This document shows positions 1 through 64,000 of a DNA stretch of 64,000 nucleotides, piece by piece. The position numbers were made by a program, and so were the translations under genes. The number at the start of each line of letters is the position of its first letter. Positions within the stretch are counted from its first letter, which is position 1. This stretch comes from Pelagibacterium sp. 26DY04 (GTDB taxonomy: Bacteria > Pseudomonadota > Alphaproteobacteria > Rhizobiales > Devosiaceae): the NCBI RefSeq assembly GCF_031202305.1, contig NZ_CP101731.1, positions 186,001 through 250,000 on the forward strand, written 5' to 3'. Below the pieces are notes generated by a model. It was not told where the DNA came from and ran no database searches. It was given only the letters and a program-made list of their open reading frames with translations.

Positions 1-1881
1 GGCCTTCGCCCGGGCTCCCAATACGGCAGTCAGTTCGGCACCGGACATAATCCTGTCGTCGACGAGGCGACCGGCCAGCGTGAGCACGGCGTCACGCTCC
101 TGGGCAATGATGGCGACGGCGCGGTCCAGCAGGCGCTTGAGGTCGTTGTCCACTGCAGCGAGAAGGCTATCGGAGCGGATACCGCGCTGGGCAATGCGGC
201 GTGAGACCAGCGTATCGCCAAGACCCTGGCTCTCATAGGCGTTGAGCAGCAGTTCGGTGGCATGGGCGAGATCGGATTCCGCACCGGCATTGGCGCCCGC
301 ACCCACAACCATGTCGGCGGCACGACCGCCCAAGGCCACAGTCACGATGTCCTCGAGAACCGCGCGCGTGGGCACGATGGTGGGCAGGCCGGTGCGTGTG
401 AAGCCACCAGCCGATCCTGAGGGGACGATGGTCACCATATCCACCGTCTGACCTAGCCGGTGCGCCACCAGGGCATGACCGATCTCGTGGATGGCGATCG
501 CGCGGATGTCGGCGGGGGAGCGGTTGTCCTTGGGGGCCATCTGCGTGACGAGATCGGAAACGGCCAGAGCGCGGTTTTCCGATCGGGCGACTGCGCGCGC
601 CTGCTTGACCCATCCCTCGATAGCGGCCGGCGTTGCCCCGAGCCCGAGGCGGCCGAGCTTGCCGATATCGGTATCGGCAAGCTCGTTACCGAGCCAGTAG
701 CGCAGGACGGCGAGAACCTCCTCCTCGGTCGCTGGCGGGAACACGGAGACTCGCTGCTGCAAACGGCCCGGACGGATCAGGGCCGAGTCCAGCCGCTCAT
801 AATAATTGGTCGCTCCGATCAACAGGACTTTTCGGCCGGACTTTCTCAGCCTATCGATTTCGGTGAGGAACAGGGTGATGACCGGTGTCCACCAATCCCT
901 CCCCCGGCTGTCCATGGTTTCGCGGTCGGGGAGCGCGTCGAGTTCATCGAGGAAGCCGATGGCCGGTTCGGACGACAGGACCTGGTCGACAAAGGACTTC
1001 AGGTTGCGCGCGACGCCACCCAGAGCCCCGTCCCCCGTGGCGAACCAGCTTCCGATACTGGTGGGCACAAACGTCCAGCCAGCGGTCGCGGCAAGACTGT
1101 TGGCAATCAGGGTCTTGCCGGTCCCCGGAGGGCCCTCGAGGGCAATATAGGGCACCTGCTCGGGCTGGAGGCTCCCTGCCTCGACTGCGCTAAGGTCGCG
1201 CAGCAGCTGATCCGACCAGGTGCGCACCGGTCCGGTCAGCGGGAGCTGATCGAGACGCGGGACATTGGCGGACGGTGCTGTATTTTTACGTTCGAGCGCC
1301 CTTTGCAGATTGGCCACGCACGCGCCGGCGCGCAGGCCGGGACGGATCGAGGCAAGAACAATATCGAGGCTCAGCCGGGCCATCTGATTGGACACACCCC
1401 GGGCGACACCGCCGGTCACGCGCCGGATGGTCTTGCGCAGCAGGGAAGGCGTCAGCGGCGGCAGGGTGACAGTGAGATCGGCGGCGGCCAGCACCGACTC
1501 GTCGAGCAGCCCCTGAGGATCGTGGGTGACGAACATCACGCTGTGGCCATCCTGGAGCATACCAAGCTCGTCGCGTCCGGCACGGTAACGCACCCCGCCG
1601 GACTTCTTGAGTTCGGTCACCGGGACCACCATCGGAGCGCGCTCCATGGACCGCACATATTCGGACACCATGGACACCCAGTCAGCGCCGGCAACGGCCA
1701 GGATGAATACGCCTGGGTGCTTCTTGAGCACGGTCCGCATGCGCCGGGTCAGGGCGATATCGAGCGCGGTTCGCGCCAGGGTGGTTTCGGCGTCCTCGCG
1801 CCGGGTTTTTCCCGCGTCATTCTTGTGAATGGCTTCCGGGAAGCCGTCATCGGGATCAGCACGGTTGGGAAGTTCGATCAT
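1..1881 (-). CDS. Soluble FtsH-like AAA+ ATPase/zinc metalloprotease (C-terminus cut by window edge)
   Basis: The frame is open for 627 codons from the ATG at 1881 to the window edge. Residues about 1-220 form an N-terminal region I do not recognise. An AAA+ module follows, with Walker A GPPGTGKT (250-257), Walker B FLDELD (310-315), sensor-1 GATN (356-359) and a second-region RPGR (370-373). A peptidase-M41-like domain follows with the zinc motif HEIGH (465-469) and a downstream ESDLAHAT segment whose Asp (537) corresponds to the third zinc ligand of FtsH. No transmembrane helix precedes the ATPase, unlike true FtsH, so the protein should be cytosolic. It is expected to unfold and degrade proteins with ATP; the substrate is unknown. 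The start is supported by GGGAG 8 nt upstream. It is the first visible cargo gene of the island. The domain calls are firm, the role is not. Confidence 0.85.
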   Translation of the reverse strand, partial: MIELPNRADPDDGFPEAIHKNDAGKTRREDAETTLARTALDIALTRRMRTVLKKHPGVFILAVAGADWVSMVSEYVRSMERAPMVVPVTELKKSGGVRYRAGRDELGMLQDGHSVMFVTHDPQGLLDESVLAAADLTVTLPPLTPSLLRKTIRRVTGGVARGVSNQMARLSLDIVLASIRPGLRAGACVANLQRALERKNTAPSANVPRLDQLPLTGPVRTWSDQLLRDLSAVEAGSLQPEQVPYIALEGPPGTGKTLIANSLAATAGWTFVPTSIGSWFATGDGALGGVARNLKSFVDQVLSSEPAIGFLDELDALPDRETMDSRGRDWWTPVITLFLTEIDRLRKSGRKVLLIGATNYYERLDSALIRPGRLQQRVSVFPPATEEEVLAVLRYWLGNELADTDIGKLGRLGLGATPAAIEGWVKQARAVARSENRALAVSDLVTQMAPKDNRSPADIRAIAIHEIGHALVAHRLGQTVDMVTIVPSGSAGGFTRTGLPTIVPTRAVLEDIVTVALGGRAADMVVGAGANAGAESDLAHATELLLNAYESQGLGDTLVSRRIAQRGIRSDSLLAAVDNDLKRLLDRAVAIIAQERDAVLTLAGRLVDDRIMSGAELTAVLGARAKA

Positions 1882-1965
1882 GGCAAAACTCTCCCGCCGC
1901 GAACGGGAAGCACCGTTCGCGCGCTTAGATGAATGAGAGGATGAGTTGGGACGGATAGGTCCGGG

Positions 1966-3219
1966 TCAGGACGCGATCAGCGCCGGCGTGTCAGGGTCAT
2001 AGCCACCGTCGGGGTCGATTGGCATCCAGGCCGACAATCCTCTGCCCTTGCTGCCGCAGCAGAACTGCGCCGCAGCGCTGCCACTGGGGAAGATCAGATC
2101 ACGCATGACGGTATAGCTCTTGCCGTCAGGCGAGACGGCGAGCAGTCCTGAATGCAGCCAGGCCGAGCGCAGATACCGGACGCTGGCATTGGCCGACGCC
2201 GCGGTCCCGATGCGCACATCGGATCCGCGCAGCAACAGCCAGCGGTTCTCGGCCTGCTTGGCAGCAAGTGCGACCAGGCCATCGCCGAACGCCATCTCCA
2301 CGATCTCTCCTTCCGGGATGTCGTTGAAGGGGCGCAGGGCACCGATGCGGCCCGGCTCGCCACGCGGACCGGCCATGAGGGCACGGATGCTTCCCCCAGT
2401 GAACAGCACACCCTGGTGGCGTAATGCCAGGCACGCCTCCCCCACAAACACTTGGAGATGATCGTAACGCTCAGGGTCGACACCGTGGCCATCGGGAACG
2501 CCGTTGACCAGCGCGCGCTCGCCCGAGGCATGAACCCGCGACCACAGGATACGTTCGATTGCCCGCGCATCCTCGGGCGTCAGGGTGTCGTTGGCGTCGG
2601 TGATTGCGATGATCGTCTCGACGCCGTCGATCGGCTGCTGCCCGCCGGCAATCCGAGCCCCGAGATCGGTGCCCATGCCGACATAGGCCGAGGTGCCATT
2701 CATCAGGACATAGATACCGGGGCGCCGCAACGTGTCAGCGCGAACAAAGGCGCGCCGCTCAGAGCCAGACCCCACGACGACCACCGGCGAGAACGGATTG
2801 ACGACGAGGGCCTTGATGCCGGACGGCAGCTCGTTGCCCTTATCGGCTTCTCCCGATGGAACCTTCTCACCACAACCGCTACCGGACGGATCGGGATCGA
2901 TCTCAGGATCCGGATCGTGGGCGCGGCGGACGATGGAGTTGGCGTCGAGAACGCCCTTGATCTCAAGCACCACGATATTGAGGCGCTCCATGACGATGAC
3001 GGCACCGACGGGATCGGGATGATCGGGGAGATCGGCAATGATGTCGCCAATTGTCGCGCTGCCCGTGGCATCAATGAGCGAGAGAATGCGCACCTGAGCG
3101 GAAACGGGCACCAACTCGTGCTGGACACGGCCGTCGACAAGCGACGGCGCTTCATGCTGGAAAGAAGGGGAATAGGACTTGTCCGCCACTCCCGTGGCGG
3201 TAGAAGTAGACTTAGCCAT
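1966..3219 (-). CDS. GIY-YIG nuclease-domain protein of the mobile island
   Basis: A 417-residue protein starting at the ATG at 3219, which has GAGG 7 nt upstream; a longer in-frame start at 3309 lacks such a site. Residues about 40-90 look like a small winged-helix unit. An acidic linker rich in Asp and Pro (about 100-130) follows. Residues 160-260 carry a GIY-YIG signature: GIY at 168-170 and YVG at 179-181 with ten-residue spacing, Arg189 in the next helix (LGARI), a helix DARAIERILW with a candidate metal-binding Glu222, and Asn239. The C-terminal 150 residues are unassigned. GIY-YIG domains are usually DNA endonucleases, but activity is not proven. The gene stands alone between the AAA+ protease and the 8-bp array. 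Confidence 0.65.
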   Translation of the reverse strand: MAKSTSTATGVADKSYSPSFQHEAPSLVDGRVQHELVPVSAQVRILSLIDATGSATIGDIIADLPDHPDPVGAVIVMERLNIVVLEIKGVLDANSIVRRAHDPDPEIDPDPSGSGCGEKVPSGEADKGNELPSGIKALVVNPFSPVVVVGSGSERRAFVRADTLRRPGIYVLMNGTSAYVGMGTDLGARIAGGQQPIDGVETIIAITDANDTLTPEDARAIERILWSRVHASGERALVNGVPDGHGVDPERYDHLQVFVGEACLALRHQGVLFTGGSIRALMAGPRGEPGRIGALRPFNDIPEGEIVEMAFGDGLVALAAKQAENRWLLLRGSDVRIGTAASANASVRYLRSAWLHSGLLAVSPDGKSYTVMRDLIFPSGSAAAQFCCGSKGRGLSAWMPIDPDGGYDPDTPALIAS

Positions 3220-3528
3220 GTTGACCTCGCTGTGTAGGCAGTGAGCTTCATGGTCAGGCTGGCGGCGGGTGCTGGTAACACCCCCGTCGGCCGCCCCTGG
3301 TAAAAGCAACCGACCTGACCACGATCGAGCTTTTGGGCCCGACGCTGTTCAAAATCGGGATCCCTTTCCAGATGTCAAGCACCCGCCACCAAGTCGGCGG
3401 GACATTCAAACGGCATGGTTAACGCAATCTATTCAAGTGTTCGCCGCACGCGGTCCGCCCCCCGTGTGGAGACTACTGTGCGTTCCCGAACAGTCCCAAG
3501 TCATTGTTCGTGAACGGATCCGACAGTT

Positions 3529-3670
3529 GCATCGCGGCATCGCGGCATCGCGGCATCGCGGCATCGCGGCATCGCGGCATCGCGGCATCGCGGCATCGCG
3601 GCATCGCGGCATCGCGGCATCGCGGCATCGCGGCATCGCGGCATCGCGGCATCGCGGCATCGCGGCATCG
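3529..3670. repeat. Perfect tandem array of an 8-bp unit GCATCGCG (17.75 copies)
   Basis: Seventeen complete copies (3529-3664) plus six bases of another run without a single mismatch. The array begins 62 bp beyond the end of the ribbon-helix-helix gene and lies 310 bp upstream of the GIY-YIG gene, in the 513-bp gap 3220-3732, where I see no gene. Because 8 is not a multiple of 3, each strand reads as the same cyclic eight-residue peptide in all three frames; the open frames over the array are therefore artefacts. The position next to parA and an RHH gene suggests a centromere-like site or iterons (inference). Slippage of a simple repeat is the alternative. Confidence 0.95.
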
Positions 3671-3732
3671 AAGATGCTGGCTATTCACGCCTGGGTGTCA
3701 AGCCGGTGATTTGGGTCGTTTGGCCGGTGTTT

Positions 3733-4020
3733 TCAGCCTTTGCGGCGCATGGCGTAGCCGGAATACCACGGCGCCAGTTCTGCGTATCCCGGACGGCCCT
3801 CGCCACGCAGATAGGTGTCGAGCAGCAGGTTGATCAGCAGGCTGACGCTCATCCCGTTCGAACGTGCGATTGCGGCGACCTCGTCTAGCACCGGCCTTGG
3901 GATTCGGCTGGACGTGCAAACGATATCAGGAGCGGCCGAACCCCCGTCATCCTGACCGGACAGCACTGCCTCTTCGATCATCTGGCTCAGACTCGGCATG
4001 TCGCTGCGATCTCCAGTCAT
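3733..4020 (-). CDS. Small ribbon-helix-helix-type protein, probable ParA partner
   Basis: 95 residues. Residues about 32-75 read like an RHH (CopG/Arc) fold: a short beta strand (IVCTSSRIP), a helix (VLDEVAAIARSNG), and a second helix beginning MSVSLLINLLLDTYL. The start codon overlaps the parA stop by 4 bp (ATGA), so the two genes are translationally coupled. Small RHH proteins paired with a ParA ATPase act as centromere-binding partners in type Ib plasmid partition (for example ParG or Omega). The DNA-binding assignment rests on pattern only. The adjacent 8-bp tandem array is the obvious candidate binding site. The first 30 residues look disordered. Confidence 0.6.
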   Translation of the reverse strand: MTGDRSDMPSLSQMIEEAVLSGQDDGGSAAPDIVCTSSRIPRPVLDEVAAIARSNGMSVSLLINLLLDTYLRGEGRPGYAELAPWYSGYAMRRKG

Positions 4021-4760
4021 TGCCCCACCCTTTCCGCATGTGCTCTGTCCACAGCCCGACCGAGCGCGGCAAAGACCCGGGCGAAGTTTTCCTTCGCTGG
4101 ATCCTCGCGCCCGATCTCGAGAACCCCGCGCCCAAAGGGATAGACGCGGCGATAGCTGGACAATTGCTGCATGGCCACCGGCAGGAACGGCCCGTATGCC
4201 TTGAACGCTGCGGCCAACTGTTTCAGCTCAGCCGTCTTCCCTCGCGTGGCTTCGTTAAAGACAGCGATGGTCGGCACATCGCGGGCCCGCGCGACACGGA
4301 TGAAGCGTCCCAGTTCCAGCAGGTCCTGATGGGCGGGCTTGACCGGAGAGACGAGGATGTCGCTGATGTCGAGGATCGTAGCCATCATCCGCTCGTCCCG
4401 ACCGGCCGTGTCGATGAGCACCACGTCATAATCACCGATATGACGGGCCACGGTGTCGATCACATCGGAAGCCGAGCAGGCGATGACTGTCGGGTTGCCA
4501 ATGTCAATGGGCCGGGGCCATTTCCTGAGCGTGCCCTGCTCCCCGTCCGCATCGACGATGAGCACCTTCCTTCTCTGCCTCGCGTAGCCGATGGCGGTGT
4601 TAAGGGTCAGGGTGGACTTCCCGCATCCTCCTTTGCTGTTGGCGACGGTGAGGACAATAACACCCTGCGTCCGGCAGAACTCGATCGCGCCGATCGCACG
4701 CGGCCTGAACGCGACAGGAACAGCACCGGGTGGGCGAAAACTGTGGAGATTGGGACGCAT
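4017..4760 (-). CDS. parA: ParA-family partition ATPase
   Basis: 247 residues. The deviant Walker A KGGCGKST lies at 43-50 and is followed by VDADGEQGTLRKW and a Walker B-like VVLIDTAGRDE, all typical of ParA/MinD/Soj ATPases. Such proteins use ATP-dependent nonspecific DNA binding to move and segregate plasmids or integrative elements. The protein is short and lacks the N-terminal helix-turn-helix of type Ia ParA, which fits a type Ib system with an RHH partner encoded directly downstream (4-bp overlap). The start is the ATG at 4760; the ribosome-binding site is weak. It is divergent from the MarR-like gene across an 80-bp region with a palindrome. Confidence 0.85.
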   Translation of the reverse strand: MRPNLHSFRPPGAVPVAFRPRAIGAIEFCRTQGVIVLTVANSKGGCGKSTLTLNTAIGYARQRRKVLIVDADGEQGTLRKWPRPIDIGNPTVIACSASDVIDTVARHIGDYDVVLIDTAGRDERMMATILDISDILVSPVKPAHQDLLELGRFIRVARARDVPTIAVFNEATRGKTAELKQLAAAFKAYGPFLPVAMQQLSSYRRVYPFGRGVLEIGREDPAKENFARVFAALGRAVDRAHAERVGQ

Positions 4761-4788
4761 GACACTCGAGGGGCTTTACTTTACGCTG

Positions 4789-4801
4789 CGATATAATATC
4801 G
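4789..4801. promoter_or_regulatory. Palindrome overlapping a TATAAT box between parA and the MarR gene
   Basis: CGATAT-A-ATATCG is a perfect 6+1+6 inverted repeat. It contains TATAAT, which fits a -10 element reading toward the MarR gene 40 bp away. It sits in the 80-bp divergent intergenic region, where a MarR dimer operator would be expected. Both the promoter and the operator role are inferred. Confidence 0.45.
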
Positions 4802-4840
4802 GTATTGCTTGCGAGAGAGTCAAGCCGCACCGGTTCATCA

Positions 4841-5269
4841 ATGTTCTTCTTTTTTCTCGGCGCCCGTGAAACGCTGGACAGCCCCCAACTCGAGCGGTTC
4901 GCCCGCGCGCTGGAATTTATTCAAAGCCGCTATCCCAACATGACGCTGGGCATGCTTTCGACTCTGTTTGCCATCGGCATGGCGCCGACGCACGAGGGTG
5001 CGTTGATCTCGATGTCCGATCTTGTGGAGCACCTCCCGGATCAAAAATACTCGACGGTTGCGCGGCAACTCGAACTGCTCGGCGAGGGCAATGGCCGGAA
5101 AGCTGGGATGGGCCTTATCGAAAAGCGCCAAGATCCCGACGATCGGCGCACGCGTTATGTGGCGCTCTCGGAGGGCGGCCGGCACTTGCTCTACGAGCTC
5201 GATTCCGTTCTCGCCCCGGACCTGTTTGGTGGAAGGGGCAAGAATGTCCCGCAAATCGAGAACGATTGA
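4841..5269 (+). CDS. MarR-family winged-helix regulator
   Basis: 142 residues from the ATG at 4841; a TTG 36 bp upstream is an alternative start and no strong ribosome-binding site marks either. The recognition region is MSDLVEHLPDQKYSTVARQLELL, and the wing DPDDRRTRYVALSEGGR is a very typical MarR signature. MarR proteins are dimeric repressors that often control the divergent gene and themselves. The divergent neighbour is parA-RHH, so the likely role is copy or partition control of the element. The N-terminus contains a run of phenylalanines (FFFF), which is unusual and may mean the true start lies a few codons later. It is convergent with the small gene at 5292-5615. Confidence 0.75.
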   Translation: MFFFFLGARETLDSPQLERFARALEFIQSRYPNMTLGMLSTLFAIGMAPTHEGALISMSDLVEHLPDQKYSTVARQLELLGEGNGRKAGMGLIEKRQDPDDRRTRYVALSEGGRHLLYELDSVLAPDLFGGRGKNVPQIEND

Positions 5270-5291
5270 TGCGCTCTCGGAATCAGACCTC

Positions 5292-5615
5292 CTAAGCGAT
5301 TCCTCCGTCGTCCTCGCCTGGCGCAGTCGACGCCCTCCTGGCTTCCGCCAACCAATCCCGCGCCAAAGCGACCGCGAAACGATCCCGGTCATGGGCACGG
5401 GCCTCGATCTCCTGGGTGAGGGATTCGGGATTGACTGAAGCGCTACGCGAGAGCAGTTCGAGCGTGGCGTCGGTCACGAGGCGGTAAGCGCGGGATCGGG
5501 TCTGCGCGGAGCTTTGCCGCGCCTGGCGTTCAAGCTCGTGTTTGCGGGCTGCCAGCTGCTCTTGCTGCGTGCGAATGGCCTGCAGGGCACGGAGGTTTGC
5601 AAGGAGTTCGTTCAT
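5292..5615 (-). CDS. Small coiled-coil protein coupled to the relaxase
   Basis: 107 residues, starting at the ATG at 5615 that overlaps the relaxase stop by 4 bp (ATGA). The first 50 residues are Gln/Glu/Arg-rich and helical (heptad-like LANLRALQAIRTQQEQLAARK), a probable coiled coil. The rest has the character of a small helical bundle. I do not recognise a family. Short helical proteins cotranscribed with MobA/MobL relaxases are often accessory relaxosome or mobilization proteins, and that is the best guess from context. Confidence 0.6.
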   Translation of the reverse strand: MNELLANLRALQAIRTQQEQLAARKHELERQARQSSAQTRSRAYRLVTDATLELLSRSASVNPESLTQEIEARAHDRDRFAVALARDWLAEARRASTAPGEDDGGIA

Positions 5616-7165
5616 TGCAGAACCTCCCCGCCACCAGCATGCGCATGCCTTGCGCCATCGTCTGGCGGCACCGGGTAGAGATCGTAGAATCGCGGATGCG
5701 GCCGGAACGGACGTGACAACGGCGTGCCAGGGACCGTCATTGCCTCGAGATCCTGTTCGAGGACGTGGTGCCGCCACAGATAATCTTCCTGACCCAGGGC
5801 CCTGTCGATCATGTCGAGGATGATTCCGACAGAAAGATCGTTCGGCTCCCCGGTGTAGCTGACGAGTGCCGCCACCAAGCGTTCCAGTCCCCGATTGCCC
5901 CAGGCTGCGACTTTTGCCAGCATCTCCCCACGGCTTTCCGGATCCGCCGCCCGAATCGTCTGCACGACCTCCCGGGCGGCGCGGAGCACGTTCCCCTTGC
6001 CCATGAGCTCGATCCGGGACCGCTTGCGGGCCATTCCGGAGACACTTGGCAACAGCGGCGCAGGATCGGGCGGAACCGGAATTGGCATTCCATCTGAATC
6101 GGTCAAGCCGAGATCGCGCCAGCCCTTGCGGCGGGCCAGGACATGCACGGCCCGGGCAGGGTCGGCTTGCAGCCTTCCCTCGATCAGGATCCGGTCTCCG
6201 GCATCGATCAGCACCGTCCCATCGACGACGAACGCCACGCCGACCCCTTCAACCGCCACGCGCTCGTCGATGGCGATGCCGGCACCCATGAACGCGGTCA
6301 TCGCCACTTCCACGGGGAGCGGTTTCGCACCTTGCCCCTCAGCCTGCCATGACGTCAGAACGGACATATCCTCGAACCGGGCATCGATTCCCGCCCGCAG
6401 ATCACATGCCTGTCGTTCCAACGCTTCTATTTCCGCCGTTACCTGTTCGTGCTCACGGCGCAGCGCACGCTGGCGGTCGCGCTGCGACAGCCGGGTTCCA
6501 GCGCCGGGAGCAGCGCGATCCCGCACGATCCGCCTTGGCAACCGATCCTCCTGCGGCAGGGCATTATCCCGCACGGCATTGGGCGCTGGATCGAACCGCA
6601 CATCGATGCCGCAATCCTCAGCAATGGCATTGAACAGGTCCGCCACCCGGTGCCGAACGCCCGAGCGGAACCAGACGTCAAGCTGCCGGCACTTGGCGCT
6701 GGCGAACCCCGTATTCGAGAGCGTGCGCGTCGAGATCAGCCCGTGGAGGTGATCATTAGGTTCCCCGTCGATGGCCGCTGAGCTTTCCCAATCGATTTGC
6801 ACGGCAAGTCCGATATCGGTGAAGCCGCGATAAACTCGTTCGACGAACCCCTCGATCCGTTCCGTGGGCAGTTCGCGCGGCCAACTAATATCGAAGAACC
6901 GGCCTTCCCTGGCGTCCTTCCTCTTCTCGATTTCTCCGGCGGCTTGCCAAACTGCCTCGCGCCGCCACGGGACGGGATCGACATCATCGGGCAGCAGCAG
7001 CCAGTGCCGGACATGATACACCTGCTGGCCGTTCCGGTGCTTGTCTTCCGGGACGCCCTCATGGCACTCGATCCCCATCTGATAGGTGGAACGCCCGATT
7101 GCTTTCCAGCCATCGCTGCGGGAAACGCCCCCAAAACTCACACCCGGCAACCCAACCGTTCCCAT
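5612..7165 (-). CDS. MobA/MobL-type (MobQ) relaxase
   Basis: 517 residues from the ATG at 7165 (GAGG 6 nt upstream; a GTG two codons earlier is the alternative). The N-terminal 170 residues follow the MobA/MobL plan: GRSTYQMG near 25-32 (the usual catalytic Tyr region), a segment WRREAVWQAAGEIEKRKDAREG, the strand WPRELPTERI, and the metal-binding stretch NDHLHGLISTR with His139 and His141. Relaxases nick DNA at oriT and lead single-stranded transfer. A basic region with heptads follows (about 215-265), and the remaining 250 residues are unassigned; they may be a primase-like or structural tail. The HLH spacing differs slightly from the classical HxH-H triad, so enzymatic activity is likely but not certain. 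An 11-bp inverted repeat lies directly upstream. Confidence 0.75.
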   Translation of the reverse strand: MGTVGLPGVSFGGVSRSDGWKAIGRSTYQMGIECHEGVPEDKHRNGQQVYHVRHWLLLPDDVDPVPWRREAVWQAAGEIEKRKDAREGRFFDISWPRELPTERIEGFVERVYRGFTDIGLAVQIDWESSAAIDGEPNDHLHGLISTRTLSNTGFASAKCRQLDVWFRSGVRHRVADLFNAIAEDCGIDVRFDPAPNAVRDNALPQEDRLPRRIVRDRAAPGAGTRLSQRDRQRALRREHEQVTAEIEALERQACDLRAGIDARFEDMSVLTSWQAEGQGAKPLPVEVAMTAFMGAGIAIDERVAVEGVGVAFVVDGTVLIDAGDRILIEGRLQADPARAVHVLARRKGWRDLGLTDSDGMPIPVPPDPAPLLPSVSGMARKRSRIELMGKGNVLRAAREVVQTIRAADPESRGEMLAKVAAWGNRGLERLVAALVSYTGEPNDLSVGIILDMIDRALGQEDYLWRHHVLEQDLEAMTVPGTPLSRPFRPHPRFYDLYPVPPDDGARHAHAGGGEVLQ

Positions 7166-7174
7166 CGCCACCCT

Positions 7175-7204
7175 CGCAACGTGTTAGTGAATGAACACAT
7201 TGCG
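7175..7204. promoter_or_regulatory. Inverted repeat upstream of the relaxase gene (oriT or operator candidate)
   Basis: Arms CGCAACGTGTT (7175-7185) and AACACATTGCG (7194-7204) pair at 10 of 11 positions around an 8-base centre. The element begins 10 bp upstream of the relaxase start. oriT sites of mobilizable elements are often short inverted repeats next to the relaxase gene, and relaxase autoregulation uses the same place. Confidence 0.5.
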
Positions 7205-7832
7205 CAAGGGTGCCGGAGACCTTGGAAAGTATCCAGATCACGACCACGTGAGCTGGATACTGCGATTTAGGGTGGGGCAAGCGCAGACCTCGTCTTTGTC
7301 GCTGTCCCGCCGCTGCGGCAATCGGCCGAGCAACTGGTTGCGGAGTTCAGCGCTGTTATCGGAGCACAGTGGCCAGTCGATGCCGCTCGTCGTATTGCCG
7401 TTTGGCATGTGCATGTGAGGCCCAGGCTGCAGCGCGTGACTTGCACAATCTGCAAGCGCCTGCTCCGGAAGCTTCGACTTCAGCGGACGACTTCAATTCC
7501 GGACCCGGCGCATTGAGGGAGCGACGGTCCCGCTCGCCGCAATGAAGCACCGATTGCGCCGTTATGGCTGAAACCGGTCGTAGAGGCATGAGCTGCGCCC
7601 CCCGATTCTCGGCAGGCGTCTTCCCCTGAGTCAAGTTTTTGATTTATTCTACAAAATTACGTTTGCCTTCGAAAAGAATCCATCTGACCCTTGTTGCGTG
7701 GCTGGCGGATGAAGGCGACCTCGTCCTCGTCTTTCAGCCACCCGCGAGGGTAGGTGAGGAAAATTTCCCACGCCGGTCGGCGGCCATCCCTCTGCGCGTA
7801 GGCCGTCGGCTGGCGTGGGACATCATGGTCGC
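7205..7832. other. 628-bp region without a convincing gene
   Basis: No open frame here has a good start, ribosome-binding site and protein-like composition. One plus-strand frame (about 7270-7518) reads as a protein-like segment (for example ADLVFVAVPPLRQS and a CTIC pair) but follows a stop directly and has no ATG, so it may be a decayed gene. A minus-strand stretch ending at 7657 also looks protein-like near its C-terminus (AWEIFLTYPRGWLKDEDEV). Both may be remnants. Confidence 0.4.
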
Positions 7833-8105
7833 ATGGCGTCAAAACGACAGAGCCCGTCGGCGCCAGGCGTATTGCACGCACCCAAGCCGACAGATGAGAA
7901 ACGCACGGTAGCCGGTGCACCCAAACCGCCCCAATACCATAACGAGGGTGGACGCAACCAGAAGAGCGCAGCGGGAAACGGCAATCGAGACGTCGTACTC
8001 GACTTTCCCGAAGCCCTAGGTCCATCCCGGGCCGAACTGGATACCCTCGAGCGGTATCTGGGCGCCGAGATCGACCGCATCCTCGACACCCGAGGCGGCA
8101 GCTGA
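7833..8105 (+). CDS. Small hypothetical protein upstream of the recombinase
   Basis: 90 residues from the ATG at 7833 (a GTG at 7815 would add six residues). The first 55 residues are Pro/Lys/Asn-rich and probably disordered. The last 30 form an amphipathic helix region (FPEALGPSRAELDTLERYLGAEIDRIL). The gene ends 55 bp before the serine recombinase in the same direction and may be cotranscribed. I recognise no family. It could be a recombination directionality factor or accessory protein by position alone. No clear ribosome-binding site is seen, which lowers confidence. Confidence 0.45.
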   Translation: MASKRQSPSAPGVLHAPKPTDEKRTVAGAPKPPQYHNEGGRNQKSAAGNGNRDVVLDFPEALGPSRAELDTLERYLGAEIDRILDTRGGS

Positions 8106-8160
8106 CCCCTGTCGGCGTCGCCTCGGGGTCGATCCAAACGAGCAAGGCGAGCATTCAGCC

Positions 8161-9795
8161 ATGGCACAGAGATCTCAAAGCCATTCCGCAGACACCGTCC
8201 CGGTCCGAAAGGCGGCGCTCTATCTTCGTGTCTCGACGACCAGACAGGCCGAAGGCGAGGTCAGTATCCCCTCCCAGCGCGATCAGGCGCTTGCCTATTG
8301 CGAGCGCGAGGGACTTGCGGTGGCGGCAGAGTTTATCGAGCCCGGCCGCTCGGCCACCGACGATCGTCGCCCCGCTTTCCTCGAAATGATCGACCGGGCC
8401 TGCGGTCCCGATCATCCCTTCGACACCATCGTGGTCCATGCCTTTTCGCGTTTCTATCGCGACGGCGCAGAGATGGAACTGCTCATTCGCCGTCTGCGCA
8501 AGCATGGCGTTACCGTCGAATCGATCTCCCAACCCACCCGGGACGATGACCCCGCAGCTCAGATGTTGAGGCAAGTCATCGGCATTTTTGATGAATACAC
8601 CTCCAGGGAGAATGGGCGGCAGGTCACCCGCGCCATGAAGGAAAACGCCCGGCAGGGTTTCTGGAACGGCGCCACACCACCCTTGGGCTACACGATCATC
8701 GAAGCGGAACGCCGCGGCCAGAAGATCAAGAAGAAGCTCGGCATCGATCCTGTGGAGGCCGAAACGGTCAGGCTGATCTACCGGCTCTATATCGACGGCG
8801 ACCGCAAGACGGGCACGCCGCCACTCGGGATCAAGGAACTGGTCAAGTGGCTCAATGCTCACGGTTACACCACGCGCAAGGGTGGCGCGTTCGGCGTCGG
8901 CCCCGTCCATCACATCCTGACCAACACCGCCTATGTCGGCCAATGGCGCTACAATGTGCGCAACAAGACCACAGGCAAGAAAAGCGATCCCGCCGATGTC
9001 GTGGATGTTCCCGTGCCGCGCATCATCGACGACAAGATTTTCGAGGCGGTGCAGTCCAAACTTGCCGCCAACAATCCCAGGATCAATCCCGCACGCGCCG
9101 TGAGCGGTCCGATCCTGCTCACCGGTCTTGCCACCTGCGCCCATTGCGGTTCGGGAATGACCCAGCGCACCGGAACGTCCAGTTCGGGAAGGATCTATTC
9201 CTACTACAGCTGCGCCGGCCGGGCTCAGCGTGGCCCGACTGCCTGCAAGGGCAACTCGGTCCGTATGGATGCCCTCGATTCGAAAGTCATTGACGCCCTG
9301 CGCGAAAAACTGCTTGCGCCCGACCGCCTTGCGGCCATGCTGACCGCCTTTGCGGAGCGCCGGACCCAAAGAGCCGCGGCAATCAGCGAGCGCCTCATTG
9401 GCCTGCAGCAGGAGGCGAACGCCGCCCGGGACAAGCTCGACCGGCTCTACAAACTCGTCGAGGATGGCGCCGAGCTCGATGATGTGCTGCGCGACCGCAT
9501 TGCCATGCTTCGGGCCGACCATGAGCGTGCGAAAGCAGCGCTTGAACGTGCCCGGGTTCAGGCGGGCGATGACACCGTGATCGATCCGGCCAAAATCACG
9601 GCGTTCTCCGACCTCATGACGGGCATTCTCGATTCGGCAGAAAACCCTGCGCGCAAGGCGTGGCTGCGATCTCTTATCTCGAAGGTCGAGGTGGACGCCG
9701 ACCGTATCCGGATCGTCGGCAGCAAGGACGTGCTCAACGCCGCAGTGGCTGCTTCGGCAAATTCGGGTGAAAACGTTCAGAAATGTGTACCGGAA

Positions 9796-9825
<30 letters not shown>
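8161..9825 (+). CDS. Large serine recombinase (element integrase)
   Basis: 554 residues. The N-terminal resolvase domain has the catalytic Ser25 in YLRVSTTRQ and conserved arginines ([25 protein letters not shown]). A 'recombinase' domain follows (about 170-270, [12 protein letters not shown]). A zinc-ribbon domain (CAHCGSGM... YYSC... C, about 325-360) and a coiled coil (about 385-475) come next. This is the classical large serine integrase layout. Such enzymes join attP and attB through a Ser-DNA intermediate. The last ten codons (9796-9825) lie within the tRNA-Arg gene on the opposite strand, and the TGA stop belongs to the tRNA sequence. The C-terminus therefore depends on integration at this site. 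Confidence 0.92.
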
Positions 9826-9872
<47 letters not shown>

Positions 9873-9962
9873 CCGGGGCCTGAACAAGCCCATCGGTTCG
9901 GCGCGAACCTACTGTATGCCGACCGGCCGCGCAACAGGGGATTTGGCTGGGGCGAGGAAAGC

Positions 9963-9985
9963 AAAAGGCGGGCTCTTTGCCCGCC
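9963..9985 (-). terminator. Rho-independent terminator of lepA
   Basis: On the minus strand GGCGGGC-AAAGA-GCCCGCC forms a 7-bp stem followed by TTTT. It begins 6 bp after the lepA stop. Confidence 0.8.
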
Positions 9986-9990
9986 GGCTC

Positions 9991-11805
9991 TCAATCGTCC
10001 ATCTTGAGGGCCTTGATGAAGGCCTCCTGGGGGATTTCGACCTTGCCGAACTGGCGCATCTTCTTTTTGCCCTCCTTCTGCTTTTCGAGCAGCTTGCGCT
10101 TGCGGGTGGCGTCGCCGCCATAGCATTTGGCGGTCACGTCCTTGCGCATGGCCCTGACCGTCTCGCGGGCGATGATGCGCCCGCCAATGGCGGCCTGGAT
10201 GGGAATGACGAACAGGTGCGGCGGGATCAGCTCCTTGAGCTTTTCGCACATCTGCCGCCCGCGATGCTCGGCCTGGCTGCGGTGAACCAGCATCGAGAGC
10301 GCATCGACGGGTTCGGCGTTGACGAGGATGCTCATCTTGACCAGATCGCCGGCGCGGTAATCGTCCAGATTGTAGTCAAAGCTCGCATATCCCTTGGAGA
10401 TCGATTTCAACCGATCGTAGAAATCGAACACCACCTCGTTCAGGGGCAGGTCGTATTCGACCATGGCGCGGTTGCCGACATAGGAGAGGTTGGTCTGGAT
10501 GCCGCGCCGCTCCTGGCAGAGCTTGAGGATCGCGCCGAGATAATCGTCGGGCGTGAGGATAGTGGCCTTGATCCAGGGTTCGCGGATTTCCTCGATCTTG
10601 ACCGGATCGGGCAGGTCGGCGGGATTGTGCAGCATGATCTCGCTGCCATCGGTCAACTGCACCTCATAGACCACCGAGGGTGCCGTGGTGATGAGATCGA
10701 GATTGAATTCGCGGCTCAAGCGCTCCTGGATGATCTCGAGGTGCAAAAGCCCCAGGAAACCGCAGCGGAAGCCGAAGCCCAGGGCGGCCGAGGTTTCCAT
10801 CTCGAAGGAAAAGCTTGCATCGTTCAAGCGCAGCTTGCCCATGGCGGTGCGCAGATCATCGAAATCGGAAGCATCGACGGGGAAAAGGCCGCAGAACACC
10901 ACGGGCTGGGCCGGGCGGAAGCCGGGGAGCGGCTCGGCCGTGGGCTTTCTGTCGTCGGTGATGGTGTCGCCGACATTGGTGTCGGCCACTTCCTTGATCG
11001 AGGCGGTAAAGAACCCGATCTCCCCCGGGCCCAGTTCCCCAACTTCCACGAGCTTGGGCGTGAACACGCCCACCCTGTCGAGTTCGTAAGAGGCGCCGGC
11101 CTGCATCATGCGGATCTTCTGGCCCTTGCGGATGCGCCCGTCGATCACACGGATCAGCACCACGACGCCAAGGTAGAGATCGTACCAGGAATCGACCAGC
11201 ATGGCCTTGAGCGGCGCGTTCTCGTCGCCCTTGGGTGCAGGCAGGCGCTCGACGATGGCGGCAAGCACCTTGTCGATCCCCAGCCCGGTCTTGGCGGAAA
11301 TCTCCACCGCATCGGAAGCGTCGATGCCGATCACGTCCTCGATCTGCTGCTTGACGCGCTCGGGCTCGGCGGCGGGCAGATCGATCTTGTTCAATACCGG
11401 AACGATCTCATGATTGACTTCGATCGCGTGATACACATTGGCCAGCGTCTGGGCCTCGACGCCCTGGGCCGCATCGACCACCAGGAGCGAGCCCTCGCAC
11501 GCCGCCAGCGAACGGTTGACCTCATAGGCGAAGTCCACGTGCCCCGGCGTATCGATCAGGTTGAGCACATAGTGCTCGCCATCGGAGTGCGTATATTCGA
11601 GCCGCACCGTCTGGGCCTTGATGGTAATCCCGCGCTCGCGCTCGATATCCATCGAATCGAGGATCTGTTCCTTCATCTCGCGGTCTTCGAGCGCGCCTGT
11701 CGACTGGATCAGCCTGTCGGCGAGCGTCGACTTGCCGTGGTCGATATGGGCCACGATCGAAAAATTGCGGATGCGGGAGAGCGGGGTCTTCTGCGGTGTT
11801 TTCAT
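9991..11805 (-). CDS. lepA: Elongation factor 4 (ribosomal back-translocase LepA)
   Basis: 604 residues, the usual LepA length. The G1 motif AHIDHGKST lies at 19-27 and is followed by [19 protein letters not shown] and NKIDLPAAE, all translational-GTPase signatures. The C-terminal part ends in the LepA-specific segment [20 protein letters not shown]. LepA binds ribosomes and promotes translation initiation/back-translocation under stress. It is a conserved housekeeping gene and marks the chromosomal side of the island boundary. It is divergent from the extensin-like gene and ends in its own terminator. Confidence 0.98.
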
Positions 11806-11936
11806 GGGGCCGCTGATAGCAGCAAATCCGGCGCTTCGGGAAGATGGTTTGTGCGCGGTTAACCATCAAAGGCAACGGCGGGCGCGTTCGGCGCGTTGTC
11901 GAAAGCCTGCCTGCTTTTTCCTTAAGGTCGTTGCCC

Positions 11937-12719
11937 ATGTTCAAGCTTTGCCCGCCCGCGCTTCTCCTTGCCCTGGTCGCTGTCGCGCCGGTATTGGCTC
12001 AGGACGAACCACCCCTGCCCCAGCCGCGCCCGGATGGACTGGCTAAGGCCGGGCAGGAGAGCCGGTCAAGCGGCGACGAAACGGCGCAGGAAAGCCCGGA
12101 AGACTTGGAAGTCCCCGATGAGGAGCCCGAACAAGAGCCCGAACAAGAGCCCGAACGCATCTACCAGGCGGCGTGCCCGGCATTGCTCACCGGCCGGGTG
12201 ATCGGGGAAATGGTGCCGCCGCTCGCGGAAGGCGCGTGCGGGTTGCAGAGCCCCATCGCCGTTGCCGCGCTGGTCATCAATGGACGGGAAATCCCGCTTT
12301 CGGGCACGCCGGTCACCAATTGCACCATGGCGACAACGCTTGCCGATTGGGCCGAGGAGGTGGACGCCTATGCGGGGGCGGCTCTCGATACGCACATCGA
12401 GAGCTTGTCGAGCGGGCCGGGCTATCAGTGCCGGCTGCGCAATGGCGCCGAAACGGGGTTCGTGTCCGAGCATGGTCTGGGTAATGCCGTCGACATCACC
12501 GCGATATCGTTCGCCGACGGCACCAGCCTTTCGGTGCTCGAAGATTGGGATTCGCGCTCGGTAGGCGCCGGCAGCAAATTCCTCGGCTTTGCCCATTCAG
12601 CAGCTTGCGGGCGGTTCACCACGGTTCTGGGCCCCGAGGCCAACGCCGATCACGAGGATCATTTCCACTTCGACCTCGGCTGTCACGGCCAGACCTGCAC
12701 CGCCCAGATCTGCGAGTAA
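11937..12719 (+). CDS. Extensin-like family secreted protein
   Basis: 260 residues from the ATG at 11937; an in-frame earlier start lacks a signal peptide. Residues 1-22 form a signal peptide (LCPPALLLALVAVAPVLAQ). A Pro/Glu-rich linker with QEPE repeats follows (about 55-80). The C-terminal 175 residues carry the extensin-like C domain signatures: CPALLTGRV, TNCTMA, YQCR, SEHGLGNAVDI, HSAACGRFTTVLGP and DHFHFDLGCHG. The His/Asp pattern (H-x-x-N-x-x-D and DHFHFD) resembles D-Ala-D-Ala peptidase-like zinc sites, so a cell-wall peptidase role is plausible but unproven. The protein is expected in the periplasm. Confidence 0.88.
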   Translation: MFKLCPPALLLALVAVAPVLAQDEPPLPQPRPDGLAKAGQESRSSGDETAQESPEDLEVPDEEPEQEPEQEPERIYQAACPALLTGRVIGEMVPPLAEGACGLQSPIAVAALVINGREIPLSGTPVTNCTMATTLADWAEEVDAYAGAALDTHIESLSSGPGYQCRLRNGAETGFVSEHGLGNAVDITAISFADGTSLSVLEDWDSRSVGAGSKFLGFAHSAACGRFTTVLGPEANADHEDHFHFDLGCHGQTCTAQICE

Positions 12720-12722
12720 AGG

Positions 12723-12854
12723 TCAATCGTCGCGCCGTGGATGGTAGGTTGGCAGGTCGGCAATTTCGCGCAGCGTCAGGTAGTCGGGCAATTGCCCGCA
12801 ACGGGTGCGGGGATAGACCGGCATGGTCAGCAGACGAAGGATCCACTTAAACAT
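12723..12854 (-). CDS. Small basic protein (43 aa), DUF1127-like
   Basis: The ATG at 12854 is preceded by a strong AAGGAG at 8 nt, which decides the call. The peptide starts MFKWILRLL, has a Pro/Tyr/Arg/Cys middle and ends LREIADLPTYHPRRDD. The arrangement of an amphipathic N-terminus and an LR-I-DL tail resembles the small DUF1127 proteins common in alphaproteobacteria, some of which take part in RNA turnover and phosphate or carbon responses; similarity is weak. It is divergent from the LysR gene at 12951 across a palindrome, so it is the likely LysR target. Confidence 0.6.
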   Translation of the reverse strand: MFKWILRLLTMPVYPRTRCGQLPDYLTLREIADLPTYHPRRDD

Positions 12855-12903
12855 TTTGTCTTCTCCTTTGCAGTTCCATGCTGCAATAATCCCGGTCTCT
12901 CCC

Positions 12904-12925
12904 GAGCTCTTCAATGAAGAAGCTC
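12904..12925. promoter_or_regulatory. Palindrome between small gene and LysR gene
   Basis: CTTCA-A-TGAAG (12909-12919) is a perfect 5+1+5 inverted repeat within a longer imperfect one (GAGCTCTTC ... GAAGAAGCTC). It lies 26 bp before the LysR start in the divergent region, where a LysR operator is expected. Confidence 0.45.
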
Positions 12926-12950
12926 TCAAGCATGATGTAGAAAAACTAAA

Positions 12951-13838
12951 GTGACGAGATCCTTTCCCATTCCCCTCAATGCCTTGCGGGCCATCGAGGC
13001 TGTCGCGCGTCTGGGCCGGCTGGCCGCAGCCGCCGAAGCGCTGGGCGTCACCCCAGGAGCCGTCAGCCAGCATATAAGGCGCGCAGAGGAGCGTACCGGC
13101 ACGCTGTTGTTCGAGCGCACCGCACACGGGCTGGTGCCCACCGGCGAACTTATGGCCATCCTGCCCGCGCTGCAGACGGGCTTTGATGCGCTGGAACAGG
13201 CGAGCGCCCGGCTGATCGCCGATGAAGGTCACGTGCTCACCGTTACCCTGGGCCATGTCTCGGCATCGCGCTGGCTGGTCTGGCGGCTCGCCCGGTTCAA
13301 CGCGCGTCATCCCGAAATCGAAGTGCGCCTGTTGCCCACCGACCAGCTCGTCGATCTCGCCCGGCCCGACATCGATTGCGGCATTCGCTTCGGCAAGGGA
13401 AACTGGCCGGGCGTCGAGGCTCTGGCCCTGGCCCGGGCAGAAGTCTTTCCGGTCTGCGCTCCGGCGCTCGCGGCGCGCCTGCACCAACCTTCCGATTTGT
13501 CGAAGGTTCCCGTGATCCGCGACCAGATGACCATGCTGTCCTGGCCGCAATGGCTCGCCGCCGCCAGGGTGCCCGATCTCTCATTGTCCGGGCCGGTCTA
13601 TACCGATCCGGCCCTCTCTTTCGATGCAGCGACCTCGGGGCAAGGCGTGCTTCTTGCCGTGGGCATCATGGCCGATTACGCGCTGGACAATGGACAGCTT
13701 GTGCGGCCCTTCCGACAAAGCGTTGTGCCGGACAACGGCTATTGGTTCGCGATGGCAGCGGGACGTCAATTGCCGGCGCGGACGCGAAAGTTCCGCGATT
13801 GGCTGCTGGACGAAATGGGTCCTTACAGTTTAGAATAA
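12951..13838 (+). CDS. LysR-family regulator (GcvA-like group)
   Basis: 295 residues from a GTG at 12951. The N-terminal winged helix-turn-helix is clear (FPIPLNALRAIEAVARLGRLAAAAEALGVTPGAVSQHIRRAEE), with the effector-binding domain after residue 90 (SRWLVWRLARFNARHPEIEVRLLPTDQLVDL). The opening PLNALR and VSQHIR resemble the GcvA/AmpR group. The likely target is the divergent 43-aa gene; the effector is unknown. Its last codons overlap the Irr box of the next gene, and its stop codon TAA is the centre of that palindrome. Confidence 0.9.
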   Translation: MTRSFPIPLNALRAIEAVARLGRLAAAAEALGVTPGAVSQHIRRAEERTGTLLFERTAHGLVPTGELMAILPALQTGFDALEQASARLIADEGHVLTVTLGHVSASRWLVWRLARFNARHPEIEVRLLPTDQLVDLARPDIDCGIRFGKGNWPGVEALALARAEVFPVCAPALAARLHQPSDLSKVPVIRDQMTMLSWPQWLAAARVPDLSLSGPVYTDPALSFDAATSGQGVLLAVGIMADYALDNGQLVRPFRQSVVPDNGYWFAMAAGRQLPARTRKFRDWLLDEMGPYSLE

Positions 13839-13849
13839 TTCTAAACTGT
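13825..13849. promoter_or_regulatory. Irr-binding ICE box upstream of mbfA
   Basis: TTTAGAA-TAA-TTCTAAA (13829-13845) is the classical iron control element of alphaproteobacteria, extended here to 11-bp arms (13825-13835 and 13839-13849). Irr binds such sites under iron limitation and represses mbfA in Agrobacterium and Bradyrhizobium (established for those species). Confidence 0.85.
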
Positions 13850-13863
13850 TGATGAGCTGTTCC

Positions 13864-14844
13864 ATGTTGTCCCGTTTCCTGTCTTCCAAGCGTGATTTCT
13901 CCAGCCTTTCCGAAAAGGAAATCCTCGCCCTTGCCATTTCCGCCGAGGAGGAGGATGGCCGCATCTATGCCGCCTATGCCGAGCGGCTGCGCGAGAACTA
14001 CCCGGCTTCGGCGGCCATCTTTGAAGGCATGGCGGCCGAGGAGGACAGCCACCGCCGCCGGCTCATCGACCGTTACGCCGAGCGCTTCGGTGCCACCATC
14101 ATCCCGATCCGGCGCGAGCATGTGCGCGGGTTTATAACCCGCAAGCCGGTCTGGCTGATGGCCGAACTCGATCTCGATACAGTTCGCGCCCAGGCCCGCG
14201 AGATGGAGCAGGATGCCGCCCTCTTTTACGCCGAAGCCGCAAAACGCACCCAGGACGCAGCCACGCGAAAACTCCTGGGCGATCTCGAACGCGCCGAACG
14301 CGGCCATGAGCACGCCGCCGAACAGCTCGAAAATGCGCATCTGACGCTCGACGCCCGGAACACGGAAAAGGACACCGCCCACCGCAATTTCCTTTTGACC
14401 TATGTCCAGCCGGGCCTGGCGGGCCTGATGGACGGATCGGTTTCGACCCTGGCCCCGATCTTTGCCGCCGCCTTTGCCACGGGCGACACCTGGTCGACTT
14501 TCCTTGTCGGGCTCGCCGCGTCGGTGGGCGCTGGCATTTCCATGGGCTTTACGGAAGCGGCCAGCGATGACGGCCGGCTCACCGGTCGCGGCTCACCGGT
14601 CAAGCGCGGCTTTGCCTCCGGCATCATGACCGCGCTGGGTGGGCTGGGCCATGCCCTGCCCTATCTCATCCCGCATTTCTGGACGGCCACCTCCATCGCC
14701 ATCGCCGTGGTGGTGATCGAACTCTGGGCCATCGCCTGGATCCAGAAGCGATTCATGGATACCCCGTTCTGGCGCGCGGTGACGCAAGTGGTGCTGGGCG
14801 GCTCGCTGGTCTTTGCCGCCGGGATCATCATCGGCAACGCCTGA
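13864..14844 (+). CDS. mbfA: Membrane-bound ferritin-like iron exporter MbfA
   Basis: 326 residues from the ATG at 13864 (ATG 13852 is an alternative; both lie just after the Irr box). Residues about 15-150 form a ferritin-like/rubrerythrin di-iron domain with conserved Glu/His helices (SAEEEDGRIYAAYAERL, EEDSHRRRL, REMEQDAALFYAEA, ERAERGHEHAA). Residues about 165-326 form a VIT1-like membrane domain (GLAGLMDGSVSTLAPIFAAAF, five hydrophobic segments). MbfA exports iron and protects against iron and peroxide stress. The length, fusion and ICE box all match the rhizobial family. Confidence 0.92.
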   Translation: MLSRFLSSKRDFSSLSEKEILALAISAEEEDGRIYAAYAERLRENYPASAAIFEGMAAEEDSHRRRLIDRYAERFGATIIPIRREHVRGFITRKPVWLMAELDLDTVRAQAREMEQDAALFYAEAAKRTQDAATRKLLGDLERAERGHEHAAEQLENAHLTLDARNTEKDTAHRNFLLTYVQPGLAGLMDGSVSTLAPIFAAAFATGDTWSTFLVGLAASVGAGISMGFTEAASDDGRLTGRGSPVKRGFASGIMTALGGLGHALPYLIPHFWTATSIAIAVVVIELWAIAWIQKRFMDTPFWRAVTQVVLGGSLVFAAGIIIGNA

Positions 14845-14909
14845 TCTGCAACGCCGAAAGTCCCAGCTCTCAGGCGCCGCATAGATTCCTGTTGCGGTGC
14901 GGCCTCGAT

Positions 14910-14928
14910 CCGTTTCAAATCTGAAACA
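14910..14928. promoter_or_regulatory. Palindromic operator GTTTCA-N4-TGAAAC at LysR start
   Basis: CCGTTTCAAATCTGAAACA contains a perfect 6+4+6 inverted repeat that abuts the LysR start codon at 14928. A sequence identical at 17 of 19 positions occurs at 43016-43034 before mmcB. Autoregulation by the LysR protein is the simplest reading. Confidence 0.6.
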
Positions 14929-15794
14929 TGGATTTCTCCTGGGACGATCTGCGGCTGTTCCTTGTTGTTGCGCGGCTGGGCGGGCTGTCGGCGGCGCGCG
15001 GGACCACGGGATTGAGTGCGGCAACGCTGGGCCGGCGCGTGACGGCGCTGGAGCGGCAGATCGGCGAGCCCCTGTTCGTCCGTACGCAAACCGGCTTCAC
15101 TCTCACCCGCGCCGGCGAAGCGTTGCTCGAGCGCGCCGAGGACGTGGAAGCGGCCATGCGGGCGCTCACCCATTGGCGTGAGGGGGCGATCGGTGCGCGC
15201 GTGGTACGCGTTTCGGCCGGCACCTGGACCACCGATTTCCTCGCCCGGCACATGGACGCGCTCTGGTCGCCCGGCGACGGCTTCCGCGTCGAATTCGTCA
15301 CCGCCTACGAAAAGATCGACATCGGCCGCCGCGCCGCCGATATCGGGGTCCGCTCCGAGCGTCCGGTCGAGCCGAACCTTGCTGGCCGGCGGCTGACGCC
15401 GGTCGCCTACGCGCTCTATTGCGCGCCGCGGCTGGCCGCCGGGGTCAAGGACGGACTGTTTGTCGGCGTCACCGGCCCGGCCGCCAATACCGCTTCGGCC
15501 CGCTGGCTCATGGCCCATCACGGCGACCGCATCGTTGCCAGCGGCAATGACGCCCATTCGGTGCGCGAACTGGTCGCCGGCGGTGCGGGGCTCACCGTTC
15601 TCCCCTGTTTCGTCGGCGATGCCGATCCGCGCCTTTCGCGCATTCGCGGGCCCATTCCCGAACTCGCCGGCGAGCAATGGCTGGTGCTCCATCATGAGGA
15701 GCGCCACAGCCCACCGGTTCGCAGGCTTGCCGACAGGATCGCCAAGCTGATGAAGGACAATGCCGCGCTGTTTGCCGGCGAGCTACCGCGCTAG
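14928..15794 (+). CDS. LysR-family transcriptional regulator
   Basis: 288 residues. The N-terminus WDDLRLFLVVARLGGLSAARGTTGLSAATLGRRVTALE is a standard LysR helix-turn-helix; the C-terminal substrate-binding-like domain has the GNDAHSVRELVAGGAGLTVLPCFVGD stretch of the family. The sub-group resembles regulators that control a single divergent or nearby gene. No divergent target is present here; mbfA ends 83 bp upstream. The palindrome at its start and the near-identical copy at 43.0 kb suggest a second target. It overlaps the convergent DUF2306 gene by 12 bp at its 3' end. Confidence 0.9.
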   Translation: MDFSWDDLRLFLVVARLGGLSAARGTTGLSAATLGRRVTALERQIGEPLFVRTQTGFTLTRAGEALLERAEDVEAAMRALTHWREGAIGARVVRVSAGTWTTDFLARHMDALWSPGDGFRVEFVTAYEKIDIGRRAADIGVRSERPVEPNLAGRRLTPVAYALYCAPRLAAGVKDGLFVGVTGPAANTASARWLMAHHGDRIVASGNDAHSVRELVAGGAGLTVLPCFVGDADPRLSRIRGPIPELAGEQWLVLHHEERHSPPVRRLADRIAKLMKDNAALFAGELPR

Positions 15795-16283
15795 CACCTC
15801 TCGCCCTTCGATCCAGCGGCGGACCACCAGCACGGTGCCGATCGCCGCGGCAAACCCGAGCGCCAGCCACAACGCCGTCCACCCGCCATCGGCGAACAGC
15901 ACTTGATGCATGCGCCGGCCCGGCACCAGCGTGAAGGCGCCCGCCAGGATCAGCGCGCCGCCATAAAGCCCGGTCATGGTGGCGCGGTGCGCTTTCACAT
16001 CGCCACGCCTGATTGCCCGGACGGCCTGCACCAGCCCCACGAGGGTGAAGACCGACAGCGCATGGATGAAACTATAGGGGCCGAACATCCTCACTTCGGT
16101 GATGAGAAAGGAGGAAAGCGCCACGGTCACCATCAGCACCACCCATGCGCGCCCCATCGCCTTGTGCAGCCGCGTGCCCTTTTTGAGCAGCAGCACGAGC
16201 GTGCCGAGCAGGAAAGAGAGCACGGCCGCGCCGGCGTGAATCTGGATGACGAAGGAAGCAGTGGTAAGGGCGGTTGCATCCAT
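15783..16283 (-). CDS. DUF2306 family membrane protein
   Basis: 166 residues from the ATG at 16283 (AGGAG 7 nt upstream). Four hydrophobic segments are visible (about 8-32, 47-65, 72-88 and 103-162 with two passes). The His-rich motif IQIHAGAAVLSFLLGTLVLLLKKGTRLHKAMGR and the later SFIHALS match DUF2306, an uncharacterised family of small integral membrane proteins with conserved histidines that may bind metal or heme (inference). It is divergent from a membrane-anchored LytTR regulator, which is the best clue to its control. Confidence 0.8.
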   Translation of the reverse strand: MDATALTTASFVIQIHAGAAVLSFLLGTLVLLLKKGTRLHKAMGRAWVVLMVTVALSSFLITEVRMFGPYSFIHALSVFTLVGLVQAVRAIRRGDVKAHRATMTGLYGGALILAGAFTLVPGRRMHQVLFADGGWTALWLALGFAAAIGTVLVVRRWIEGREVLAR

Positions 16284-16374
16284 GGTGAGGCTCCTGCATG
16301 TAGTGAGGGCCTGACCGGTGCCGCTTGGGCGCTTGTCGGGCAAGCGAGACTACGTGAGGAAGGAGGCCGGCTAC

Positions 16375-17166
16375 GTGAGCGACACGCCGTTGCGATTGAC
16401 GCTTCGCCAATTGCAGGCCGCCTATCGCGACCCCATGGCGCTCGCCACCATGATCGGGGTGGGAATCATCGCGGGCATCACCGGCCCGTTCTCGACCTTT
16501 GCGCATCTCGCCCCGGCACCACGCCTGTTCTATTGGCTGCTGATCGCATTGGGAACTTATGGGGCGGGCCTTGTCGGCGCCATTCTGGCGCGGGAGTGGC
16601 TGCTGCCGCCCGGCAAGCCGGTGATCGCGCTTATCCTCGTACAGGGCGTCGGCGCCTCGATCCCGGTCACCGCCTGCGTCGTGCTGATCAGCATGATGTT
16701 CTTCCCCGATCTCAGCGTCACCGGGCTGAGTCTGGGGGAACTCTTTGTCTATTGCCTTTTGATCTCGCTGGCGCTGATGGTGGTGCTCGAAGGGGTGATC
16801 GCGCCGCAGATGAAAAAGCGTAATGTGGTTGCGGCTCCCCCTGCCGTCGAGGCTCCACCGATCCTCGACCGGCTGCCCAAACCGGTCCGGGGCAAGCTCA
16901 GCCACATGTCGATGGCCGATCATTATGTGGAAGTGTTCACCGATCGCGGCAAAGCCATGATCCTGATGCGCCTGGCGGACGCCATTGCCGAGACCCGTGG
17001 CACCGAAGGCATCCAGATCCACCGCAGCCACTGGGTCGCCCTCGATGCCATCGCCGCCCTCAAGCGCCTCGACGGCCGCCCGGTGGTGGCGCTTGTCGAT
17101 GGCACAGAACTCCCGGTCTCGCGCACCCACATCAACGCGGTGCGGGCGGCGCTAGAGAGGAAGTGA
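16375..17166 (+). CDS. Membrane-anchored LytTR-domain regulator
   Basis: 263 residues from a GTG at 16375 with a strong AGGAAGGAGG 8 nt upstream; an in-frame earlier ATG lacks this. Four transmembrane segments occupy about 20-145 (MIGVGIIAGITGPF, LFYWLLIALGTYGAG, VIALILVQGVGASIP, LFVYCLLISLALMVVLEG). A LytTR DNA-binding domain follows at about 175-260 (LSHMSMADHYVEVFTDRGKAMILMRLADAIAE, IHRSHWVAL, LPVSRTHINAVRAAL). Membrane-embedded LytTR regulators commonly control an adjacent membrane-protein gene and bind DNA from the inner membrane. The DUF2306 gene is divergent across 91 bp. Confidence 0.88.
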   Translation: MSDTPLRLTLRQLQAAYRDPMALATMIGVGIIAGITGPFSTFAHLAPAPRLFYWLLIALGTYGAGLVGAILAREWLLPPGKPVIALILVQGVGASIPVTACVVLISMMFFPDLSVTGLSLGELFVYCLLISLALMVVLEGVIAPQMKKRNVVAAPPAVEAPPILDRLPKPVRGKLSHMSMADHYVEVFTDRGKAMILMRLADAIAETRGTEGIQIHRSHWVALDAIAALKRLDGRPVVALVDGTELPVSRTHINAVRAALERK

Positions 17167-17352
17167 GGCGGGAGGGAGGTGGCACATAGGCCTCGTGGCC
17201 GCAGATCGGCCGTCACGACGTGCAACGGAGGCGAAACGCGCCTCGACCATACCTGATATGTGGTTCGCAAGGGCCTTGCTTCAAGACCCTGGTCTGGCCC
17301 TAGAAAGCGGGGCTTTGTGCGTCAGGAACTTTATCAAAGGAGCGGCGAGCCT

Positions 17353-17769
17353 ATGCCAGCGACTGCCAGCATGTACTCACAATCATTCTTCCACGGCACC
17401 AAGGCCGATCTGAAAACGGGAGACCTGATCGCCGTCGGCCATGTGTCCAACTTTCTCGAAGGCAAATCTCTGTCCTGGGTTTATTTCGCGGCCACGTTGG
17501 ATGCAGCGATTTGGGGTGCCGAGTTGGCGGTGGGCAATGGACCGGGGCGGATTTATGTCGTGGAGCCAACCGGGCCGATCGAGGACGACCCTAATCTCAC
17601 GGACAAGAAGTTCCCCGGCAACCCGACGCTGTCCTATCGCTCCCGCGATCCGCTGCGCGTTATTGCCGAAGCGACGAACTGGCAAGGGCACTCGGCTGAA
17701 CGGTTGCAGGAGATGAAGGACGGCCTTGCCCGATTGAAGGCGGAGGGTTCCGCCATCGTCATCGATTAA
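17353..17769 (+). CDS. arr: Rifampin ADP-ribosyltransferase
   Basis: 138 residues from the ATG at 17353 (AAAGGAG upstream; ATG 17371 is an alternative). The sequence is a textbook Arr: FFHGTKADLKTGDLI, YFAATLDAAIWGAELA, GRIYVVEPTGPIEDDPN, DKKFPGNPTLSYRSRDPLRV and WQGHS. Arr transfers ADP-ribose from NAD+ to the C23 hydroxyl of rifamycins, which inactivates them. It is a single gene with no mobile-element signature next to it, so it is likely a resident chromosomal copy. It is convergent with infB across a bidirectional terminator. Confidence 0.93.
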   Translation: MPATASMYSQSFFHGTKADLKTGDLIAVGHVSNFLEGKSLSWVYFAATLDAAIWGAELAVGNGPGRIYVVEPTGPIEDDPNLTDKKFPGNPTLSYRSRDPLRVIAEATNWQGHSAERLQEMKDGLARLKAEGSAIVID

Positions 17770-17815
17770 TGATGCGGGGCCGTGTGATCTGCAACGCCAA
17801 GCCCCTCCGGCCATG

Positions 17816-17847
17816 AAAAAGGCGCGGTGCCAAGCACCGCGCCTTTT
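17816..17847. terminator. Bidirectional terminator between arr and infB
   Basis: GGCGCGGTGC-CAA-GCACCGCGCC forms a perfect 10-bp stem flanked by AAAAA on the left and TTTT on the right. It can therefore end transcription from both sides. Confidence 0.85.
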
Positions 17848-17871
17848 GCAGTCTATCTCCGGCCGCAGGGT

Positions 17872-20490
17872 TTACAGCGAGCGCTGCACCTTCTCGACGC
17901 GGTAGCATTCGATGACATCGCCCACGCGCATGTCCTCGTACTTCTCGAAGGCCATGCCGCATTCCTGGCCGGCCTGCACTTCCTTGACCTCGTCCTTGAA
18001 GCGCTTGAGCGTCGAAAGCCTGCCTTCGTGGATCACGACGTTGTCGCGGATCAGGCGCACGCCGGCGCCGCGTTCCACCATGCCGTCGGTGACCCGGCAG
18101 CCCGCGACCTTGCCCACCTTGGAGATGTTGAACACTTCCAGGATCTCGGCATTGCCGATGAAGGTCTCGCGCACTTCCGGAGCGAGCATGCCGCTCATCA
18201 CGCCCTTAACGTCGTCGATAAGGTCGTAGATGATGTTGTAGTAGCGGATCTCGATGCCTTCGCGATTGGCCAGTTCGGCGGCCTGCTTGTTGGCACGCAC
18301 GTTAAAGCCGATGATCACGGCGTTGGAGGCCGTGGCCAGCGTCACGTCGGATTCGGTGATCCCGCCCACGCCCGAATAAAGGATCTGGGCAGAGACCTCG
18401 TCGGTCGAGAGCTTGTTCAGCGCAGTGACGATCGCTTCGACCGAGCCCTGCACGTCGCCCTTGATGAGCAGCGGGAACTTGGCGATGCCCGAGGCCTTGA
18501 GCTGGTTCATCATCTGCTCGAGGCTGGTGGCGCCGCCGCCTGCCGTCTTTTCGCGGATGACGCGCTGGCGGTATTCGGTGACCTCGCGGGCCCGCGCCTC
18601 GTTCTCGACCACCGCAAAGCGGTCGCCGGCATCGGGGACGCCCGAAAAGCCCAGCACTTCGACCGGAGTCGAGGGGCTGGCCGACTTCACCTGGGCACCC
18701 TTGTCGTCGATCAGCGCGCGGACCTTGGCCCATTCGGTGCCGGCCACAACGATATCGCCAACCGAAAGCGTGCCGCGCTGGACGAGCATGGTCGCCACCG
18801 CGCCACGGCCCTTGTCGAGCTTGCTTTCGATCACCAGGCCTTCGGCGCGGCCCTTTTCGGGTGCCTTGAGTTCGAGCACTTCGGACTGCAGCAAAATCGC
18901 TTCGAGCAACCCGTCGAGATTGGTCTTTTTGAGCGCGGACACCTCGACGTCGAGCACTTCACCGCCCATCGATTCCACGAATACCTCGTGCTGGAGCAGT
19001 TCGGTGCGCACGCGGTTGGGGTCGGCGCCGGGCTTGTCGATCTTGTTGACCGCAACGATGATCGGAACGCCTGCCGCCTTGGCGTGCTTGATCGATTCGA
19101 TCGTCTGGGGCATCACGCCGTCATCGGCGGCTACCACCAGAATGGCGATGTCGGTCGCCTGGGCGCCGCGGGCGCGCATGGCGGTAAACGCCTCGTGGCC
19201 GGGGGTGTCGAGGAAGGTGATCTTCTGTCCGTCCTTTTCCACCTGATAGGCGCCGATGTGCTGGGTGATGCCACCCGCTTCGGTGGAGACCACATTGGCC
19301 TCACGGATCGCATCGAGCAGCGAGGTCTTGCCGTGGTCGACGTGCCCCATGATGGTCACGACCGGCGGCCGCCCGACCAGATCGCCGGCTTCGTCGTTCG
19401 TGACGTCGTCGAACAGACCCTCTTCCACATCGCTTTCGGCGACGCGCTTGACGGTATGGCCCAGCTCGGTGGCGATCAGTTCAGCGGTATCGGCATCGAT
19501 CACGTCGTTGATCTTGGCCATTTGGCCCTGGGCCATGAGCAGCTTGATCACGTCGACGGCACGTTCGGCCATGCGGTTGGCAAGCTCGCCCACCGTGATG
19601 GCTTCCGGAATCGTCACTTCGCGCGAAAGCTTGGGCTGGGCCACCTTGGTGTTGCGGCCCATCTTCTTGTTCTGGCGCCGGCGCATGGCCGCGAGCGAGG
19701 GCCCGCGCTGGTCATTGTCGTCGAGCGCCGAATTGACGTTGAGCCGGCCGCGCGAGCTGCCGTCATTGCCCCGGCGGGCCGGGGTCGCACCCGGACGCGG
19801 AGCGGCGTTGCGCTTGGCGCGTTCGAGTTCGTCGCGGTCAACCAGCGCCTTGGGCGCGGGGGCGGCGCGACGGCGCACGCGATCGTCCTCGCCTTCGCCC
19901 GGAGGCGGCGGCGGGGGCATATCGGGCTGTGCGGCGCGCGGGCTCGGCTTGGCCTGCGGCTTGGGCCGGGCCTGGCCGGCCTTGACCGGCACGATCTCGG
20001 CGAGCTCGTCATTGGCCGCAGCCTCGGCCTTGGCGGCCTCCGCTTCGGCGGCGCGGCGTTCTGCTTCCTCGCGCTCGGCCTTGCGGCGGGCGTCGATCTC
20101 GGCGAGGCGCTGGGCCTCCTGTTCGGCCTTGATGCGGTCTTCCTCGGCGCGCGCGGCGGCTTCACGCAGGGCGCGTTCGCGGGCCTGGTTCTCGCTTTGG
20201 GTCAGGCTTGCCGAATTGGTCGGGTTCTGGCGCGGGCTGCCCGATTGCGGGCGTCCGCCAGGCCGCTGTCCCGATTGCGGACGGCCGCCGCCACCTGAAG
20301 GTGCGCCACCGCCCGACTGCTGAGGCGCGCCCGAACCCGGGCCGCCCAGGCGCCGCGTGCGCTTTTCAACAACCACCGTGCGTGAGGACCGCGACATGCC
20401 GGGACGAGCGCCGAGATTGGGCGCGCCCTTGAGGGTCAGGGTCTTCTTGCCCGAACCCGAATTGTCGCTGGTCTTGTCCTTGTCGGTCAT
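17872..20490 (-). CDS. infB: Translation initiation factor IF-2
   Basis: 872 residues. The N-terminal 280 residues hold a low-complexity Gly/Pro/Ser/Arg region, an Ala/Glu/Arg helix (about 100-160) and a Pro-rich segment, as usual in alphaproteobacterial IF-2. The GTPase domain starts with GHVDHGKTS at 382-390, followed by DTPGHEAF and [10 protein letters not shown]-terminal domains with ECG and [10 protein letters not shown] follow. IF-2 brings fMet-tRNA to the 30S subunit. It is the last gene of the rimP-nusA-ylxR-infB operon and overlaps ylxR by 4 bp. Confidence 0.98.
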
Positions 20491-21104
20491 ATGGTGCCGT
20501 CTTCTTCTCTGTCTGTGGCGATGTAGAGAGCGAGCCGGTTTGCCCGCTCAATCGCCGAATTTGCTGCCGCGCCGGGAGTCAGCGCAGCGTGTATCACATT
20601 TTCGAGCCCCAATGCCAAACCCAATTGGGCCGACGAAAGAGATTCGATATGGGCCAACGTCTCGGCGTTTCCCCCGCGCCGCGCCGATTGCAGCATCTTG
20701 CGGCGCCCGTCCGGGGCGGCATCGCTTGCCGTTATCAGCGCCGCTGCGCGCCCCGCCTCCAAAAGGCCCGCGACCTTGGCTGCGCCCGTTGCCAGTGCAC
20801 CGGCCTTGCGCGCCAGGCCCAGCGCGCCCGCGAGGCGCTGTTCTAACCGCGTCCGCACCTGCTGTGCAAGGTCGGGCGGCACCGTGACGTTTTCCTTGAG
20901 GCTGCGCGCGAAAACCTTTTTGCGCACCGCCTCGGCAACAGCGTCGGAGGAAAGGGTGATCCAGACCCCGCGTCCGGGGGCCTTGGAATCGACATCGGGC
21001 GCCAGCACCCCGTCAGGGGAAACCGCGAAACGGATGAGCGCTGCGGCGGGCTTTTCCTCCCGCGTCAAAGCGCACAGTCTTGTTACATCCTTTTCGCGGC
21101 CCAA
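20487..21104 (-). CDS. ylxR: YlxR/DUF448 RNA-binding protein with L7Ae-like C-terminus
   Basis: 205 residues from a TTG at 21104 that has AGGA 8 nt upstream; no ATG is available. The YlxR part (about 5-85) has [16 protein letters not shown] and GRGVWITLS. An L7Ae/L30e-like domain follows (about 100-190, [43 protein letters not shown]). This two-domain form is usual in Rhizobiales. It lies between nusA and infB as in most bacteria; YlxR has been linked to RNase P and transcription control in other organisms. The stop overlaps the infB start (ATGA-type). Confidence 0.93.
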
Positions 21105-21178
21105 TTGCGGCGTCCTATCCTTTCCCCGCGTTTCCGGCAGCGGCGGGCCCCGCCCTGCCGAAAACGCCGATTGCCTTT

Positions 21179-22795
21179 TTACTCGGCGGCTCCGCCCTCG
21201 GCGTAAGCCTCCTCGCTTTCTTGTGCAGCTTCGGCCTGCGGCAGGTCCTCTTCGGAGATCCAGCCGGCCTTCAAACGCGCCGCCATGATCATGTCCTCGG
21301 CTTCCTCGCGCGAAAGCGGGAAGGCCGAAAGCGTGCCGTCATAGCGCTTGGTCTCGCCATCCTTGCGCTCGGACCAGCCGATCAGATCGTCGGCGACACA
21401 GCCGGCGAAATCCTCGACCGTCTTGATGTCGTCCTTGCCGAGCGCCACCAGCATGGCGGCCGAGAGCCCCGGAATGTCGTAGAGCGCGTCTTCGACACCG
21501 AGCTTTTGCCGCTCCTCGTCCAGCTCGCGCTCCTGGGCATCGAGGAATTCGGTAGCGCGGTTCTGGATTTCGCCCGCGGTTTCCTCGTCGAACCCGCCGA
21601 TCGAGGCGATTTCGGCCAGATCGACATAGGCAAGTTCCTCGATCGAGGAGAAGCCTTCGGACGCCAGAAGCTGGGCGACCATCTCGTCCACATCGAGCGC
21701 TTCCATGAACAGGGCCGTACGCTCGGTGAATTCCTTCTGGCGGCGTTCGGATTCTTCCTGTTCGGTCAGGATGTCGATGTCCCAGCCGATGAGCTGGGAC
21801 GCCAGGCGCACATTCTGTCCGCGGCGGCCGATGGCGAGCGAGAGCTGCTCGTCGGGCACCACCACCTCGATGCGCTCGGCCTGCTCGTCGAGCACCACCT
21901 TGGCGACATCGGCGGGCTGGAGCGCGGAGACGACCAGATCCGCTATATTGTTCGTCCAGGGGATAATATCAATCTTTTCGCCCTGCAATTCTCCCACGAC
22001 CGCCTGAACGCGGCTGCCGCGCATACCCACGCACGCGCCGACCGGATCGATCGAGGAATCGGACGAGGTCACCGCGATCTTGGCGCGCGAGCCCGGATCG
22101 CGGGCGATCGAGCGGATGGTGATGATGCCATCGTAGATTTCCGGCACTTCCTGGGCAAAGAGCTTGGCCATGAACTGGGGATGGGTGCGCGAGAGGAAAA
22201 TCTGCGGACCCCGCTGCTCGCGGCGCACATCGTAGATATAGGCGCGCACGCGGTCACCATAGCGGAACTGCTCGCGCGGGATCAATTCGTCACGGCGGAT
22301 GATGGCTTCGCCACGGCCCAGATCGACGATCACATTGCCGTATTCGACGCGCTTGACCGAGCCGTTGATGATCTCGCCCACGCGATCGGAATATTCCTCG
22401 TACATCCGGTCGCGCTCGGCATCGCGCACTTTCTGGACGATCACCTGCTTGGCCGACTGCGCCGCGATACGCCCGAATTCGATCGGGGGGAGCGGTTCGG
22501 TCACATAGTCGCCGAGCTTGGCGGCCGAATTCTTGCCCTGGGCTTCCTTCAAGGAAATCTGCCGGCCATATTCCTCGACGCGCTCGACGACTTCGAGCAG
22601 GCGCCAGAGGCGGAGTTCGCCGGTGCGCGGATTGATCTCGGCCTTGACCTCGGTCTCGGCGCCGTAGCGGGCCTTGGCAGCGCGCTGGATGGCCTCTTCC
22701 ATGGCTTCGATCACGATCATGCGGTCGATCGACTTTTCGCGCGCCACCGCATCGGCGATCTGCAAAAGTTCCAACCTGTTCGCTGAAACGGCCAT
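21179..22795 (-). CDS. nusA: Transcription termination/antitermination factor NusA
   Basis: 538 residues from the ATG at 22795 (AGGAG 10 nt upstream, 5 bp after rimP). Domain order: N-terminal RNA-polymerase-binding domain (1-125), S1 domain (about 130-200, GEIINGSVKRVEYGNVIVDLG), two KH domains (about 205-345, GACVGMRGSRVQAVV and LAIGRRGQNVRLASQL), and C-terminal helix-hairpin-helix acidic repeats (about 365-500). NusA controls pausing, termination and rRNA antitermination. Position after rimP is canonical. Confidence 0.98.
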   Translation of the reverse strand: MAVSANRLELLQIADAVAREKSIDRMIVIEAMEEAIQRAAKARYGAETEVKAEINPRTGELRLWRLLEVVERVEEYGRQISLKEAQGKNSAAKLGDYVTEPLPPIEFGRIAAQSAKQVIVQKVRDAERDRMYEEYSDRVGEIINGSVKRVEYGNVIVDLGRGEAIIRRDELIPREQFRYGDRVRAYIYDVRREQRGPQIFLSRTHPQFMAKLFAQEVPEIYDGIITIRSIARDPGSRAKIAVTSSDSSIDPVGACVGMRGSRVQAVVGELQGEKIDIIPWTNNIADLVVSALQPADVAKVVLDEQAERIEVVVPDEQLSLAIGRRGQNVRLASQLIGWDIDILTEQEESERRQKEFTERTALFMEALDVDEMVAQLLASEGFSSIEELAYVDLAEIASIGGFDEETAGEIQNRATEFLDAQERELDEERQKLGVEDALYDIPGLSAAMLVALGKDDIKTVEDFAGCVADDLIGWSERKDGETKRYDGTLSAFPLSREEAEDMIMAARLKAGWISEEDLPQAEAAQESEEAYAEGGAAE

Positions 22796-22800
22796 TTCGA

Positions 22801-23433
22801 TCAATTCTCCTGATTTCGCTCGTCGGCGGCTTCGCCGTCGGTTTCGTCGGTAATGATGGTTTCGATGTCCTGGTCGGACTCGTCGTAATCGGGGTCTTCG
22901 TCCTGGCGCTTCTTGGCCTCGTCGAGCAGCTTGTCGGTCATGACCAGCTTGGCATCGGCCAGAAGGTTCAGCGGCAGGGTGTGCACCGGATCGGTGCCGG
23001 CCGGCGCATCGGGCAGCCGGATCGAAAACGTATCGTCATCAGCCCCCACGATCTCGCCGCGAAAGCGCTTGCGCCCATCGACCATATCGGCAAGCTCGAT
23101 CCTGGCTTCATGGCCGGCCCAGGCCTGGAAATCGCGGGCCCTCACCAGCGGCCGGTCGACGCCGGGAGAGGAGATCTCCAGGTGGTATTCGCGATCGATG
23201 GGATCTTCGAGATCGAGGACCGGATTGAGGTCGTTGTGAAGCTTTTCGCAATCCTCGATGGTAAAGCGCCCGCTCTCGTCTTCGGCCATGATCTGCAGCG
23301 TTATGCCGTTGTCCTGGGTCAGGCGGACACGAACCAGGTCATACCCGAGAGATTCGGCCACCGGTTCGACGATCGCGGCGATGCGCTGTTCAAGCGCGGA
23401 TTCGCGGACGTAGCGTTTGGTGTTAGTCGTCAT
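22801..23433 (-). CDS. rimP: Ribosome maturation factor RimP
   Basis: 210 residues. The RimP core is at 15-175 (VEPVAESLGYDLVRVRL, DCEKLHNDLNPVLDLEDPI, YHLEISSPGVDRPL). A C-terminal extension of about 35 acidic residues (rich in Asp/Glu) is longer than in E. coli. RimP is needed for 30S subunit maturation. It is the first gene of the nusA-infB operon; the upstream 97 bp hold a trmB terminator and probably the operon promoter. Confidence 0.96.
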   Translation of the reverse strand: MTTNTKRYVRESALEQRIAAIVEPVAESLGYDLVRVRLTQDNGITLQIMAEDESGRFTIEDCEKLHNDLNPVLDLEDPIDREYHLEISSPGVDRPLVRARDFQAWAGHEARIELADMVDGRKRFRGEIVGADDDTFSIRLPDAPAGTDPVHTLPLNLLADAKLVMTDKLLDEAKKRQDEDPDYDESDQDIETIITDETDGEAADERNQEN

Positions 23434-23454
23434 TGTTTCCCTGATGCGGGTAAT

Positions 23455-23486
23455 AAAAAAGAGCGGGGCCGGTCGGCACCCACTCT
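23455..23486 (-). terminator. Terminator between trmB and rimP
   Basis: On the minus strand, AGAGTGGGTGCC pairs with GGCCCCGCTCT (one bulge, one G-T pair) around a GACC loop and is followed by TTTTTT. It separates trmB from the rimP operon. Confidence 0.75.
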
Positions 23487-23530
23487 CTCATTCGATCTGA
23501 GATTGTTGAGAACTATATAGCGCTCACGGC

Positions 23531-24232
23531 TCAGGAACGCAAGAACTCGAAATAAAAGCTCTTTTCCCGCCCCTGCCGGCGGGCCTTTTGTTCATATCGC
23601 GTCGCCTGCCAGCCGGGGTAGGGCTGATGCCAAGCGCCCGGCACTGCGGCCGACCAGACGAAGCCTTCCGATTTGAGGATATGGGCCAGCGTCCAATTGG
23701 CATAATCCTCGATATCGGTGGCAAACCGGAAGGTGCCGCCGGGCTTGAGCACACGGGCAAATTCGGCCAGCACCGGGAACTGGATCAGCCGGCGCTTGTG
23801 GTGGCGCGGCTTGGGCCAGGGGTCTGGATAGAGCACATAGAGGCAATCGAGGCAGGCGTCGGGCATCACGGCGAGCAGCTTGATAACGTCGTCGGGGAAC
23901 AGCGCGATATTTCCGATCCCCTCGATATCGATCGCCTCGAGCAGCTTGCCGATGCCGCCGGTGAACACCTCGCAGCCGATGAACCCATCATCGGGGTTTT
24001 CCCGCGCGATCCGCGCCAGATGCTCTCCGCCGCCATAGCCGATCTCGAGATGGATACGCTCGGCCCGCGGAAACAGCGCGAGGGGATCGACCGGCCGCGA
24101 AATGTCCACGGTCAACTCCGGCAGCAGGGTTTCGAACAGCGCCTGCTGGCCCTTGTGCAGCTTCTTGCCGGCGCGGCGGCCGAAAAAGGCGCGCGGTCCC
24201 TTGGGATCCTGCGGAATGAGTTTGATGGTCAT
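23531..24232 (-). CDS. trmB: tRNA (guanine-N7)-methyltransferase
   Basis: 233 residues from the ATG at 24232; a TTG 21 bp upstream is an alternative. The SAM-binding motif IHLEIGYGGGEHLARIA is present, followed by NPDDGFIGCEVF, the TrmB signature LYPDPWPKPRHHKRRLIQ and the C-terminal T-RYE-KA (WQATRYEQKARRQGR). It makes m7G46 in tRNA. It lies between metK and rimP in the same direction, with terminators on both sides, so it is transcribed separately. Confidence 0.96.
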   Translation of the reverse strand: MTIKLIPQDPKGPRAFFGRRAGKKLHKGQQALFETLLPELTVDISRPVDPLALFPRAERIHLEIGYGGGEHLARIARENPDDGFIGCEVFTGGIGKLLEAIDIEGIGNIALFPDDVIKLLAVMPDACLDCLYVLYPDPWPKPRHHKRRLIQFPVLAEFARVLKPGGTFRFATDIEDYANWTLAHILKSEGFVWSAAVPGAWHQPYPGWQATRYEQKARRQGREKSFYFEFLRS

Positions 24233-24241
24233 GTCACTCTT

Positions 24242-24279
24242 GAAAAAAGCCAAGCGCAGCGGCTCACCCCGCTGCGCTT
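24242..24279 (-). terminator. Terminator of metK
   Basis: On the minus strand, AGCGCAGCGG-GGTGAG-CCGCTGCGCT makes a 10-bp stem (24253-24278). A T-rich run TTTTTT follows after five bases (24243-24248). Confidence 0.7.
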
Positions 24280-24316
24280 TAGCGTCGGATGGCTCACGAT
24301 GGCAAGACCGAAAGGA

Positions 24317-25498
24317 TCAGGTCAGTTCCGCCCTGATCGCCTCGGCGAGGTCGGTGCGCTCCCAGGAGAACCCGCCATCCTCCTCGGGCGCGCGCCCGAA
24401 ATGGCCGTAAGCTGCCGTGCGTTCATAGATGGGTTTGTTGAGCCCCAGATGGGTGCGGATGCCGCGCGGGGAGAGGTCCATGACCTTCTGAAGCACCAGG
24501 CCGAGCTTGTCCTCGTCCACGGTGCCGGTGCCATAGGTATCGACAAAGATCGAAAGCGGCTTGGAGACGCCGATGGCATAGGAAAGCTGGATGACGCATT
24601 TTTCCGCCAGCCCCGCCGCCACCACGTTCTTGGCAAGATAGCGCGCCGCATAGGCCGCCGAGCGGTCGACCTTGGTGGGATCCTTGCCCGAAAACGCGCC
24701 GCCGCCATGGGGGGCCGCGCCGCCATAGGTATCCACGATGATCTTGCGGCCGGTCAGCCCCGCGTCCCCGTCCGGCCCGCCGATAACGAAAGCCCCGGTG
24801 GGATTGACGTAGAATTCGTCCTCGGGCGGCATCCAGCCCTCGGGCAGCACGTTCACCACGAACGGGCGCACCAGTTCGCGGATCTTGTCCTGAGACACGT
24901 CTTCATTGTGCTGGGTTGAGACGACGACGGCGGAGACGCCCACCGGCTTGCCGTTCTCGTATTTCAGCGTCACTTGGCTCTTGGCATCGGGACCGAATTC
25001 GGACACTTCGCCTGAATGGCGCGCCTCGGCCATGGTCTTCAAGATTTTATGGGCATAGAGCAGCGGCGCCGGCATCAATTCAGGCGTCTCGTTGACGGCA
25101 AAGCCGAACATGATGCCCTGGTCGCCGGCCCCCTCGTCCTTGTTGCCCGAAGCGTCCACGCCCTGGGCGATGTGAGCCGATTGCTCATGCACATGGCAGG
25201 AAAAATCGAGAGTCTTCCAGTGGAAACCCTCCTGCTCGTAGCCGATGCGCTTGACCACGCCGCGCGCCAGCTCTTCCATGCGACCGGCGTCGATGGAAGC
25301 CGGTCCGCGCACTTCGCCGGCGAGGACGATGCGGTTGGTGGTCGCCAGCGTTTCCACGGCGACGCGGGAATAGGGATCCTCGGCAAAGAACGCATCGACG
25401 ACGGCGTCGGACACCTGATCGCAGATCTTGTCGGGATGACCCTCGGAAACCGATTCCGAGGTGAAGAGATAGCTTGAACTGGCCACGTTAAACCTCAT
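24317..25498 (-). CDS. metK: S-adenosylmethionine synthetase
   Basis: 393 residues from the ATG at 25498; the open frame extends upstream but that part is not protein-like. Conserved stretches are [38 protein letters not shown] (the 'GAGDQGxxFGYA' signature) and [23 protein letters not shown]. The enzyme makes SAM from methionine and ATP. Upstream on the same strand lie two strong hairpins and a 20-bp palindrome, so the gene is probably controlled by SAM-cycle status. It is followed by its own terminator. Confidence 0.98.
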
Positions 25499-25512
25499 TT
25501 CAACTGGCGAGG

Positions 25513-25554
25513 GCGCACGCGGAAGTGCGCGTGTCAGGACACTATTCCTGACAC
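25513..25554 (-). promoter_or_regulatory. Two tandem hairpins in the metK leader
   Basis: GTGTCAGGA pairs with TCCTGACAC around six bases (25531-25554), and GCGCAC pairs with GTGCGC around six bases (25513-25530). Both lie in the presumed 5' leader, the second ending 14 bp before the metK start. They do not match the SAM-II, SAM-V or SAM/SAH riboswitch layouts that I can recall. Confidence 0.55.
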
Positions 25555-25599
25555 TTTCAGTCCCGCTTTTCGCAGGTCCGGGGACGGAAAGCAAGAGCG

Positions 25600-25619
25600 A
25601 TATAAAGAAAGCTTTATAT
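25600..25619. promoter_or_regulatory. Palindromic operator candidate upstream of metK
   Basis: ATATAAAG and CTTTATAT form a perfect 8+4+8 inverted repeat 101 bp upstream of metK. Alphaproteobacterial SAM-cycle genes are known to be controlled by ArsR-type repressors (SahR/SamR); this AT-rich palindrome in GC-rich DNA fits such an operator, but the exact consensus was not checked. Confidence 0.5.
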
Positions 25620-25660
25620 TGCGCTCGCCCCAGTCTTTCCCTGCCCTCTTCTTCCCGCCT

Positions 25661-25786
25661 CGTCGTCCTCGGGCTTGACCCGGGGACCCGCAACGCCTCC
25701 ACGTGCCTCAGCAGAAGTGCACCCACCAACCTCTCCCGCACCCCCTTGCGGCGTTGCGGATTGTCGGGTCAAGCCCGACAATGACG
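25661..25786. repeat. Two inverted REP-like palindromic units between metK and lnt
   Basis: A 36-bp unit (25661-25696) and an inverted 36-bp unit (25751-25786) share the core TCGGGCTTGACCCG and the end CCGCAACGC. Each folds as a hairpin with a CTTGA loop. The stem bases outside the core differ between copies but stay paired. This matches the palindromic intergenic repeats common in Rhizobiales. The 325-bp gap 25499-25823 also holds the metK leader and no gene. Confidence 0.75.
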
Positions 25787-25823
25787 ACCGGAGAGTGGAG
25801 CCAGACAATTGGCCCTTCCTCCC

Positions 25824-27446
25824 TCAATCGGCCAACCGCCGCCGCCGTCTCACCCATCCCGGCAGCGCCGCAGCCGCTCCCAAAACGAGCATCCCCACCA
25901 GCGGCCAATGCCGCCACTGCGCATAGACCGTCCCCTCCAGCGGCTGATCGGGCACGCCCTTGATCGCTCCCACCATCTGCTCGGCCATCATCGTATCGAT
26001 CCGCCCCAGCGGATCGACGATGGCCGAAATGCCCGAATTGGCGGCGCGCACCATGGATTTGCCCTCTTCCACCGCCCGCACCCGGGCGTGGTGGAAGTGT
26101 TGGGCCGGCCCGATCGAGCCGTCGAACCAGGCATCGTTGGTCAGAACCAGGATGAACCCGGCATCGGCCACCGGCTCGCCCAGCGCGCCGGGGAAGACGA
26201 TCTCGTAGCAGATGAGCGGCAGGATGGCGGGCGAGCCCGGCAATTCGACCAGCCGGCGCTCGGCGCCCGCCGCCCAGCCTTCCGAACCGGCGACGAACTG
26301 GCTCATGCCGAACTGGCGCAAGGTTTCGTCGAACGGCAGATATTCCCCGAAGGGAACCAGATGGGTCTTGTCGTAGGACGTGACCACCTCCCCCACGCCG
26401 TTGAAGGCAAGCACCGAATTATAGGGCTTGGCGCCGGGCACGATCTGGCCATCGGTGCCGTAGGGTTCGCGCGGGGCGCCGGTCAAAAGCCAGATATCGT
26501 CGGGCAGGGCTCGGGCGATCTGCGCGAGATATTGCGGCTCTTCGGACAAAAAGAACGGGATGGCCGCTTCGGGCCAGATCAGATGCGTCACATCGTCGAG
26601 CCCCTGATCCTGCGGGCCCGTGCGCATTGTCGAAAGATCGAGCAGCCGCGTGATGGTTTCCTCACGGGCAAAGGTCTGCCATTTGATATCTTGGGAAATC
26701 ACCGGCTGCACGATGCGCAGATTGATATCCTCGAAGGGCTCGGTGCTGGTCTGGGCGAGGCGATAATTGCCCCAGCCGATCTGCAGCGCGATCAGCCCGA
26801 AGGCGGCAAGAAGCGGGAGGATGCGCGTTACCATTGAGCGCTCGGCGGCGGGCCAGACCAGGGCCGGGGTCGCCGAAATGAGAACCGCCACAAAGGTCAG
26901 GCCATAAACGCCCACAAGGGAAGCCGCCTGCATCATTTCGGCGTTGGCGGTCAGCGCATAGCCGAGAAGGTTGAACGGGAAACCTGTAAAGAGATAGCCG
27001 CGCGCCAGTTCCGCCAGGGTCAGTCCCACCGCCAGCGTAAAGATGCGTCCGGCGCCCGCCGACCAGAAAAAATGCGCTAAAGCTGTGCCCAATCCCCAAA
27101 ACAGGGACAAGAGCAGCGCGAGTCCGACCACCGCGAACGGCATCGCCACGAGCAGCCAGCCGCCATCGACAAAGAATGCTGCTCCGATCCAGTGCAGCGA
27201 GGTGGCGAAATAGCCGAACCCGAACGCCACCCCGATCCTGAAGGCGGGACCGAACAGCACGCCCCACACCGAACGCCTCCGCTCGGCGCCGTCCAGCGTC
27301 CAGACCAGCACCGGCATGGCGATGAACAGAGCGACGAGGAAAAACACCGGCGCGGCGGAAAGCGCGGCAATGGCGCCGGCCGCAACCAGCAGCAACAGGC
27401 GCCTCCATCCATGGGAGAGCATGGCAAACTCGGCAAGAGCGGTCAT
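25824..27446 (-). CDS. lnt: Apolipoprotein N-acyltransferase
   Basis: 540 residues from the ATG at 27446. Six to seven hydrophobic segments occupy the first 220 residues (LLLLVAAGAIAALSAAP, FFLVALFIAMPVLVW and others). The nitrilase-fold domain (about 235-500) holds the Glu-Lys-Cys triad: WPEAAIPFF (Glu), YDKTHLVPFGEYLP (Lys) and LICYEIVFPG (Cys). A C-terminal membrane helix precedes an Arg-rich tail. Lnt adds the third acyl chain to lipoproteins in the inner membrane. It is separated from metK by REP elements, and divergent from urtA. Confidence 0.97.
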   Translation of the reverse strand: MTALAEFAMLSHGWRRLLLLVAAGAIAALSAAPVFFLVALFIAMPVLVWTLDGAERRRSVWGVLFGPAFRIGVAFGFGYFATSLHWIGAAFFVDGGWLLVAMPFAVVGLALLLSLFWGLGTALAHFFWSAGAGRIFTLAVGLTLAELARGYLFTGFPFNLLGYALTANAEMMQAASLVGVYGLTFVAVLISATPALVWPAAERSMVTRILPLLAAFGLIALQIGWGNYRLAQTSTEPFEDINLRIVQPVISQDIKWQTFAREETITRLLDLSTMRTGPQDQGLDDVTHLIWPEAAIPFFLSEEPQYLAQIARALPDDIWLLTGAPREPYGTDGQIVPGAKPYNSVLAFNGVGEVVTSYDKTHLVPFGEYLPFDETLRQFGMSQFVAGSEGWAAGAERRLVELPGSPAILPLICYEIVFPGALGEPVADAGFILVLTNDAWFDGSIGPAQHFHHARVRAVEEGKSMVRAANSGISAIVDPLGRIDTMMAEQMVGAIKGVPDQPLEGTVYAQWRHWPLVGMLVLGAAAALPGWVRRRRRLAD

Positions 27447-27525
27447 GGCTGTCCTTTGCCGCCGAATCACGTTTCGCAAAGACGGTGACCGGGCAAATGC
27501 GATGGCGCAATGGGAAAGACGAGGT

Positions 27526-27554
27526 GCCCCGTACGCCTCGCGAACGTACGGGGC
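27526..27554. promoter_or_regulatory. Strong inverted repeat between lnt and urtA
   Basis: GCCCCGTACG and CGTACGGGGC form a perfect 10-bp repeat around nine bases. It lies 80 bp upstream of lnt and 280 bp upstream of the urtA promoter. No T-run follows on either strand, so it is not a simple terminator. The rest of the 445-bp gap 27447-27891 shows no gene. Confidence 0.4.
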
Positions 27555-27833
27555 CACTGAGATTGTGGTGCAAACAACCTCTGCCGGAGGACATCCGACC
27601 CGCCAATTTTACTTCAGGGTGACGCTTTTGTCATGGAACATCTGCCTGAAAATTGTGCACAAGCAATCGCCAGCGCCTGAGCCGATGCCCAGCAAATAAT
27701 CATCTGCAGCATAATTGCACGGCGCAGATGTCGGCCGGCCAACGCCCATTTTCGTTGCCCTGCGCATCCGCGCGCCGAAAGACCACATCTTTCCAGAACC
27801 TTAACCACGCCGTCCCCGCTCTCGGGCAGGGCT

Positions 27834-27848
27834 TGGCATGCTTCTTGC
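27834..27848 (+). promoter_or_regulatory. Sigma54-type promoter of urtA
   Basis: TGGCAT-GCTTC-TTGC matches the -24/-12 consensus TGGCAC-N5-TTGC at nine of ten fixed positions with correct spacing. The predicted start of transcription would be about 30 bp before the urtA start codon. NtrC/sigma54 control of urea uptake under nitrogen limitation is established in other proteobacteria. A clear paired NtrC site was not found. Confidence 0.6.
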
Positions 27849-27891
27849 GATTCTTACCGGCGGTGCAAACAGCAACTGTCGGAGGACAAAA

Positions 27892-29199
27892 ATGACAGAC
27901 TGGACAAGGCGCATAGGGGGCGTACTCATGGCGGGGGCCGTGAGCGCATCGATCATTTCCACTCCGGCATTGGCTCAGGATGAAGGCCCGATCAAGGTCG
28001 GCATCCTCCATTCGCTGTCCGGCACGATGGCGATTTCGGAAACCACGCTCAAGGACGCCATGCTGATGCTCATCGAGCAGCAGAACGAGGCCGGGGGCGT
28101 CCTGGGCCGCCAGATCGAGCCCGTTGTCGTCGATATCGCTTCCGATTGGCCGCTCGCCGCCGAACTCGCGCGGCGGTTGATCGAAGTCGACGAAGTCGAT
28201 GCCGTCTTCGGCTGCTGGACCTCGGTTTGCCGCAAATCGGTGCTGCCGGTTTTCGAAGAACTCAATTCGCTTCTCTTCTACCCCGTGCAGTACGAGGGCG
28301 AAGAATCCCAGCGCAACGTGTTCTATACCGGTGCCTCGCCCAACCAGCAGGCCATCCCCGCCGTCGACTATCTGATGAACGAGGAAGGCGTCGAACGCTG
28401 GGTCCTGGCCGGCACCGACTATGTCTATCCCCAGACCACCAATCTGATCCTCGAGCAATATCTCATGGATGCCGGGGTGGCCGAAGAAGACATCCTGATC
28501 AACTATACCCCGTTCGGGCATTCGGACTGGCAGACGATCGTTTCCGACATCGTCGCCTTCGGTTCGGAGGGCAAGAAGACCGCCGTGGTCTCGACCATCA
28601 ATGGCGATGCCAACGTGCCGTTCTATCGCGAGCTGGCCAATCAGGGCGTCGATGCCGCCGACATCCCGGTCGTCGCCTTCTCGGTGGGCGAAGAAGAGCT
28701 TTCGGGCTTCGATACCGCCCCGCTGGTGGGCCACCTTGCCGCCTGGAACTATTTCATGAGCGTCGAGACGCCCGAGAACGAGGACTTCATCGCCGCCTGG
28801 CATGAGTTCATCGGCGACGATACCCGTGTCACCAACGATCCCATGGAAGCCCATTACATCGGCTTCAACATGTGGGTGGAAGCGGTCGAAGCGGCCGGCA
28901 CCACCGATGCAGACGCCGTGATCGACGCCATCGTCGGCATCGAGGTTCCCAACCTTACCGGCGGGGTCGCCACCATGCTCCCCAACCATCACATCACCAA
29001 GCCGGTGCTGATCGGGGAAATCCAGGATGATGGCCAGTTCTTCGTCGTCTGGGAAACCGAAGAATTGGTCGAAGGCGACGCCTGGTCCGATTTCCTCCCC
29101 GAATCCGCGGTGCTCGAAGCCGATTGGACCGACCCGGTCAATTGCGGCAACTACAACACCGAAACCCAGTCCTGCGGCGGTTCGGCCGCGGCCGAATAA
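27892..29199 (+). CDS. urtA: Urea ABC transporter, periplasmic substrate-binding protein
   Basis: 435 residues from the ATG at 27892 with GGAGG 6 nt upstream. A signal peptide occupies about 1-29 (ending TPALAQ). The mature protein follows the type-I periplasmic binding family for urea/short amides: IKVGILHSLSGTMAISETTLKDAMLMLIEQQNEAGGVLGRQIEPVVVDIASDWPLAAELARRLI, the DAVFGCWTSVCRKSVLPVFEE stretch, and FYPVQYEGEE. The mature protein is strongly acidic, as in salt-tolerant bacteria. It is the first gene of urtABCDE and is followed by a stable hairpin that may keep its transcript level above that of the permease genes. Confidence 0.97.
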   Translation: MTDWTRRIGGVLMAGAVSASIISTPALAQDEGPIKVGILHSLSGTMAISETTLKDAMLMLIEQQNEAGGVLGRQIEPVVVDIASDWPLAAELARRLIEVDEVDAVFGCWTSVCRKSVLPVFEELNSLLFYPVQYEGEESQRNVFYTGASPNQQAIPAVDYLMNEEGVERWVLAGTDYVYPQTTNLILEQYLMDAGVAEEDILINYTPFGHSDWQTIVSDIVAFGSEGKKTAVVSTINGDANVPFYRELANQGVDAADIPVVAFSVGEEELSGFDTAPLVGHLAAWNYFMSVETPENEDFIAAWHEFIGDDTRVTNDPMEAHYIGFNMWVEAVEAAGTTDADAVIDAIVGIEVPNLTGGVATMLPNHHITKPVLIGEIQDDGQFFVVWETEELVEGDAWSDFLPESAVLEADWTDPVNCGNYNTETQSCGGSAAAE

Positions 29200-29218
29200 G
29201 CGCTCTTCCCGAGCGTCT

Positions 29219-29242
29219 CCGGGGGCGGCACTCCGCCCCCGG
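29219..29242 (+). terminator. Intercistronic hairpin urtA-urtB (attenuator or mRNA stabiliser)
   Basis: CCGGGGGCGG-CACT-CCGCCCCCGG is a perfect 10-bp GC-rich stem with a four-base loop. No T-run follows, so full termination is unlikely; such hairpins often protect the 3' end of binding-protein messages. Confidence 0.65.
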
Positions 29243-29272
29243 AACCTTGAATCTATCTAAGGGGTGTTGAAC

Positions 29273-30886
29273 ATGCGGTGTCTCGATCGGCTCAGGAACC
29301 TGGGCGCGGCACTCCTTGTCGCCGCGCTTGTCAGCCTCGGCGCCACCGGCGCCAAGGCCCAGTCCGTCGCCGAAACCGTTCCCACCATGTATGACGCGAG
29401 TCTGGGCGATCTGCGCGACGCCGTCGCCGCGCTGGTGTCTTCGGGCGAGGACGAGGCGCTGCCCATCCTGCGCGCCCTGGGCGATGGGCAGCTCTATGAG
29501 GCCGAAAATGGCGGCATCTACATCCAAACCGGTCGCAATCAATACCATGATGCCCTGACCGGAACGGAGGCCGATACCGAAGTCACCGGCGAGCTCGACG
29601 TCATCCGCATCAACAATTCCCTGCGCCGCGACATCGCCGCCGCCATCGGCACTATGACGCTGATGAGCGAAAACCCCGCCACCCGCCGCGCTGCCGCCAG
29701 CCAGATGCTGTCCTCCCCGGAGGAGGCCAATCTCGAGCTGCTCGAAACCGCCATCGCCGCCGAAGAGAACGCCGGCGTTCGCACGCTGATGGAAGAGGCC
29801 CGCGCCGCATCGCTGCTGGAAACCGAGCTCGAGGACGCTCAATTCGAAGAGGCCGTCGCAACCATCGCCGCCCGCGGCGACCGCACCGCGCTCTCGATCC
29901 TCAACGGCGCTCGGGGCGGCGCCAGCGAAATCCAGCTCGCCCAGCTCGAAACCGGCATCGCGCAGATCAACCAGACCCTTGCGCTCTGGAGTGTGGGGCA
30001 GAACGTCTGGTACGGCATCTCGCTCGGCTCGGTCCTGCTGCTCGCCGCCATCGGGCTGGCCATCACCTTCGGGGTCATGGGCGTCATCAACATGGCCCAT
30101 GGCGAAATGGTGATGATCGGGGCCTATGTCACCTTCATCGTCCAGGAGATCATCCGGACGACCAATCCAGCGCTCTTCGACTATTCCCTCGCCATCGCCA
30201 TCCCGCTCGCGTTCCTCGTCACCGGCCTGATCGGCATCGCCATCGAGCGCGGCATCATCCGCTGGCTCTATGGCCGGCCGCTGGAAACCCTGCTGGCCAC
30301 CTGGGGCCTCTCGCTCATCATCCAGCAGGGCGTACGCACCATTTTCGGGGCCACCAACCGCGAAGTCGGCAACCCCTCCTGGATGTCGGGCGCGTTCGAA
30401 TTGGGCGGGCTCGCCATCACCTGGAACCGCCTCTGGATCCTGGTCTTCGCCTTTCTCGTCTTCGCCCTGCTCCTTTTGGTGCTCAACCGAACGCCGCTGG
30501 GCCTAGAGATGCGCGCCGTCACCCAAAACCGCCGCATGGCCTCATCCATGGGGATCCGCACGCCCTGGGTCGACGCCATGACCTTCGGGCTGGGCTCGGG
30601 CGTCGCCGGGCTTGCGGGAGTGGCGCTGAGCCAGATCGACAACGTTTCCCCCAACCTTGGCCAGAACTATATCATCGACTCTTTCATGGTCGTGGTGTTC
30701 GGCGGGGTGGGCAATCTCTGGGGCACCCTGGTCGGCGCCCTCTCCATCGGGGTCGTCAACAAATTCCTCGAACCCTATGCCGGGGCGGTGCTCGCCAAGA
30801 TCTTGATACTGGCGCTGATCATCCTCTTCATCCAACGCAAACCACGCGGCCTCTTCGCACTCAAGGGAAGGGCGGTGGAAGCATGA
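29273..30886 (+). CDS. urtB: Urea ABC transporter permease UrtB (long form)
   Basis: 537 residues from the ATG at 29273 (AAGGGG 8 nt upstream). A signal peptide (about 1-29) and a 210-residue periplasmic, helical N-terminal domain precede the membrane part, which is the known long form of UrtB. The permease region (about 245-530) has the LivH-type pattern: ITFGVMGVINMAHGEMVMIGAYVTF, NRTPLGLEMRAVTQNRRMASSMGI, FGLGSGVAGLAGVALSQIDNVSP and FMVVVFGGVGNLWGTLVGAL. It pairs with UrtC. The start of the next gene is delayed by a 196-bp gap with a repeat element. Confidence 0.95.
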   Translation: MRCLDRLRNLGAALLVAALVSLGATGAKAQSVAETVPTMYDASLGDLRDAVAALVSSGEDEALPILRALGDGQLYEAENGGIYIQTGRNQYHDALTGTEADTEVTGELDVIRINNSLRRDIAAAIGTMTLMSENPATRRAAASQMLSSPEEANLELLETAIAAEENAGVRTLMEEARAASLLETELEDAQFEEAVATIAARGDRTALSILNGARGGASEIQLAQLETGIAQINQTLALWSVGQNVWYGISLGSVLLLAAIGLAITFGVMGVINMAHGEMVMIGAYVTFIVQEIIRTTNPALFDYSLAIAIPLAFLVTGLIGIAIERGIIRWLYGRPLETLLATWGLSLIIQQGVRTIFGATNREVGNPSWMSGAFELGGLAITWNRLWILVFAFLVFALLLLVLNRTPLGLEMRAVTQNRRMASSMGIRTPWVDAMTFGLGSGVAGLAGVALSQIDNVSPNLGQNYIIDSFMVVVFGGVGNLWGTLVGALSIGVVNKFLEPYAGAVLAKILILALIILFIQRKPRGLFALKGRAVEA

Positions 30887-30900
30887 TGTCCCTCGCCACC

Positions 30901-31045
30901 TCAGCGCCCCCCTCATCCGACCGCTTCGCGGCCGCCTTCTCCCACCAGGGGAGAAGGGGTGCTGAAGGTGTGGCTGGCAGAGTGGTTCCCCACGAGCCCC
31001 CTTCTCCCCTGGTGGGAGAAGGGCCGGGGATGAGGGGGGCGCTGA
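30901..31045. repeat. Long palindromic repeat between urtB and urtC
   Basis: The outer arms (30901-30918 and 31028-31045) are exactly complementary over 18 bp. The inner arms built on CCTTCTCCCACCAGGGGAGAAGG are also inverted copies. The whole element could fold into a cruciform and resembles the 'CCCTCATCC ... CTTCTCCC' repeats found in many Rhizobiales genomes. The short open frame across it is not a gene. Confidence 0.8.
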
Positions 31046-31082
31046 GCTTCAGCGGAACGCCAGCCCATGTGGAGGCCGCCCC

Positions 31083-32297
31083 ATGATCACCTCCCGCCTG
31101 TTCGCCAAGCTCGGCACTAAGGCCATCTGGGTCGTTGCGATCCTGCTTCTCACCGCCATCGCCGTGCCGCTCTCGAACCTCCTTCTTCCCATCGGCCATC
31201 CCCTCCGGGTGCCGAACTACCTCGTGCCGCTGCTCGGCCAGTACCTCACCTACGCCACCCTTGCGCTCGCGCTCGATCTGGTCTGGGGGTATTGCGGCAT
31301 TCTTTCGCTCGGCCATGGCGCCTTCTTCGCTTTGGGCGGTTATGCCATGGGCATGTACCTCATGCGCCAGATTGGCACGCGCGGGGTCTATGGCAATCCG
31401 GTGCTTCCCGATTTCATGGTGTTCCTGGGCTGGCAGGAACTCCCCTGGTACTGGCAGGGCTTCGATGTCTTCCCCTTCGCGCTCGTGATGATGGCGTTCG
31501 TGCCCGGCCTTCTCGCCTTCGTCTTCGGCTGGTTCGCCTTCAGAAGCCGGGTTACCGGCGTCTATCTCTCGATCATCACCCAGGCGCTCACCTACGCGCT
31601 GATGCTCGCCTTCTTCCGCAACGACATGGGGTTCGGTGGCAATAACGGGTTGACCGATTTCCGCGACATCCTCGGTACGCCCATCGCTTCGGCGCGGGCC
31701 TCGCTGTTCGCCGCCTCGGCGATCCTGCTTGCGCTGTGCTTCATCCTGTGCTCGCTGATCGTCAACTCCAAGCTCGGCAAGGTGATGGTCGCGGTTCGCG
31801 ACGCGGAAAGCCGCACCCGGTTCATCGGCTACCGGGTGGAAAACGTCAAACTCTTCGCCTTCACCGTATCCGCCGTCATGGCCGGGCTGGCCGGCGCGCT
31901 CTACGTGCCCCAGGTGGGCATCATCAATCCGGGGGAATTCGCCCCCGCCAACTCCATCGAAGTGGTGATCTGGACCGCCGTGGGCGGACGCGGCACGCTG
32001 GTGGGGCCCATCATCGGCGCGCTGCTGGTCAACGCTGCCAAATCGTATTTCACCGGCTCGTTCGCCGATCTGTGGCTGTTCATCCTGGGTGGCATGTTCG
32101 TCTTCGTCACCCTGTTCATGCCCAAGGGCATCGTCGGCGTTTTCACCTCCGCCTGGACGGCGCTCAGGCAGCGCCGGGCATCCGCGAAGGCGGAAGCGGG
32201 GATCGATCCCGAGCCCGACGAACCGCCCGCGCCGCGCCCTTCCCCGCCCGCCTATCCCGAAGCCCCGCAGGGCGCCAAACCCTCGCCGGCGGAGTAG
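31083..32297 (+). CDS. urtC: Urea ABC transporter permease UrtC
   Basis: 404 residues. About ten hydrophobic segments and the LivM-type signatures are present: YLTYATLALALDLVWGYCGILSLGHGAFFALGGYAMGMY, RVTGVYLSIITQALTYALMLAFFRNDMGFGGNNGLTDF, and GLAGALYVPQVGIINPGEF. A 45-residue Pro/Ala/Glu-rich tail extends the C-terminus. The protein forms the transmembrane channel with UrtB. It starts 38 bp after the repeat element and runs to within 5 bp of urtD. Confidence 0.96.
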   Translation: MITSRLFAKLGTKAIWVVAILLLTAIAVPLSNLLLPIGHPLRVPNYLVPLLGQYLTYATLALALDLVWGYCGILSLGHGAFFALGGYAMGMYLMRQIGTRGVYGNPVLPDFMVFLGWQELPWYWQGFDVFPFALVMMAFVPGLLAFVFGWFAFRSRVTGVYLSIITQALTYALMLAFFRNDMGFGGNNGLTDFRDILGTPIASARASLFAASAILLALCFILCSLIVNSKLGKVMVAVRDAESRTRFIGYRVENVKLFAFTVSAVMAGLAGALYVPQVGIINPGEFAPANSIEVVIWTAVGGRGTLVGPIIGALLVNAAKSYFTGSFADLWLFILGGMFVFVTLFMPKGIVGVFTSAWTALRQRRASAKAEAGIDPEPDEPPAPRPSPPAYPEAPQGAKPSPAE

Positions 32298-32301
32298 CGC
32301 C

Positions 32302-33057
32302 ATGGATCCGGTTATCGCCAGCAATTCGCTGCTCTATCTCGATGGCGTCACCGTCTCCTTTGACGGTTTCAAAGCCCTCAATTCCCTCTCGCTCGTCGTC
32401 CAGCCCGACGAACTGCAGGCCATCATCGGCCCCAATGGCGCGGGCAAGACCACGATGATGGACATCATCACCGGCAAGACACGCCCCGATGAGGGCGAGG
32501 TTTATTTCGAAGGCGCCATCGATCTCACAAGAAAGGACGAAACCGAGATCGCCAATCTCGGCATCGGGCGCAAATTCCAAAAGCCCACGGTTTTCGAAAG
32601 CCACACGGTCTGGGACAATATCGAACTGGCGCTGAAAAAACCGCGCGGCGTCTTTGCCGCCTGGTTCTACAATCGCGACGGGACCGACACGGCCCGCATC
32701 AGCGAAATCCTCGACACCGTCCGCCTCACTCACCGTCGGGACGCGCTGGCCGCCAATCTCTCGCATGGGCAAAAGCAATGGCTCGAAATCGGCATGCTGC
32801 TCGCCCAGGATCCCAAGCTGCTTCTGGTCGACGAACCGGTGGCCGGCATGACCGACGCCGAGACCGAGGAAACCTCGAAACTCCTCAAGGAGATCGCAAA
32901 GCATCATTCCGTGGTCGTCGTCGAACACGACATGAGCTTCGTGCGCGACCTTGATTGCCGCGTCACGTGCCTGGCCGAAGGCTCGGTGCTCGCCCAGGGG
33001 TCGCTCGAACACGTCTCGCGCGATCCCCTGGTCATCGAACGCTATCTGGGGCGCTAG
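32302..33057 (+). CDS. urtD: Urea ABC transporter ATP-binding protein UrtD
   Basis: 251 residues from the ATG at 32302. Walker A GPNGAGKTT is at 43-51, the signature LSHGQKQWLEIG and Walker B LLLVDEPVAGM follow, then the H-loop VVVEHDMSFV. LSHGQKQWLE and DEPVAGMT are typical of UrtD/LivG. It powers urea uptake with UrtE. Its stop is 2 bp before the urtE start. Confidence 0.97.
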   Translation: MDPVIASNSLLYLDGVTVSFDGFKALNSLSLVVQPDELQAIIGPNGAGKTTMMDIITGKTRPDEGEVYFEGAIDLTRKDETEIANLGIGRKFQKPTVFESHTVWDNIELALKKPRGVFAAWFYNRDGTDTARISEILDTVRLTHRRDALAANLSHGQKQWLEIGMLLAQDPKLLLVDEPVAGMTDAETEETSKLLKEIAKHHSVVVVEHDMSFVRDLDCRVTCLAEGSVLAQGSLEHVSRDPLVIERYLGR

Positions 33058-33059
33058 CC

Positions 33060-33761
33060 ATGACCACTTTGACCGTCACAGACCTCAACCTTCACTACGG
33101 CGCCGCCCAGGCGCTGCGCTCGGTTTCGATCACCGCCAGGCCAAATGCCATCACCTCGGTCATGGGGCGCAATGGGGTGGGCAAATCATCGCTGTTGCGC
33201 GCCATCACCGGCACGCATCCGATTTCGGGCGGCACCATCACGCTCGAAGATCGGGACCTCAAGAAAACCCCGCCCTATGCCCGCGCCCGTATGGGCATCG
33301 GCTACGTTCCCCAGGGGCGCGAGATCTTCCCGCTCCTGACGGTCAGGGAAAATCTCCTCACCGGCTATGCGCCGCTCAAACCGAAAGACCGCTCGATCCC
33401 CGAAACCGTGTTCGAACTCTTCCCGGTCCTCAAATCCATGCTCGGGCGCCGCGGCGGCGATCTCTCGGGCGGCCAGCAGCAGCAATTGGCCATCGGCCGC
33501 GCCCTGGTCACCCGGCCCAGCCTTCTGGTCCTCGATGAGCCCACCGAGGGCATCCAGCCCTCGATCATCAAGGATATCGGGCGCGCTCTGCAATTTCTCC
33601 GCGACGAGCTGGGCATGACCATCCTGCTGGTGGAACAATATCTCGATTTCTGCCGCGAGCTGAGCGACCATATCTACGTCATGGATCGCGGCGAGATCAT
33701 GCATTCGGGACCGGCCGAAGACCTGGACGATCCGGACGTCAAACGGCATCTGATGGTTTAG
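33060..33761 (+). CDS. urtE: Urea ABC transporter ATP-binding protein UrtE
   Basis: 233 residues. Walker A GRNGVGKSS lies at 36-44; the Q-loop is YVPQGREIFPLLTVREN, the signature LSGGQQQQLAIGRAL and Walker B LLVLDEPTEGIQPS follow. GRNGVGKS and DEPTEGIQPSII are characteristic of UrtE/LivF. It is the last transporter gene; ureD follows after 7 bp, so transport and hydrolysis genes are probably cotranscribed. Confidence 0.97.
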   Translation: MTTLTVTDLNLHYGAAQALRSVSITARPNAITSVMGRNGVGKSSLLRAITGTHPISGGTITLEDRDLKKTPPYARARMGIGYVPQGREIFPLLTVRENLLTGYAPLKPKDRSIPETVFELFPVLKSMLGRRGGDLSGGQQQQLAIGRALVTRPSLLVLDEPTEGIQPSIIKDIGRALQFLRDELGMTILLVEQYLDFCRELSDHIYVMDRGEIMHSGPAEDLDDPDVKRHLMV

Positions 33762-33768
33762 TCCGATC

Positions 33769-34605
33769 ATGCTGGTTTCGGTTCAATCCCCTGGCGGCCC
33801 GGCCGCCCTGCAGCGCGCCGAAGGCGAAGGACGCATCGTGGCCAAGGGGCGCGCTGGCCTCTCGGTGCTCGATACGCTCTATCAGCGCGGCTGCGGCAAG
33901 ATCAGGGTGCCCAAAACCCATGGCAACTGGCTCGAAGCGGTGCTCATCAACACCTCGGGCGGGTTGACCGGCGGAGACCGCATGACGTGGTCGGCGCAAG
34001 CTCTGCCGAACACCCATCTTGTCGTCACCACCCAGGCTTGCGAGCGCATCTACCGCTCGAGTGGCGGCGCGGCGGATGTTCGGACCACCCTTTCGGTGCA
34101 GCCCGGTGCCCGCCTCGACTGGCTGCCGCAGGAAACCATCGTGTTCGACGGCTCCGCCCTCAGGCGCACCCTTGAGGTCGATCTGGCCGAGGATGCCACG
34201 TTCCTGGGGCTGGAAGCGGTCATCCTGGGCCGGGAGGCCCATGGAGAGGATGCGCTTGCCGCATCGATTTCCGACCGCTGGCAGGTGCGCCGCGCCGGAA
34301 AGCTCGTGCACGCCGAAGCGGCCCGCCTCGATGCCGACGATACCCTAGCGCGGGACAATATGGCGCTGCTCGGCGGCGCGCGCGCTTATGCGACGCTGCT
34401 CTATATCGCCCCCGATGCCGAGCGCCGCATCGAAAAGCTCAAGCAGCTTGCCGCCGATCATCCGGGGGCCGGGGTTTCGCGCATTGGCGACAAGATCGTG
34501 CTGCGCGCCTTGGACCGCTCGGGCTATCATCTGCGCAAGATCGTAATGCCCGCCATTGCCGCGCTGGCCGGCGCCGGAGCCGTCCCCAGGCTGTGGTCGC
34601 TGTAG
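33769..34605 (+). CDS. ureD: Urease accessory protein UreD
   Basis: 278 residues. Signatures VLINTSGGLTGGDRMTW, VVTTQACERIYRSSGG and WLPQETIVFDGSALRRTLEVDL are typical. UreD (UreH) docks on apo-urease and, with UreF and UreG, channels nickel into the active site. It follows urtE by 7 bp and precedes ureA by 15 bp. UreE, UreF and UreG are encoded 6 kb downstream, so the maturation genes are split. Confidence 0.96.
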   Translation: MLVSVQSPGGPAALQRAEGEGRIVAKGRAGLSVLDTLYQRGCGKIRVPKTHGNWLEAVLINTSGGLTGGDRMTWSAQALPNTHLVVTTQACERIYRSSGGAADVRTTLSVQPGARLDWLPQETIVFDGSALRRTLEVDLAEDATFLGLEAVILGREAHGEDALAASISDRWQVRRAGKLVHAEAARLDADDTLARDNMALLGGARAYATLLYIAPDAERRIEKLKQLAADHPGAGVSRIGDKIVLRALDRSGYHLRKIVMPAIAALAGAGAVPRLWSL

Positions 34606-34620
34606 TTTCGAGGACAACCC

Positions 34621-34923
34621 GTGAATCTGACTCCCCGCGAAAAAGACAAGCTGCTCATATCCATGGCCGCCATGGTGGCGCGCCGCCGGCTCGAGCGCGG
34701 CGTCAAGCTCAATCATCCCGAGGCCATCGCGCTCATCACCGATTTCGTCGTCGAAGGCGCCCGCGACGGCCGCCCGGTACCCGAACTCATGGAAGCGGGC
34801 GCCCATGTCATCACCCGCGATCAGGTGATGGAGGGTATCGCCGAAATGATTGCCGACATTCAGGTCGAAGCGACCTTTCCCGACGGCACCAAGCTGGTCA
34901 CCGTCCACAATCCCATTCGCTAA
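34621..34923 (+). CDS. ureA: Urease gamma subunit
   Basis: 100 residues, the standard gamma-subunit length, from a GTG at 34621 (GAGGAC upstream). Signatures are [48 protein letters not shown] [19 protein letters not shown], and the end [14 protein letters not shown]. It forms the (UreABC)3 complex that hydrolyses urea to ammonia and carbamate. Confidence 0.98.
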
Positions 34924-34936
34924 AAGGTTCAAAGCC

Positions 34937-35527
34937 ATGATCAGACGCCTTCTCGCCGCTTTGCTGGTTGTCCTTATCGGCACCGCGCCCGCCTTCGCCC
35001 ATCTCGATCCCGTCGAACACGGCTCGTTCATGGCCGGCTTCACCCACCCGCTGTTCGGGCTCGATCACATCCTGGCCATGGTCGCCGTGGGGCTGTGGGC
35101 AGCCTCTGTTGGCGGCAGGGCGCTCTGGGCCGTCCCCGCCGCCTTCGTCGCCACCATGGCCATCGGCTTCGCCGCCGCAATCCTCGGGCTGCCGCTGCCT
35201 TTCGTCGAACCGGTGATCCTGGCCTCGGTCATCTTCATCGGCATCATGGTCGCCCTCGCCCTGCCGCTCCCCACCGCCGGCGTCGCGGCGGTCGTCGCCT
35301 TCTTCGCCCTGTTCCACGGCCACGCCCATGGCGGCGAAATGGGTGAGGCCGGAGCCTTTGGCTATGCGGCGGGCTTTCTCGCCGCCACCGCGCTGCTCCA
35401 TGCCGCGGGCGTGGCGCTGGGCGTTGTTGCCGGCAGGCTGCTCGCCACCCGGCGGGGCCTTGCCGCAACCCGGATCGCGGGCGGGCTCACCGCCCTTGGC
35501 GGGTTGTGGCTGACTATCGCAGGTTAA
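34937..35527 (+). CDS. ureJ: HupE/UreJ family membrane protein
   Basis: 196 residues. A cleavable signal-like N-terminus (ending APAFAHLDP) is followed by the HupE/UreJ motif [28 protein letters not shown], and six hydrophobic segments. A second His cluster [15 protein letters not shown] is present. Members located in urease or hydrogenase clusters are secondary nickel transporters or nickel-delivery proteins, and the His motifs fit metal binding. It sits 13 bp after ureA and 11 bp before ureB, so it is part of the operon. Confidence 0.88.
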
Positions 35528-35538
35528 AGGAGCCGCCC

Positions 35539-35850
35539 ATGATCCCCGGCCAGATCGTCACCCAACCGGGCGATATCGAGCTCAATACCGGGCGCGAGAC
35601 GGTGACCCTCGACGTCGCCAACACCGGCGATCGCCCCATCCAGGTGGGTAGTCACTATCATTTCTTTGAAACCAATGCCGGGCTGAGCTTTGAGCGCGAC
35701 AAGGCCTATGGCATGCGCCTCGATATTGCCGCAGGCACCGCCGTGCGCTTTGAGCCCGGACAGATGCGGCAAGTCCGTCTGGTTGCCATCGGTGGCAAGC
35801 GCCAGATCCACGGCTTCCGCCAGATGGTGATGGGTCCGCTCGAGCGATGA
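35539..35850 (+). CDS. ureB: Urease beta subunit
   Basis: 103 residues, normal for a separate beta subunit. Signatures [46 protein letters not shown] and [24 protein letters not shown] are diagnostic. The expected next gene, ureC, is displaced by 930 bp because an unrelated minus-strand gene lies between them. Confidence 0.98.
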
Positions 35851-35880
35851 TGCCGGCCGCCCGATCCTTGGCCGGCCATG

Positions 35881-35911
35881 AAAAACGGCGGGGTGCCGTC
35901 GCACTCCGCCG
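35881..35911 (-). terminator. Terminator of the Ala/Gly/Asp-repeat protein gene
   Basis: On the minus strand CGGCGGAGTGC-GACG-GCACCCCGCCG forms an 11-bp stem (one G-T pair) followed by TTTTT. It lies 22 bp after the stop at 35934. Confidence 0.8.
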
Positions 35912-35933
35912 CCGCAATAGCCTTGGCGATCGC

Positions 35934-36623
35934 TTATTGGGTGGTAGTTTCACCCTGGGTCGGAGCCTCGAGCCCCGCATCGGTGTTCATGTCGTCGGCT
36001 TCTTCAGTGCCCGTGTCTTCGGCAGCCTCGGCCTCCGGCGATTGCTGGGATTCCACGAACACGACCAGCGACGTATCCCCTTCCATCCAGACGCCGACCA
36101 CATCCTCGGTGGTATAGCCTGCCGCTTCGATGGCGGCGACCACATCGGCATTGCCTTCGACATTGGTCTGCAGCGTATCGATATCGGCTTCATAATCGGC
36201 GCGGCTCTCGGCATAGGATTGGGCGGTGAATTCACCTTCCTCACCGAGGGTCGAGATATCGACGATCTGGATTTCAGTATCGGCCGTGACCATGGAAAGG
36301 TCGGCCGTGCCTGCGCCCTGGAGCGCGGCATCGAGATCGCCATAGGTCATGTCGGTCGACATTCCGCCGGCAGCATCGGCACCGGCCCCGGCCGCCGCAT
36401 CGCCTGCAGCACCCGCTTCAGCACCAGCGGCCGCGTCGGCACCTGCATCAGCGCCAGCACCGGCGTCCACGCCAGCGCCAGCATCCACACCAGCGCCGGC
36501 GTCGGTTTCCACCCCGGCATCGACGCCCGCGCCGGCATCAACTCCGGCATCCTGAGCAAGAGCTGCCAGCGGCATCGACAGGGTCAAGGCCGTACCAAGA
36601 GCAAGAGCAGAGAGCTTGTTCAT
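35934..36623 (-). CDS. Secreted Ala/Gly/Asp-repeat protein, antisense within the urease cluster
   Basis: 229 residues from the ATG at 36623 (GGAG 7 nt upstream; ATG 36629 is a close alternative). A signal peptide covers about 1-26 (ending AALAQ). Residues about 27-90 are a low-complexity repeat of DAGAGV/DAGAGA units. A folded region follows (about 95-195) with GDLDAALQGAG, EIQIVDISTL and VVGVWMEGDTSLVVFVES, and the tail is acidic. I recognise no family; the folded part is small and has no cysteines. It is expected in the periplasm or outside the cell. It has its own terminator and runs against the flanking ure genes, so it is probably a later insertion. Confidence 0.8.
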   Translation of the reverse strand: MNKLSALALGTALTLSMPLAALAQDAGVDAGAGVDAGVETDAGAGVDAGAGVDAGAGADAGADAAAGAEAGAAGDAAAGAGADAAGGMSTDMTYGDLDAALQGAGTADLSMVTADTEIQIVDISTLGEEGEFTAQSYAESRADYEADIDTLQTNVEGNADVVAAIEAAGYTTEDVVGVWMEGDTSLVVFVESQQSPEAEAAEDTGTEEADDMNTDAGLEAPTQGETTTQ

Positions 36624-36781
36624 TTCCATTCTCCGTTTGAGTGTACGTTTACCGCCCCTCGGACCGTAAAAACGGGCAAGGTCCGATCCGGTTGCATGCA
36701 GTTTCGGAGCATTGGGACGCATTCAAACTGGAGTGTCGCCCGGTTCCGCGCCGGCATTCCGCCCCACCAAGGAGCACAGTG

Positions 36782-38494
<1,713 letters not shown>

Positions 38495-38495
38495 G

Positions 38496-38633
38496 CTAGC
38501 TCGACGGCTTTTCGTCCCTGGCAGCCGGCTTGCCGGCTTTTTGCGTGGCCTTGATCTTTTCGAGCAGCGCGCGTTTGGCGTCGTCGGACGTCTTGCGCCG
38601 GTCGGCGTGATCGGGAAGCTTGGACTTCTTCAT
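38496..38633 (-). CDS. Small lysine-rich protein (45 aa)
   Basis: 45 residues from the ATG at 38633. The middle, DDAKRALLEKIKATQK, is a basic amphipathic helix, and the ends are Lys/Arg/Pro-rich. It resembles small DUF6481-like basic proteins of alphaproteobacteria, a weak match from memory. It starts 18 bp after the BrnA stop on the same strand. It also contains a plus-strand hairpin with T-run that would end ureC transcription. Its coding status is likely but not certain. Confidence 0.5.
   Translation of the reverse strand: MKKSKLPDHADRRKTSDDAKRALLEKIKATQKAGKPAARDEKPSS
38523..38542 (+). terminator. Terminator of ureC inside the small convergent gene
   Basis: AGCCGGC-TT-GCCGGCT followed by TTTT (plus strand), 28 bp after the ureC stop. 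On the minus strand the same bases encode Lys-Ala-Gly-Lys-Pro-Ala. Confidence 0.6.
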
Positions 38634-38651
38634 TTGGCAGGCTCCCTCGCC

Positions 38652-38885
38652 TTAACTGAGGCCGGCCGCTTTGCGCAGCGCCTCATTGATCCGCTCTTGC
38701 CAGCCGGGGCCGTCATCCTGGAAATGCGCGAGGACATCACGATCGATACGGATCGAGACAAGCTCCTTGCCCACGGGAATCGGATTGGATCTGGCCTTGG
38801 GCTCTTCCGGCCTGGTCGTTGCGGCTTTGAACGCGGCCTCGGCCCGTTCCTTGGCGCTGGTCGGTCGGCGGGGCGTATGGGCCAT
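38652..38885 (-). CDS. brnA: BrnA-type antitoxin (orphan)
   Basis: 77 residues. The C-terminal half LVSIRIDRDVLAHFQDDGPGWQERINEALRKAAG is the typical BrnA ribbon-helix-helix. In type II BrnTA systems the BrnT RNase toxin gene directly precedes brnA. The 305 bp upstream (38886-39190) hold no BrnT-like frame, so this appears to be an orphan antitoxin or a stand-alone regulator. It probably forms a transcription unit with the 45-aa gene downstream. Confidence 0.85.
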   Translation of the reverse strand: MAHTPRRPTSAKERAEAAFKAATTRPEEPKARSNPIPVGKELVSIRIDRDVLAHFQDDGPGWQERINEALRKAAGLS

Positions 38886-39190
38886 TGTCTCGACACCATG
38901 TTAGGAAATCGATGACCCGGCCAGGAGGTGGAAACTCCGACCGGGCCAAAACCCTCGATCGGCGAAGATCAGGGGCAGGCGAACCGATAGAGCAGCGAGG
39001 CACGGCGGGCAAGCAATTTAAGCGTGATCGAGCATGCCTTCGGCTTTTGCTGCGCTCTTACTGCCATAGGCTACTTGCAGGCGGAACGCCCTTTCGGCTG
39101 GGATCAGCACTTTCGGCGGCCCAGCCCACTGGCCATCCTTTCCGATCCATCCTAAGCTCGCGCCCCCGCTCAATCGTCGCCTCCTTTGCC
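38886..39190. other. 305-bp region without a gene
   Basis: Neither strand has a frame with a plausible start, ribosome-binding site and composition. I looked specifically for a BrnT toxin upstream of brnA and saw none. The region should hold the brnA promoter (minus) and the azlC promoter (plus). Confidence 0.6.
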
Positions 39191-39889
39191 ATGCCCGCCC
39201 ATCCCAATTTTTCCTCCGGTGCCCGCGCCTCGATGCCCATTGCCATCGGCTATGTTCCGGTCGGCATCGCCTTCGGGGTGGCGGCGGTCAAGGCGGGGTT
39301 CACGGCGCTCGAGGCGACGCTGCTCTCGGCGGTGGTTTATGCCGGGGCGAGCCAGTTCCTCGTCCTCGCCCTGGTGGGCTCGGGCGCCCCGATCATCGTC
39401 ACCGCGCTCTCGATCATCGCCACCAATGTGCGCCACGTCTTTTACGGTCCGGCCATCATCGAAGCGGCGCGGGATAAGGCCAGCAAGCGCCACGCCTGGG
39501 CCTGGAGCTTTTTTCTCTCCGATGGAGCCTTCGGCTCGGCCATCGTGGCGCTCAACCGCTCGGCCGATTATTTCTCCCCACGCTTCATGTTCGGCATCGC
39601 CACTGGACCCTATCTCGCTTGGGTGATCGGCACGGCGATTGGCGCCCTGGCCGGCGGAGCGCTCAGCGCCTATCCGGCAGTCGATGCGGCCATGGGGTTC
39701 CTGATGCCGGCGCTGTTTTTATCCATGGTGCTCTCGCTTTTGACGCGCAAGCACATCCCTGTGGTGATCGTCACCGTCTGCGTAACGCTGCCGCTCATCC
39801 TTCTCGTCTCGCCCACGGTGGGCATATTGGGCGGCATGGTCGCGGGCGCGCTCTCGAGCCTTTTCCTCGTCCGGGGGGCTTCGGCATGA
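39191..39889 (+). CDS. azlC: AzlC family branched-chain amino acid export subunit
   Basis: 232 residues from the ATG at 39191. The AzlC signatures MPIAIGYVPVGIAFGVAAVKAGFTALEATLLSAVVYAGASQFLVLAL and ATNVRHVFYGPA are present, with about six to seven hydrophobic segments. AzlCD forms a two-component exporter of branched-chain amino acids and analogues. The stop overlaps azlD by 4 bp. Confidence 0.93.
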   Translation: MPAHPNFSSGARASMPIAIGYVPVGIAFGVAAVKAGFTALEATLLSAVVYAGASQFLVLALVGSGAPIIVTALSIIATNVRHVFYGPAIIEAARDKASKRHAWAWSFFLSDGAFGSAIVALNRSADYFSPRFMFGIATGPYLAWVIGTAIGALAGGALSAYPAVDAAMGFLMPALFLSMVLSLLTRKHIPVVIVTVCVTLPLILLVSPTVGILGGMVAGALSSLFLVRGASA

Positions 39890-40206
39890 ACGCAGAATTT
39901 CTCGCCATCACCCTGCTGGTTGGCCTGGGCACATGGATGCTGCGCTATCTGCCCACCCGCTTCATGCGCGGCACGGGAGATCCCGAAGCTCCGCTCAGCC
40001 GGTTCCTCTCGGCCACCGGCCCGGCGGCCATCGTCGCGCTTTTTGTGGGCGCCATCCTGCCCATGCTCTCGCCAGACCTTCAGTCCGTCGCTCCGCTGCT
40101 GATCGGCTCGGCCGCCGTGGTGGCGCTCTATCTCTGGCGCCGGGACATCTCCATCGCCACGGTGGGGGGCGCAATCGTCTACGGCTTCGTTTTCGCCCTG
40201 ATGTGA
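39886..40206 (+). CDS. azlD: AzlD family small membrane subunit
   Basis: 106 residues starting at the ATG that overlaps the azlC stop (ATGA). Four hydrophobic segments; the family motif GTWMLRYLPTRFM is present near the N-terminus. It partners AzlC. The pair lies between brnA and a MliC-like gene inside the urease region and has no obvious functional link to urease. Confidence 0.92.
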   Translation: MNAEFLAITLLVGLGTWMLRYLPTRFMRGTGDPEAPLSRFLSATGPAAIVALFVGAILPMLSPDLQSVAPLLIGSAAVVALYLWRRDISIATVGGAIVYGFVFALM

Positions 40207-40295
40207 TCGCGCGATTGGTGCGCGGTCATGGTCCTGCCACCTCGCCGGTGTTACGATTCGATAAGGAATCAACTGGTTGTCGAGGAGGCCGCCCC

Positions 40296-40673
40296 GTGAA
40301 ATCCCTTGTTGTTGCCGCAGCCCTCAGCCTTGCCGCGCTGCCCGCCCTTGCCGTCGAAACCTCGATGCAATTGGTGCTTGAGCTCGAAGGCAACGCCCAG
40401 CGCGACGTCACCACCTATCAGTGCGACGGCATCGAAGAGCCCATGGTGGTCGAATATATCAACGCCCATCCCATCTTCCTTGCCATGGTGCCGGTCGAGG
40501 GGGAAAATCTCATCTTCGTCAACGTCATCTCGGGCTCGGGTGCCCGCTATGTTTCGGGCCAGTACGAGTGGTGGACGCGCGGCAACGAGGCGTTCTTTTC
40601 CGATGCCATGACCGCAGAGGGCGAGTCGGAGGCCGAACCCGTCACCTGCCACAGCATCGAGGAAATCCCCTGA
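40296..40673 (+). CDS. MliC-like periplasmic lysozyme inhibitor
   Basis: 125 residues from a GTG at 40296 with GAGGAGG 7 nt upstream. A signal peptide (about 1-19, ending ALPALA) precedes the mature domain. It resembles the MliC/PliC fold: TTYQCD, VEYINAHPIFLAMVPVEGENLIFVNVISGSGARYVSGQYEWWTRGNEAFF and a second cysteine near the end (VTCHS). These proteins inhibit C-type lysozymes in the periplasm. No lipobox cysteine is seen, so it would be soluble. It precedes ureE by 57 bp. Confidence 0.8.
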   Translation: MKSLVVAAALSLAALPALAVETSMQLVLELEGNAQRDVTTYQCDGIEEPMVVEYINAHPIFLAMVPVEGENLIFVNVISGSGARYVSGQYEWWTRGNEAFFSDAMTAEGESEAEPVTCHSIEEIP

Positions 40674-40730
40674 TCGCTGGCGCGCTTCTTGCTTCGTCCG
40701 GTGCGATGAAGGCAAGCGGAGACCGATTTC

Positions 40731-41204
40731 ATGCGCGCAATGGCGATCGAACCCAAGGGGCAGTGGCAAGGCAACATCGCCGGACGTGCCGTCCTTGCCC
40801 ATGACCAACGCGCCCTGCGGCGCAAGCTGATCACGCTCGACAATGGGCTCGACGTCCTTGTCGATCTTGCCCAGACCGTGGCGCTCGAAACCGGCGACGC
40901 GCTGCGGCTCGAAGATGGGCGCCTGGCCGAGATCGTCGCGGCAAACGAAGCGCTCTATGCCATCACCGGCCGCTCGGTCGCGCACATGGCCGAGCTGTGC
41001 TGGCACATCGGCAATCGGCACCTGCCCTGCCAGATCGAAAGCAGATCCGGTGTTCCCCAGCGCCTCTTGATCGGGCGCGACCATGTGATCAGGGAGATGC
41101 TCGAAGGCCTCGGCGCCACGGTCACCGAAATCAGCGCGCCCTTTTCGCCTTTGCGCGGCGCCTATTCGGGTCATGAGCACGGGCATGGGCACCATCATGG
41201 CTGA
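40731..41204 (+). CDS. ureE: Urease accessory nickel metallochaperone UreE
   Basis: 157 residues. The N-terminal peptide-binding domain and the C-terminal metal-binding domain ([56 protein letters not shown]) are clear. A His-rich tail [10 protein letters not shown] ends the protein and binds nickel. UreE delivers nickel to the UreDFG-urease complex. It overlaps ureF by 8 bp. Confidence 0.96.
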
Positions 41205-41877
41205 CCCGGGCGGGCTGGTGCGCCTTTTTTCCTGGCTGTCGCCGGCCTTTCCCATTGGCGGCTTTGCCTATAGCCAGGGGCTCGAAACCGCCATTGCCGA
41301 GAACCGGGTCAAATCGGCCGAGCAGCTTTCGGGCTGGATCGCCGGGAACCTTCACAGCGGCGCCTTGCGCACCGATGCCTATTTCCTCGCCATCGCTGCC
41401 CGCGCCGTGGGCAATGGGGAGGCGCAAACGCTCGCCGCCGCCAATCAATTCTGCCTCGCCCTGCAGGTATCGGCCGATCGCGACAAGGAAACCCGCGAGC
41501 AGGCCCGCTCCTTTCTCGATGCCGCCGCCGCCTGGCCGGCGGACCATCCGCTATGGCTTGCCGAAATCCTTGCCGGCCCGCTCGCCCTTCCCATCGCCTT
41601 CGGCGCCATGGCCGGACTGCATGCGGTTCCGCTTGAGGCGACGATCACCGGCTTTGCCAATGCCGCCATCACCCAGCAGATTTCCGTAGGCATCCGCCTC
41701 ATCCCCCTGGGCCAGAGCGCCGGGCTTGCGGTGCAGGCGGCGCTCGAGCCCGCCATCCTCGCTCTGGCCGCTGATGCGGGCGTGGCAACGCTCAATGACG
41801 TTTCCGGGCTCTCCTATGGCACCGATATTGCAAGCCTCAGACATGAAGACCTCGGCGTAAGGATATTCCGCTCATGA
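41197..41877 (+). CDS. ureF: Urease accessory protein UreF
   Basis: 226 residues from the ATG at 41197, overlapping the end of ureE; an ATG at 41173 would add eight residues. Signatures [32 protein letters not shown] and [22 protein letters not shown] are typical. UreF acts as a fidelity factor for UreG GTPase in nickel insertion. It overlaps ureG by 4 bp. Confidence 0.96.
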
Positions 41878-42506
41878 GTTCACAACACGGCCCCCTGCGC
41901 GTCGGCATCGGCGGTCCCGTCGGTTCGGGCAAGACCACCCTGACCGAAAAGCTCTGCAAAGCGTTGCGTGAGCACTATTCGGTGGGGGTGGTCACCAACG
42001 ACATCTACACCAAGGAAGACGCGCTGATGCTGGCCCGCCTGCAGGCGCTGCCCGAGGAGCGCATCGTCGGGGTGGAAACCGGCGGCTGCCCGCACACGGC
42101 GATCCGCGAAGACGCTTCGATCAATCTGCGCGCCATTGCCGAGCTCAATGCCCGCATCCCCGATCTCGACATCGTCTTCATTGAAAGTGGCGGCGACAAT
42201 CTGGCGGCGACCTTCTCGCCCGATCTTGCCGACATCACCCTCTATGTCATCTCGGTCTGCCAGGGCGAGGAAATCCCGCGCAAGGGCGGGCCGGGCATCA
42301 CGCGCTCGGACTTACTGGTCATCAACAAGGCCGATCTCGCCCCCTATGTCGAAGTCGACCTCTCCGTCATGGACGCCGATGCCGGCCGCATGCGCGAAGG
42401 CCAACCGCACGTCTTTACCGACCTCAAACGCGGAAAAGGTGTCGAGGATATCGTCACCTTCCTGGAACGTCATGGCGGACTGGTGCGAGGAGAAATGGCA
42501 CTTTAG
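41874..42506 (+). CDS. ureG: Urease accessory GTPase UreG
   Basis: 210 residues. The P-loop [13 protein letters not shown] lies at about 11-23, followed by [12 protein letters not shown], the nickel site [16 protein letters not shown] (Cys-Pro-His), [19 protein letters not shown] and NKADLAPYV. UreG hydrolyses GTP to drive nickel transfer into urease. It is the last gene of the ureEFG unit and is followed by a terminator. Confidence 0.98.
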
Positions 42507-42572
42507 CGCCGGAATTCGGTAACCTCCAGCGCAAGCATCGACCCTCTTTGGCTCCCACAATCCCCCTGTCCT

Positions 42573-42604
42573 GGGGCCATTCCCGGAATCGAACGGCCCC
42601 TTTT
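42573..42604 (+). terminator. Terminator after ureG
   Basis: GGGGCC pairs with GGCCCC, with a small inner stem (ATTCC/GGAAT) between them, followed by TTTT. It lies between convergent genes, 67 bp after the ureG stop. Confidence 0.65.
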
Positions 42605-42616
42605 CGCCGAAGGCGT

Positions 42617-42883
42617 TCAGGCCCTCACGGCCTCCCCGCACCCATAGGCATCCTCGCGCCTGGGGTCGGAAACCGCCTCGGCTTCCTCCTCAAAATCCTC
42701 CTCGACCAGCCGATAGATCGAAATCGGCCCCTTGTGATGCATCGCCTTGCGGCTCAACCGCCGCAGATCGGCATCGCTCAGCCCCAGATCGGCTTTAAGG
42801 TGAGGATCAAGGCGCCTGAGCGCCGCATAAAGCGTGTGAAACGCCAGCCAATCGGCCAGCGCCCTTGGCAGAAAACCGGGCAT
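42617..42883 (-). CDS. Small hypothetical protein, DUF1127-like motif
   Basis: 88 residues from the ATG at 42883 with GGAGG 6 nt upstream, which makes it a credible gene. An N-terminal amphipathic helix (LPRALADWLAFHTLYAALRRLDPH) is followed by KADLGLSDADLRRLSRKAM, reminiscent of the DUF1127 'DIGLSRxDI' end, and an acidic tail. No function is known. It is divergent from mmcB; the 196-bp intergenic region holds the GTTTCA-N4-TGAAAC palindrome, so either gene could be the LysR target. Confidence 0.65.
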   Translation of the reverse strand: MPGFLPRALADWLAFHTLYAALRRLDPHLKADLGLSDADLRRLSRKAMHHKGPISIYRLVEEDFEEEAEAVSDPRREDAYGCGEAVRA

Positions 42884-43015
42884 GGCAAACCTCCGGCAGC
42901 GCCGAACGCGCCGCGCAAAGCTGTTGATGGTTGAAAGAGACGGGGCATATCGGCCCCGGCAATCGCGACTATGCGCCCTGCACCGGCACCCGCGCTACGG
43001 CGCGCTTTGCAATGT

Positions 43016-43034
43016 CCGTTTCAATCCTGAAACA
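43016..43034. promoter_or_regulatory. Second copy of the GTTTCA-N4-TGAAAC operator
   Basis: CCGTTTCAATCCTGAAACA differs from the motif at 14910-14928 at only two of 19 positions, both in the spacer. It lies 46 bp before mmcB and 133 bp before the divergent small gene. Confidence 0.6.
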
Positions 43035-43079
43035 CGCTTGGGGCTGTTCACCGCGCCTCGATGGGAATAAAATGAGAAC

Positions 43080-43571
43080 ATGAGTGACGCCGATTCCGCC
43101 CTGCAACCTGTTCTCGTCGATGGCCGCCAGTCGCCCACCGCGCTGCGCGTGCAGCGTGGGGTGATGCGCTTCCTGCGTTCGGTGCACGATATGACCTGCT
43201 TTGCCGAAGTGCCGCTCACCAATGGACGGCGCGCCGATGTCATCGCCCTGGGCGGCAAGGGCGAGATCTGGATCGTCGAGATCAAGTCGAGCCTCATCGA
43301 CTACAAGGTCGATGCCAAATGGCCCAACTATAAGGATTTCTGCGACCGGTTCTTCTTCTGCAAGCCTCCCGAGCTGGAAGCGGAAATCTTCCCCGACAGC
43401 GAAGGGCTGATGGTCGCCGACGGCCATTGGGGCGATATCCTGCGCCATGCCCAGCACGATCCGCTGCCCGGCGCGCGCCGCAAGGCCATGCTCTTAAAGC
43501 TCGCCCGGCTCGGGGCGGACCGGGTCCATGCCTTGATGGACCCGGCAACACGCGAAGATGGCTTATTCTGA
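43080..43571 (+). CDS. mmcB: MmcB family DNA repair protein
   Basis: 163 residues. The sequence fits MmcB, a PD-(D/E)XK nuclease-like protein of alphaproteobacteria: EVPLTNGRRADVIALGGKGEIWIVEIKSSLIDYKVDAKWPNYKDFCDRFFFC, with Asp, Glu and Lys (RADVIAL ... IVEIKSS) in catalytic spacing. MmcB is mitomycin-C inducible in Caulobacter. I found no GTTC-N7-GTTC LexA box here, but a palindrome shared with a LysR gene is present. The 3' end overlaps the convergent YbaY-META gene by 9 bp. Confidence 0.9.
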   Translation: MSDADSALQPVLVDGRQSPTALRVQRGVMRFLRSVHDMTCFAEVPLTNGRRADVIALGGKGEIWIVEIKSSLIDYKVDAKWPNYKDFCDRFFFCKPPELEAEIFPDSEGLMVADGHWGDILRHAQHDPLPGARRKAMLLKLARLGADRVHALMDPATREDGLF

Positions 43572-44354
43572 AGCCTCGGCGGCAAATTCGGCAAGCGCGG
43601 TCCCGCCCTCGTCGATCAGCGTCAGCGTTTCGCCCTCGATGGCATAGCTCGTCGCCGCTCCCAGCGCGTCAAACAGCTCCCGCTCGGTGCTCATCTTGGG
43701 GTCTTGGCAGGCCATCATGGTGGAAAACACTTCGGTGATCTCGATCGTGCCGTCCTCCTGGTAGGCGATCGAGCCGCCATAGCTGTTGCAGCCGCCATTG
43801 CCGCCCACCGAGCCATCATCCTCGCCAAAGATCAGCGTGGATTCCACGTCCTCGGCGATGGGTTCCCCGGCCAGCGCCACGAGGGTCCAACTGGTGCCGG
43901 GCAGCTGCTCGGTCTCCCCGGTGGCCGTCTCATCGGCGGGCGTGTCGCTCACCCCACGGGCATTGACCAGCGGCACGGAAACCGGGGCGTCGTGATTTTC
44001 CGGATCGACGCTCACACGCGTGTCGTTGATGAACCACAATTCGCCCCCCACTTCGATGCGGGCCGTAATGGCATAGCTGTGCCCGGCGACGATATCGTCG
44101 GAATCGAAATTGAGGATAAAGCCGATCGGCACCTGTCCGGCCGGATCGATCACGTCCTGGGCGAGCGTCTGGGCCGGCGCATCGGCCAGCGACACGTCGA
44201 CCAATGACACTGTCGCCACCGCATTGTCGGGCAGGGCGATGCGTTCGCGATAGGAAATGTCGCCGGTTATCGTCATGTCGTCGGCCATCGCCGCGCCACC
44301 CATCAGCAAAACAGAGAAGGCTGCAATCGAAAACACTGGGGATCTGACACGCAT
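43563..44354 (-). CDS. YbaY-META domain fusion protein (periplasmic)
   Basis: 263 residues. A signal peptide (about 1-24) precedes a YbaY-like domain (about 27-125: TITGDISYRERIALPDNAVATVSLVDVSL, FDSDDIVAGHSYAITARIEVGGELWFINDT). A META/HslJ-type domain follows (about 145-260: GTSWTLVALAGEPI, GGNGGCNSYGGSI, STMMACQDPKMSTERELFDAL). Both families occur in secreted proteins of stress response, often with unknown partners. The fusion of YbaY to META is known in several alphaproteobacteria (memory). The two cysteines of the META part may form a disulfide. Confidence 0.82.
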   Translation of the reverse strand: MRVRSPVFSIAAFSVLLMGGAAMADDMTITGDISYRERIALPDNAVATVSLVDVSLADAPAQTLAQDVIDPAGQVPIGFILNFDSDDIVAGHSYAITARIEVGGELWFINDTRVSVDPENHDAPVSVPLVNARGVSDTPADETATGETEQLPGTSWTLVALAGEPIAEDVESTLIFGEDDGSVGGNGGCNSYGGSIAYQEDGTIEITEVFSTMMACQDPKMSTERELFDALGAATSYAIEGETLTLIDEGGTALAEFAAEASE

Positions 44355-44580
44355 GGAAGGGTCCTTTCATCCTGGCCTAGCCTTGCGCCCTGCTTGCCGC
44401 ACCGGCGCTGAACCGGGTCTGAACGGGGGTGTTTGGCTAATCGCGCTGGTTAAAATGGTGGCAAACGGCGCATAAGCCGCATGAAACGCATAATAATATG
44501 GTTAAGTATTGCTGAACGCGGAGGTCGGCAATTTTCTCGTTTGCGTCGAAGGGCTTATCCCTTCCCAACAGGAGGCAAAC

Positions 44581-44970
44581 ATGAAACTTCTCGCTGCATT
44601 GACTGTCGCTACCACCCTCGCCATCGCCGCCGCTCCCGCTCAGGCCCAGTTGCTCGGCTCGGGCAATGGCGGTCTTTTGGGCCTGGGCAATCTTCTGAGC
44701 GTTAAGACCGGTCACGTCTCGGTGCTCAATGGCGGCATCCTCAACGGCTCCAACCTGCTTTCGGGCCTGCTCGGTTCGAGCCGCGCGTCCAACGCGTCCA
44801 CCAATGTCACCGGCTCGGGCCACAGCACCGCTCCCCATGGCGGCGTGATCGCCGGCCGCGACGCCACCATCGTTCCCGGTTCGGGCAACGTCGTTGGCAC
44901 CGGCAACATGGTCGGCAACCAGTGGGGCTCGAACTACTCCTACCGTTCGTTCTCCCGCTTCGGCTGGTAA
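44581..44970 (+). CDS. Secreted Gly/Ser/Asn-rich protein
   Basis: 129 residues from the ATG at 44581 with CAGGAGG 5 nt upstream. A signal peptide covers about 1-22 (ending APAQAQ). The mature part is Gly/Ser/Asn-rich with short repeats (GSGNGG, GLLGLGN, GSGNVVGTGNMVGN) and may form a beta-solenoid-like or disordered surface protein. I recognise no family. The upstream 226 bp (44355-44580) contain an AT-rich stretch near 44490-44510 that could hold its promoter. Confidence 0.75.
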   Translation: MKLLAALTVATTLAIAAAPAQAQLLGSGNGGLLGLGNLLSVKTGHVSVLNGGILNGSNLLSGLLGSSRASNASTNVTGSGHSTAPHGGVIAGRDATIVPGSGNVVGTGNMVGNQWGSNYSYRSFSRFGW

Positions 44971-44977
44971 GCCCCGC

Positions 44978-45571
44978 CTAGACCCGGCTCGGCCCCGCGC
45001 CGGGCCGGGCTGCCGGTCTGAGCCCGATCCGCGTCACCCTCTGGCGTTCATCGCGGGTAAAGCTCATCTCGCCTATGGCATAGAGATCCGGCCCGATCCG
45101 GTTGACGGTCAGCCGCCCATGGCACGCCCAGGGCCGCGCTTCATGGGAAAACGGGATCTCGAGCGCGATCACCGGCTCATTCTTCGCCAAAGCGGCAAAC
45201 CGCCTGGCCATCCCGGCAAGCGCGGGATTGATCTCTCCATCGAACAGCCAGCCGAAGAGCCTGAGCGGCCCGCCCCTTTCGCGCAGGAACGGGCTCGCGG
45301 CGACGATCTCGAGCCCGGCGTCGAACAGCACGAGCGGCGCCTGCGCCCCACGCACATAATGGATCAGCCCCGCCAGCACCGGATCGGCACGTCCCCAGAT
45401 CAACGCCTTTATGGCATCGAGATTGGCGGCACGCGGCTGGTCCCGCCCGCTCTCCCAGCGCGAGACCTGGCTCTGGCTCACCCCGAGCGTCCTGGCGATC
45501 GCGTCCTGATTGATGCGCGTCTTGATCCGAAAGCTGCGCAGCGCCATCCCGATATCGATGCTCTGATCCAT
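44978..45571 (-). CDS. XRE-family regulator with C-terminal sensor-like domain
   Basis: 197 residues from the ATG at 45571. Residues about 8-60 form a Cro/CI helix-turn-helix (GMALRSFRIKTRINQDAIARTLGVSQSQVSRWESGRDQP). The C-terminal 130 residues (VLFDAGLEIVAASPFLRERGG, HGRLTVNRIGPDLYAIGEMSF) have a PAS-like strand/helix order. It is divergent from the outer-membrane-like gene at 45695 across 123 bp and may control it. It is convergent with the Gly-rich gene, 7 bp apart. Confidence 0.8.
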   Translation of the reverse strand: MDQSIDIGMALRSFRIKTRINQDAIARTLGVSQSQVSRWESGRDQPRAANLDAIKALIWGRADPVLAGLIHYVRGAQAPLVLFDAGLEIVAASPFLRERGGPLRLFGWLFDGEINPALAGMARRFAALAKNEPVIALEIPFSHEARPWACHGRLTVNRIGPDLYAIGEMSFTRDERQRVTRIGLRPAARPGAGPSRV

Positions 45572-45694
45572 GCAACACCACCCGTTACGTAGGAGTACGG
45601 GTCCGGCCGGCGCGAAAACCTTCACCATGCCGCCCCCATCATCGAGCCCGATCAAAGCACCGGGCGCGTGAACATTGCTTGTGGGGGACGGTAG

Positions 45695-46858
45695 GTGAAC
45701 ATCCTAAGGGCAGCAGTCCTCGCAATTGGCCTCGGCCTCAGCGCACCGGCCACCGCGCAACCGGCCCCTTCCCTCGCCTCGAGCGCGGAGGCCGGCTGGA
45801 CCTCCAATGTCGAGGGAACCGCGGATGGCGGCGCGGATTTCTACATCACCCACACCCATAGCCTTGGCATCACCACGGGCGAGGGCGATTTCGCCCTGCG
45901 CGGCACCATCATCTTCGAAGACACGCGCTATGGTGAACTCTGGCGCGAAAACGACTGGGCCGCCTCCGCCACGCTCGAGGCCGAAACCCGCCTCGGCGCC
46001 GACACCGCCCTGCGCGGCAGTCTGCTTATCTCCTATGGCGAGGAGGGCCAGAGCCTTGCCACCCTCGCCGGCCCGCTCGGCATCGTCCAGCCCAACCTCG
46101 CCGCCCTCGCCCGCCTGCGCGCCGAAACCGCGCTGGGCGATGCGATCGCGGGCGCCGATTTCGCCTATGCCGCCCAGCGCCCCGGCAACGCGCGCTTTGA
46201 GGCCAACCTCCTGCCCCCTGCCCGCACGGAGGCGGTCACCGATACGCTGACCGCCGGCCTCGATCTGGCCTACCCCCTGAGCCCCACCGCCGCGCTTGCC
46301 GCCCGCGCGCAGTATTCGGCTGTCCTCGTCTCGTCGGACGAGCAGGCCGCCTTCGTCCGGTTCCCGCTCTCGATCGCCCGCCTCGCGACCGGTTTCGATC
46401 TCTCCGACGGCGCCCAAAGCTCGGCAACGCTGCGCGCCGGCATCGATCTCCTCATCCCCGAAGACACTTCGATCGATTCGCTTCTGACCCCCTATGCCGA
46501 ATTCGCCTCCGAGCTTGCGGTCAACGAAATCCTCACCCTCGCCACGACGCTGGAAGCGGCCACCGACACCGAGGACCCCGCCGACGGCCTCGCCGATTGG
46601 CGCCTCAAGGCCCGCGGCTCCATCCTCTTGACCCCCGCCCCGCAATGGGCGCTCGAAGCGGCCGGATTTGCCAAGCAGATCCATAGCCCCGCCCTCGATC
46701 TGCTGATCGAAACCGAGCACGGAGCCGAACTCATCGCCCGCTGGATGCCGGCGGGCGGCCTGCACCTCGAAGCGCTCGCCCGCTATCGCCGCGTCGAGGG
46801 GCTTGCCCCCACCTATGACGAAACCCGCATCGGCCTGCGCATTTCCGCCGCGATCTGA
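45695..46858 (+). CDS. Putative outer-membrane beta-barrel protein
   Basis: 387 residues from a GTG at 45695. A signal peptide covers about 1-21 (ending PATAQ). The rest is a series of alternating polar/hydrophobic strands (GDFALRGTIIFEDTRYG, WAASATLEAETRLG, ALRGSLLISYG and so on) and ends ETRIGLRISAAI, as in beta-barrels that end in a hydrophobic strand. The terminal residue is Ile, not Phe. No specific family is recognised. The barrel call is from the pattern only. Divergent from the XRE regulator. Confidence 0.6.
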   Translation: MNILRAAVLAIGLGLSAPATAQPAPSLASSAEAGWTSNVEGTADGGADFYITHTHSLGITTGEGDFALRGTIIFEDTRYGELWRENDWAASATLEAETRLGADTALRGSLLISYGEEGQSLATLAGPLGIVQPNLAALARLRAETALGDAIAGADFAYAAQRPGNARFEANLLPPARTEAVTDTLTAGLDLAYPLSPTAALAARAQYSAVLVSSDEQAAFVRFPLSIARLATGFDLSDGAQSSATLRAGIDLLIPEDTSIDSLLTPYAEFASELAVNEILTLATTLEAATDTEDPADGLADWRLKARGSILLTPAPQWALEAAGFAKQIHSPALDLLIETEHGAELIARWMPAGGLHLEALARYRRVEGLAPTYDETRIGLRISAAI

Positions 46859-46931
46859 CTTTCCCATTGAGTTGGCCGCGCTCCCTTGGCACAAGGGGCC
46901 AACTCAAATCCGGCAAAGGACAAATAGCGCT

Positions 46932-47837
46932 GTGATCGTCGTGTTCGGCTCCATCAATATCGACCTGATCGGCCACGCCCCCACCCTGATGCGGCCGGGC
47001 GAAACCGTGCTCGGCACCGCGCTCGAACTCTCCCCGGGCGGCAAGGGGGCCAATCAGGCGCTCGCGGCCAGCCGTGCCGGCGCCGAGGTCAGGATGGTGG
47101 GCTGCGTGGGCTCGGACGATTTCGCCGCCCAGGCGCTCACCCTGTTGCGCGAATCCGGGGTCGATCTGTCCGGCGTGCGCCGCATGGATCGCCATACCGG
47201 CACCGCGCTGATCATCGTCGACAAGGAGGGGGAGAACATGATCACCATTCTCCCCGGCGCCAATTCGCGCCTGACCGCCGCAGCGCTCGAACAGGCCGGC
47301 ATCGCGGCCGGTGACTGGCTGCTGCTCCAGCTCGAAACCCCTATAGAGGCCTCGATCGCCGCCGCCAAGCTGGCGCGGGAACAGGGCGCCAAAGTCGTCC
47401 TCAACCTCGCGCCCTTCACCGATTTCGATCTCGGCTTTCTCGACCATATCGACGTTTTGGTCGTCAACGAAACCGAACTGACCGGCGTGCTCGCGATGCT
47501 CGACGTTCCCGAACTCGACGAGGACGAAGCGGTCGCCTGGCTGGCCGAAAGGATCGGTGTCACCGTGGTCGCGACCCTCGGGTCGCGCGGCGCCCTCGCC
47601 GCCGCCAACGGGCAGATCGTCTCCGCTCCGGCGCTCAAGATCACCCCGCTCGATACGGTGGGGGCCGGCGACACCTTCGTGGGCTATCTCGCCGCCGGGC
47701 TGGCCGAAGGCCTCGATCTGGCTTCCGCCATGGAGCGGGCCGGAGTCGCAGCGGGTCTTGCCTGCCTCGCCCATGGGGCCCAGCCCTCGATTCCGGAAAT
47801 CGATGCGGTCACGGCCCGACTCGCCGCCCCAAAATGA
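46932..47837 (+). CDS. rbsK: Ribokinase (PfkB family sugar kinase)
   Basis: 301 residues from a GTG at 46932. The first PfkB signature ELSPGGKGANQALAASRAGAEVRMVGCVGSD and the second DTVGAGDTFVGYLAAGLA with catalytic Asp are present. The start GSINIDLIGHAP matches ribokinase. It phosphorylates ribose or a related sugar at O5 with ATP; the exact sugar cannot be read. No ribose transporter is adjacent. The stop overlaps the next gene by 4 bp. Confidence 0.88.
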   Translation: MIVVFGSINIDLIGHAPTLMRPGETVLGTALELSPGGKGANQALAASRAGAEVRMVGCVGSDDFAAQALTLLRESGVDLSGVRRMDRHTGTALIIVDKEGENMITILPGANSRLTAAALEQAGIAAGDWLLLQLETPIEASIAAAKLAREQGAKVVLNLAPFTDFDLGFLDHIDVLVVNETELTGVLAMLDVPELDEDEAVAWLAERIGVTVVATLGSRGALAAANGQIVSAPALKITPLDTVGAGDTFVGYLAAGLAEGLDLASAMERAGVAAGLACLAHGAQPSIPEIDAVTARLAAPK

Positions 47838-49036
47838 GCGCAACTCACACCCTCGTCATCGACCGGCTCGGCCATCGCGGCGAGGGTGTGGCGTTGGTCG
47901 AAGGCAAGCCGATCTTCGTGCCCGCAACCCTGCCCGGGGAAACCGTCGCGGTCACCATCGAAGGCAATCGCGGCACGCTCCTCGATATTCTCGCACCCAG
48001 CCCCAACCGAAGCGCTGCGCCGTGCCCGCATTTTCCCGCCTGCGGCGGCTGCCAGCTCCAGCATCTGAGCGCTGAAACCTATAGCCAATTCAAGCGCTCG
48101 CTGGTCGTCGATGCCCTTTCGCGCGCCGGTGTTGCCGCCGACGTCAACGACCCCATCATCGCCTATGGCGCCGGCCGTCGCCGCGCCACCTTTCATGCCA
48201 CGCGCTCTGCTGCCGGGTTCATGGCGCTGCGCAGCCACCAAATCCACGATCTCGACCGCTGCCCGATCCTCGTCCCCGCCCTTGCCCAGGCCCCGCGCAT
48301 CGCCCGCGATTTCGCTTCTGCCGTCGGGCCCTGCGATGTGGCCTTCACCGCCTCGGATATGGGCCTCGACGTGGCGGTCCGCGCCAAGGGCACAAAGGCG
48401 AATCCTAAGCTCACCGATCTCGCCCGCGCCTTCGATCTCGCCCGGCTTTCGCTCAATGGCGAGCCGCTGATCATCCACCGCCAGCCCACGGTCACCATGG
48501 GCCGCGCCCAGGTCCCGCTTCCGGTCGGCAGCTTTCTTCAGGCCACCGAAGCGGCGGAAGCCGCTCTTGCCGAACTGGTCGTCAAGGCCGTGGCCGGCGC
48601 AAGGCAGGTGGCGGACCTGTTCTGCGGCGTCGGCCCCTTCGCCCTGCGCCTGGCCGAACGTGCCGCCGTCCTTGCCGCCGATTCCGATAGCCCCGCCGTC
48701 GCCGCGCTCGATGCGGCAAAGCGCAAGGCCAAGGGGCTCAAGCCCATCGCGGCCGAAAAACGCGACCTCTTCCGCGAACCGCTCGGCCCGTTCGAGCTCA
48801 ACCATTTCGACGCCGTCGTCCTCGATCCGCCCCGCGCCGGCGCCCAGGCCCAGATCGCCGAACTGGCGAAATCGAAGGTCAAAACCATCGCCTATGTGAG
48901 CTGCGATCCGCAAAGTTTCGCCCGTGACGCGGCAACACTGGTCGCAGCGGGTTATGTCATCGGCCCTGTTAGGCCTTTGGACCAGTTCGCCTTTTCGTCG
49001 CACACGGAAGTGTTCGCCCGCTTCGAACGCCCCTGA
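47834..49036 (+). CDS. RNA (uracil-C5)-methyltransferase, TrmA/RlmD family
   Basis: 400 residues. A TRAM-like N-terminus (IDRLGHRGEGVALVEGKPIFVPATLPGETVAVTIEG) is followed by the iron-sulfur cysteines CPHFPACGGCQLQH. The SAM-binding motif VADLFCGVGPFALRLAE, VLDPPRAGA and the catalytic cysteine region YVSCDPQSFARD follow. This is a 23S rRNA or tRNA m5U methyltransferase; the exact target (RlmC, RlmD or TrmA) cannot be decided from sequence. It overlaps rbsK by 4 bp, a chance operon partner. Confidence 0.9.
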   Translation: MSATHTLVIDRLGHRGEGVALVEGKPIFVPATLPGETVAVTIEGNRGTLLDILAPSPNRSAAPCPHFPACGGCQLQHLSAETYSQFKRSLVVDALSRAGVAADVNDPIIAYGAGRRRATFHATRSAAGFMALRSHQIHDLDRCPILVPALAQAPRIARDFASAVGPCDVAFTASDMGLDVAVRAKGTKANPKLTDLARAFDLARLSLNGEPLIIHRQPTVTMGRAQVPLPVGSFLQATEAAEAALAELVVKAVAGARQVADLFCGVGPFALRLAERAAVLAADSDSPAVAALDAAKRKAKGLKPIAAEKRDLFREPLGPFELNHFDAVVLDPPRAGAQAQIAELAKSKVKTIAYVSCDPQSFARDAATLVAAGYVIGPVRPLDQFAFSSHTEVFARFERP

Positions 49037-49060
49037 TCGCCCACAAGACGGGGGTTTCCA

Positions 49061-49089
49061 CAGTCATCAATCTGTCATCTCTCTGTCAC
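49061..49089 (+). promoter_or_regulatory. PHO box (three phased heptamers) upstream of ugpB
   Basis: CAGTCAT (49061-49067), CTGTCAT (49072-49078) and CTGTCAC (49083-49089) are spaced by exactly four bases, giving an 11-bp phase. This is the PhoB-binding pattern. ugp genes are known PhoB targets in rhizobia and E. coli. Confidence 0.8.
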
Positions 49090-49182
49090 GCAGGAGTCAA
49101 GACCAAGCCCTACGTCTCGTGCCGCAACGGCAGGGGCGGGCTTCGCGCCGCCGAAAACTTCAATCAGGGTTTGGACAGCAAC

Positions 49183-50514
49183 ATGCTCAAGACACTCCTG
49201 GCCAGCGGCACGGCTGGTCTCGCACTTTTCGCTGGCGCTGGCACGGCCTTCGCCCAGACCGAAATCTCCTGGTGGCATTCGATGGGCGGCGAGCTCGGCG
49301 AGCGTCTGGTCGCCATCACCGAGGACTTCAATGCCAGCCAGGACGAATATGTCGTGGTCCCCTCCTATCGCGGCGAATACGAGGAATCGCTGGTCAACAC
49401 CATCGCTGCCTTCCGCGCCGGCGAACAGCCCCACCTCGTTCAGGTCTACGAAGTGGGCACCGGCACCATGATGGCCGCCCAGGGCGCCGTCTACCCGGTC
49501 TATCAGCTCATGGCTGACCACGGCTCGAACTTCGACCCGTCCGCCTACCTGCCGGTCGTCACCGGCTATTACACCGACACCGACGGCAATATGCTTTCGA
49601 TGCCGTTCAATTCCTCGACCCCGATCCTTTACTACAACAAGGACGCGTTCGAAGCCGCCGGTCTCGATCCTGAAGTTGCTCCCGCCACCTGGGAAGAAAT
49701 CGAATCCTTTTCGCAACAGATCCTTGATGCCGGCGCTGCCGAATGCGGCTTCGTGATGGCCTATACCGCCACCTGGCTCGGCACCGAAAACCTTTCGGCC
49801 CTGCACAACGTGCCCTATGGCACGCTGGAAAACGGCTTCGGCGGTCTTGATAGCGAATTGACCTTCAACCACGAGTTGGCCGTTCGCCTCTGGGAAAAGC
49901 TGGCCGAGTGGCAGGAAGCCGGCATCTATTCGTATGGCGGCACTGCCGGCGGCGCCGACAACGCCCCCAAATTCTATTCGGGCGAATGCGCCATGTACAT
50001 GAACTCCTCGGCCTCGCGCGCCGGCGTTCTGGCCAATGCCGATGGCTTTGAAGTGGGCTTCGGCATGCTGCCGGTCTTTGCCGACGTCGAAGGCGCCCCG
50101 CAGAACTCGATCATCGGTGGCGCGACGCTCTGGACCCTTTCGGGTCACGAAGACGCTGAATACGAAGGCGTTGCCGAGTTCCTGACCTACCTCTCCTCGC
50201 CTGAAGTCCAGGCCGCTTGGCACCAAGCCACCGGCTACCTCCCGGTCACCACTGCCGCTTACGAGCTGAGCCAGGAGCAGGGCTACTACGACGAGAACCC
50301 CGGCGCCGATACCGCCATCAACCAGATCAACCTCAACGAGCCCACCGAGAACTCCAAGGGCGTTCGCTTCGGCAACATGCCCCAGATCCGCACCGTTCTC
50401 GATGAAGAACTCCAGGCTGTTCTGAACGGCACCAAGACTGCCCAGGAAGCCCTGGATTCGGCTGTCGAACGCGGCAACCAGATCCTGCGTGAGTTCGAAG
50501 CCGCCAACAGCTAA
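49183..50514 (+). CDS. ugpB: Glycerol-3-phosphate ABC transporter, substrate-binding protein
   Basis: 443 residues from the ATG at 49183; a TTG 12 bp upstream is an alternative. A signal peptide covers about 1-25 (ending GTAFAQ). Signatures TEISWWHSMGGELGERLVAITEDFNASQDEYVVVPSYRGEYEESL, MSMPFNSSTPILYYNKDAFEAAG, and SNYEGVA-like segments match UgpB. It binds sn-glycerol-3-phosphate (and glycerophosphodiesters) in the periplasm. The mature protein is acidic. The PHO box upstream predicts induction under phosphate limitation. Confidence 0.95.
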   Translation: MLKTLLASGTAGLALFAGAGTAFAQTEISWWHSMGGELGERLVAITEDFNASQDEYVVVPSYRGEYEESLVNTIAAFRAGEQPHLVQVYEVGTGTMMAAQGAVYPVYQLMADHGSNFDPSAYLPVVTGYYTDTDGNMLSMPFNSSTPILYYNKDAFEAAGLDPEVAPATWEEIESFSQQILDAGAAECGFVMAYTATWLGTENLSALHNVPYGTLENGFGGLDSELTFNHELAVRLWEKLAEWQEAGIYSYGGTAGGADNAPKFYSGECAMYMNSSASRAGVLANADGFEVGFGMLPVFADVEGAPQNSIIGGATLWTLSGHEDAEYEGVAEFLTYLSSPEVQAAWHQATGYLPVTTAAYELSQEQGYYDENPGADTAINQINLNEPTENSKGVRFGNMPQIRTVLDEELQAVLNGTKTAQEALDSAVERGNQILREFEAANS

Positions 50515-50534
50515 GCGGCGTCACAACAAAAAGG

Positions 50535-50562
50535 AAGGGCCGGCCCCAGCGCGCCGGCCCTT
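50535..50562 (+). terminator. Intercistronic hairpin ugpB-ugpA
   Basis: AAGGGCCGGC and GCCGGCCCTT pair over 10 bp around eight bases. A weak ATTTT follows four bases later. As in urtA-urtB, it may stabilise or attenuate the binding-protein message. Confidence 0.65.
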
Positions 50563-50585
50563 CGACATTTTGCGACGGGCGGACG

Positions 50586-51470
50586 ATGGAAACCAAACGC
50601 ACAATCTTTCCCCAAAAGGCGCTGCCCTATCTGTTCGTGGCGCCCCAATTGATCATCACCCTGGTGTTCTTCATCTGGCCGGCATCCCAGGCGGTCAAAT
50701 CCTCCTTCGAGCGCACCGACCCCTTCGGGCTCTCGACCCAGTTCGTGGGCCTCACCCACTACATTCGCCTGTTCCAGGATCCGCTCTATCTCAATTCGGT
50801 CGGCCGCACCGTGATCTTTGCCGTCGCGGTGACCGCCATTTCCATGGGACTGGCGCTGCTGCTCGCGGCCGCCGTCTCCCGGCTGATCCGCTCGTCCCAA
50901 GCCTATACCACCCTGCTGGTCTGGCCCTATGCCGTCGCCCCGGTGGTCGCTGGCATTCTGTGGTGGTTCCTGTTCAATAGCTCCACCGGCATCCTGCCCT
51001 ATATGCTGCGCTATTTCGGCGTCGTCTGGAACGCCAACCTCAATGGCGACCACGCGATGATCCTCATCATCATCGCGGCGAGCTGGAAGCAGATTTCCTA
51101 CAATTTCCTGTTCTTTCTAGCCGGCATGCAGTCGATCCCGCACTCGCTCACCGAAGCGGCGGCCATCGATGGCGCGGGCCCCTTCAAGCGGTTCTGGACC
51201 ATCGTCTTCCCGCTGCTTTCGCCCACCACGTTCTTTTTGTTCATCATCAATGTCAATTACGTGATGTTCGACACCTTCGGCATCATCGCCGCAACCACCG
51301 AGGGCGGTCCCAATCAGGCCACCAACATCCTTGTGTACAAGGTTTATTCGGACGGGTTCATCGGCCTCAATATCGGCTCGTCATCGGCCCAGTCGGTGGT
51401 CCTGATGCTGTTCGTCATCCTCCTTACCTTCGTGCAGTTCCGCTATGTGGAACGGCGGGTGCAGTATTAG
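50586..51470 (+). CDS. ugpA: Glycerol-3-phosphate ABC transporter permease UgpA
   Basis: 294 residues. Six hydrophobic segments; the EAA-type loop is AAAIDGAGPFKRFWTIVFPLLSPTTFFL. The start ETKRTIFPQKALPYLFVAPQLIITLVFFIWPASQAV is typical of UgpA. It forms the channel with UgpE. The gap to ugpE is 10 bp. Confidence 0.95.
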   Translation: METKRTIFPQKALPYLFVAPQLIITLVFFIWPASQAVKSSFERTDPFGLSTQFVGLTHYIRLFQDPLYLNSVGRTVIFAVAVTAISMGLALLLAAAVSRLIRSSQAYTTLLVWPYAVAPVVAGILWWFLFNSSTGILPYMLRYFGVVWNANLNGDHAMILIIIAASWKQISYNFLFFLAGMQSIPHSLTEAAAIDGAGPFKRFWTIVFPLLSPTTFFLFIINVNYVMFDTFGIIAATTEGGPNQATNILVYKVYSDGFIGLNIGSSSAQSVVLMLFVILLTFVQFRYVERRVQY

Positions 51471-51480
51471 AGGCGCCGCC

Positions 51481-52320
51481 ATGGTCGAAAACCGTCCCCT
51501 TCTCACCGTCCTCACCCATCTGGTCCTGGTCGTGGGCGTCATCATCGTCGCCTTCCCCGTCTATGTGGCGGTCATCGCCATGACCCATACCGATGTGACG
51601 CTCAACAGCGGCGCCCCGCTTCTGCCGGGTGGCGAACTCATCGCCAACCTCATTGCGGTCTGGACCTTCGATCCGCCGGGCAGCCCGCCCTTCTGGCTGA
51701 TGGTGTGGAATTCCACGGTGATGGCGCTCATCATCATGGTGGGCAAGATCGCCATCTCGATCATCTCCGCCTACGCCATCGTCTATTTCAAATTCCCCTT
51801 CCGGCTCCTGGCCTTCTGGCTGATCTTCATCACCCTGATGCTGCCGGTCGAGGTGCGCATCATCCCCACCTATGAGGTCGTGGCCAATCTGGGCATGCTC
51901 AACACCTATGCCGGCCTCACCGTCCCGCTGATCGCCTCGGCCACCGCCACCTTCCTCTTCCGGCAGTTCTTCATGACCATCCCGGACGAGATGATGGAGG
52001 CGGCCCGCGTCGATGGCGCCGGCCCGATCAAATTCTTCCGCGATATCCTTTTGCCGCTCTCGCGCACAAATATCGCGGCGCTGTGCATCATCCTCTTCAT
52101 CTATGGCTGGGTGCAGTATCTCTGGCCGCTTCTGGTCACCACGCGCGAGGAACACTTCACCCTCATGATGGGCGTACGCCAGATGGCCGGCGCCCAGGAG
52201 GTCGATCCGCAATGGAACCTCATCATGACGGCCGTGGTGCTCGCCATGCTGCCCCCCGTCCTCATCGTCATTCTCATGCAGCGCCTGTTCGTCAAAGGCC
52301 TTGTCGAAACGGAGAAATAA
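51481..52320 (+). CDS. ugpE: Glycerol-3-phosphate ABC transporter permease UgpE
   Basis: 279 residues from the ATG at 51481. Six hydrophobic segments and the EAA loop AARVDGAGPIKFFRDILLPLSRTNIAAL. The start MVENRPLLTVLTHLVLVVGVIIVAFPVYVAVIAMTH is typical of UgpE. It pairs with UgpA. ugpC follows 3 bp later. Confidence 0.95.
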   Translation: MVENRPLLTVLTHLVLVVGVIIVAFPVYVAVIAMTHTDVTLNSGAPLLPGGELIANLIAVWTFDPPGSPPFWLMVWNSTVMALIIMVGKIAISIISAYAIVYFKFPFRLLAFWLIFITLMLPVEVRIIPTYEVVANLGMLNTYAGLTVPLIASATATFLFRQFFMTIPDEMMEAARVDGAGPIKFFRDILLPLSRTNIAALCIILFIYGWVQYLWPLLVTTREEHFTLMMGVRQMAGAQEVDPQWNLIMTAVVLAMLPPVLIVILMQRLFVKGLVETEK

Positions 52321-52323
52321 CCA

Positions 52324-53391
52324 ATGTCCGCCATCGAAATCTCCAATGTCCGCAAGATCTATCAGGGCAATGTCGAGGCCATCAAAGGCATTGATCTGTC
52401 CATCGAAGACGGCGAACTCGTCGTCCTCGTCGGTCCTTCCGGCTGTGGGAAATCCACGCTGTTGCGCATGATTGCCGGGCTGGAATCGATCACCTCGGGC
52501 GACGTGCGCATCGGGGAAACCGTGGTCAACAAGCTCGAACCGGCCGAGCGCGACATCGCCATGGTGTTCCAGAACTATGCGCTCTACCCCCATATGAGCG
52601 TGCGCCAGAATCTCGAATACGGGCTCAAGAACCGCAAAACCCCCAAGGAGGAGATCGATCGCCGCGTCGCCGAGGCCGCCCGGATCCTGGAAATCGAACA
52701 GTTCCTCGAGCGCAAGCCGCGCCAGCTTTCCGGCGGCCAGCGTCAGCGCGTCGCGATGGGCCGGGCCATCGTACGCCAGCCCAAGGCGTTCCTGTTCGAC
52801 GAGCCACTCTCCAATCTCGATGCCAAACTGCGCGGCCAGATGCGGGTTGAAATCCGCCGCCTGCAGCGCACGCTTGGCACCACCTCGGTCTATGTCACCC
52901 ACGATCAGCTCGAAGCCATGACGTTGGCCGACAAGCTGGTGGTGATGAACGGCGGGGTGATCGAACAGATCGGCAAGCCGCTCGAGGTCTATTCCGACCC
53001 TGCTTCGGTCTTCGTTGCCGCCTTCATGGGTTCGCCCGGCATGAACCTGGTTCCCACCGACGCGCTGCGCGCCGTGGCCGGCACGCTTCCCGACCGCGTG
53101 GCTGCCGGCTGCGGCACCATCGGCATCCGCCCCGAAGATATCGCCCTCGAAGCGCCCGCCGAGCCCCACCTTTCGATCGACGCCACCCTCGATGCCATCG
53201 AGCTCGTAGGTTCGGAAAGCCTGCTCTATGTTCACGCCCAGGGGCTCGACAAGGAACTGGTGCTGCGCAGCGCCGGCATCCATCGCGGCGAGACCGGCGA
53301 TGCGCTCAAAATCCACGTTCCGCACACCGCTTTGCATTGTTTCGATGCCCAGACGGGGCGAAAAATGCACGACCGTGTTGGCAATGCCTGA
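52324..53391 (+). CDS. ugpC: Glycerol-3-phosphate ABC transporter ATP-binding protein UgpC
   Basis: 355 residues. Walker [10 protein letters not shown] at 37-45, signature [14 protein letters not shown], Walker [12 protein letters not shown] and the H-loop [10 protein letters not shown] are present. The C-terminal 110 residues form the regulatory OB-like domain of the MalK/UgpC group ([23 protein letters not shown]). It energises the Ugp transporter and is the last gene of the operon. Confidence 0.96.
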
Positions 53392-53456
53392 ATAGAGCCG
53401 TCGATCAGGGGCACATTGGCTGATCTCGACCCGTATATGGACACTATGGAGCCACC

Positions 53457-54086
53457 ATGCGTGCCGTCATAACAGCCCTGATCGCCATCTCTCTCGCCCT
53501 CGTTTCCCCCGCTCTCGCCCAGGATTCGAGGGGTTACGCCAAGTCCCTCTTCGCCCAGCTCCATCCCGAGGACCAAACCCTCGCCCAAGGCTGGCGCGAA
53601 GGGCTGGCGGCTCGTCTCGACCAATTGGCCGGGACCTCCGAGGATCCCGAAATCCTGGGTGCCCTTCCACAATTTCAGACCCTGATCGATGCCGAGCCCA
53701 TCGCCTTCCACATCGCCGAACTCGAAGGCGATTGGCGCATGCGCTCGCTGCAAGCCACCGAACTGGGCGCTTTCGTCTATCCCTATTTTCCCGCCCGCAT
53801 CTATCCCGAAGGGCAGGCGCTCATCTTCGACAAGGCGTCCGGCAGCCAGCGCCATCGGGGCATGTTGGCGCAAGCTGATGATATGACGGTGTTTTTCGTC
53901 GGAGCGCTTTACTACGGCTATGAAGCCCCGCGCCTTTATTCGACAATGATGGCCGGGGAAATCACGCCCGAACAGCGCGAATTCGATGCGGTCGCCGAAA
54001 TTCAGAAAATCGGCGAAAACCACTTCGTCATGGCCTTCGCTCCCGAAGATGGCGGACGATTCCGGCTCTATGAAATCAGAAAGTAA
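53457..54086 (+). CDS. DUF4893 family secreted protein
   Basis: 209 residues. A signal peptide covers about 1-22 (ending SPALAQ). The mature part resembles DUF4893: IAFHIAELEGDWRMRSLQATELGAFVYPYFPARIY, IFDKASGSQRHRGML and VFFVGALYYGYEAPRLYS. The family is uncharacterised and periplasmic. It lies 65 bp after ugpC but belongs to no visible pathway. Confidence 0.72.
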   Translation: MRAVITALIAISLALVSPALAQDSRGYAKSLFAQLHPEDQTLAQGWREGLAARLDQLAGTSEDPEILGALPQFQTLIDAEPIAFHIAELEGDWRMRSLQATELGAFVYPYFPARIYPEGQALIFDKASGSQRHRGMLAQADDMTVFFVGALYYGYEAPRLYSTMMAGEITPEQREFDAVAEIQKIGENHFVMAFAPEDGGRFRLYEIRK

Positions 54087-54105
54087 TCCCTGCCTCTCTC
54101 TGATT

Positions 54106-54153
54106 GGGTAGGATGGGAAACAGGATTGGCGGCAAATGTCACCAATCCTACCC
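54106..54153. promoter_or_regulatory. Overlapping inverted repeats in the intergenic region before the SGNH gene
   Basis: GGGTAGGAT (54106-54114) pairs with ATCCTACCC (54145-54153), and AGGATTGG (54122-54129) pairs with CCAATCCT (54142-54149). The right arms overlap, so only one pairing can form at a time. No T-run follows either stem. Confidence 0.45.
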
Positions 54154-54284
54154 ATCGCCGGCCTTCCAATGCATTCAATTGCCTCGAAGTGCGTCTTGCG
54201 GGCTTGTCAGGCTCGAACGGTGCGCGCTAGCAAACTCCACCCCTCGCGCCTTGCGCCGGGGAAGAGGAATTTGGAGGAAAATCA

Positions 54285-55061
54285 ATGATTAGACGCGCCT
54301 GCTCGCTTGCCGGAGCCATGCTCCTCATCGTCTCGACTTCTGCCCTCGCTCAGGAGGAGATGCCCGATACGCCGCGACAGATCCTGTTCGTGGGCAACAG
54401 CTATTTCTACTACAACGACAGCATCCACAATCATCTCAACCGCATGCTGGCGGAAGCCGAAGGCCGCAGCGATGACGACCTGCTGCCCTTCCGCTCGATC
54501 ACCATTTCGGGCGGCTCGCTCGACCATCACCCTTACGAGCATTACCTGACCCCCGGCGCCATCGGCTATGACGAGCCGTTCGACGCGGTGATCTTGGCCG
54601 GGCATAGCGCCGCCGGCAATTCCGATAACCGCCGCACCCGCTTCCGCGATGCGGTTCTGGCCGCCAATGAGCTGATCGCCGAGCACGGCGCCGAAACGGT
54701 TCTCTACATGACCCACGCCTATGGCGAAGGTCACGAGAACCACTCCCCGGGAATGACCCACAATCTGGAAAGCCTTTATACCGAAGTCGCCGCCGAGATC
54801 GGCGCCACGGTCATCCCGGTCGGCTTGGCCTTTGCCAACGCCTATGAGGAGAGGCCTGATCTCGAACTGCATGTGGAGTTCGACCATAGCCATCCCAATC
54901 TGGCCGGCTCCTACCTTGCCGCGGCAACTGCCCTTGCAACGCTGTACGGGGTATCGCCGGTCGGCCTCGAATACGATTATTACGACCGGCTGGACCCTGA
55001 AACCGCTGCCTTCCTGCAGCAGATCGCCGCCGACACCGTGGCCGAATTCAACGGAAACTAG
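54285..55061 (+). CDS. SGNH/GDSL-like hydrolase, secreted
   Basis: 258 residues. A signal peptide covers about 1-22 (ending STSALAQ). The SGNH blocks are recognisable: ILFVGNSYFYYND (Ser in GNS), HSAAGN and the DxxH block FDHSHPNLAGSYLAA. Such enzymes are esterases or deacylases; the substrate is unknown and the periplasm is the likely location. The 3' end overlaps the convergent Lrp gene by 4 bp. Confidence 0.8.
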   Translation: MIRRACSLAGAMLLIVSTSALAQEEMPDTPRQILFVGNSYFYYNDSIHNHLNRMLAEAEGRSDDDLLPFRSITISGGSLDHHPYEHYLTPGAIGYDEPFDAVILAGHSAAGNSDNRRTRFRDAVLAANELIAEHGAETVLYMTHAYGEGHENHSPGMTHNLESLYTEVAAEIGATVIPVGLAFANAYEERPDLELHVEFDHSHPNLAGSYLAAATALATLYGVSPVGLEYDYYDRLDPETAAFLQQIAADTVAEFNGN

Positions 55062-55489
55062 CGATCGACGCGCGTTGAAAGAATGATCGAACTCATGGTG
55101 CGCTCGACCCCTTCGAGCGCACCGATCCTGTCGATCACCGCGTCGAGTTCAGCGACAGACGGGGCCTCGACCACCACGATCATGTCGAAGCTCCCCGAAA
55201 CCGAATGCACGGTGCGCACCTCCACCATGGATTCGAGCGCCTTGACCACCTGCCCCACCTTTTTGGGCGAGACCGTCGCCATCAGATGCGCGCTGATCTG
55301 GCTCGAAAGATATCCGCCCGACAATTTGAGCGCGTAACCTGCAATGGTTCCGTTGCGTTCGAGTTTTTCGAGCCGACTTTGCGCAGTGGAGCGGGAAACC
55401 CCCAGCCGGCGGGCCAGTTCGGCGACCGGCATGCGGGCGTTTTCGCGCAGCAGCGCCAAAAGCATGCGATCGGCGTTAACTTTCGTCAT
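55058..55489 (-). CDS. Lrp/AsnC-family regulator
   Basis: 143 residues. An N-terminal helix-turn-helix (LLALLRENARMPVAELARRLGVSRSTAQSRLEKLERNGTIAGY) and a C-terminal RAM domain (about 65-140, VVEAPSVAELDAVIDRIGALEGV) are clear. Lrp-type regulators sense amino acids and usually control a divergent metabolic gene. The divergent neighbour is a saccharopine-dehydrogenase-like enzyme, so lysine is a reasonable guess for the effector. Confidence 0.92.
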   Translation of the reverse strand: MTKVNADRMLLALLRENARMPVAELARRLGVSRSTAQSRLEKLERNGTIAGYALKLSGGYLSSQISAHLMATVSPKKVGQVVKALESMVEVRTVHSVSGSFDMIVVVEAPSVAELDAVIDRIGALEGVERTMSSIILSTRVDR

Positions 55490-55625
55490 TGTGGTGTAAA
55501 TTTTCGTTGGTTTGCGCCTTTCGTCTCGCGATTATGCCTCAGTGCCGACTGCAAATCAACGGAACAGCATGGCATCCTGTTTTGGAGGATCGCGGGATTT
55601 ATCCCCGCTTGAAAAGGAGGATGGT

Positions 55626-56726
55626 ATGAAGGAGATCGTCGTCATAGGGGCGGGCCGGATCGGCGCCACCATAGCGGACATGCTCAGCCAGAGCGGTGAT
55701 TACGCCGTTACCGTGGTCGACCGTTCCGCCGATGCGCTGGCCGCGCTCGATACCGGTCCCGAGGTCAAGTCTGCGCGCTGCGAAGTGGCCGAACCCGGCG
55801 CCCTGGAAGCCATTCTCAAAGGCAAATTCGCGGTGCTCTCGGCAGCGCCCTATTCGCTCACCACCCGCATCGCGGAAGCCGCCGCCGCCGCTGGCGTTCA
55901 CTATCTCGATCTCACCGAGGATGTAAAATCCACGAGGCGCGTCAAGGAAATAGCATCAAAGGCCGATACCGCCTTCATCCCGCAGTGCGGGCTCGCTCCG
56001 GGGTTCATCGCCATCGCCGCGATGAGTCTCGCCAAACGCTTCGATACGCTCGAAGACGTCAAGATGAAGGTCGGCGCCCTGCCGCAATTTCCCACCAACG
56101 TCCTCAATTACGCGCTGACCTGGTCGCCCGAAGGGGTGATCAACGAATATTGCGAACCTTGTGAAGCCATCGTCGATGGCGAGCTTACGGAAATCGCTCC
56201 GCTGGAGGACATCGAGGAGTTCGAGCTCGATGGGGTGCGTTATGAGGCGTTCAACACGTCGGGCGGGCTGGGCTCCACTCCGCAAGTGCTCAACGGGAAA
56301 GTCAAAAACCTCAACTACCGCACCATCCGCTATCCCGGCCATGCGCGGATCATGAAGCTTTTGCTCAACGATCTGAATTTAAAGGATCGCCGCGATCTGG
56401 CGCTGGACATCTTCCGCCATGCGCTCTCGACCACCAAGCAGGACATGGTGGTGATCCTGGTCGAAGTGACCGGCACGCGCGTCGGCAAGCCTGCCTATGA
56501 GCGCTTCGCGCGCACCATTCTGTCAGGCTATGTGGGAACACGTGAGCGCTCGGCCATCCAGATCACCACTGCCTCGGGCATCTCCGCTGTGCTTGACATG
56601 CTGGCCGCCGGGCAATTGCCGCAAAAGGGGTTCGTGGCGCAGGAAGAAATCGCGCTCGATGCCTTCCTCGCCAATCGCTTCGGCCGAATCTATGCCCAGA
56701 ACCAGGCGATGACCAAGGTCGCCTAG
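55626..56726 (+). CDS. Saccharopine dehydrogenase-family oxidoreductase
   Basis: 366 residues from the ATG at 55626 with AAGGAGG directly upstream. The N-terminal NAD-binding motif IVVIGAGRIGATIADML is followed by YLDLTEDVKSTRRVKE, PQCGLAPGFIAIAAMSLAKRF and FNTSGGLGSTPQVLNGKVKNLNYRTIRYPGH, which match the saccharopine reductase / lysine 6-dehydrogenase group. It probably acts in lysine or related amino acid catabolism. The divergent Lrp regulator supports this. It overlaps the convergent DUF72 gene by 4 bp. Confidence 0.85.
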   Translation: MKEIVVIGAGRIGATIADMLSQSGDYAVTVVDRSADALAALDTGPEVKSARCEVAEPGALEAILKGKFAVLSAAPYSLTTRIAEAAAAAGVHYLDLTEDVKSTRRVKEIASKADTAFIPQCGLAPGFIAIAAMSLAKRFDTLEDVKMKVGALPQFPTNVLNYALTWSPEGVINEYCEPCEAIVDGELTEIAPLEDIEEFELDGVRYEAFNTSGGLGSTPQVLNGKVKNLNYRTIRYPGHARIMKLLLNDLNLKDRRDLALDIFRHALSTTKQDMVVILVEVTGTRVGKPAYERFARTILSGYVGTRERSAIQITTASGISAVLDMLAAGQLPQKGFVAQEEIALDAFLANRFGRIYAQNQAMTKVA

Positions 56727-57529
56727 CCGCCGAGTTTTTTCACTCGCTCGATCAGCGCCATCGCGGCCTTGGGATTGCGCTCCTTGAATCCCGAGATCAC
56801 GAAGGCGAACACTTCGCGCGGGGTTTGCTTGGGGCTAGGCCCGCGGCTGGGCAGATCGTCGGGCACCCCGCCCTGGGCGTAAGTGACGATCCGCTCGGCC
56901 CAGAGGTCGAGATCCTTTTCCGAATAGCCCTTCTCGTGCTCCTCGCTGGTCCCCTGCAAGCGCAGATAAACGAAATCGGCGGTGGGGTCGGCGATCACCT
57001 GATACTCGGCATCGGCCCCGGTGATCAGCGCCACGCCGTTTTCGCGCGCCAGCGCCACCGCATCGCCATTGGCAAAGCTTTCGTGCCGCGCCTCCACGGC
57101 ATGGCGCAGCTTGCGGCCGTCCTGGGTTGCGGGCAGGAGCTTCAGAAATGCAGCGAAATCATCGGGATCAAATTTTTTGGTCGAGGCGAGCTGCCAATTG
57201 ATCGGCCCGAGCTTGTCCTTGAGCTCGGTGATGCCGCTCGATGTAAAACGATTGACCGATTCGCCCGCTTCGCCGAGCACGCGCTTGTTGGTCGCGTAAC
57301 GCGTGCCCTTCAACGTGAACATGAAATCTTCCGGCACTTCATCGTGCCATTTGCGGAAGCTCTCGGGCTTCTGGCTGCCATAGAAAGTGCCGTTGACCTC
57401 CACCCCGGTCATGGTCGTGCCCATATATTCGAGCTCGCGCCTTTGCGCCAATTTCTCCGGATAATAGGTGCCGCGCCAGGGCTCGAACGTCCAGCCGCCC
57501 ACCCCGATATGGATTTTTCCGCCCGCCAT
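56723..57529 (-). CDS. DUF72 family protein (paralogue A)
   Basis: 268 residues. The DUF72 signatures IHIGVGGWTFEPWRGTYYPEKLAQRRELEYMGTTMTGVEVNGTFYGSQKPESFRKWHDEVPEDFMFTLKGTRYATNKRVLGEA are clear. DUF72 proteins adopt a TIM-barrel-like fold; the biochemical role is unknown. A second paralogue (57612-58484) is divergent from it, 82 bp away. Confidence 0.88.
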   Translation of the reverse strand: MAGGKIHIGVGGWTFEPWRGTYYPEKLAQRRELEYMGTTMTGVEVNGTFYGSQKPESFRKWHDEVPEDFMFTLKGTRYATNKRVLGEAGESVNRFTSSGITELKDKLGPINWQLASTKKFDPDDFAAFLKLLPATQDGRKLRHAVEARHESFANGDAVALARENGVALITGADAEYQVIADPTADFVYLRLQGTSEEHEKGYSEKDLDLWAERIVTYAQGGVPDDLPSRGPSPKQTPREVFAFVISGFKERNPKAAMALIERVKKLGG

Positions 57530-57611
57530 TGTCGCACTCCTGTTTATCGGCGTTCAGACTAGCACGGTGGCCGGTTGGGAACAGCCCGGATTTGCCGTCC
57601 GTTGTCACCCA

Positions 57612-58484
57612 ATGGCAAAGGGAAATATCCGTATCGGCATTTCGGGCTGGACCTACAAGGGCTGGCGGGGAAAGTTCTACCCCGAAGGCCTGCCTCATAA
57701 GCGCGAGCTTTCCTATGCCGCCGAGTGCTTTCCCTCGATCGAGATCAACGGCACCTTCTATGGCCTGCAGCGCCCCGAAGCCTTCGCCCGCTGGCGCGAG
57801 GAGACGCCGGAGGATTTCGTCTTCGCCATCAAGGGCTCGCGCTACATCACCCATATGCTCAGGCTCAAGGAGGTGGAGACCCCGCTCGCCAACTTTCTCG
57901 CCTCTGGCCCGTTGCGGCTCGGCCCCAAGCTGGGACCGATCCTCTGGCAATTTCCGGCCCGCATGAAGTTCGATCCTGACCGCTTTTTACGGTTTCTGGA
58001 CCTGCTGCCGCGCACGACCCAGGAGGCGGCAAAGCTGGCTCGCAAGCACGACCAGCGGCTCGAAGGCCGCGCCTATGCCGAAGCCGAAATCGACATTCCC
58101 CTTCGCCACGCCTTCGAAATCCGCAGCGAAACCTTCTGCACGCCGGACTTCGTCGATCTGCTCAGGGCGCACAATGCGGCGCTTGTGGTGGCAGACACCG
58201 TCGACTGGCCGCTGGTCATGGATATGACCGCCGACTTCGTCTATTGCCGCCTGCACGGATCTGAGGAGCTTTATACGAGCGGCTATGAGGACGAAGCGCT
58301 TGATATATGGGCAAGACGCGTTGCGGCCTGGGCAAGAGGCGCCGAGCCTCGGGACGCAAAGCGTATCGCAGGACGCGGACCGAAGGCCGAGAGCCGGGAC
58401 GTGTTCGTCTATTTCGACAATGACGCCAAGGTCCGCGCGCCGTTCGATGCGCAGGGGCTGATCAGGCGGTTGAAGCTCGATTAG
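57612..58484 (+). CDS. DUF72 family protein (paralogue B)
   Basis: 290 residues from the ATG at 57612. The start IRIGISGWTYKGWRGKFYPEGLPHKRELSYAAECFPSIEINGTFYGLQRPEAFARWREETPEDFVFAIKGSRYITH is parallel to paralogue A. C-terminal parts differ in length. The 3' end overlaps the IclR gene by 23 bp (convergent). Confidence 0.88.
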   Translation: MAKGNIRIGISGWTYKGWRGKFYPEGLPHKRELSYAAECFPSIEINGTFYGLQRPEAFARWREETPEDFVFAIKGSRYITHMLRLKEVETPLANFLASGPLRLGPKLGPILWQFPARMKFDPDRFLRFLDLLPRTTQEAAKLARKHDQRLEGRAYAEAEIDIPLRHAFEIRSETFCTPDFVDLLRAHNAALVVADTVDWPLVMDMTADFVYCRLHGSEELYTSGYEDEALDIWARRVAAWARGAEPRDAKRIAGRGPKAESRDVFVYFDNDAKVRAPFDAQGLIRRLKLD

Positions 58485-59250
58485 CCTGCCACCCCAACCG
58501 CCCCTCAATGCGGCGGGCGCTTTTGCGCACGAGTGCCTTGAGATCGGGATCGGGCTGGTCAACCTTATGGTCCGGCACAACGATCGAGATCGTCGCGCGG
58601 CAGGCGCCTTCGGCATCGCAAATGGGAGAAGCGATGCAGGCGACCGAATAGTCCGACTCTCCGGCCTGAATCGAAAGACGGTTTTCAAGCGCCGTACGGG
58701 CCGATGTGACGAGGTCGTTTATGTCGGTTTCCGCCTTGCCGGTGGGCGAGGGGCGGGTGGCGTGCTCGAACACGGCGCGGCGCTTGGGCTCGGGCAGATG
58801 TCCGACCAGCAGGCGCCCCGAGGCCGACCAGTTGAGCGGGGTGCGGGTGCCGACGCGCGAGGCGACGCCGAAATGGTCGGGGCCTTCGGCCATGGCGAGG
58901 ACGACCATGGCATCGCCGTCGCGTCCGCAGACCTGCACGGTCTCGCCCGAGGCGCGCGAGAGGGCGTTCATTTCCTCGGTGGCGACGGAGAGCAGGTCCA
59001 GACGGCGGGCATAAGCTAGGCCGTAGTGGTAGAGTTTGGGGCCCAGCCAGACGCTGCCATTCCCCGAGCGATCGACAAAGCCTTGAGCCACCAGATCGTC
59101 GATGGTGCCGTAGACCGTCGAGAGCGGCGCGCCGATCGCCTGGCCGATCTCATAGGCCGTGGCCGGCTTTCCGATCGCGACCAGGTGATCGAGGATCTGG
59201 CTCGCCCGCTCGAGCGCCGGCACGCGGCGGCGGGGCGCGGCGAGACTCAT
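58462..59250 (-). CDS. IclR-family transcriptional regulator
   Basis: 262 residues from the ATG at 59250, which overlaps the upstream gene stop by 3 bp (ATGA). An N-terminal winged helix ([54 protein letters not shown]) precedes the effector domain ([59 protein letters not shown]). It is the last gene of the amidohydrolase-RidA-PLP operon and is the likely repressor acting at the palindrome 62121-62138. Confidence 0.92.
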
Positions 59251-60437
59251 TGCGGCCACCGGCCGAACGCTTGGGCACGGGCGCGGACCGTATCGGCGAA
59301 TGGGGTGACCATGCGCCCATCGGCAGCCAGCGCCGCATCGAGCACCGCCGTCAGCCGGCCCGCAACCACCTCTTCCTCGCCCGCATGCAGATTGCAGGGG
59401 TCGAGGAACAGATAATTGTGCTCGGCTTCATGGTCGCGGACGATGATGGCCGGTTCGCCCGCCGCCATCGCCGCGGCGAAATCCCAGGCGGTGATTTTCG
59501 CCATCCTGGGATCGAAATCGATGCGCAGCCTGTCGAGGGGATTGCCGGTGGGGTCGGGCGTCAAACGGGCGAGGATGCCCGGGCGGTCGTCCAGCGTTGC
59601 TTTCCACAGGTCGAGCGCAGCCCGCTCGCGGGCCCGGATACCGGCGTGGTCACGGGTATCCCAGGCCTCGAGCGCGGCAATCACCCCGGCGATGCCCTCC
59701 TTGCCGACCTTGAAACCGCGGCCGATGCCATAATTTTGGAGGTACGCGGCGGCCACCAGATCCGCTTTACCGGCAATAATGCCCGAAGTCGGCCCGCCGA
59801 GGAATTTGTGCCCCGAATAGAGGACGAGATCGGCGCCCTTGGCGAGAAAGCCCTTGAGATCGTATTCGGAGGCGGCATCGACAATTACCGGCACGCCTTT
59901 TTCGTGGGCGATCTCGCAGAAGATTTCCAACGGAAGCTGGCCGTATTCGACGCAGTGGTGCGAGACAACATAGAGCGCTGCGGCGGTATTTTCAGTGATT
60001 GCGGCGGCGAGCTGGTGCGGGCGGGTTTCGGTCGCCTGTCCGACCGGAACCACCTTGGCACCGGAAAGCCTGATCGCCTGGTCGATCGGCGCGCCGTAAT
60101 CGACCAGATGTCCGGTTTGGATGACGACTTGGTTTTTCAGCCCCGCCGTATCGGGGAGGCGCTCGATCAATCCCATGTCGCGGCCGGTCATCAGCCCCGC
60201 GATCGTAAGCGTAATCGCCGCCGAGCAGGAGGCCGTAACGCAACCCGCTTCCGCACCCGTCAGCCCTGCGATGGTGCGGCTGGCAGCACGCTGGAGATCG
60301 GCGATTTCGGTCCACTGGCCAAGCACCGCGGCGACCGCCTCGCGCGCTTGGGGCACGACGATGGAGGCGCCGAGCCCGGTCATGGTGCCCGAGCAGTTGA
60401 TGACGCGGCGCAGGCCGAAGCGTTCGTGGATATCCAT
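59247..60437 (-). CDS. SelA-like/DgaE-type PLP-dependent enzyme
   Basis: 396 residues. The PLP lysine lies at about 211 in [21 protein letters not shown]; the pyridine-binding [18 protein letters not shown] is just before it. The start [22 protein letters not shown] and the SelA-like fold match the group that includes D-glucosaminate-6-phosphate ammonia-lyase and uncharacterised amino-acid ammonia-lyases. A true SelA role is unlikely, as no selenocysteine genes are near. It is cotranscribed with RidA and the amidohydrolase and probably releases an enamine/imine that RidA hydrolyses (inference). Confidence 0.82.
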
Positions 60438-60438
60438 A

Positions 60439-60900
60439 TCAATCCTCCACAGCGATCACGGCTTCGATCTCCACGGTGATCCCGAAAGGCAGCGAGGAAA
60501 AGCCCACGGCCGAGCGGGCATGGATTCCCTTTTTGCCGAACACCGCGACCATCAGGTCCGAGCAGCCATTGACGACTTTCGGGTGCTCGACGAAATCGGG
60601 AGTCGCGTTGACCATGCCCAGGAGCTTCACGACCCGCTTGACCCGCGAAAGATCGCCCAGCGCCTCGTGCATGACGGCGATGAGGTTGAGCCCAGTCAGC
60701 CGGGCATGGGCGTAACCGGCCTCGATATCCACCCCGGCGCCCAGCTTGCCTGTATGGCGGGTACCGTCCGGTTCGATCGGTCCCTGGCCGGAAATGAAGA
60801 CCAGATCGCCCTCGCGCACCCAATTGGTGAAATTGGCAACGGGTGCAGGGACGGGCGGCAGTTCCAGCCCCAGTTCGGCGAGGCGCTCATAGGGCGTCAT
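60439..60900 (-). CDS. RidA family (YjgF) enamine/imine deaminase-like protein
   Basis: 153 residues; the start at 60900 overlaps the upstream stop (ATGA). Signatures [70 protein letters not shown] and [23 protein letters not shown] match the extended RidA group. RidA hydrolyses reactive enamines from PLP enzymes, which fits the neighbouring PLP gene. It lies 1 bp before it. Confidence 0.9.
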
Positions 60901-62114
60901 GGCAGCGGCCAGCCGCAATGGGCGCAGGCGCGGGGCACATCGCCCTCCATCGGGTGATAGCGATGGGCATGGACGGCATGGGCACCAAGGATCGCGTAAC
61001 GCGGCTCGAAAGTCTTTTCGAGCAATGAGGTGGCGCCGTGGGCGTCCCGGACCGTCACCGTGCTGTCCTCGATCTCGAACAGGGTGAATTCGGCGGGCTT
61101 GCCGATCGCGAGCAGGTCTTCGGTGTCGAGCCTGATCACCTGTCGCGGGGCAATGGTCGCGGCGTGCACCACGTCTTCGAAATCCATGCCGAGCGAGAGG
61201 AGTTTCGAGAGCGTCGTCGCCATGTCCCAGACCGACTGGTCCATGGAGCGGTTGTGCAGGTCGGTGGAGATGGTTTTCGGTTTCAGTCCCCGCGCCAGCG
61301 CGGCCTTGGCCACGTCGAACGAAAACGAGGCCCCGCCATGGCCGACATCGAGCACCACGCCGCGCGAAGCGGCGTCCTCCGCGAGGCGATAGAGGTCCTC
61401 GTCCTCGAGGATCGAGCCGCCGACCTTGCCGTTGAAGCAATGGGTGACGATGTCGCCCTCGGTCAAGACCGCCAGCACGTCGTCATAGAGTGGGGGCGGC
61501 TCGCCCACATGCACCATGAGCGGCAGGTCGAGGATGCGCCCGAGCTTCTTTGCGAGCTTGACTGGCGCCATGTCCCAGCCGCCGGTGATCACCGCGCTGG
61601 CGCGGACCTTCAAACCCCGGATCACGTCGCGATTGGCTTCAACCGTTGCCTTGATCCTGTCGATGTCGATCGAGCGCATGTCCATGAGTTCGGAGACCCG
61701 GTTACACGCAACCAGCCCGATCGAGCCGAGGTTCAGAAAGGCGTAAACATTCTCGCGCGCCGGCTCGGCGATATACTCGCGAAACCCGTGGAAATTGGCT
61801 TCGCCGGCCGAGCCCGCGTCAACGATGGTCGTCACCCCGCGCGCCGCGCCAGCCTCATCGGGAGGGATCGAGATGTCGGTGCCGCCATACCAGATATGGG
61901 CGTGCAGATCGGTCCAGCCGGGGGAAAGGAAAGCGCCCCTTCCCTCTATCCGCTCGGCGCCGTCGGCGGCCAGTCCAGGACCCACAGCAGCGACGGTGCC
62001 TCCGGGCGCGATGAGAACATCACATCGCTCGGGCAAACCCAGACCGAAGCCGATGGGACGGATGTCCGCGAGCAGTAGCGGTCGATCTGCGGGCGCGAAA
62101 GAATTACCGATCAC
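60897..62114 (-). CDS. Amidohydrolase/deacetylase family metallohydrolase
   Basis: 405 residues from a GTG at 62114 with AAGGA 8 nt upstream. Metal ligands DLHAHIWYGG (His71, His73), the carboxylated-Lys segment GLKVRASAV, His in MVHVGEPPP and THCFNG, and the Asp of TISTDLHNRS are in place. It matches the COG3964 deacetylase/dihydroorotase-like group (for example EF_0837-type proteins), often next to SelA-like enzymes. It probably removes an N-acyl or carbamoyl group from the substrate that the PLP enzyme then degrades. First gene of the operon. Confidence 0.85.
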   Translation of the reverse strand: MIGNSFAPADRPLLLADIRPIGFGLGLPERCDVLIAPGGTVAAVGPGLAADGAERIEGRGAFLSPGWTDLHAHIWYGGTDISIPPDEAGAARGVTTIVDAGSAGEANFHGFREYIAEPARENVYAFLNLGSIGLVACNRVSELMDMRSIDIDRIKATVEANRDVIRGLKVRASAVITGGWDMAPVKLAKKLGRILDLPLMVHVGEPPPLYDDVLAVLTEGDIVTHCFNGKVGGSILEDEDLYRLAEDAASRGVVLDVGHGGASFSFDVAKAALARGLKPKTISTDLHNRSMDQSVWDMATTLSKLLSLGMDFEDVVHAATIAPRQVIRLDTEDLLAIGKPAEFTLFEIEDSTVTVRDAHGATSLLEKTFEPRYAILGAHAVHAHRYHPMEGDVPRACAHCGWPLP

Positions 62115-62120
62115 GGTAAA

Positions 62121-62138
62121 ATTCCTTAATTATGGAAT
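62121..62138. promoter_or_regulatory. 18-bp palindrome at the amidohydrolase operon start (IclR operator candidate)
   Basis: ATTCCTTAATTATGGAAT is an inverted repeat with a single mismatched pair. It starts 7 bp upstream of the GTG start and includes the ribosome-binding site AAGGA on the minus strand. A partial copy of the right half (TTATTATGGCAT) lies nearby at about 62147-62158. A repressor bound here would block the leader directly. Confidence 0.6.
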
Positions 62139-62288
62139 AGACTGCGTTATTATGGCATCTTGGTGCTTTCCGTAGCCCGTCGTCAAGAGGCATCCACTCC
62201 ATTCGCCGTGGGGGGTTCATCATTGCATCAAAGGCTTGTAGCCTCCCGCCCATTGCCCGATTTCATTCTTCTTGGATCCGACAGGCCA

Positions 62289-64000
62289 ATGACCTTGCCG
62301 ATTTTCCTACGCCCGCTGCCCCTTTTTGCCTTCATCCTTCTTTCCCTATGGCTTTGCTTGGCAGCACCGGCGCTGGCGCAAGCCCAGGGTGCCGATGCGG
62401 TCGCAACCGAAGAGAGCGCGTCCGATCCACAACAGGCTCTTGCCCAACTGATCGAAGTTCTGCGCGATGATGCGGCCCGGGACGCGCTCATTGCCGAACT
62501 CGAGGCCAACCTTGCCACTCAAGGCGCCGAAGCCACAGCGGCGACGGAAGAGCAGAGTCCGGCCGAAGAATTGCGCTCGTTCGGTAGCCAGATCGCTGAT
62601 TTCACGCGGGAAACAGTGGAAAGCGTCGCCCGGTCGCTCAGCCAGCTCTGGCGGCAATTGACCAATGTGCCGAGCATCTTTGCCGGCCTCAATATCGGCG
62701 AACTCGAGGGAGTGGGCGCCATATTGGGTCATATCGCAATCCTGGTGGTCATCACCTATGGAGGGTTGATCCTGCTCCGCAGGCTGGGCGCCGGTCCGCG
62801 GGCCCGTCTCCGGCACTTGTTCCGGCGTGGAGGGTGGGTCGCCAAGCCTGTGGCGCTGGTTCTGGAACTGGTACTCGATATCGTTGCGGCCCTCATACCT
62901 TATGCGCTGGGCTACACGGTGGCGGTGAGCATCCTGGGCATTCCCGGCCAGATCAGCCTGGAGCACTCGCTCTATCTCAACGCTTTCCTGATGGTCGAAA
63001 TCGTGCTGGCGGTTCTGCGCACCGTACTTTCGCCCAACGAAGCCGAGCAGCGGCTGGTTCACGTCAGCGATGCAAGCGCGCGCTCCATCATGGGGTGGTC
63101 ACGGCTTTTGGTCAGCCTTTTCGTTTTCGGCCAGATGATGCTGCTGCCCCTGGTCACCGCCACCATTTCGTTCGCGGCGGGGCGGGCGATATCGGTCGTC
63201 ATGGTCCTCATAACGCTCCTGACCGCCGCCATCGGTGTCCTTGTGGCGCGCGAACCGGTGCGCCGAAAGCTCATGACCTTTGTTTCCAACAACGAGGCGC
63301 GTCGGGGCCTGAGCTTGCCCATCCAGTATTGGCACGTCCTCGCATTGCTCTATATCGCCGTCCTCGCGATAGTGGCGCTCACCCGCTCGAGCCCCCAGTT
63401 CCAGGCTTATCTGTGGTCCAACGCCCAGATCGGCATTGCGGTGCTGGTGGGTTTTATCATCCTCAACATCATCAAGCGCGTCACTGCCAACGGCATCACC
63501 CTTCCCGAACCGATCCGCCGCCGCTCGCCCGAACTGCAACGGCAGCTCAATGGTATCGTGCCGGTGGTGCTCAAGGTCGTGCGCTTCATCGTCATTGCGG
63601 TCGTGGTCATCGTCTGCCTGCACGGGTTGGGCTTTTTCAACTTCGTCGAATTCGTCGAAAGCGAGTTCGGGGCGCGGGTCGCAGGGTCTACAATCACCAT
63701 CCTGATGATCCTTGCGCTCGCCATCATCGCCTGGATTGCGCTCAACGCCTGGGTGGACAGCCAGGTCAATCCTGAACTCGCGCCGCGGGCAACGGCCCGC
63801 AAGCGGACGCTTTTCGCGCTGATGCGCAATGCTCTGACCATTGCCATCATCGTCATAACGCTGATGTTCGTGCTCTCGGAAGTGGGCATCAATATCGCGC
63901 CCCTGCTCGCCTCGGCGGGTGTGATCGGTCTTGCCATCGGTTTCGGTGCGCAAAAGCTGGTCCAGGACATCATCACCGGCATCTTCATCCAGCTCGAAGG
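62289..64000 (+). CDS. MscS-family mechanosensitive channel (C-terminus cut by window edge)
   Basis: 570 codons are visible, open to the window edge. A signal peptide (about 1-32, ending PALAQA) precedes a periplasmic helical region (about 35-135), then several transmembrane segments. The pore helix starts near 525 (MRNALTIAIIVITLMFVLSEVGINIAPLLASAGVIGLAIGFGAQKLVQDIITGIFIQLE), the diagnostic MscS TM3 with Gly/Ala packing (GVIGLAIGFGAQKLVQD). The long N-terminus places it with the larger MscS homologues (YbiO/YnaI-like or MscK-like) that open under hypo-osmotic stress. The start at ATG 62289 gives a good signal peptide. Confidence 0.92.
   Translation, partial: MTLPIFLRPLPLFAFILLSLWLCLAAPALAQAQGADAVATEESASDPQQALAQLIEVLRDDAARDALIAELEANLATQGAEATAATEEQSPAEELRSFGSQIADFTRETVESVARSLSQLWRQLTNVPSIFAGLNIGELEGVGAILGHIAILVVITYGGLILLRRLGAGPRARLRHLFRRGGWVAKPVALVLELVLDIVAALIPYALGYTVAVSILGIPGQISLEHSLYLNAFLMVEIVLAVLRTVLSPNEAEQRLVHVSDASARSIMGWSRLLVSLFVFGQMMLLPLVTATISFAAGRAISVVMVLITLLTAAIGVLVAREPVRRKLMTFVSNNEARRGLSLPIQYWHVLALLYIAVLAIVALTRSSPQFQAYLWSNAQIGIAVLVGFIILNIIKRVTANGITLPEPIRRRSPELQRQLNGIVPVVLKVVRFIVIAVVVIVCLHGLGFFNFVEFVESEFGARVAGSTITILMILALAIIAWIALNAWVDSQVNPELAPRATARKRTLFALMRNALTIAIIVITLMFVLSEVGINIAPLLASAGVIGLAIGFGAQKLVQDIITGIFIQLE

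Follow-up and report, generated by a model that had tools for sequence, protein, structure and literature searches.

Perfect 8-bp tandem arrays beside ParA–RHH gene pairs as putative centromere-like sites of integrated elements in Devosiaceae

Introduction

Type Ib partition systems with short-repeat centromeres are known already (PMC5016525). For example, in the delta-omega system of plasmid pSM19035 the ribbon-helix-helix (RHH) protein ParB, Omega, binds as one dimer per 7-bp repeat, and ParA is fully activated only if four or more such repeats adjoin one another, according to the account in PMC9499535. The locus described here, from Pelagibacterium sp. 26DY04, is alike in having a ParA, an RHH protein and contiguous short non-palindromic repeats, and we propose for it the same use of one dimer per repeat and of four or more units as that account gives for pSM19035 (PMC9499535). 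In pSM19035, however, the 7-bp repeats have mixed orientations and form six promoter-overlapping sites on a plasmid (PMC9499535), whereas here a single all-direct 8-bp array follows the operon, resides on integrated elements and has units that vary between clades.

Three further systems, and one from conjugation, are of relevance. ParB of pCXC100, also an RHH protein, belongs to a type Ib system with direct repeats only in its centromere, as here; this system is plasmid borne, however, and its centromere would lie upstream of the par operon, where a general statement of the review places type Ib centromeres (PMC5016525). In ParF-ParG-parH of TP228 the partner is likewise an RHH protein (PMC5016525), and ParF (4dzz) is one of the two nearest solved relatives of the ParA in our locus, the other being the ParA 5u1g. 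SXT/R391 is an integrative element with an active partition module, srpMRC, for which a role in the excised state has been proposed and which is described as the first reported partition system stabilising an ICE family; srpMRC differs in its type II actin-like ATPase and in a centromere-like region upstream of srpM (PMC4489591). VirC1/VirC2 and overdrive of Agrobacterium also combine a ParA-like ATPase, a small partner and a specific site (PMC4949242), but the modules described here are without a conserved MobA_MobL partner.

The array and its par genes

The window, i.e., the whole stretch of DNA that was analysed (64,000 bp), comprises bases 186001–250000 of a 3.89-Mb contig. A first-pass annotation had noted an array of 17.75 perfect copies of an 8-bp unit starting 62 bp past the stop codon of the gene for a small RHH protein, and had proposed it as a candidate partition site on an integrated element. 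The array is indeed there: 142 bp of error-free copies of GCATCGCG. The module has the following features.

3529..3670, minus strand: candidate centromere, 8-bp array of 17.75 perfect copies, unit CGATGCCG along the par genes (GCATCGCG on the plus strand)
3696..3702, minus strand: CTTGACA box, the first T of TTGAC 31 bp ahead of the array
3733..4020, minus strand: RHH protein, 95 aa, candidate centromere-binding protein with Arc-like profile and fold
4017..4760, minus strand: ParA ATPase, 247 aa, Walker A motif KGGCGKST; NCBIfam ParA_partition is the best model, matched below its cut-off
4789..4823, minus strand: promoter-like site of the par operon, TTGACT-17-GATATT (4795–4823), from a promoter scan, with the overlapping near-palindrome CGATAT-A-ATATCG
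4805..5269, plus strand: divergent transcriptional regulator (phrog_9665), in a region conserved beside parA in clade A (see below)

The RHH gene and parA overlap by 4 bp. In ParA the deviant Walker A motif begins about 43 residues into the protein and no model matched an N-terminal HTH domain, as is characteristic of the small ParA proteins of type Ib. The adjoining RHH partner also agrees with type Ib in its apparently flexible N-terminus, the N-terminal segments being of low pLDDT. That the small protein has an Arc-like RHH fold is moderately supported by profile matches and by a structure model with a mean pLDDT of 77, in which the strand region is below 50. What counts against a type Ib reading is that the array lies downstream of the operon and that the par promoter region contains no 8-mer unit at up to two mismatches per 16-mer, as compared with the upstream centromeres in the account of PMC5016525. 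It should be noted, however, that type Ib systems usually have an upstream centromere but are not strictly defined by it, and the module is therefore classed as a type Ib variant.

Relatives of the module

Loci and genomes are denoted by L and G, respectively, followed by a number. Among 136 genomes of the family, this ParA (E 1e-25 or better) was found in four, and the identical four are those in which the 8-mer is repeated exactly, in tandem, four times or more. In the genome of the window a whole-genome pattern search yielded one other array only, at about 498.8 kb on the opposite strand, which belongs to a second module with 28.5 perfect copies of the GCATCGCG unit, a parA with 91% and an RHH gene with 84% amino acid identity. 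In the five modules of this clade (clade A) there are 28.5, 17.75, 16.4, 9.1 and 7.0 perfect copies of one identical unit, and the expectation that related elements would have the array next to this gene pair thus holds for all five. The ParA proteins of clade A are down to 51% identical to the window copy, and their dS is saturated, at 1.83–2.55, when Pelagibacterium copies are compared with Devosia copies. At a dN/dS of 0.11–0.24 for ParA (all pairs) and of 0.15–0.31 for RHH (pairs with computable dS) both proteins are under purifying selection. Since ParA is saturated in dS and the unit is nevertheless identical at eight positions, it is hardly plausible that the unit is unconstrained. Homology between the clade-A copies stops at the far side of the array, beyond which sequence is shared again only between the two copies of this genome (window 2144–1286). 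The array is therefore the last conserved part of the module.

The same layout is found with other letters. Among 78 more distant ParA loci, one from Devosia faecipullorum combines parA and a gene for an RHH-like protein of 118 aa with an array of CATGGCCT, in 8.6 perfect copies. A search of the family with this ParA led to 13 places in 12 genomes, nine of them with arrays; two of the nine are clade A and had been counted before, which leaves seven new parA-RHH-array modules, namely two loci with CATGGCCT (clade B), three with TCCGTGGG and two with TCCACGGG (both clade C). The remaining four places (L143–L146) are without array and were left out of the module count: L143 and L144 have a small gene after parA that, judged by eye, is not close to those of clades A–C, and in L145 and L146 a partner of this kind was not recognised beside parA. 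L036 and L138 are one locus, counted once; the copy numbers of L140 (array at the contig end) and L141 (gap within the array) are lower bounds; and in L142 and L149 the outer array copies are imperfect (TRF matches of 98% and 88%).

In all 12 modules of the three clades the order is parA, RHH gene, 8-bp array, so that an adjacent short-repeat array tied to the protein family, as in type Ib, is a constant feature, with one unit in clade A, one in clade B and two in clade C. The unit is identical within clades A and B and changes between clades, and the period is always 8 bp. Centromere repeats of pCXC100 are 9 bp long. The first-pass annotation would have been contradicted by relatives with the same gene pair and no short repeat beside it, a case which did not occur among the modules of clades A–C; instead, all seven modules of the two more distant clades have 8-bp arrays of other units. 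Given the recurrence of the array in related elements with the same layout and with lineage-specific letters, it is very probably a landing site of the RHH protein rather than random stutter. None of the 12 arrays has a longest perfect run below 32 bp, i.e., four units. Every array thus has at least the four contiguous units that ParB of pSM19035 needs for full ParA activation, which agrees with a contiguous RHH scaffold, and such a scaffold would be a reason for the arrays staying perfect.

For the RHH proteins of clades A–C an alignment can be made over the strand and over a C-terminal region, G-R-P-G...Y. In Arc, residues 9, 11 and 13 of the strand read the DNA. At these positions, in a register taken from the profile-match ranges, clade A has C/R-S-R, clade B D-T-R and clade C E-R-R. 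This does not mean that there is a strict recognition code. Indeed, in the clade-C pair L141 and L150 the ParA proteins are identical in 229 of 239 residues (96%), the RHH proteins in 75 of 98, and the strand VREVRIRLP is the same, yet the units differ at two bases, the central dinucleotide (TCCGTGGG, TCCACGGG). Protein and unit are therefore not paired one-to-one. The constant TCC-NN-GGG of the two units may hint at the bases that are read by the candidate RHH binder.

The TTGAC box

Ahead of the array, TTGA starts at a distance of 25–34 bp in 12 of the 12 modules and is followed by C in 11 and by T in one. If positions in these loci are drawn at random, TTGAC is found at such a distance with a frequency of 0.012; the count is better taken as approximately 8–9 independent cases because the three Pelagibacterium copies, and also the pair L141/L150, are close. 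The box could be the −35 element of a promoter running into the array. The array would then be an operator at which the RHH protein represses this promoter, ParA being incidental or co-regulated, and it is in favour of such a role that the RHH-bound heptads of pSM19035 overlap promoters, as stated in PMC9499535. We nevertheless consider the operator unlikely. A −10-like hexamer after the box is not conserved across the 12 loci, and the promoter scan of the window reports none there; the par promoter-like site sits elsewhere. Sequence past the array is available for 11 loci, and in seven or eight of these the gene that comes next has the opposite orientation (mechanical gene calls, omitting ORFs that overlap the array); in the window, L154 and L157 it is on the same strand. 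With homology ending at the array, there is no conserved gene behind it that could be regulated.

Element setting

The first-pass annotation had placed the array on an integrated element, and this setting is supported by a recombinase gene beside a tRNA gene and by a relaxase gene.

5612..7171, minus strand: MobA_MobL relaxase, over the Pfam cut-off; NCBIfam MobQ matches below its cut-off
8161..9825, plus strand: large serine recombinase that probably integrates the element; CcrB/CcrC, the closest named models, match it far below cut-off
9796..9872, minus strand: tRNA-Arg(ccg), which overlaps the recombinase gene at its end and probably marks where the element is attached

A tRNA gene overlapping the recombinase gene (or an ORF that takes its position), or within approximately 120 bp of it, is present at 10 of the 12 loci and was not found near the recombinase at L023 and L154. 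A large serine recombinase is encoded in the window and in L017, L156 and L158 (Pfam), proteins with similar N-termini in L153, L157 and L159, and a tyrosine recombinase in L023–L025; L154 shows a weak integrase-family match only. With serine and tyrosine recombinases beside the modules, it seems that integration backbones have exchanged the module. In the flanks examined neither the far element end nor a direct att repeat of the tRNA end was found, and among the genes scanned on the elements no replication gene was recognised. No empty site was found: the flanking genes of G083 are not together in G073, for example, and what G125 shares with the right flank of G120 is a block of 4.4 kb (99.9%) and not an empty site. 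This block (L023:10686–15097, L027) includes an aldehyde dehydrogenase and a sigma-54 regulator and starts about 170 bp past the array of G120; the two genomes are of the same genus as the window and the block is probably a recent transfer.

In seven of the 12 loci a conserved AT-rich motif, TTTTTGATTTATTCTACAAAATTACGTTTGCC (window 7636–7668), separates the serine recombinase from the remainder of the element; it is a candidate for an origin or a recombination-directing site. Adjoining this motif near the recombinase, three of the five clade-C loci have a short and degenerate second array of clade-C-like 8-mers, as follows.

L156:13410–13448: second degenerate array
L157:7662–7683: second degenerate array
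L159:13199–13227: second degenerate array

Past the array of the window there are genes on the minus strand at 1–1881 and 1966–3219; one gene past the array encodes an AAA and peptidase M41 (FtsH-like) protein, with matches to IetA defence models as well, and one encodes a protein that matches the candidate defence model PDC-S14 and, below cut-off, DUF4357. In clade B, one element includes a ThsB-like (Thoeris) gene (L154:1116–1601). The element may thus carry defence cargo.

MobA_MobL relaxases are found beside both arrays of this genome and in L158. This would suit an overdrive-like relaxosome site, at which a VirC1-like ParA and a VirC2-like RHH protein would guide relaxase and transfer strand to the secretion channel. 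VirC2 is an RHH protein, and Ri plasmids carry 8-bp overdrive repeats. VirC1 acts together with VirC2 and binds overdrive beside the T-border (PMC4949242). However, the weak matches of the VirC1 model to ParA are below cut-off and rank below ParA_partition, and in the whole clade-A genomes G120, G044 and G083 a search with the MobA_MobL model gave no match (0/3) though the array is intact. An overdrive-like function seems quite improbable.

Searches beyond the family

ParA loci of other Rhizobiales families are without array (0/29; longest exact lag run 19). These 29 control loci were fetched from the best-scoring places, 168 of 397 genomes having a match, and an RHH partner is not established for all of them. 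Arrays are thus not a general property of ParA neighbourhoods. In samples of 397 genomes of the order and 385 of the class the clade-A ParA had no match besides this genome. A profile of the RHH protein gave 45 protein-database matches, known ones included and many from contigs of only a few kb; 33 of the 45 were taken into the RHH alignment. In viral contigs there are four distant ParA loci, but neither an exact three-copy array of the GCATCGCG unit nor an RHH relative was found.

Among 72,556 plasmid records there is no relative of the module by blastn of the locus or by tblastn of three RHH proteins, one per clade; the ParA matches in plasmids are all below 60% identity, and at most 35.5% among the 40 matches listed. 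This bears on the reading that the module is an incompatibility or anti-plasmid device, in which the array or ParA disturbs the partition of other replicons. Precedents are ParI of a Pseudomonas putida island, as described in PMC9178275, and the parS sites of SGI1, as described in PMC10954446. With none of these plasmids encoding a relative of the three RHH proteins tried, and with the island having its own ParA and RHH protein, each under purifying selection, we regard such a device as very improbable.

Downstream of ParA, lag runs of at least 24 were found in seven of 80 loci. Three of them (L034–L036) have an RHH gene, and the other four, from the 78 distant loci, have perfect 7-bp arrays after a chromosomal ParA with no RHH partner recognised.

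L047, L053 and L069: Alcanivorax or Alcanivoracaceae, 7-bp unit GTAGCTT
L074: Tahibacter, 7-bp unit TTCGGGA

In L047 perfect 7-bp arrays lie at 8334–8388 and 12361–12457. The unit TTTCGAG also occurs among the arrays of these genomes, of which some lie just after the ParA-like gene, and L047 and L097 show lag runs of at least 24 in control windows, too. As 17 of 20 loci of the Alcanivorax group are without a 7-bp array, we read the arrays there as plain microsatellites. A perfect short array alone is thus weak evidence, and the case for a centromere is built on conserved place, period and unit.

That the 8-bp array is itself a functionless, slippage-homogenised microsatellite is extremely improbable, for although most arrays are internally perfect, the copy number varies within clade A and perfect 7-bp arrays lie near other ParA genes without recognised RHH partner, this is largely contradicted by a unit that is identical across saturated divergence, by the fixed position and constant period in three clades, and by the exact co-occurrence with ParA in the genomes of the family. 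Between relatives a neutral microsatellite should drift in unit and place, whereas the unit is fixed in clade A and the place is kept in 12 of 12 modules. Slippage, which the first-pass annotation had named as the alternative, holds in part as a mechanism, since the arrays of clade A (7.0–28.5 copies) do expand and contract, but neutral slippage is a poor account of a unit that has been kept.

Conclusions

We conclude, with a probability of roughly 0.7, that the array is a centromere-like site of a type-Ib-like ParA-RHH partition module on chromosomally integrated elements and would serve the excised element. The conserved layout in relatives supports the partition-site reading that the first-pass annotation had put forward for the array beside the RHH/ParA pair. 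RHH dimers would cover the 8-bp repeats without gaps, each unit taking one dimer; the assembly of RHH protein and array would engage nucleoid-bound ParA and stimulate its ATPase; and excised or newly transferred copies of the element would be held to the nucleoid and then segregated. What is observed directly is the array itself, that it always follows the RHH gene with a period of 8 bp, that its unit is kept within clades A and B and differs between clades, and the element context. The need for partition is not self-evident, since the elements are integrated, no rep gene was recognised among the genes scanned and the plasmids gave no match to the one RHH protein tried per clade.

More tentatively, and with somewhat less than even odds, the 8-bp array and the TTGAC box may be a mobile centromere of Devosiaceae elements whose letters change with the DNA-reading strand of the RHH protein, so that there would be orthogonal RHH-centromere pairs (three clades, four units) on integrated or excised islands and not on plasmids. 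The modules differ from the known type Ib systems in that one all-direct 8-bp array follows the operon, in the turnover of the unit at a fixed period, in the TTGAC box and in the residence on integrated elements, no plasmid relative of the RHH proteins having been found; the wider module family, the unit turnover and the TTGAC box also go beyond the earlier annotation. Among the titles listed in searches of the open-licence literature we found none describing such a module.

If this interpretation is true, integrated elements gain a ParA-RHH partition module. Nature would then have supplied a series of modules with a fixed 8-bp spacing, across which the letters of a protein family vary along with those of its tandem DNA site. 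With this series, RHH recognition, the smallest number of adjoining sites required and the partition of excised islands are directly testable in harmless bacteria.
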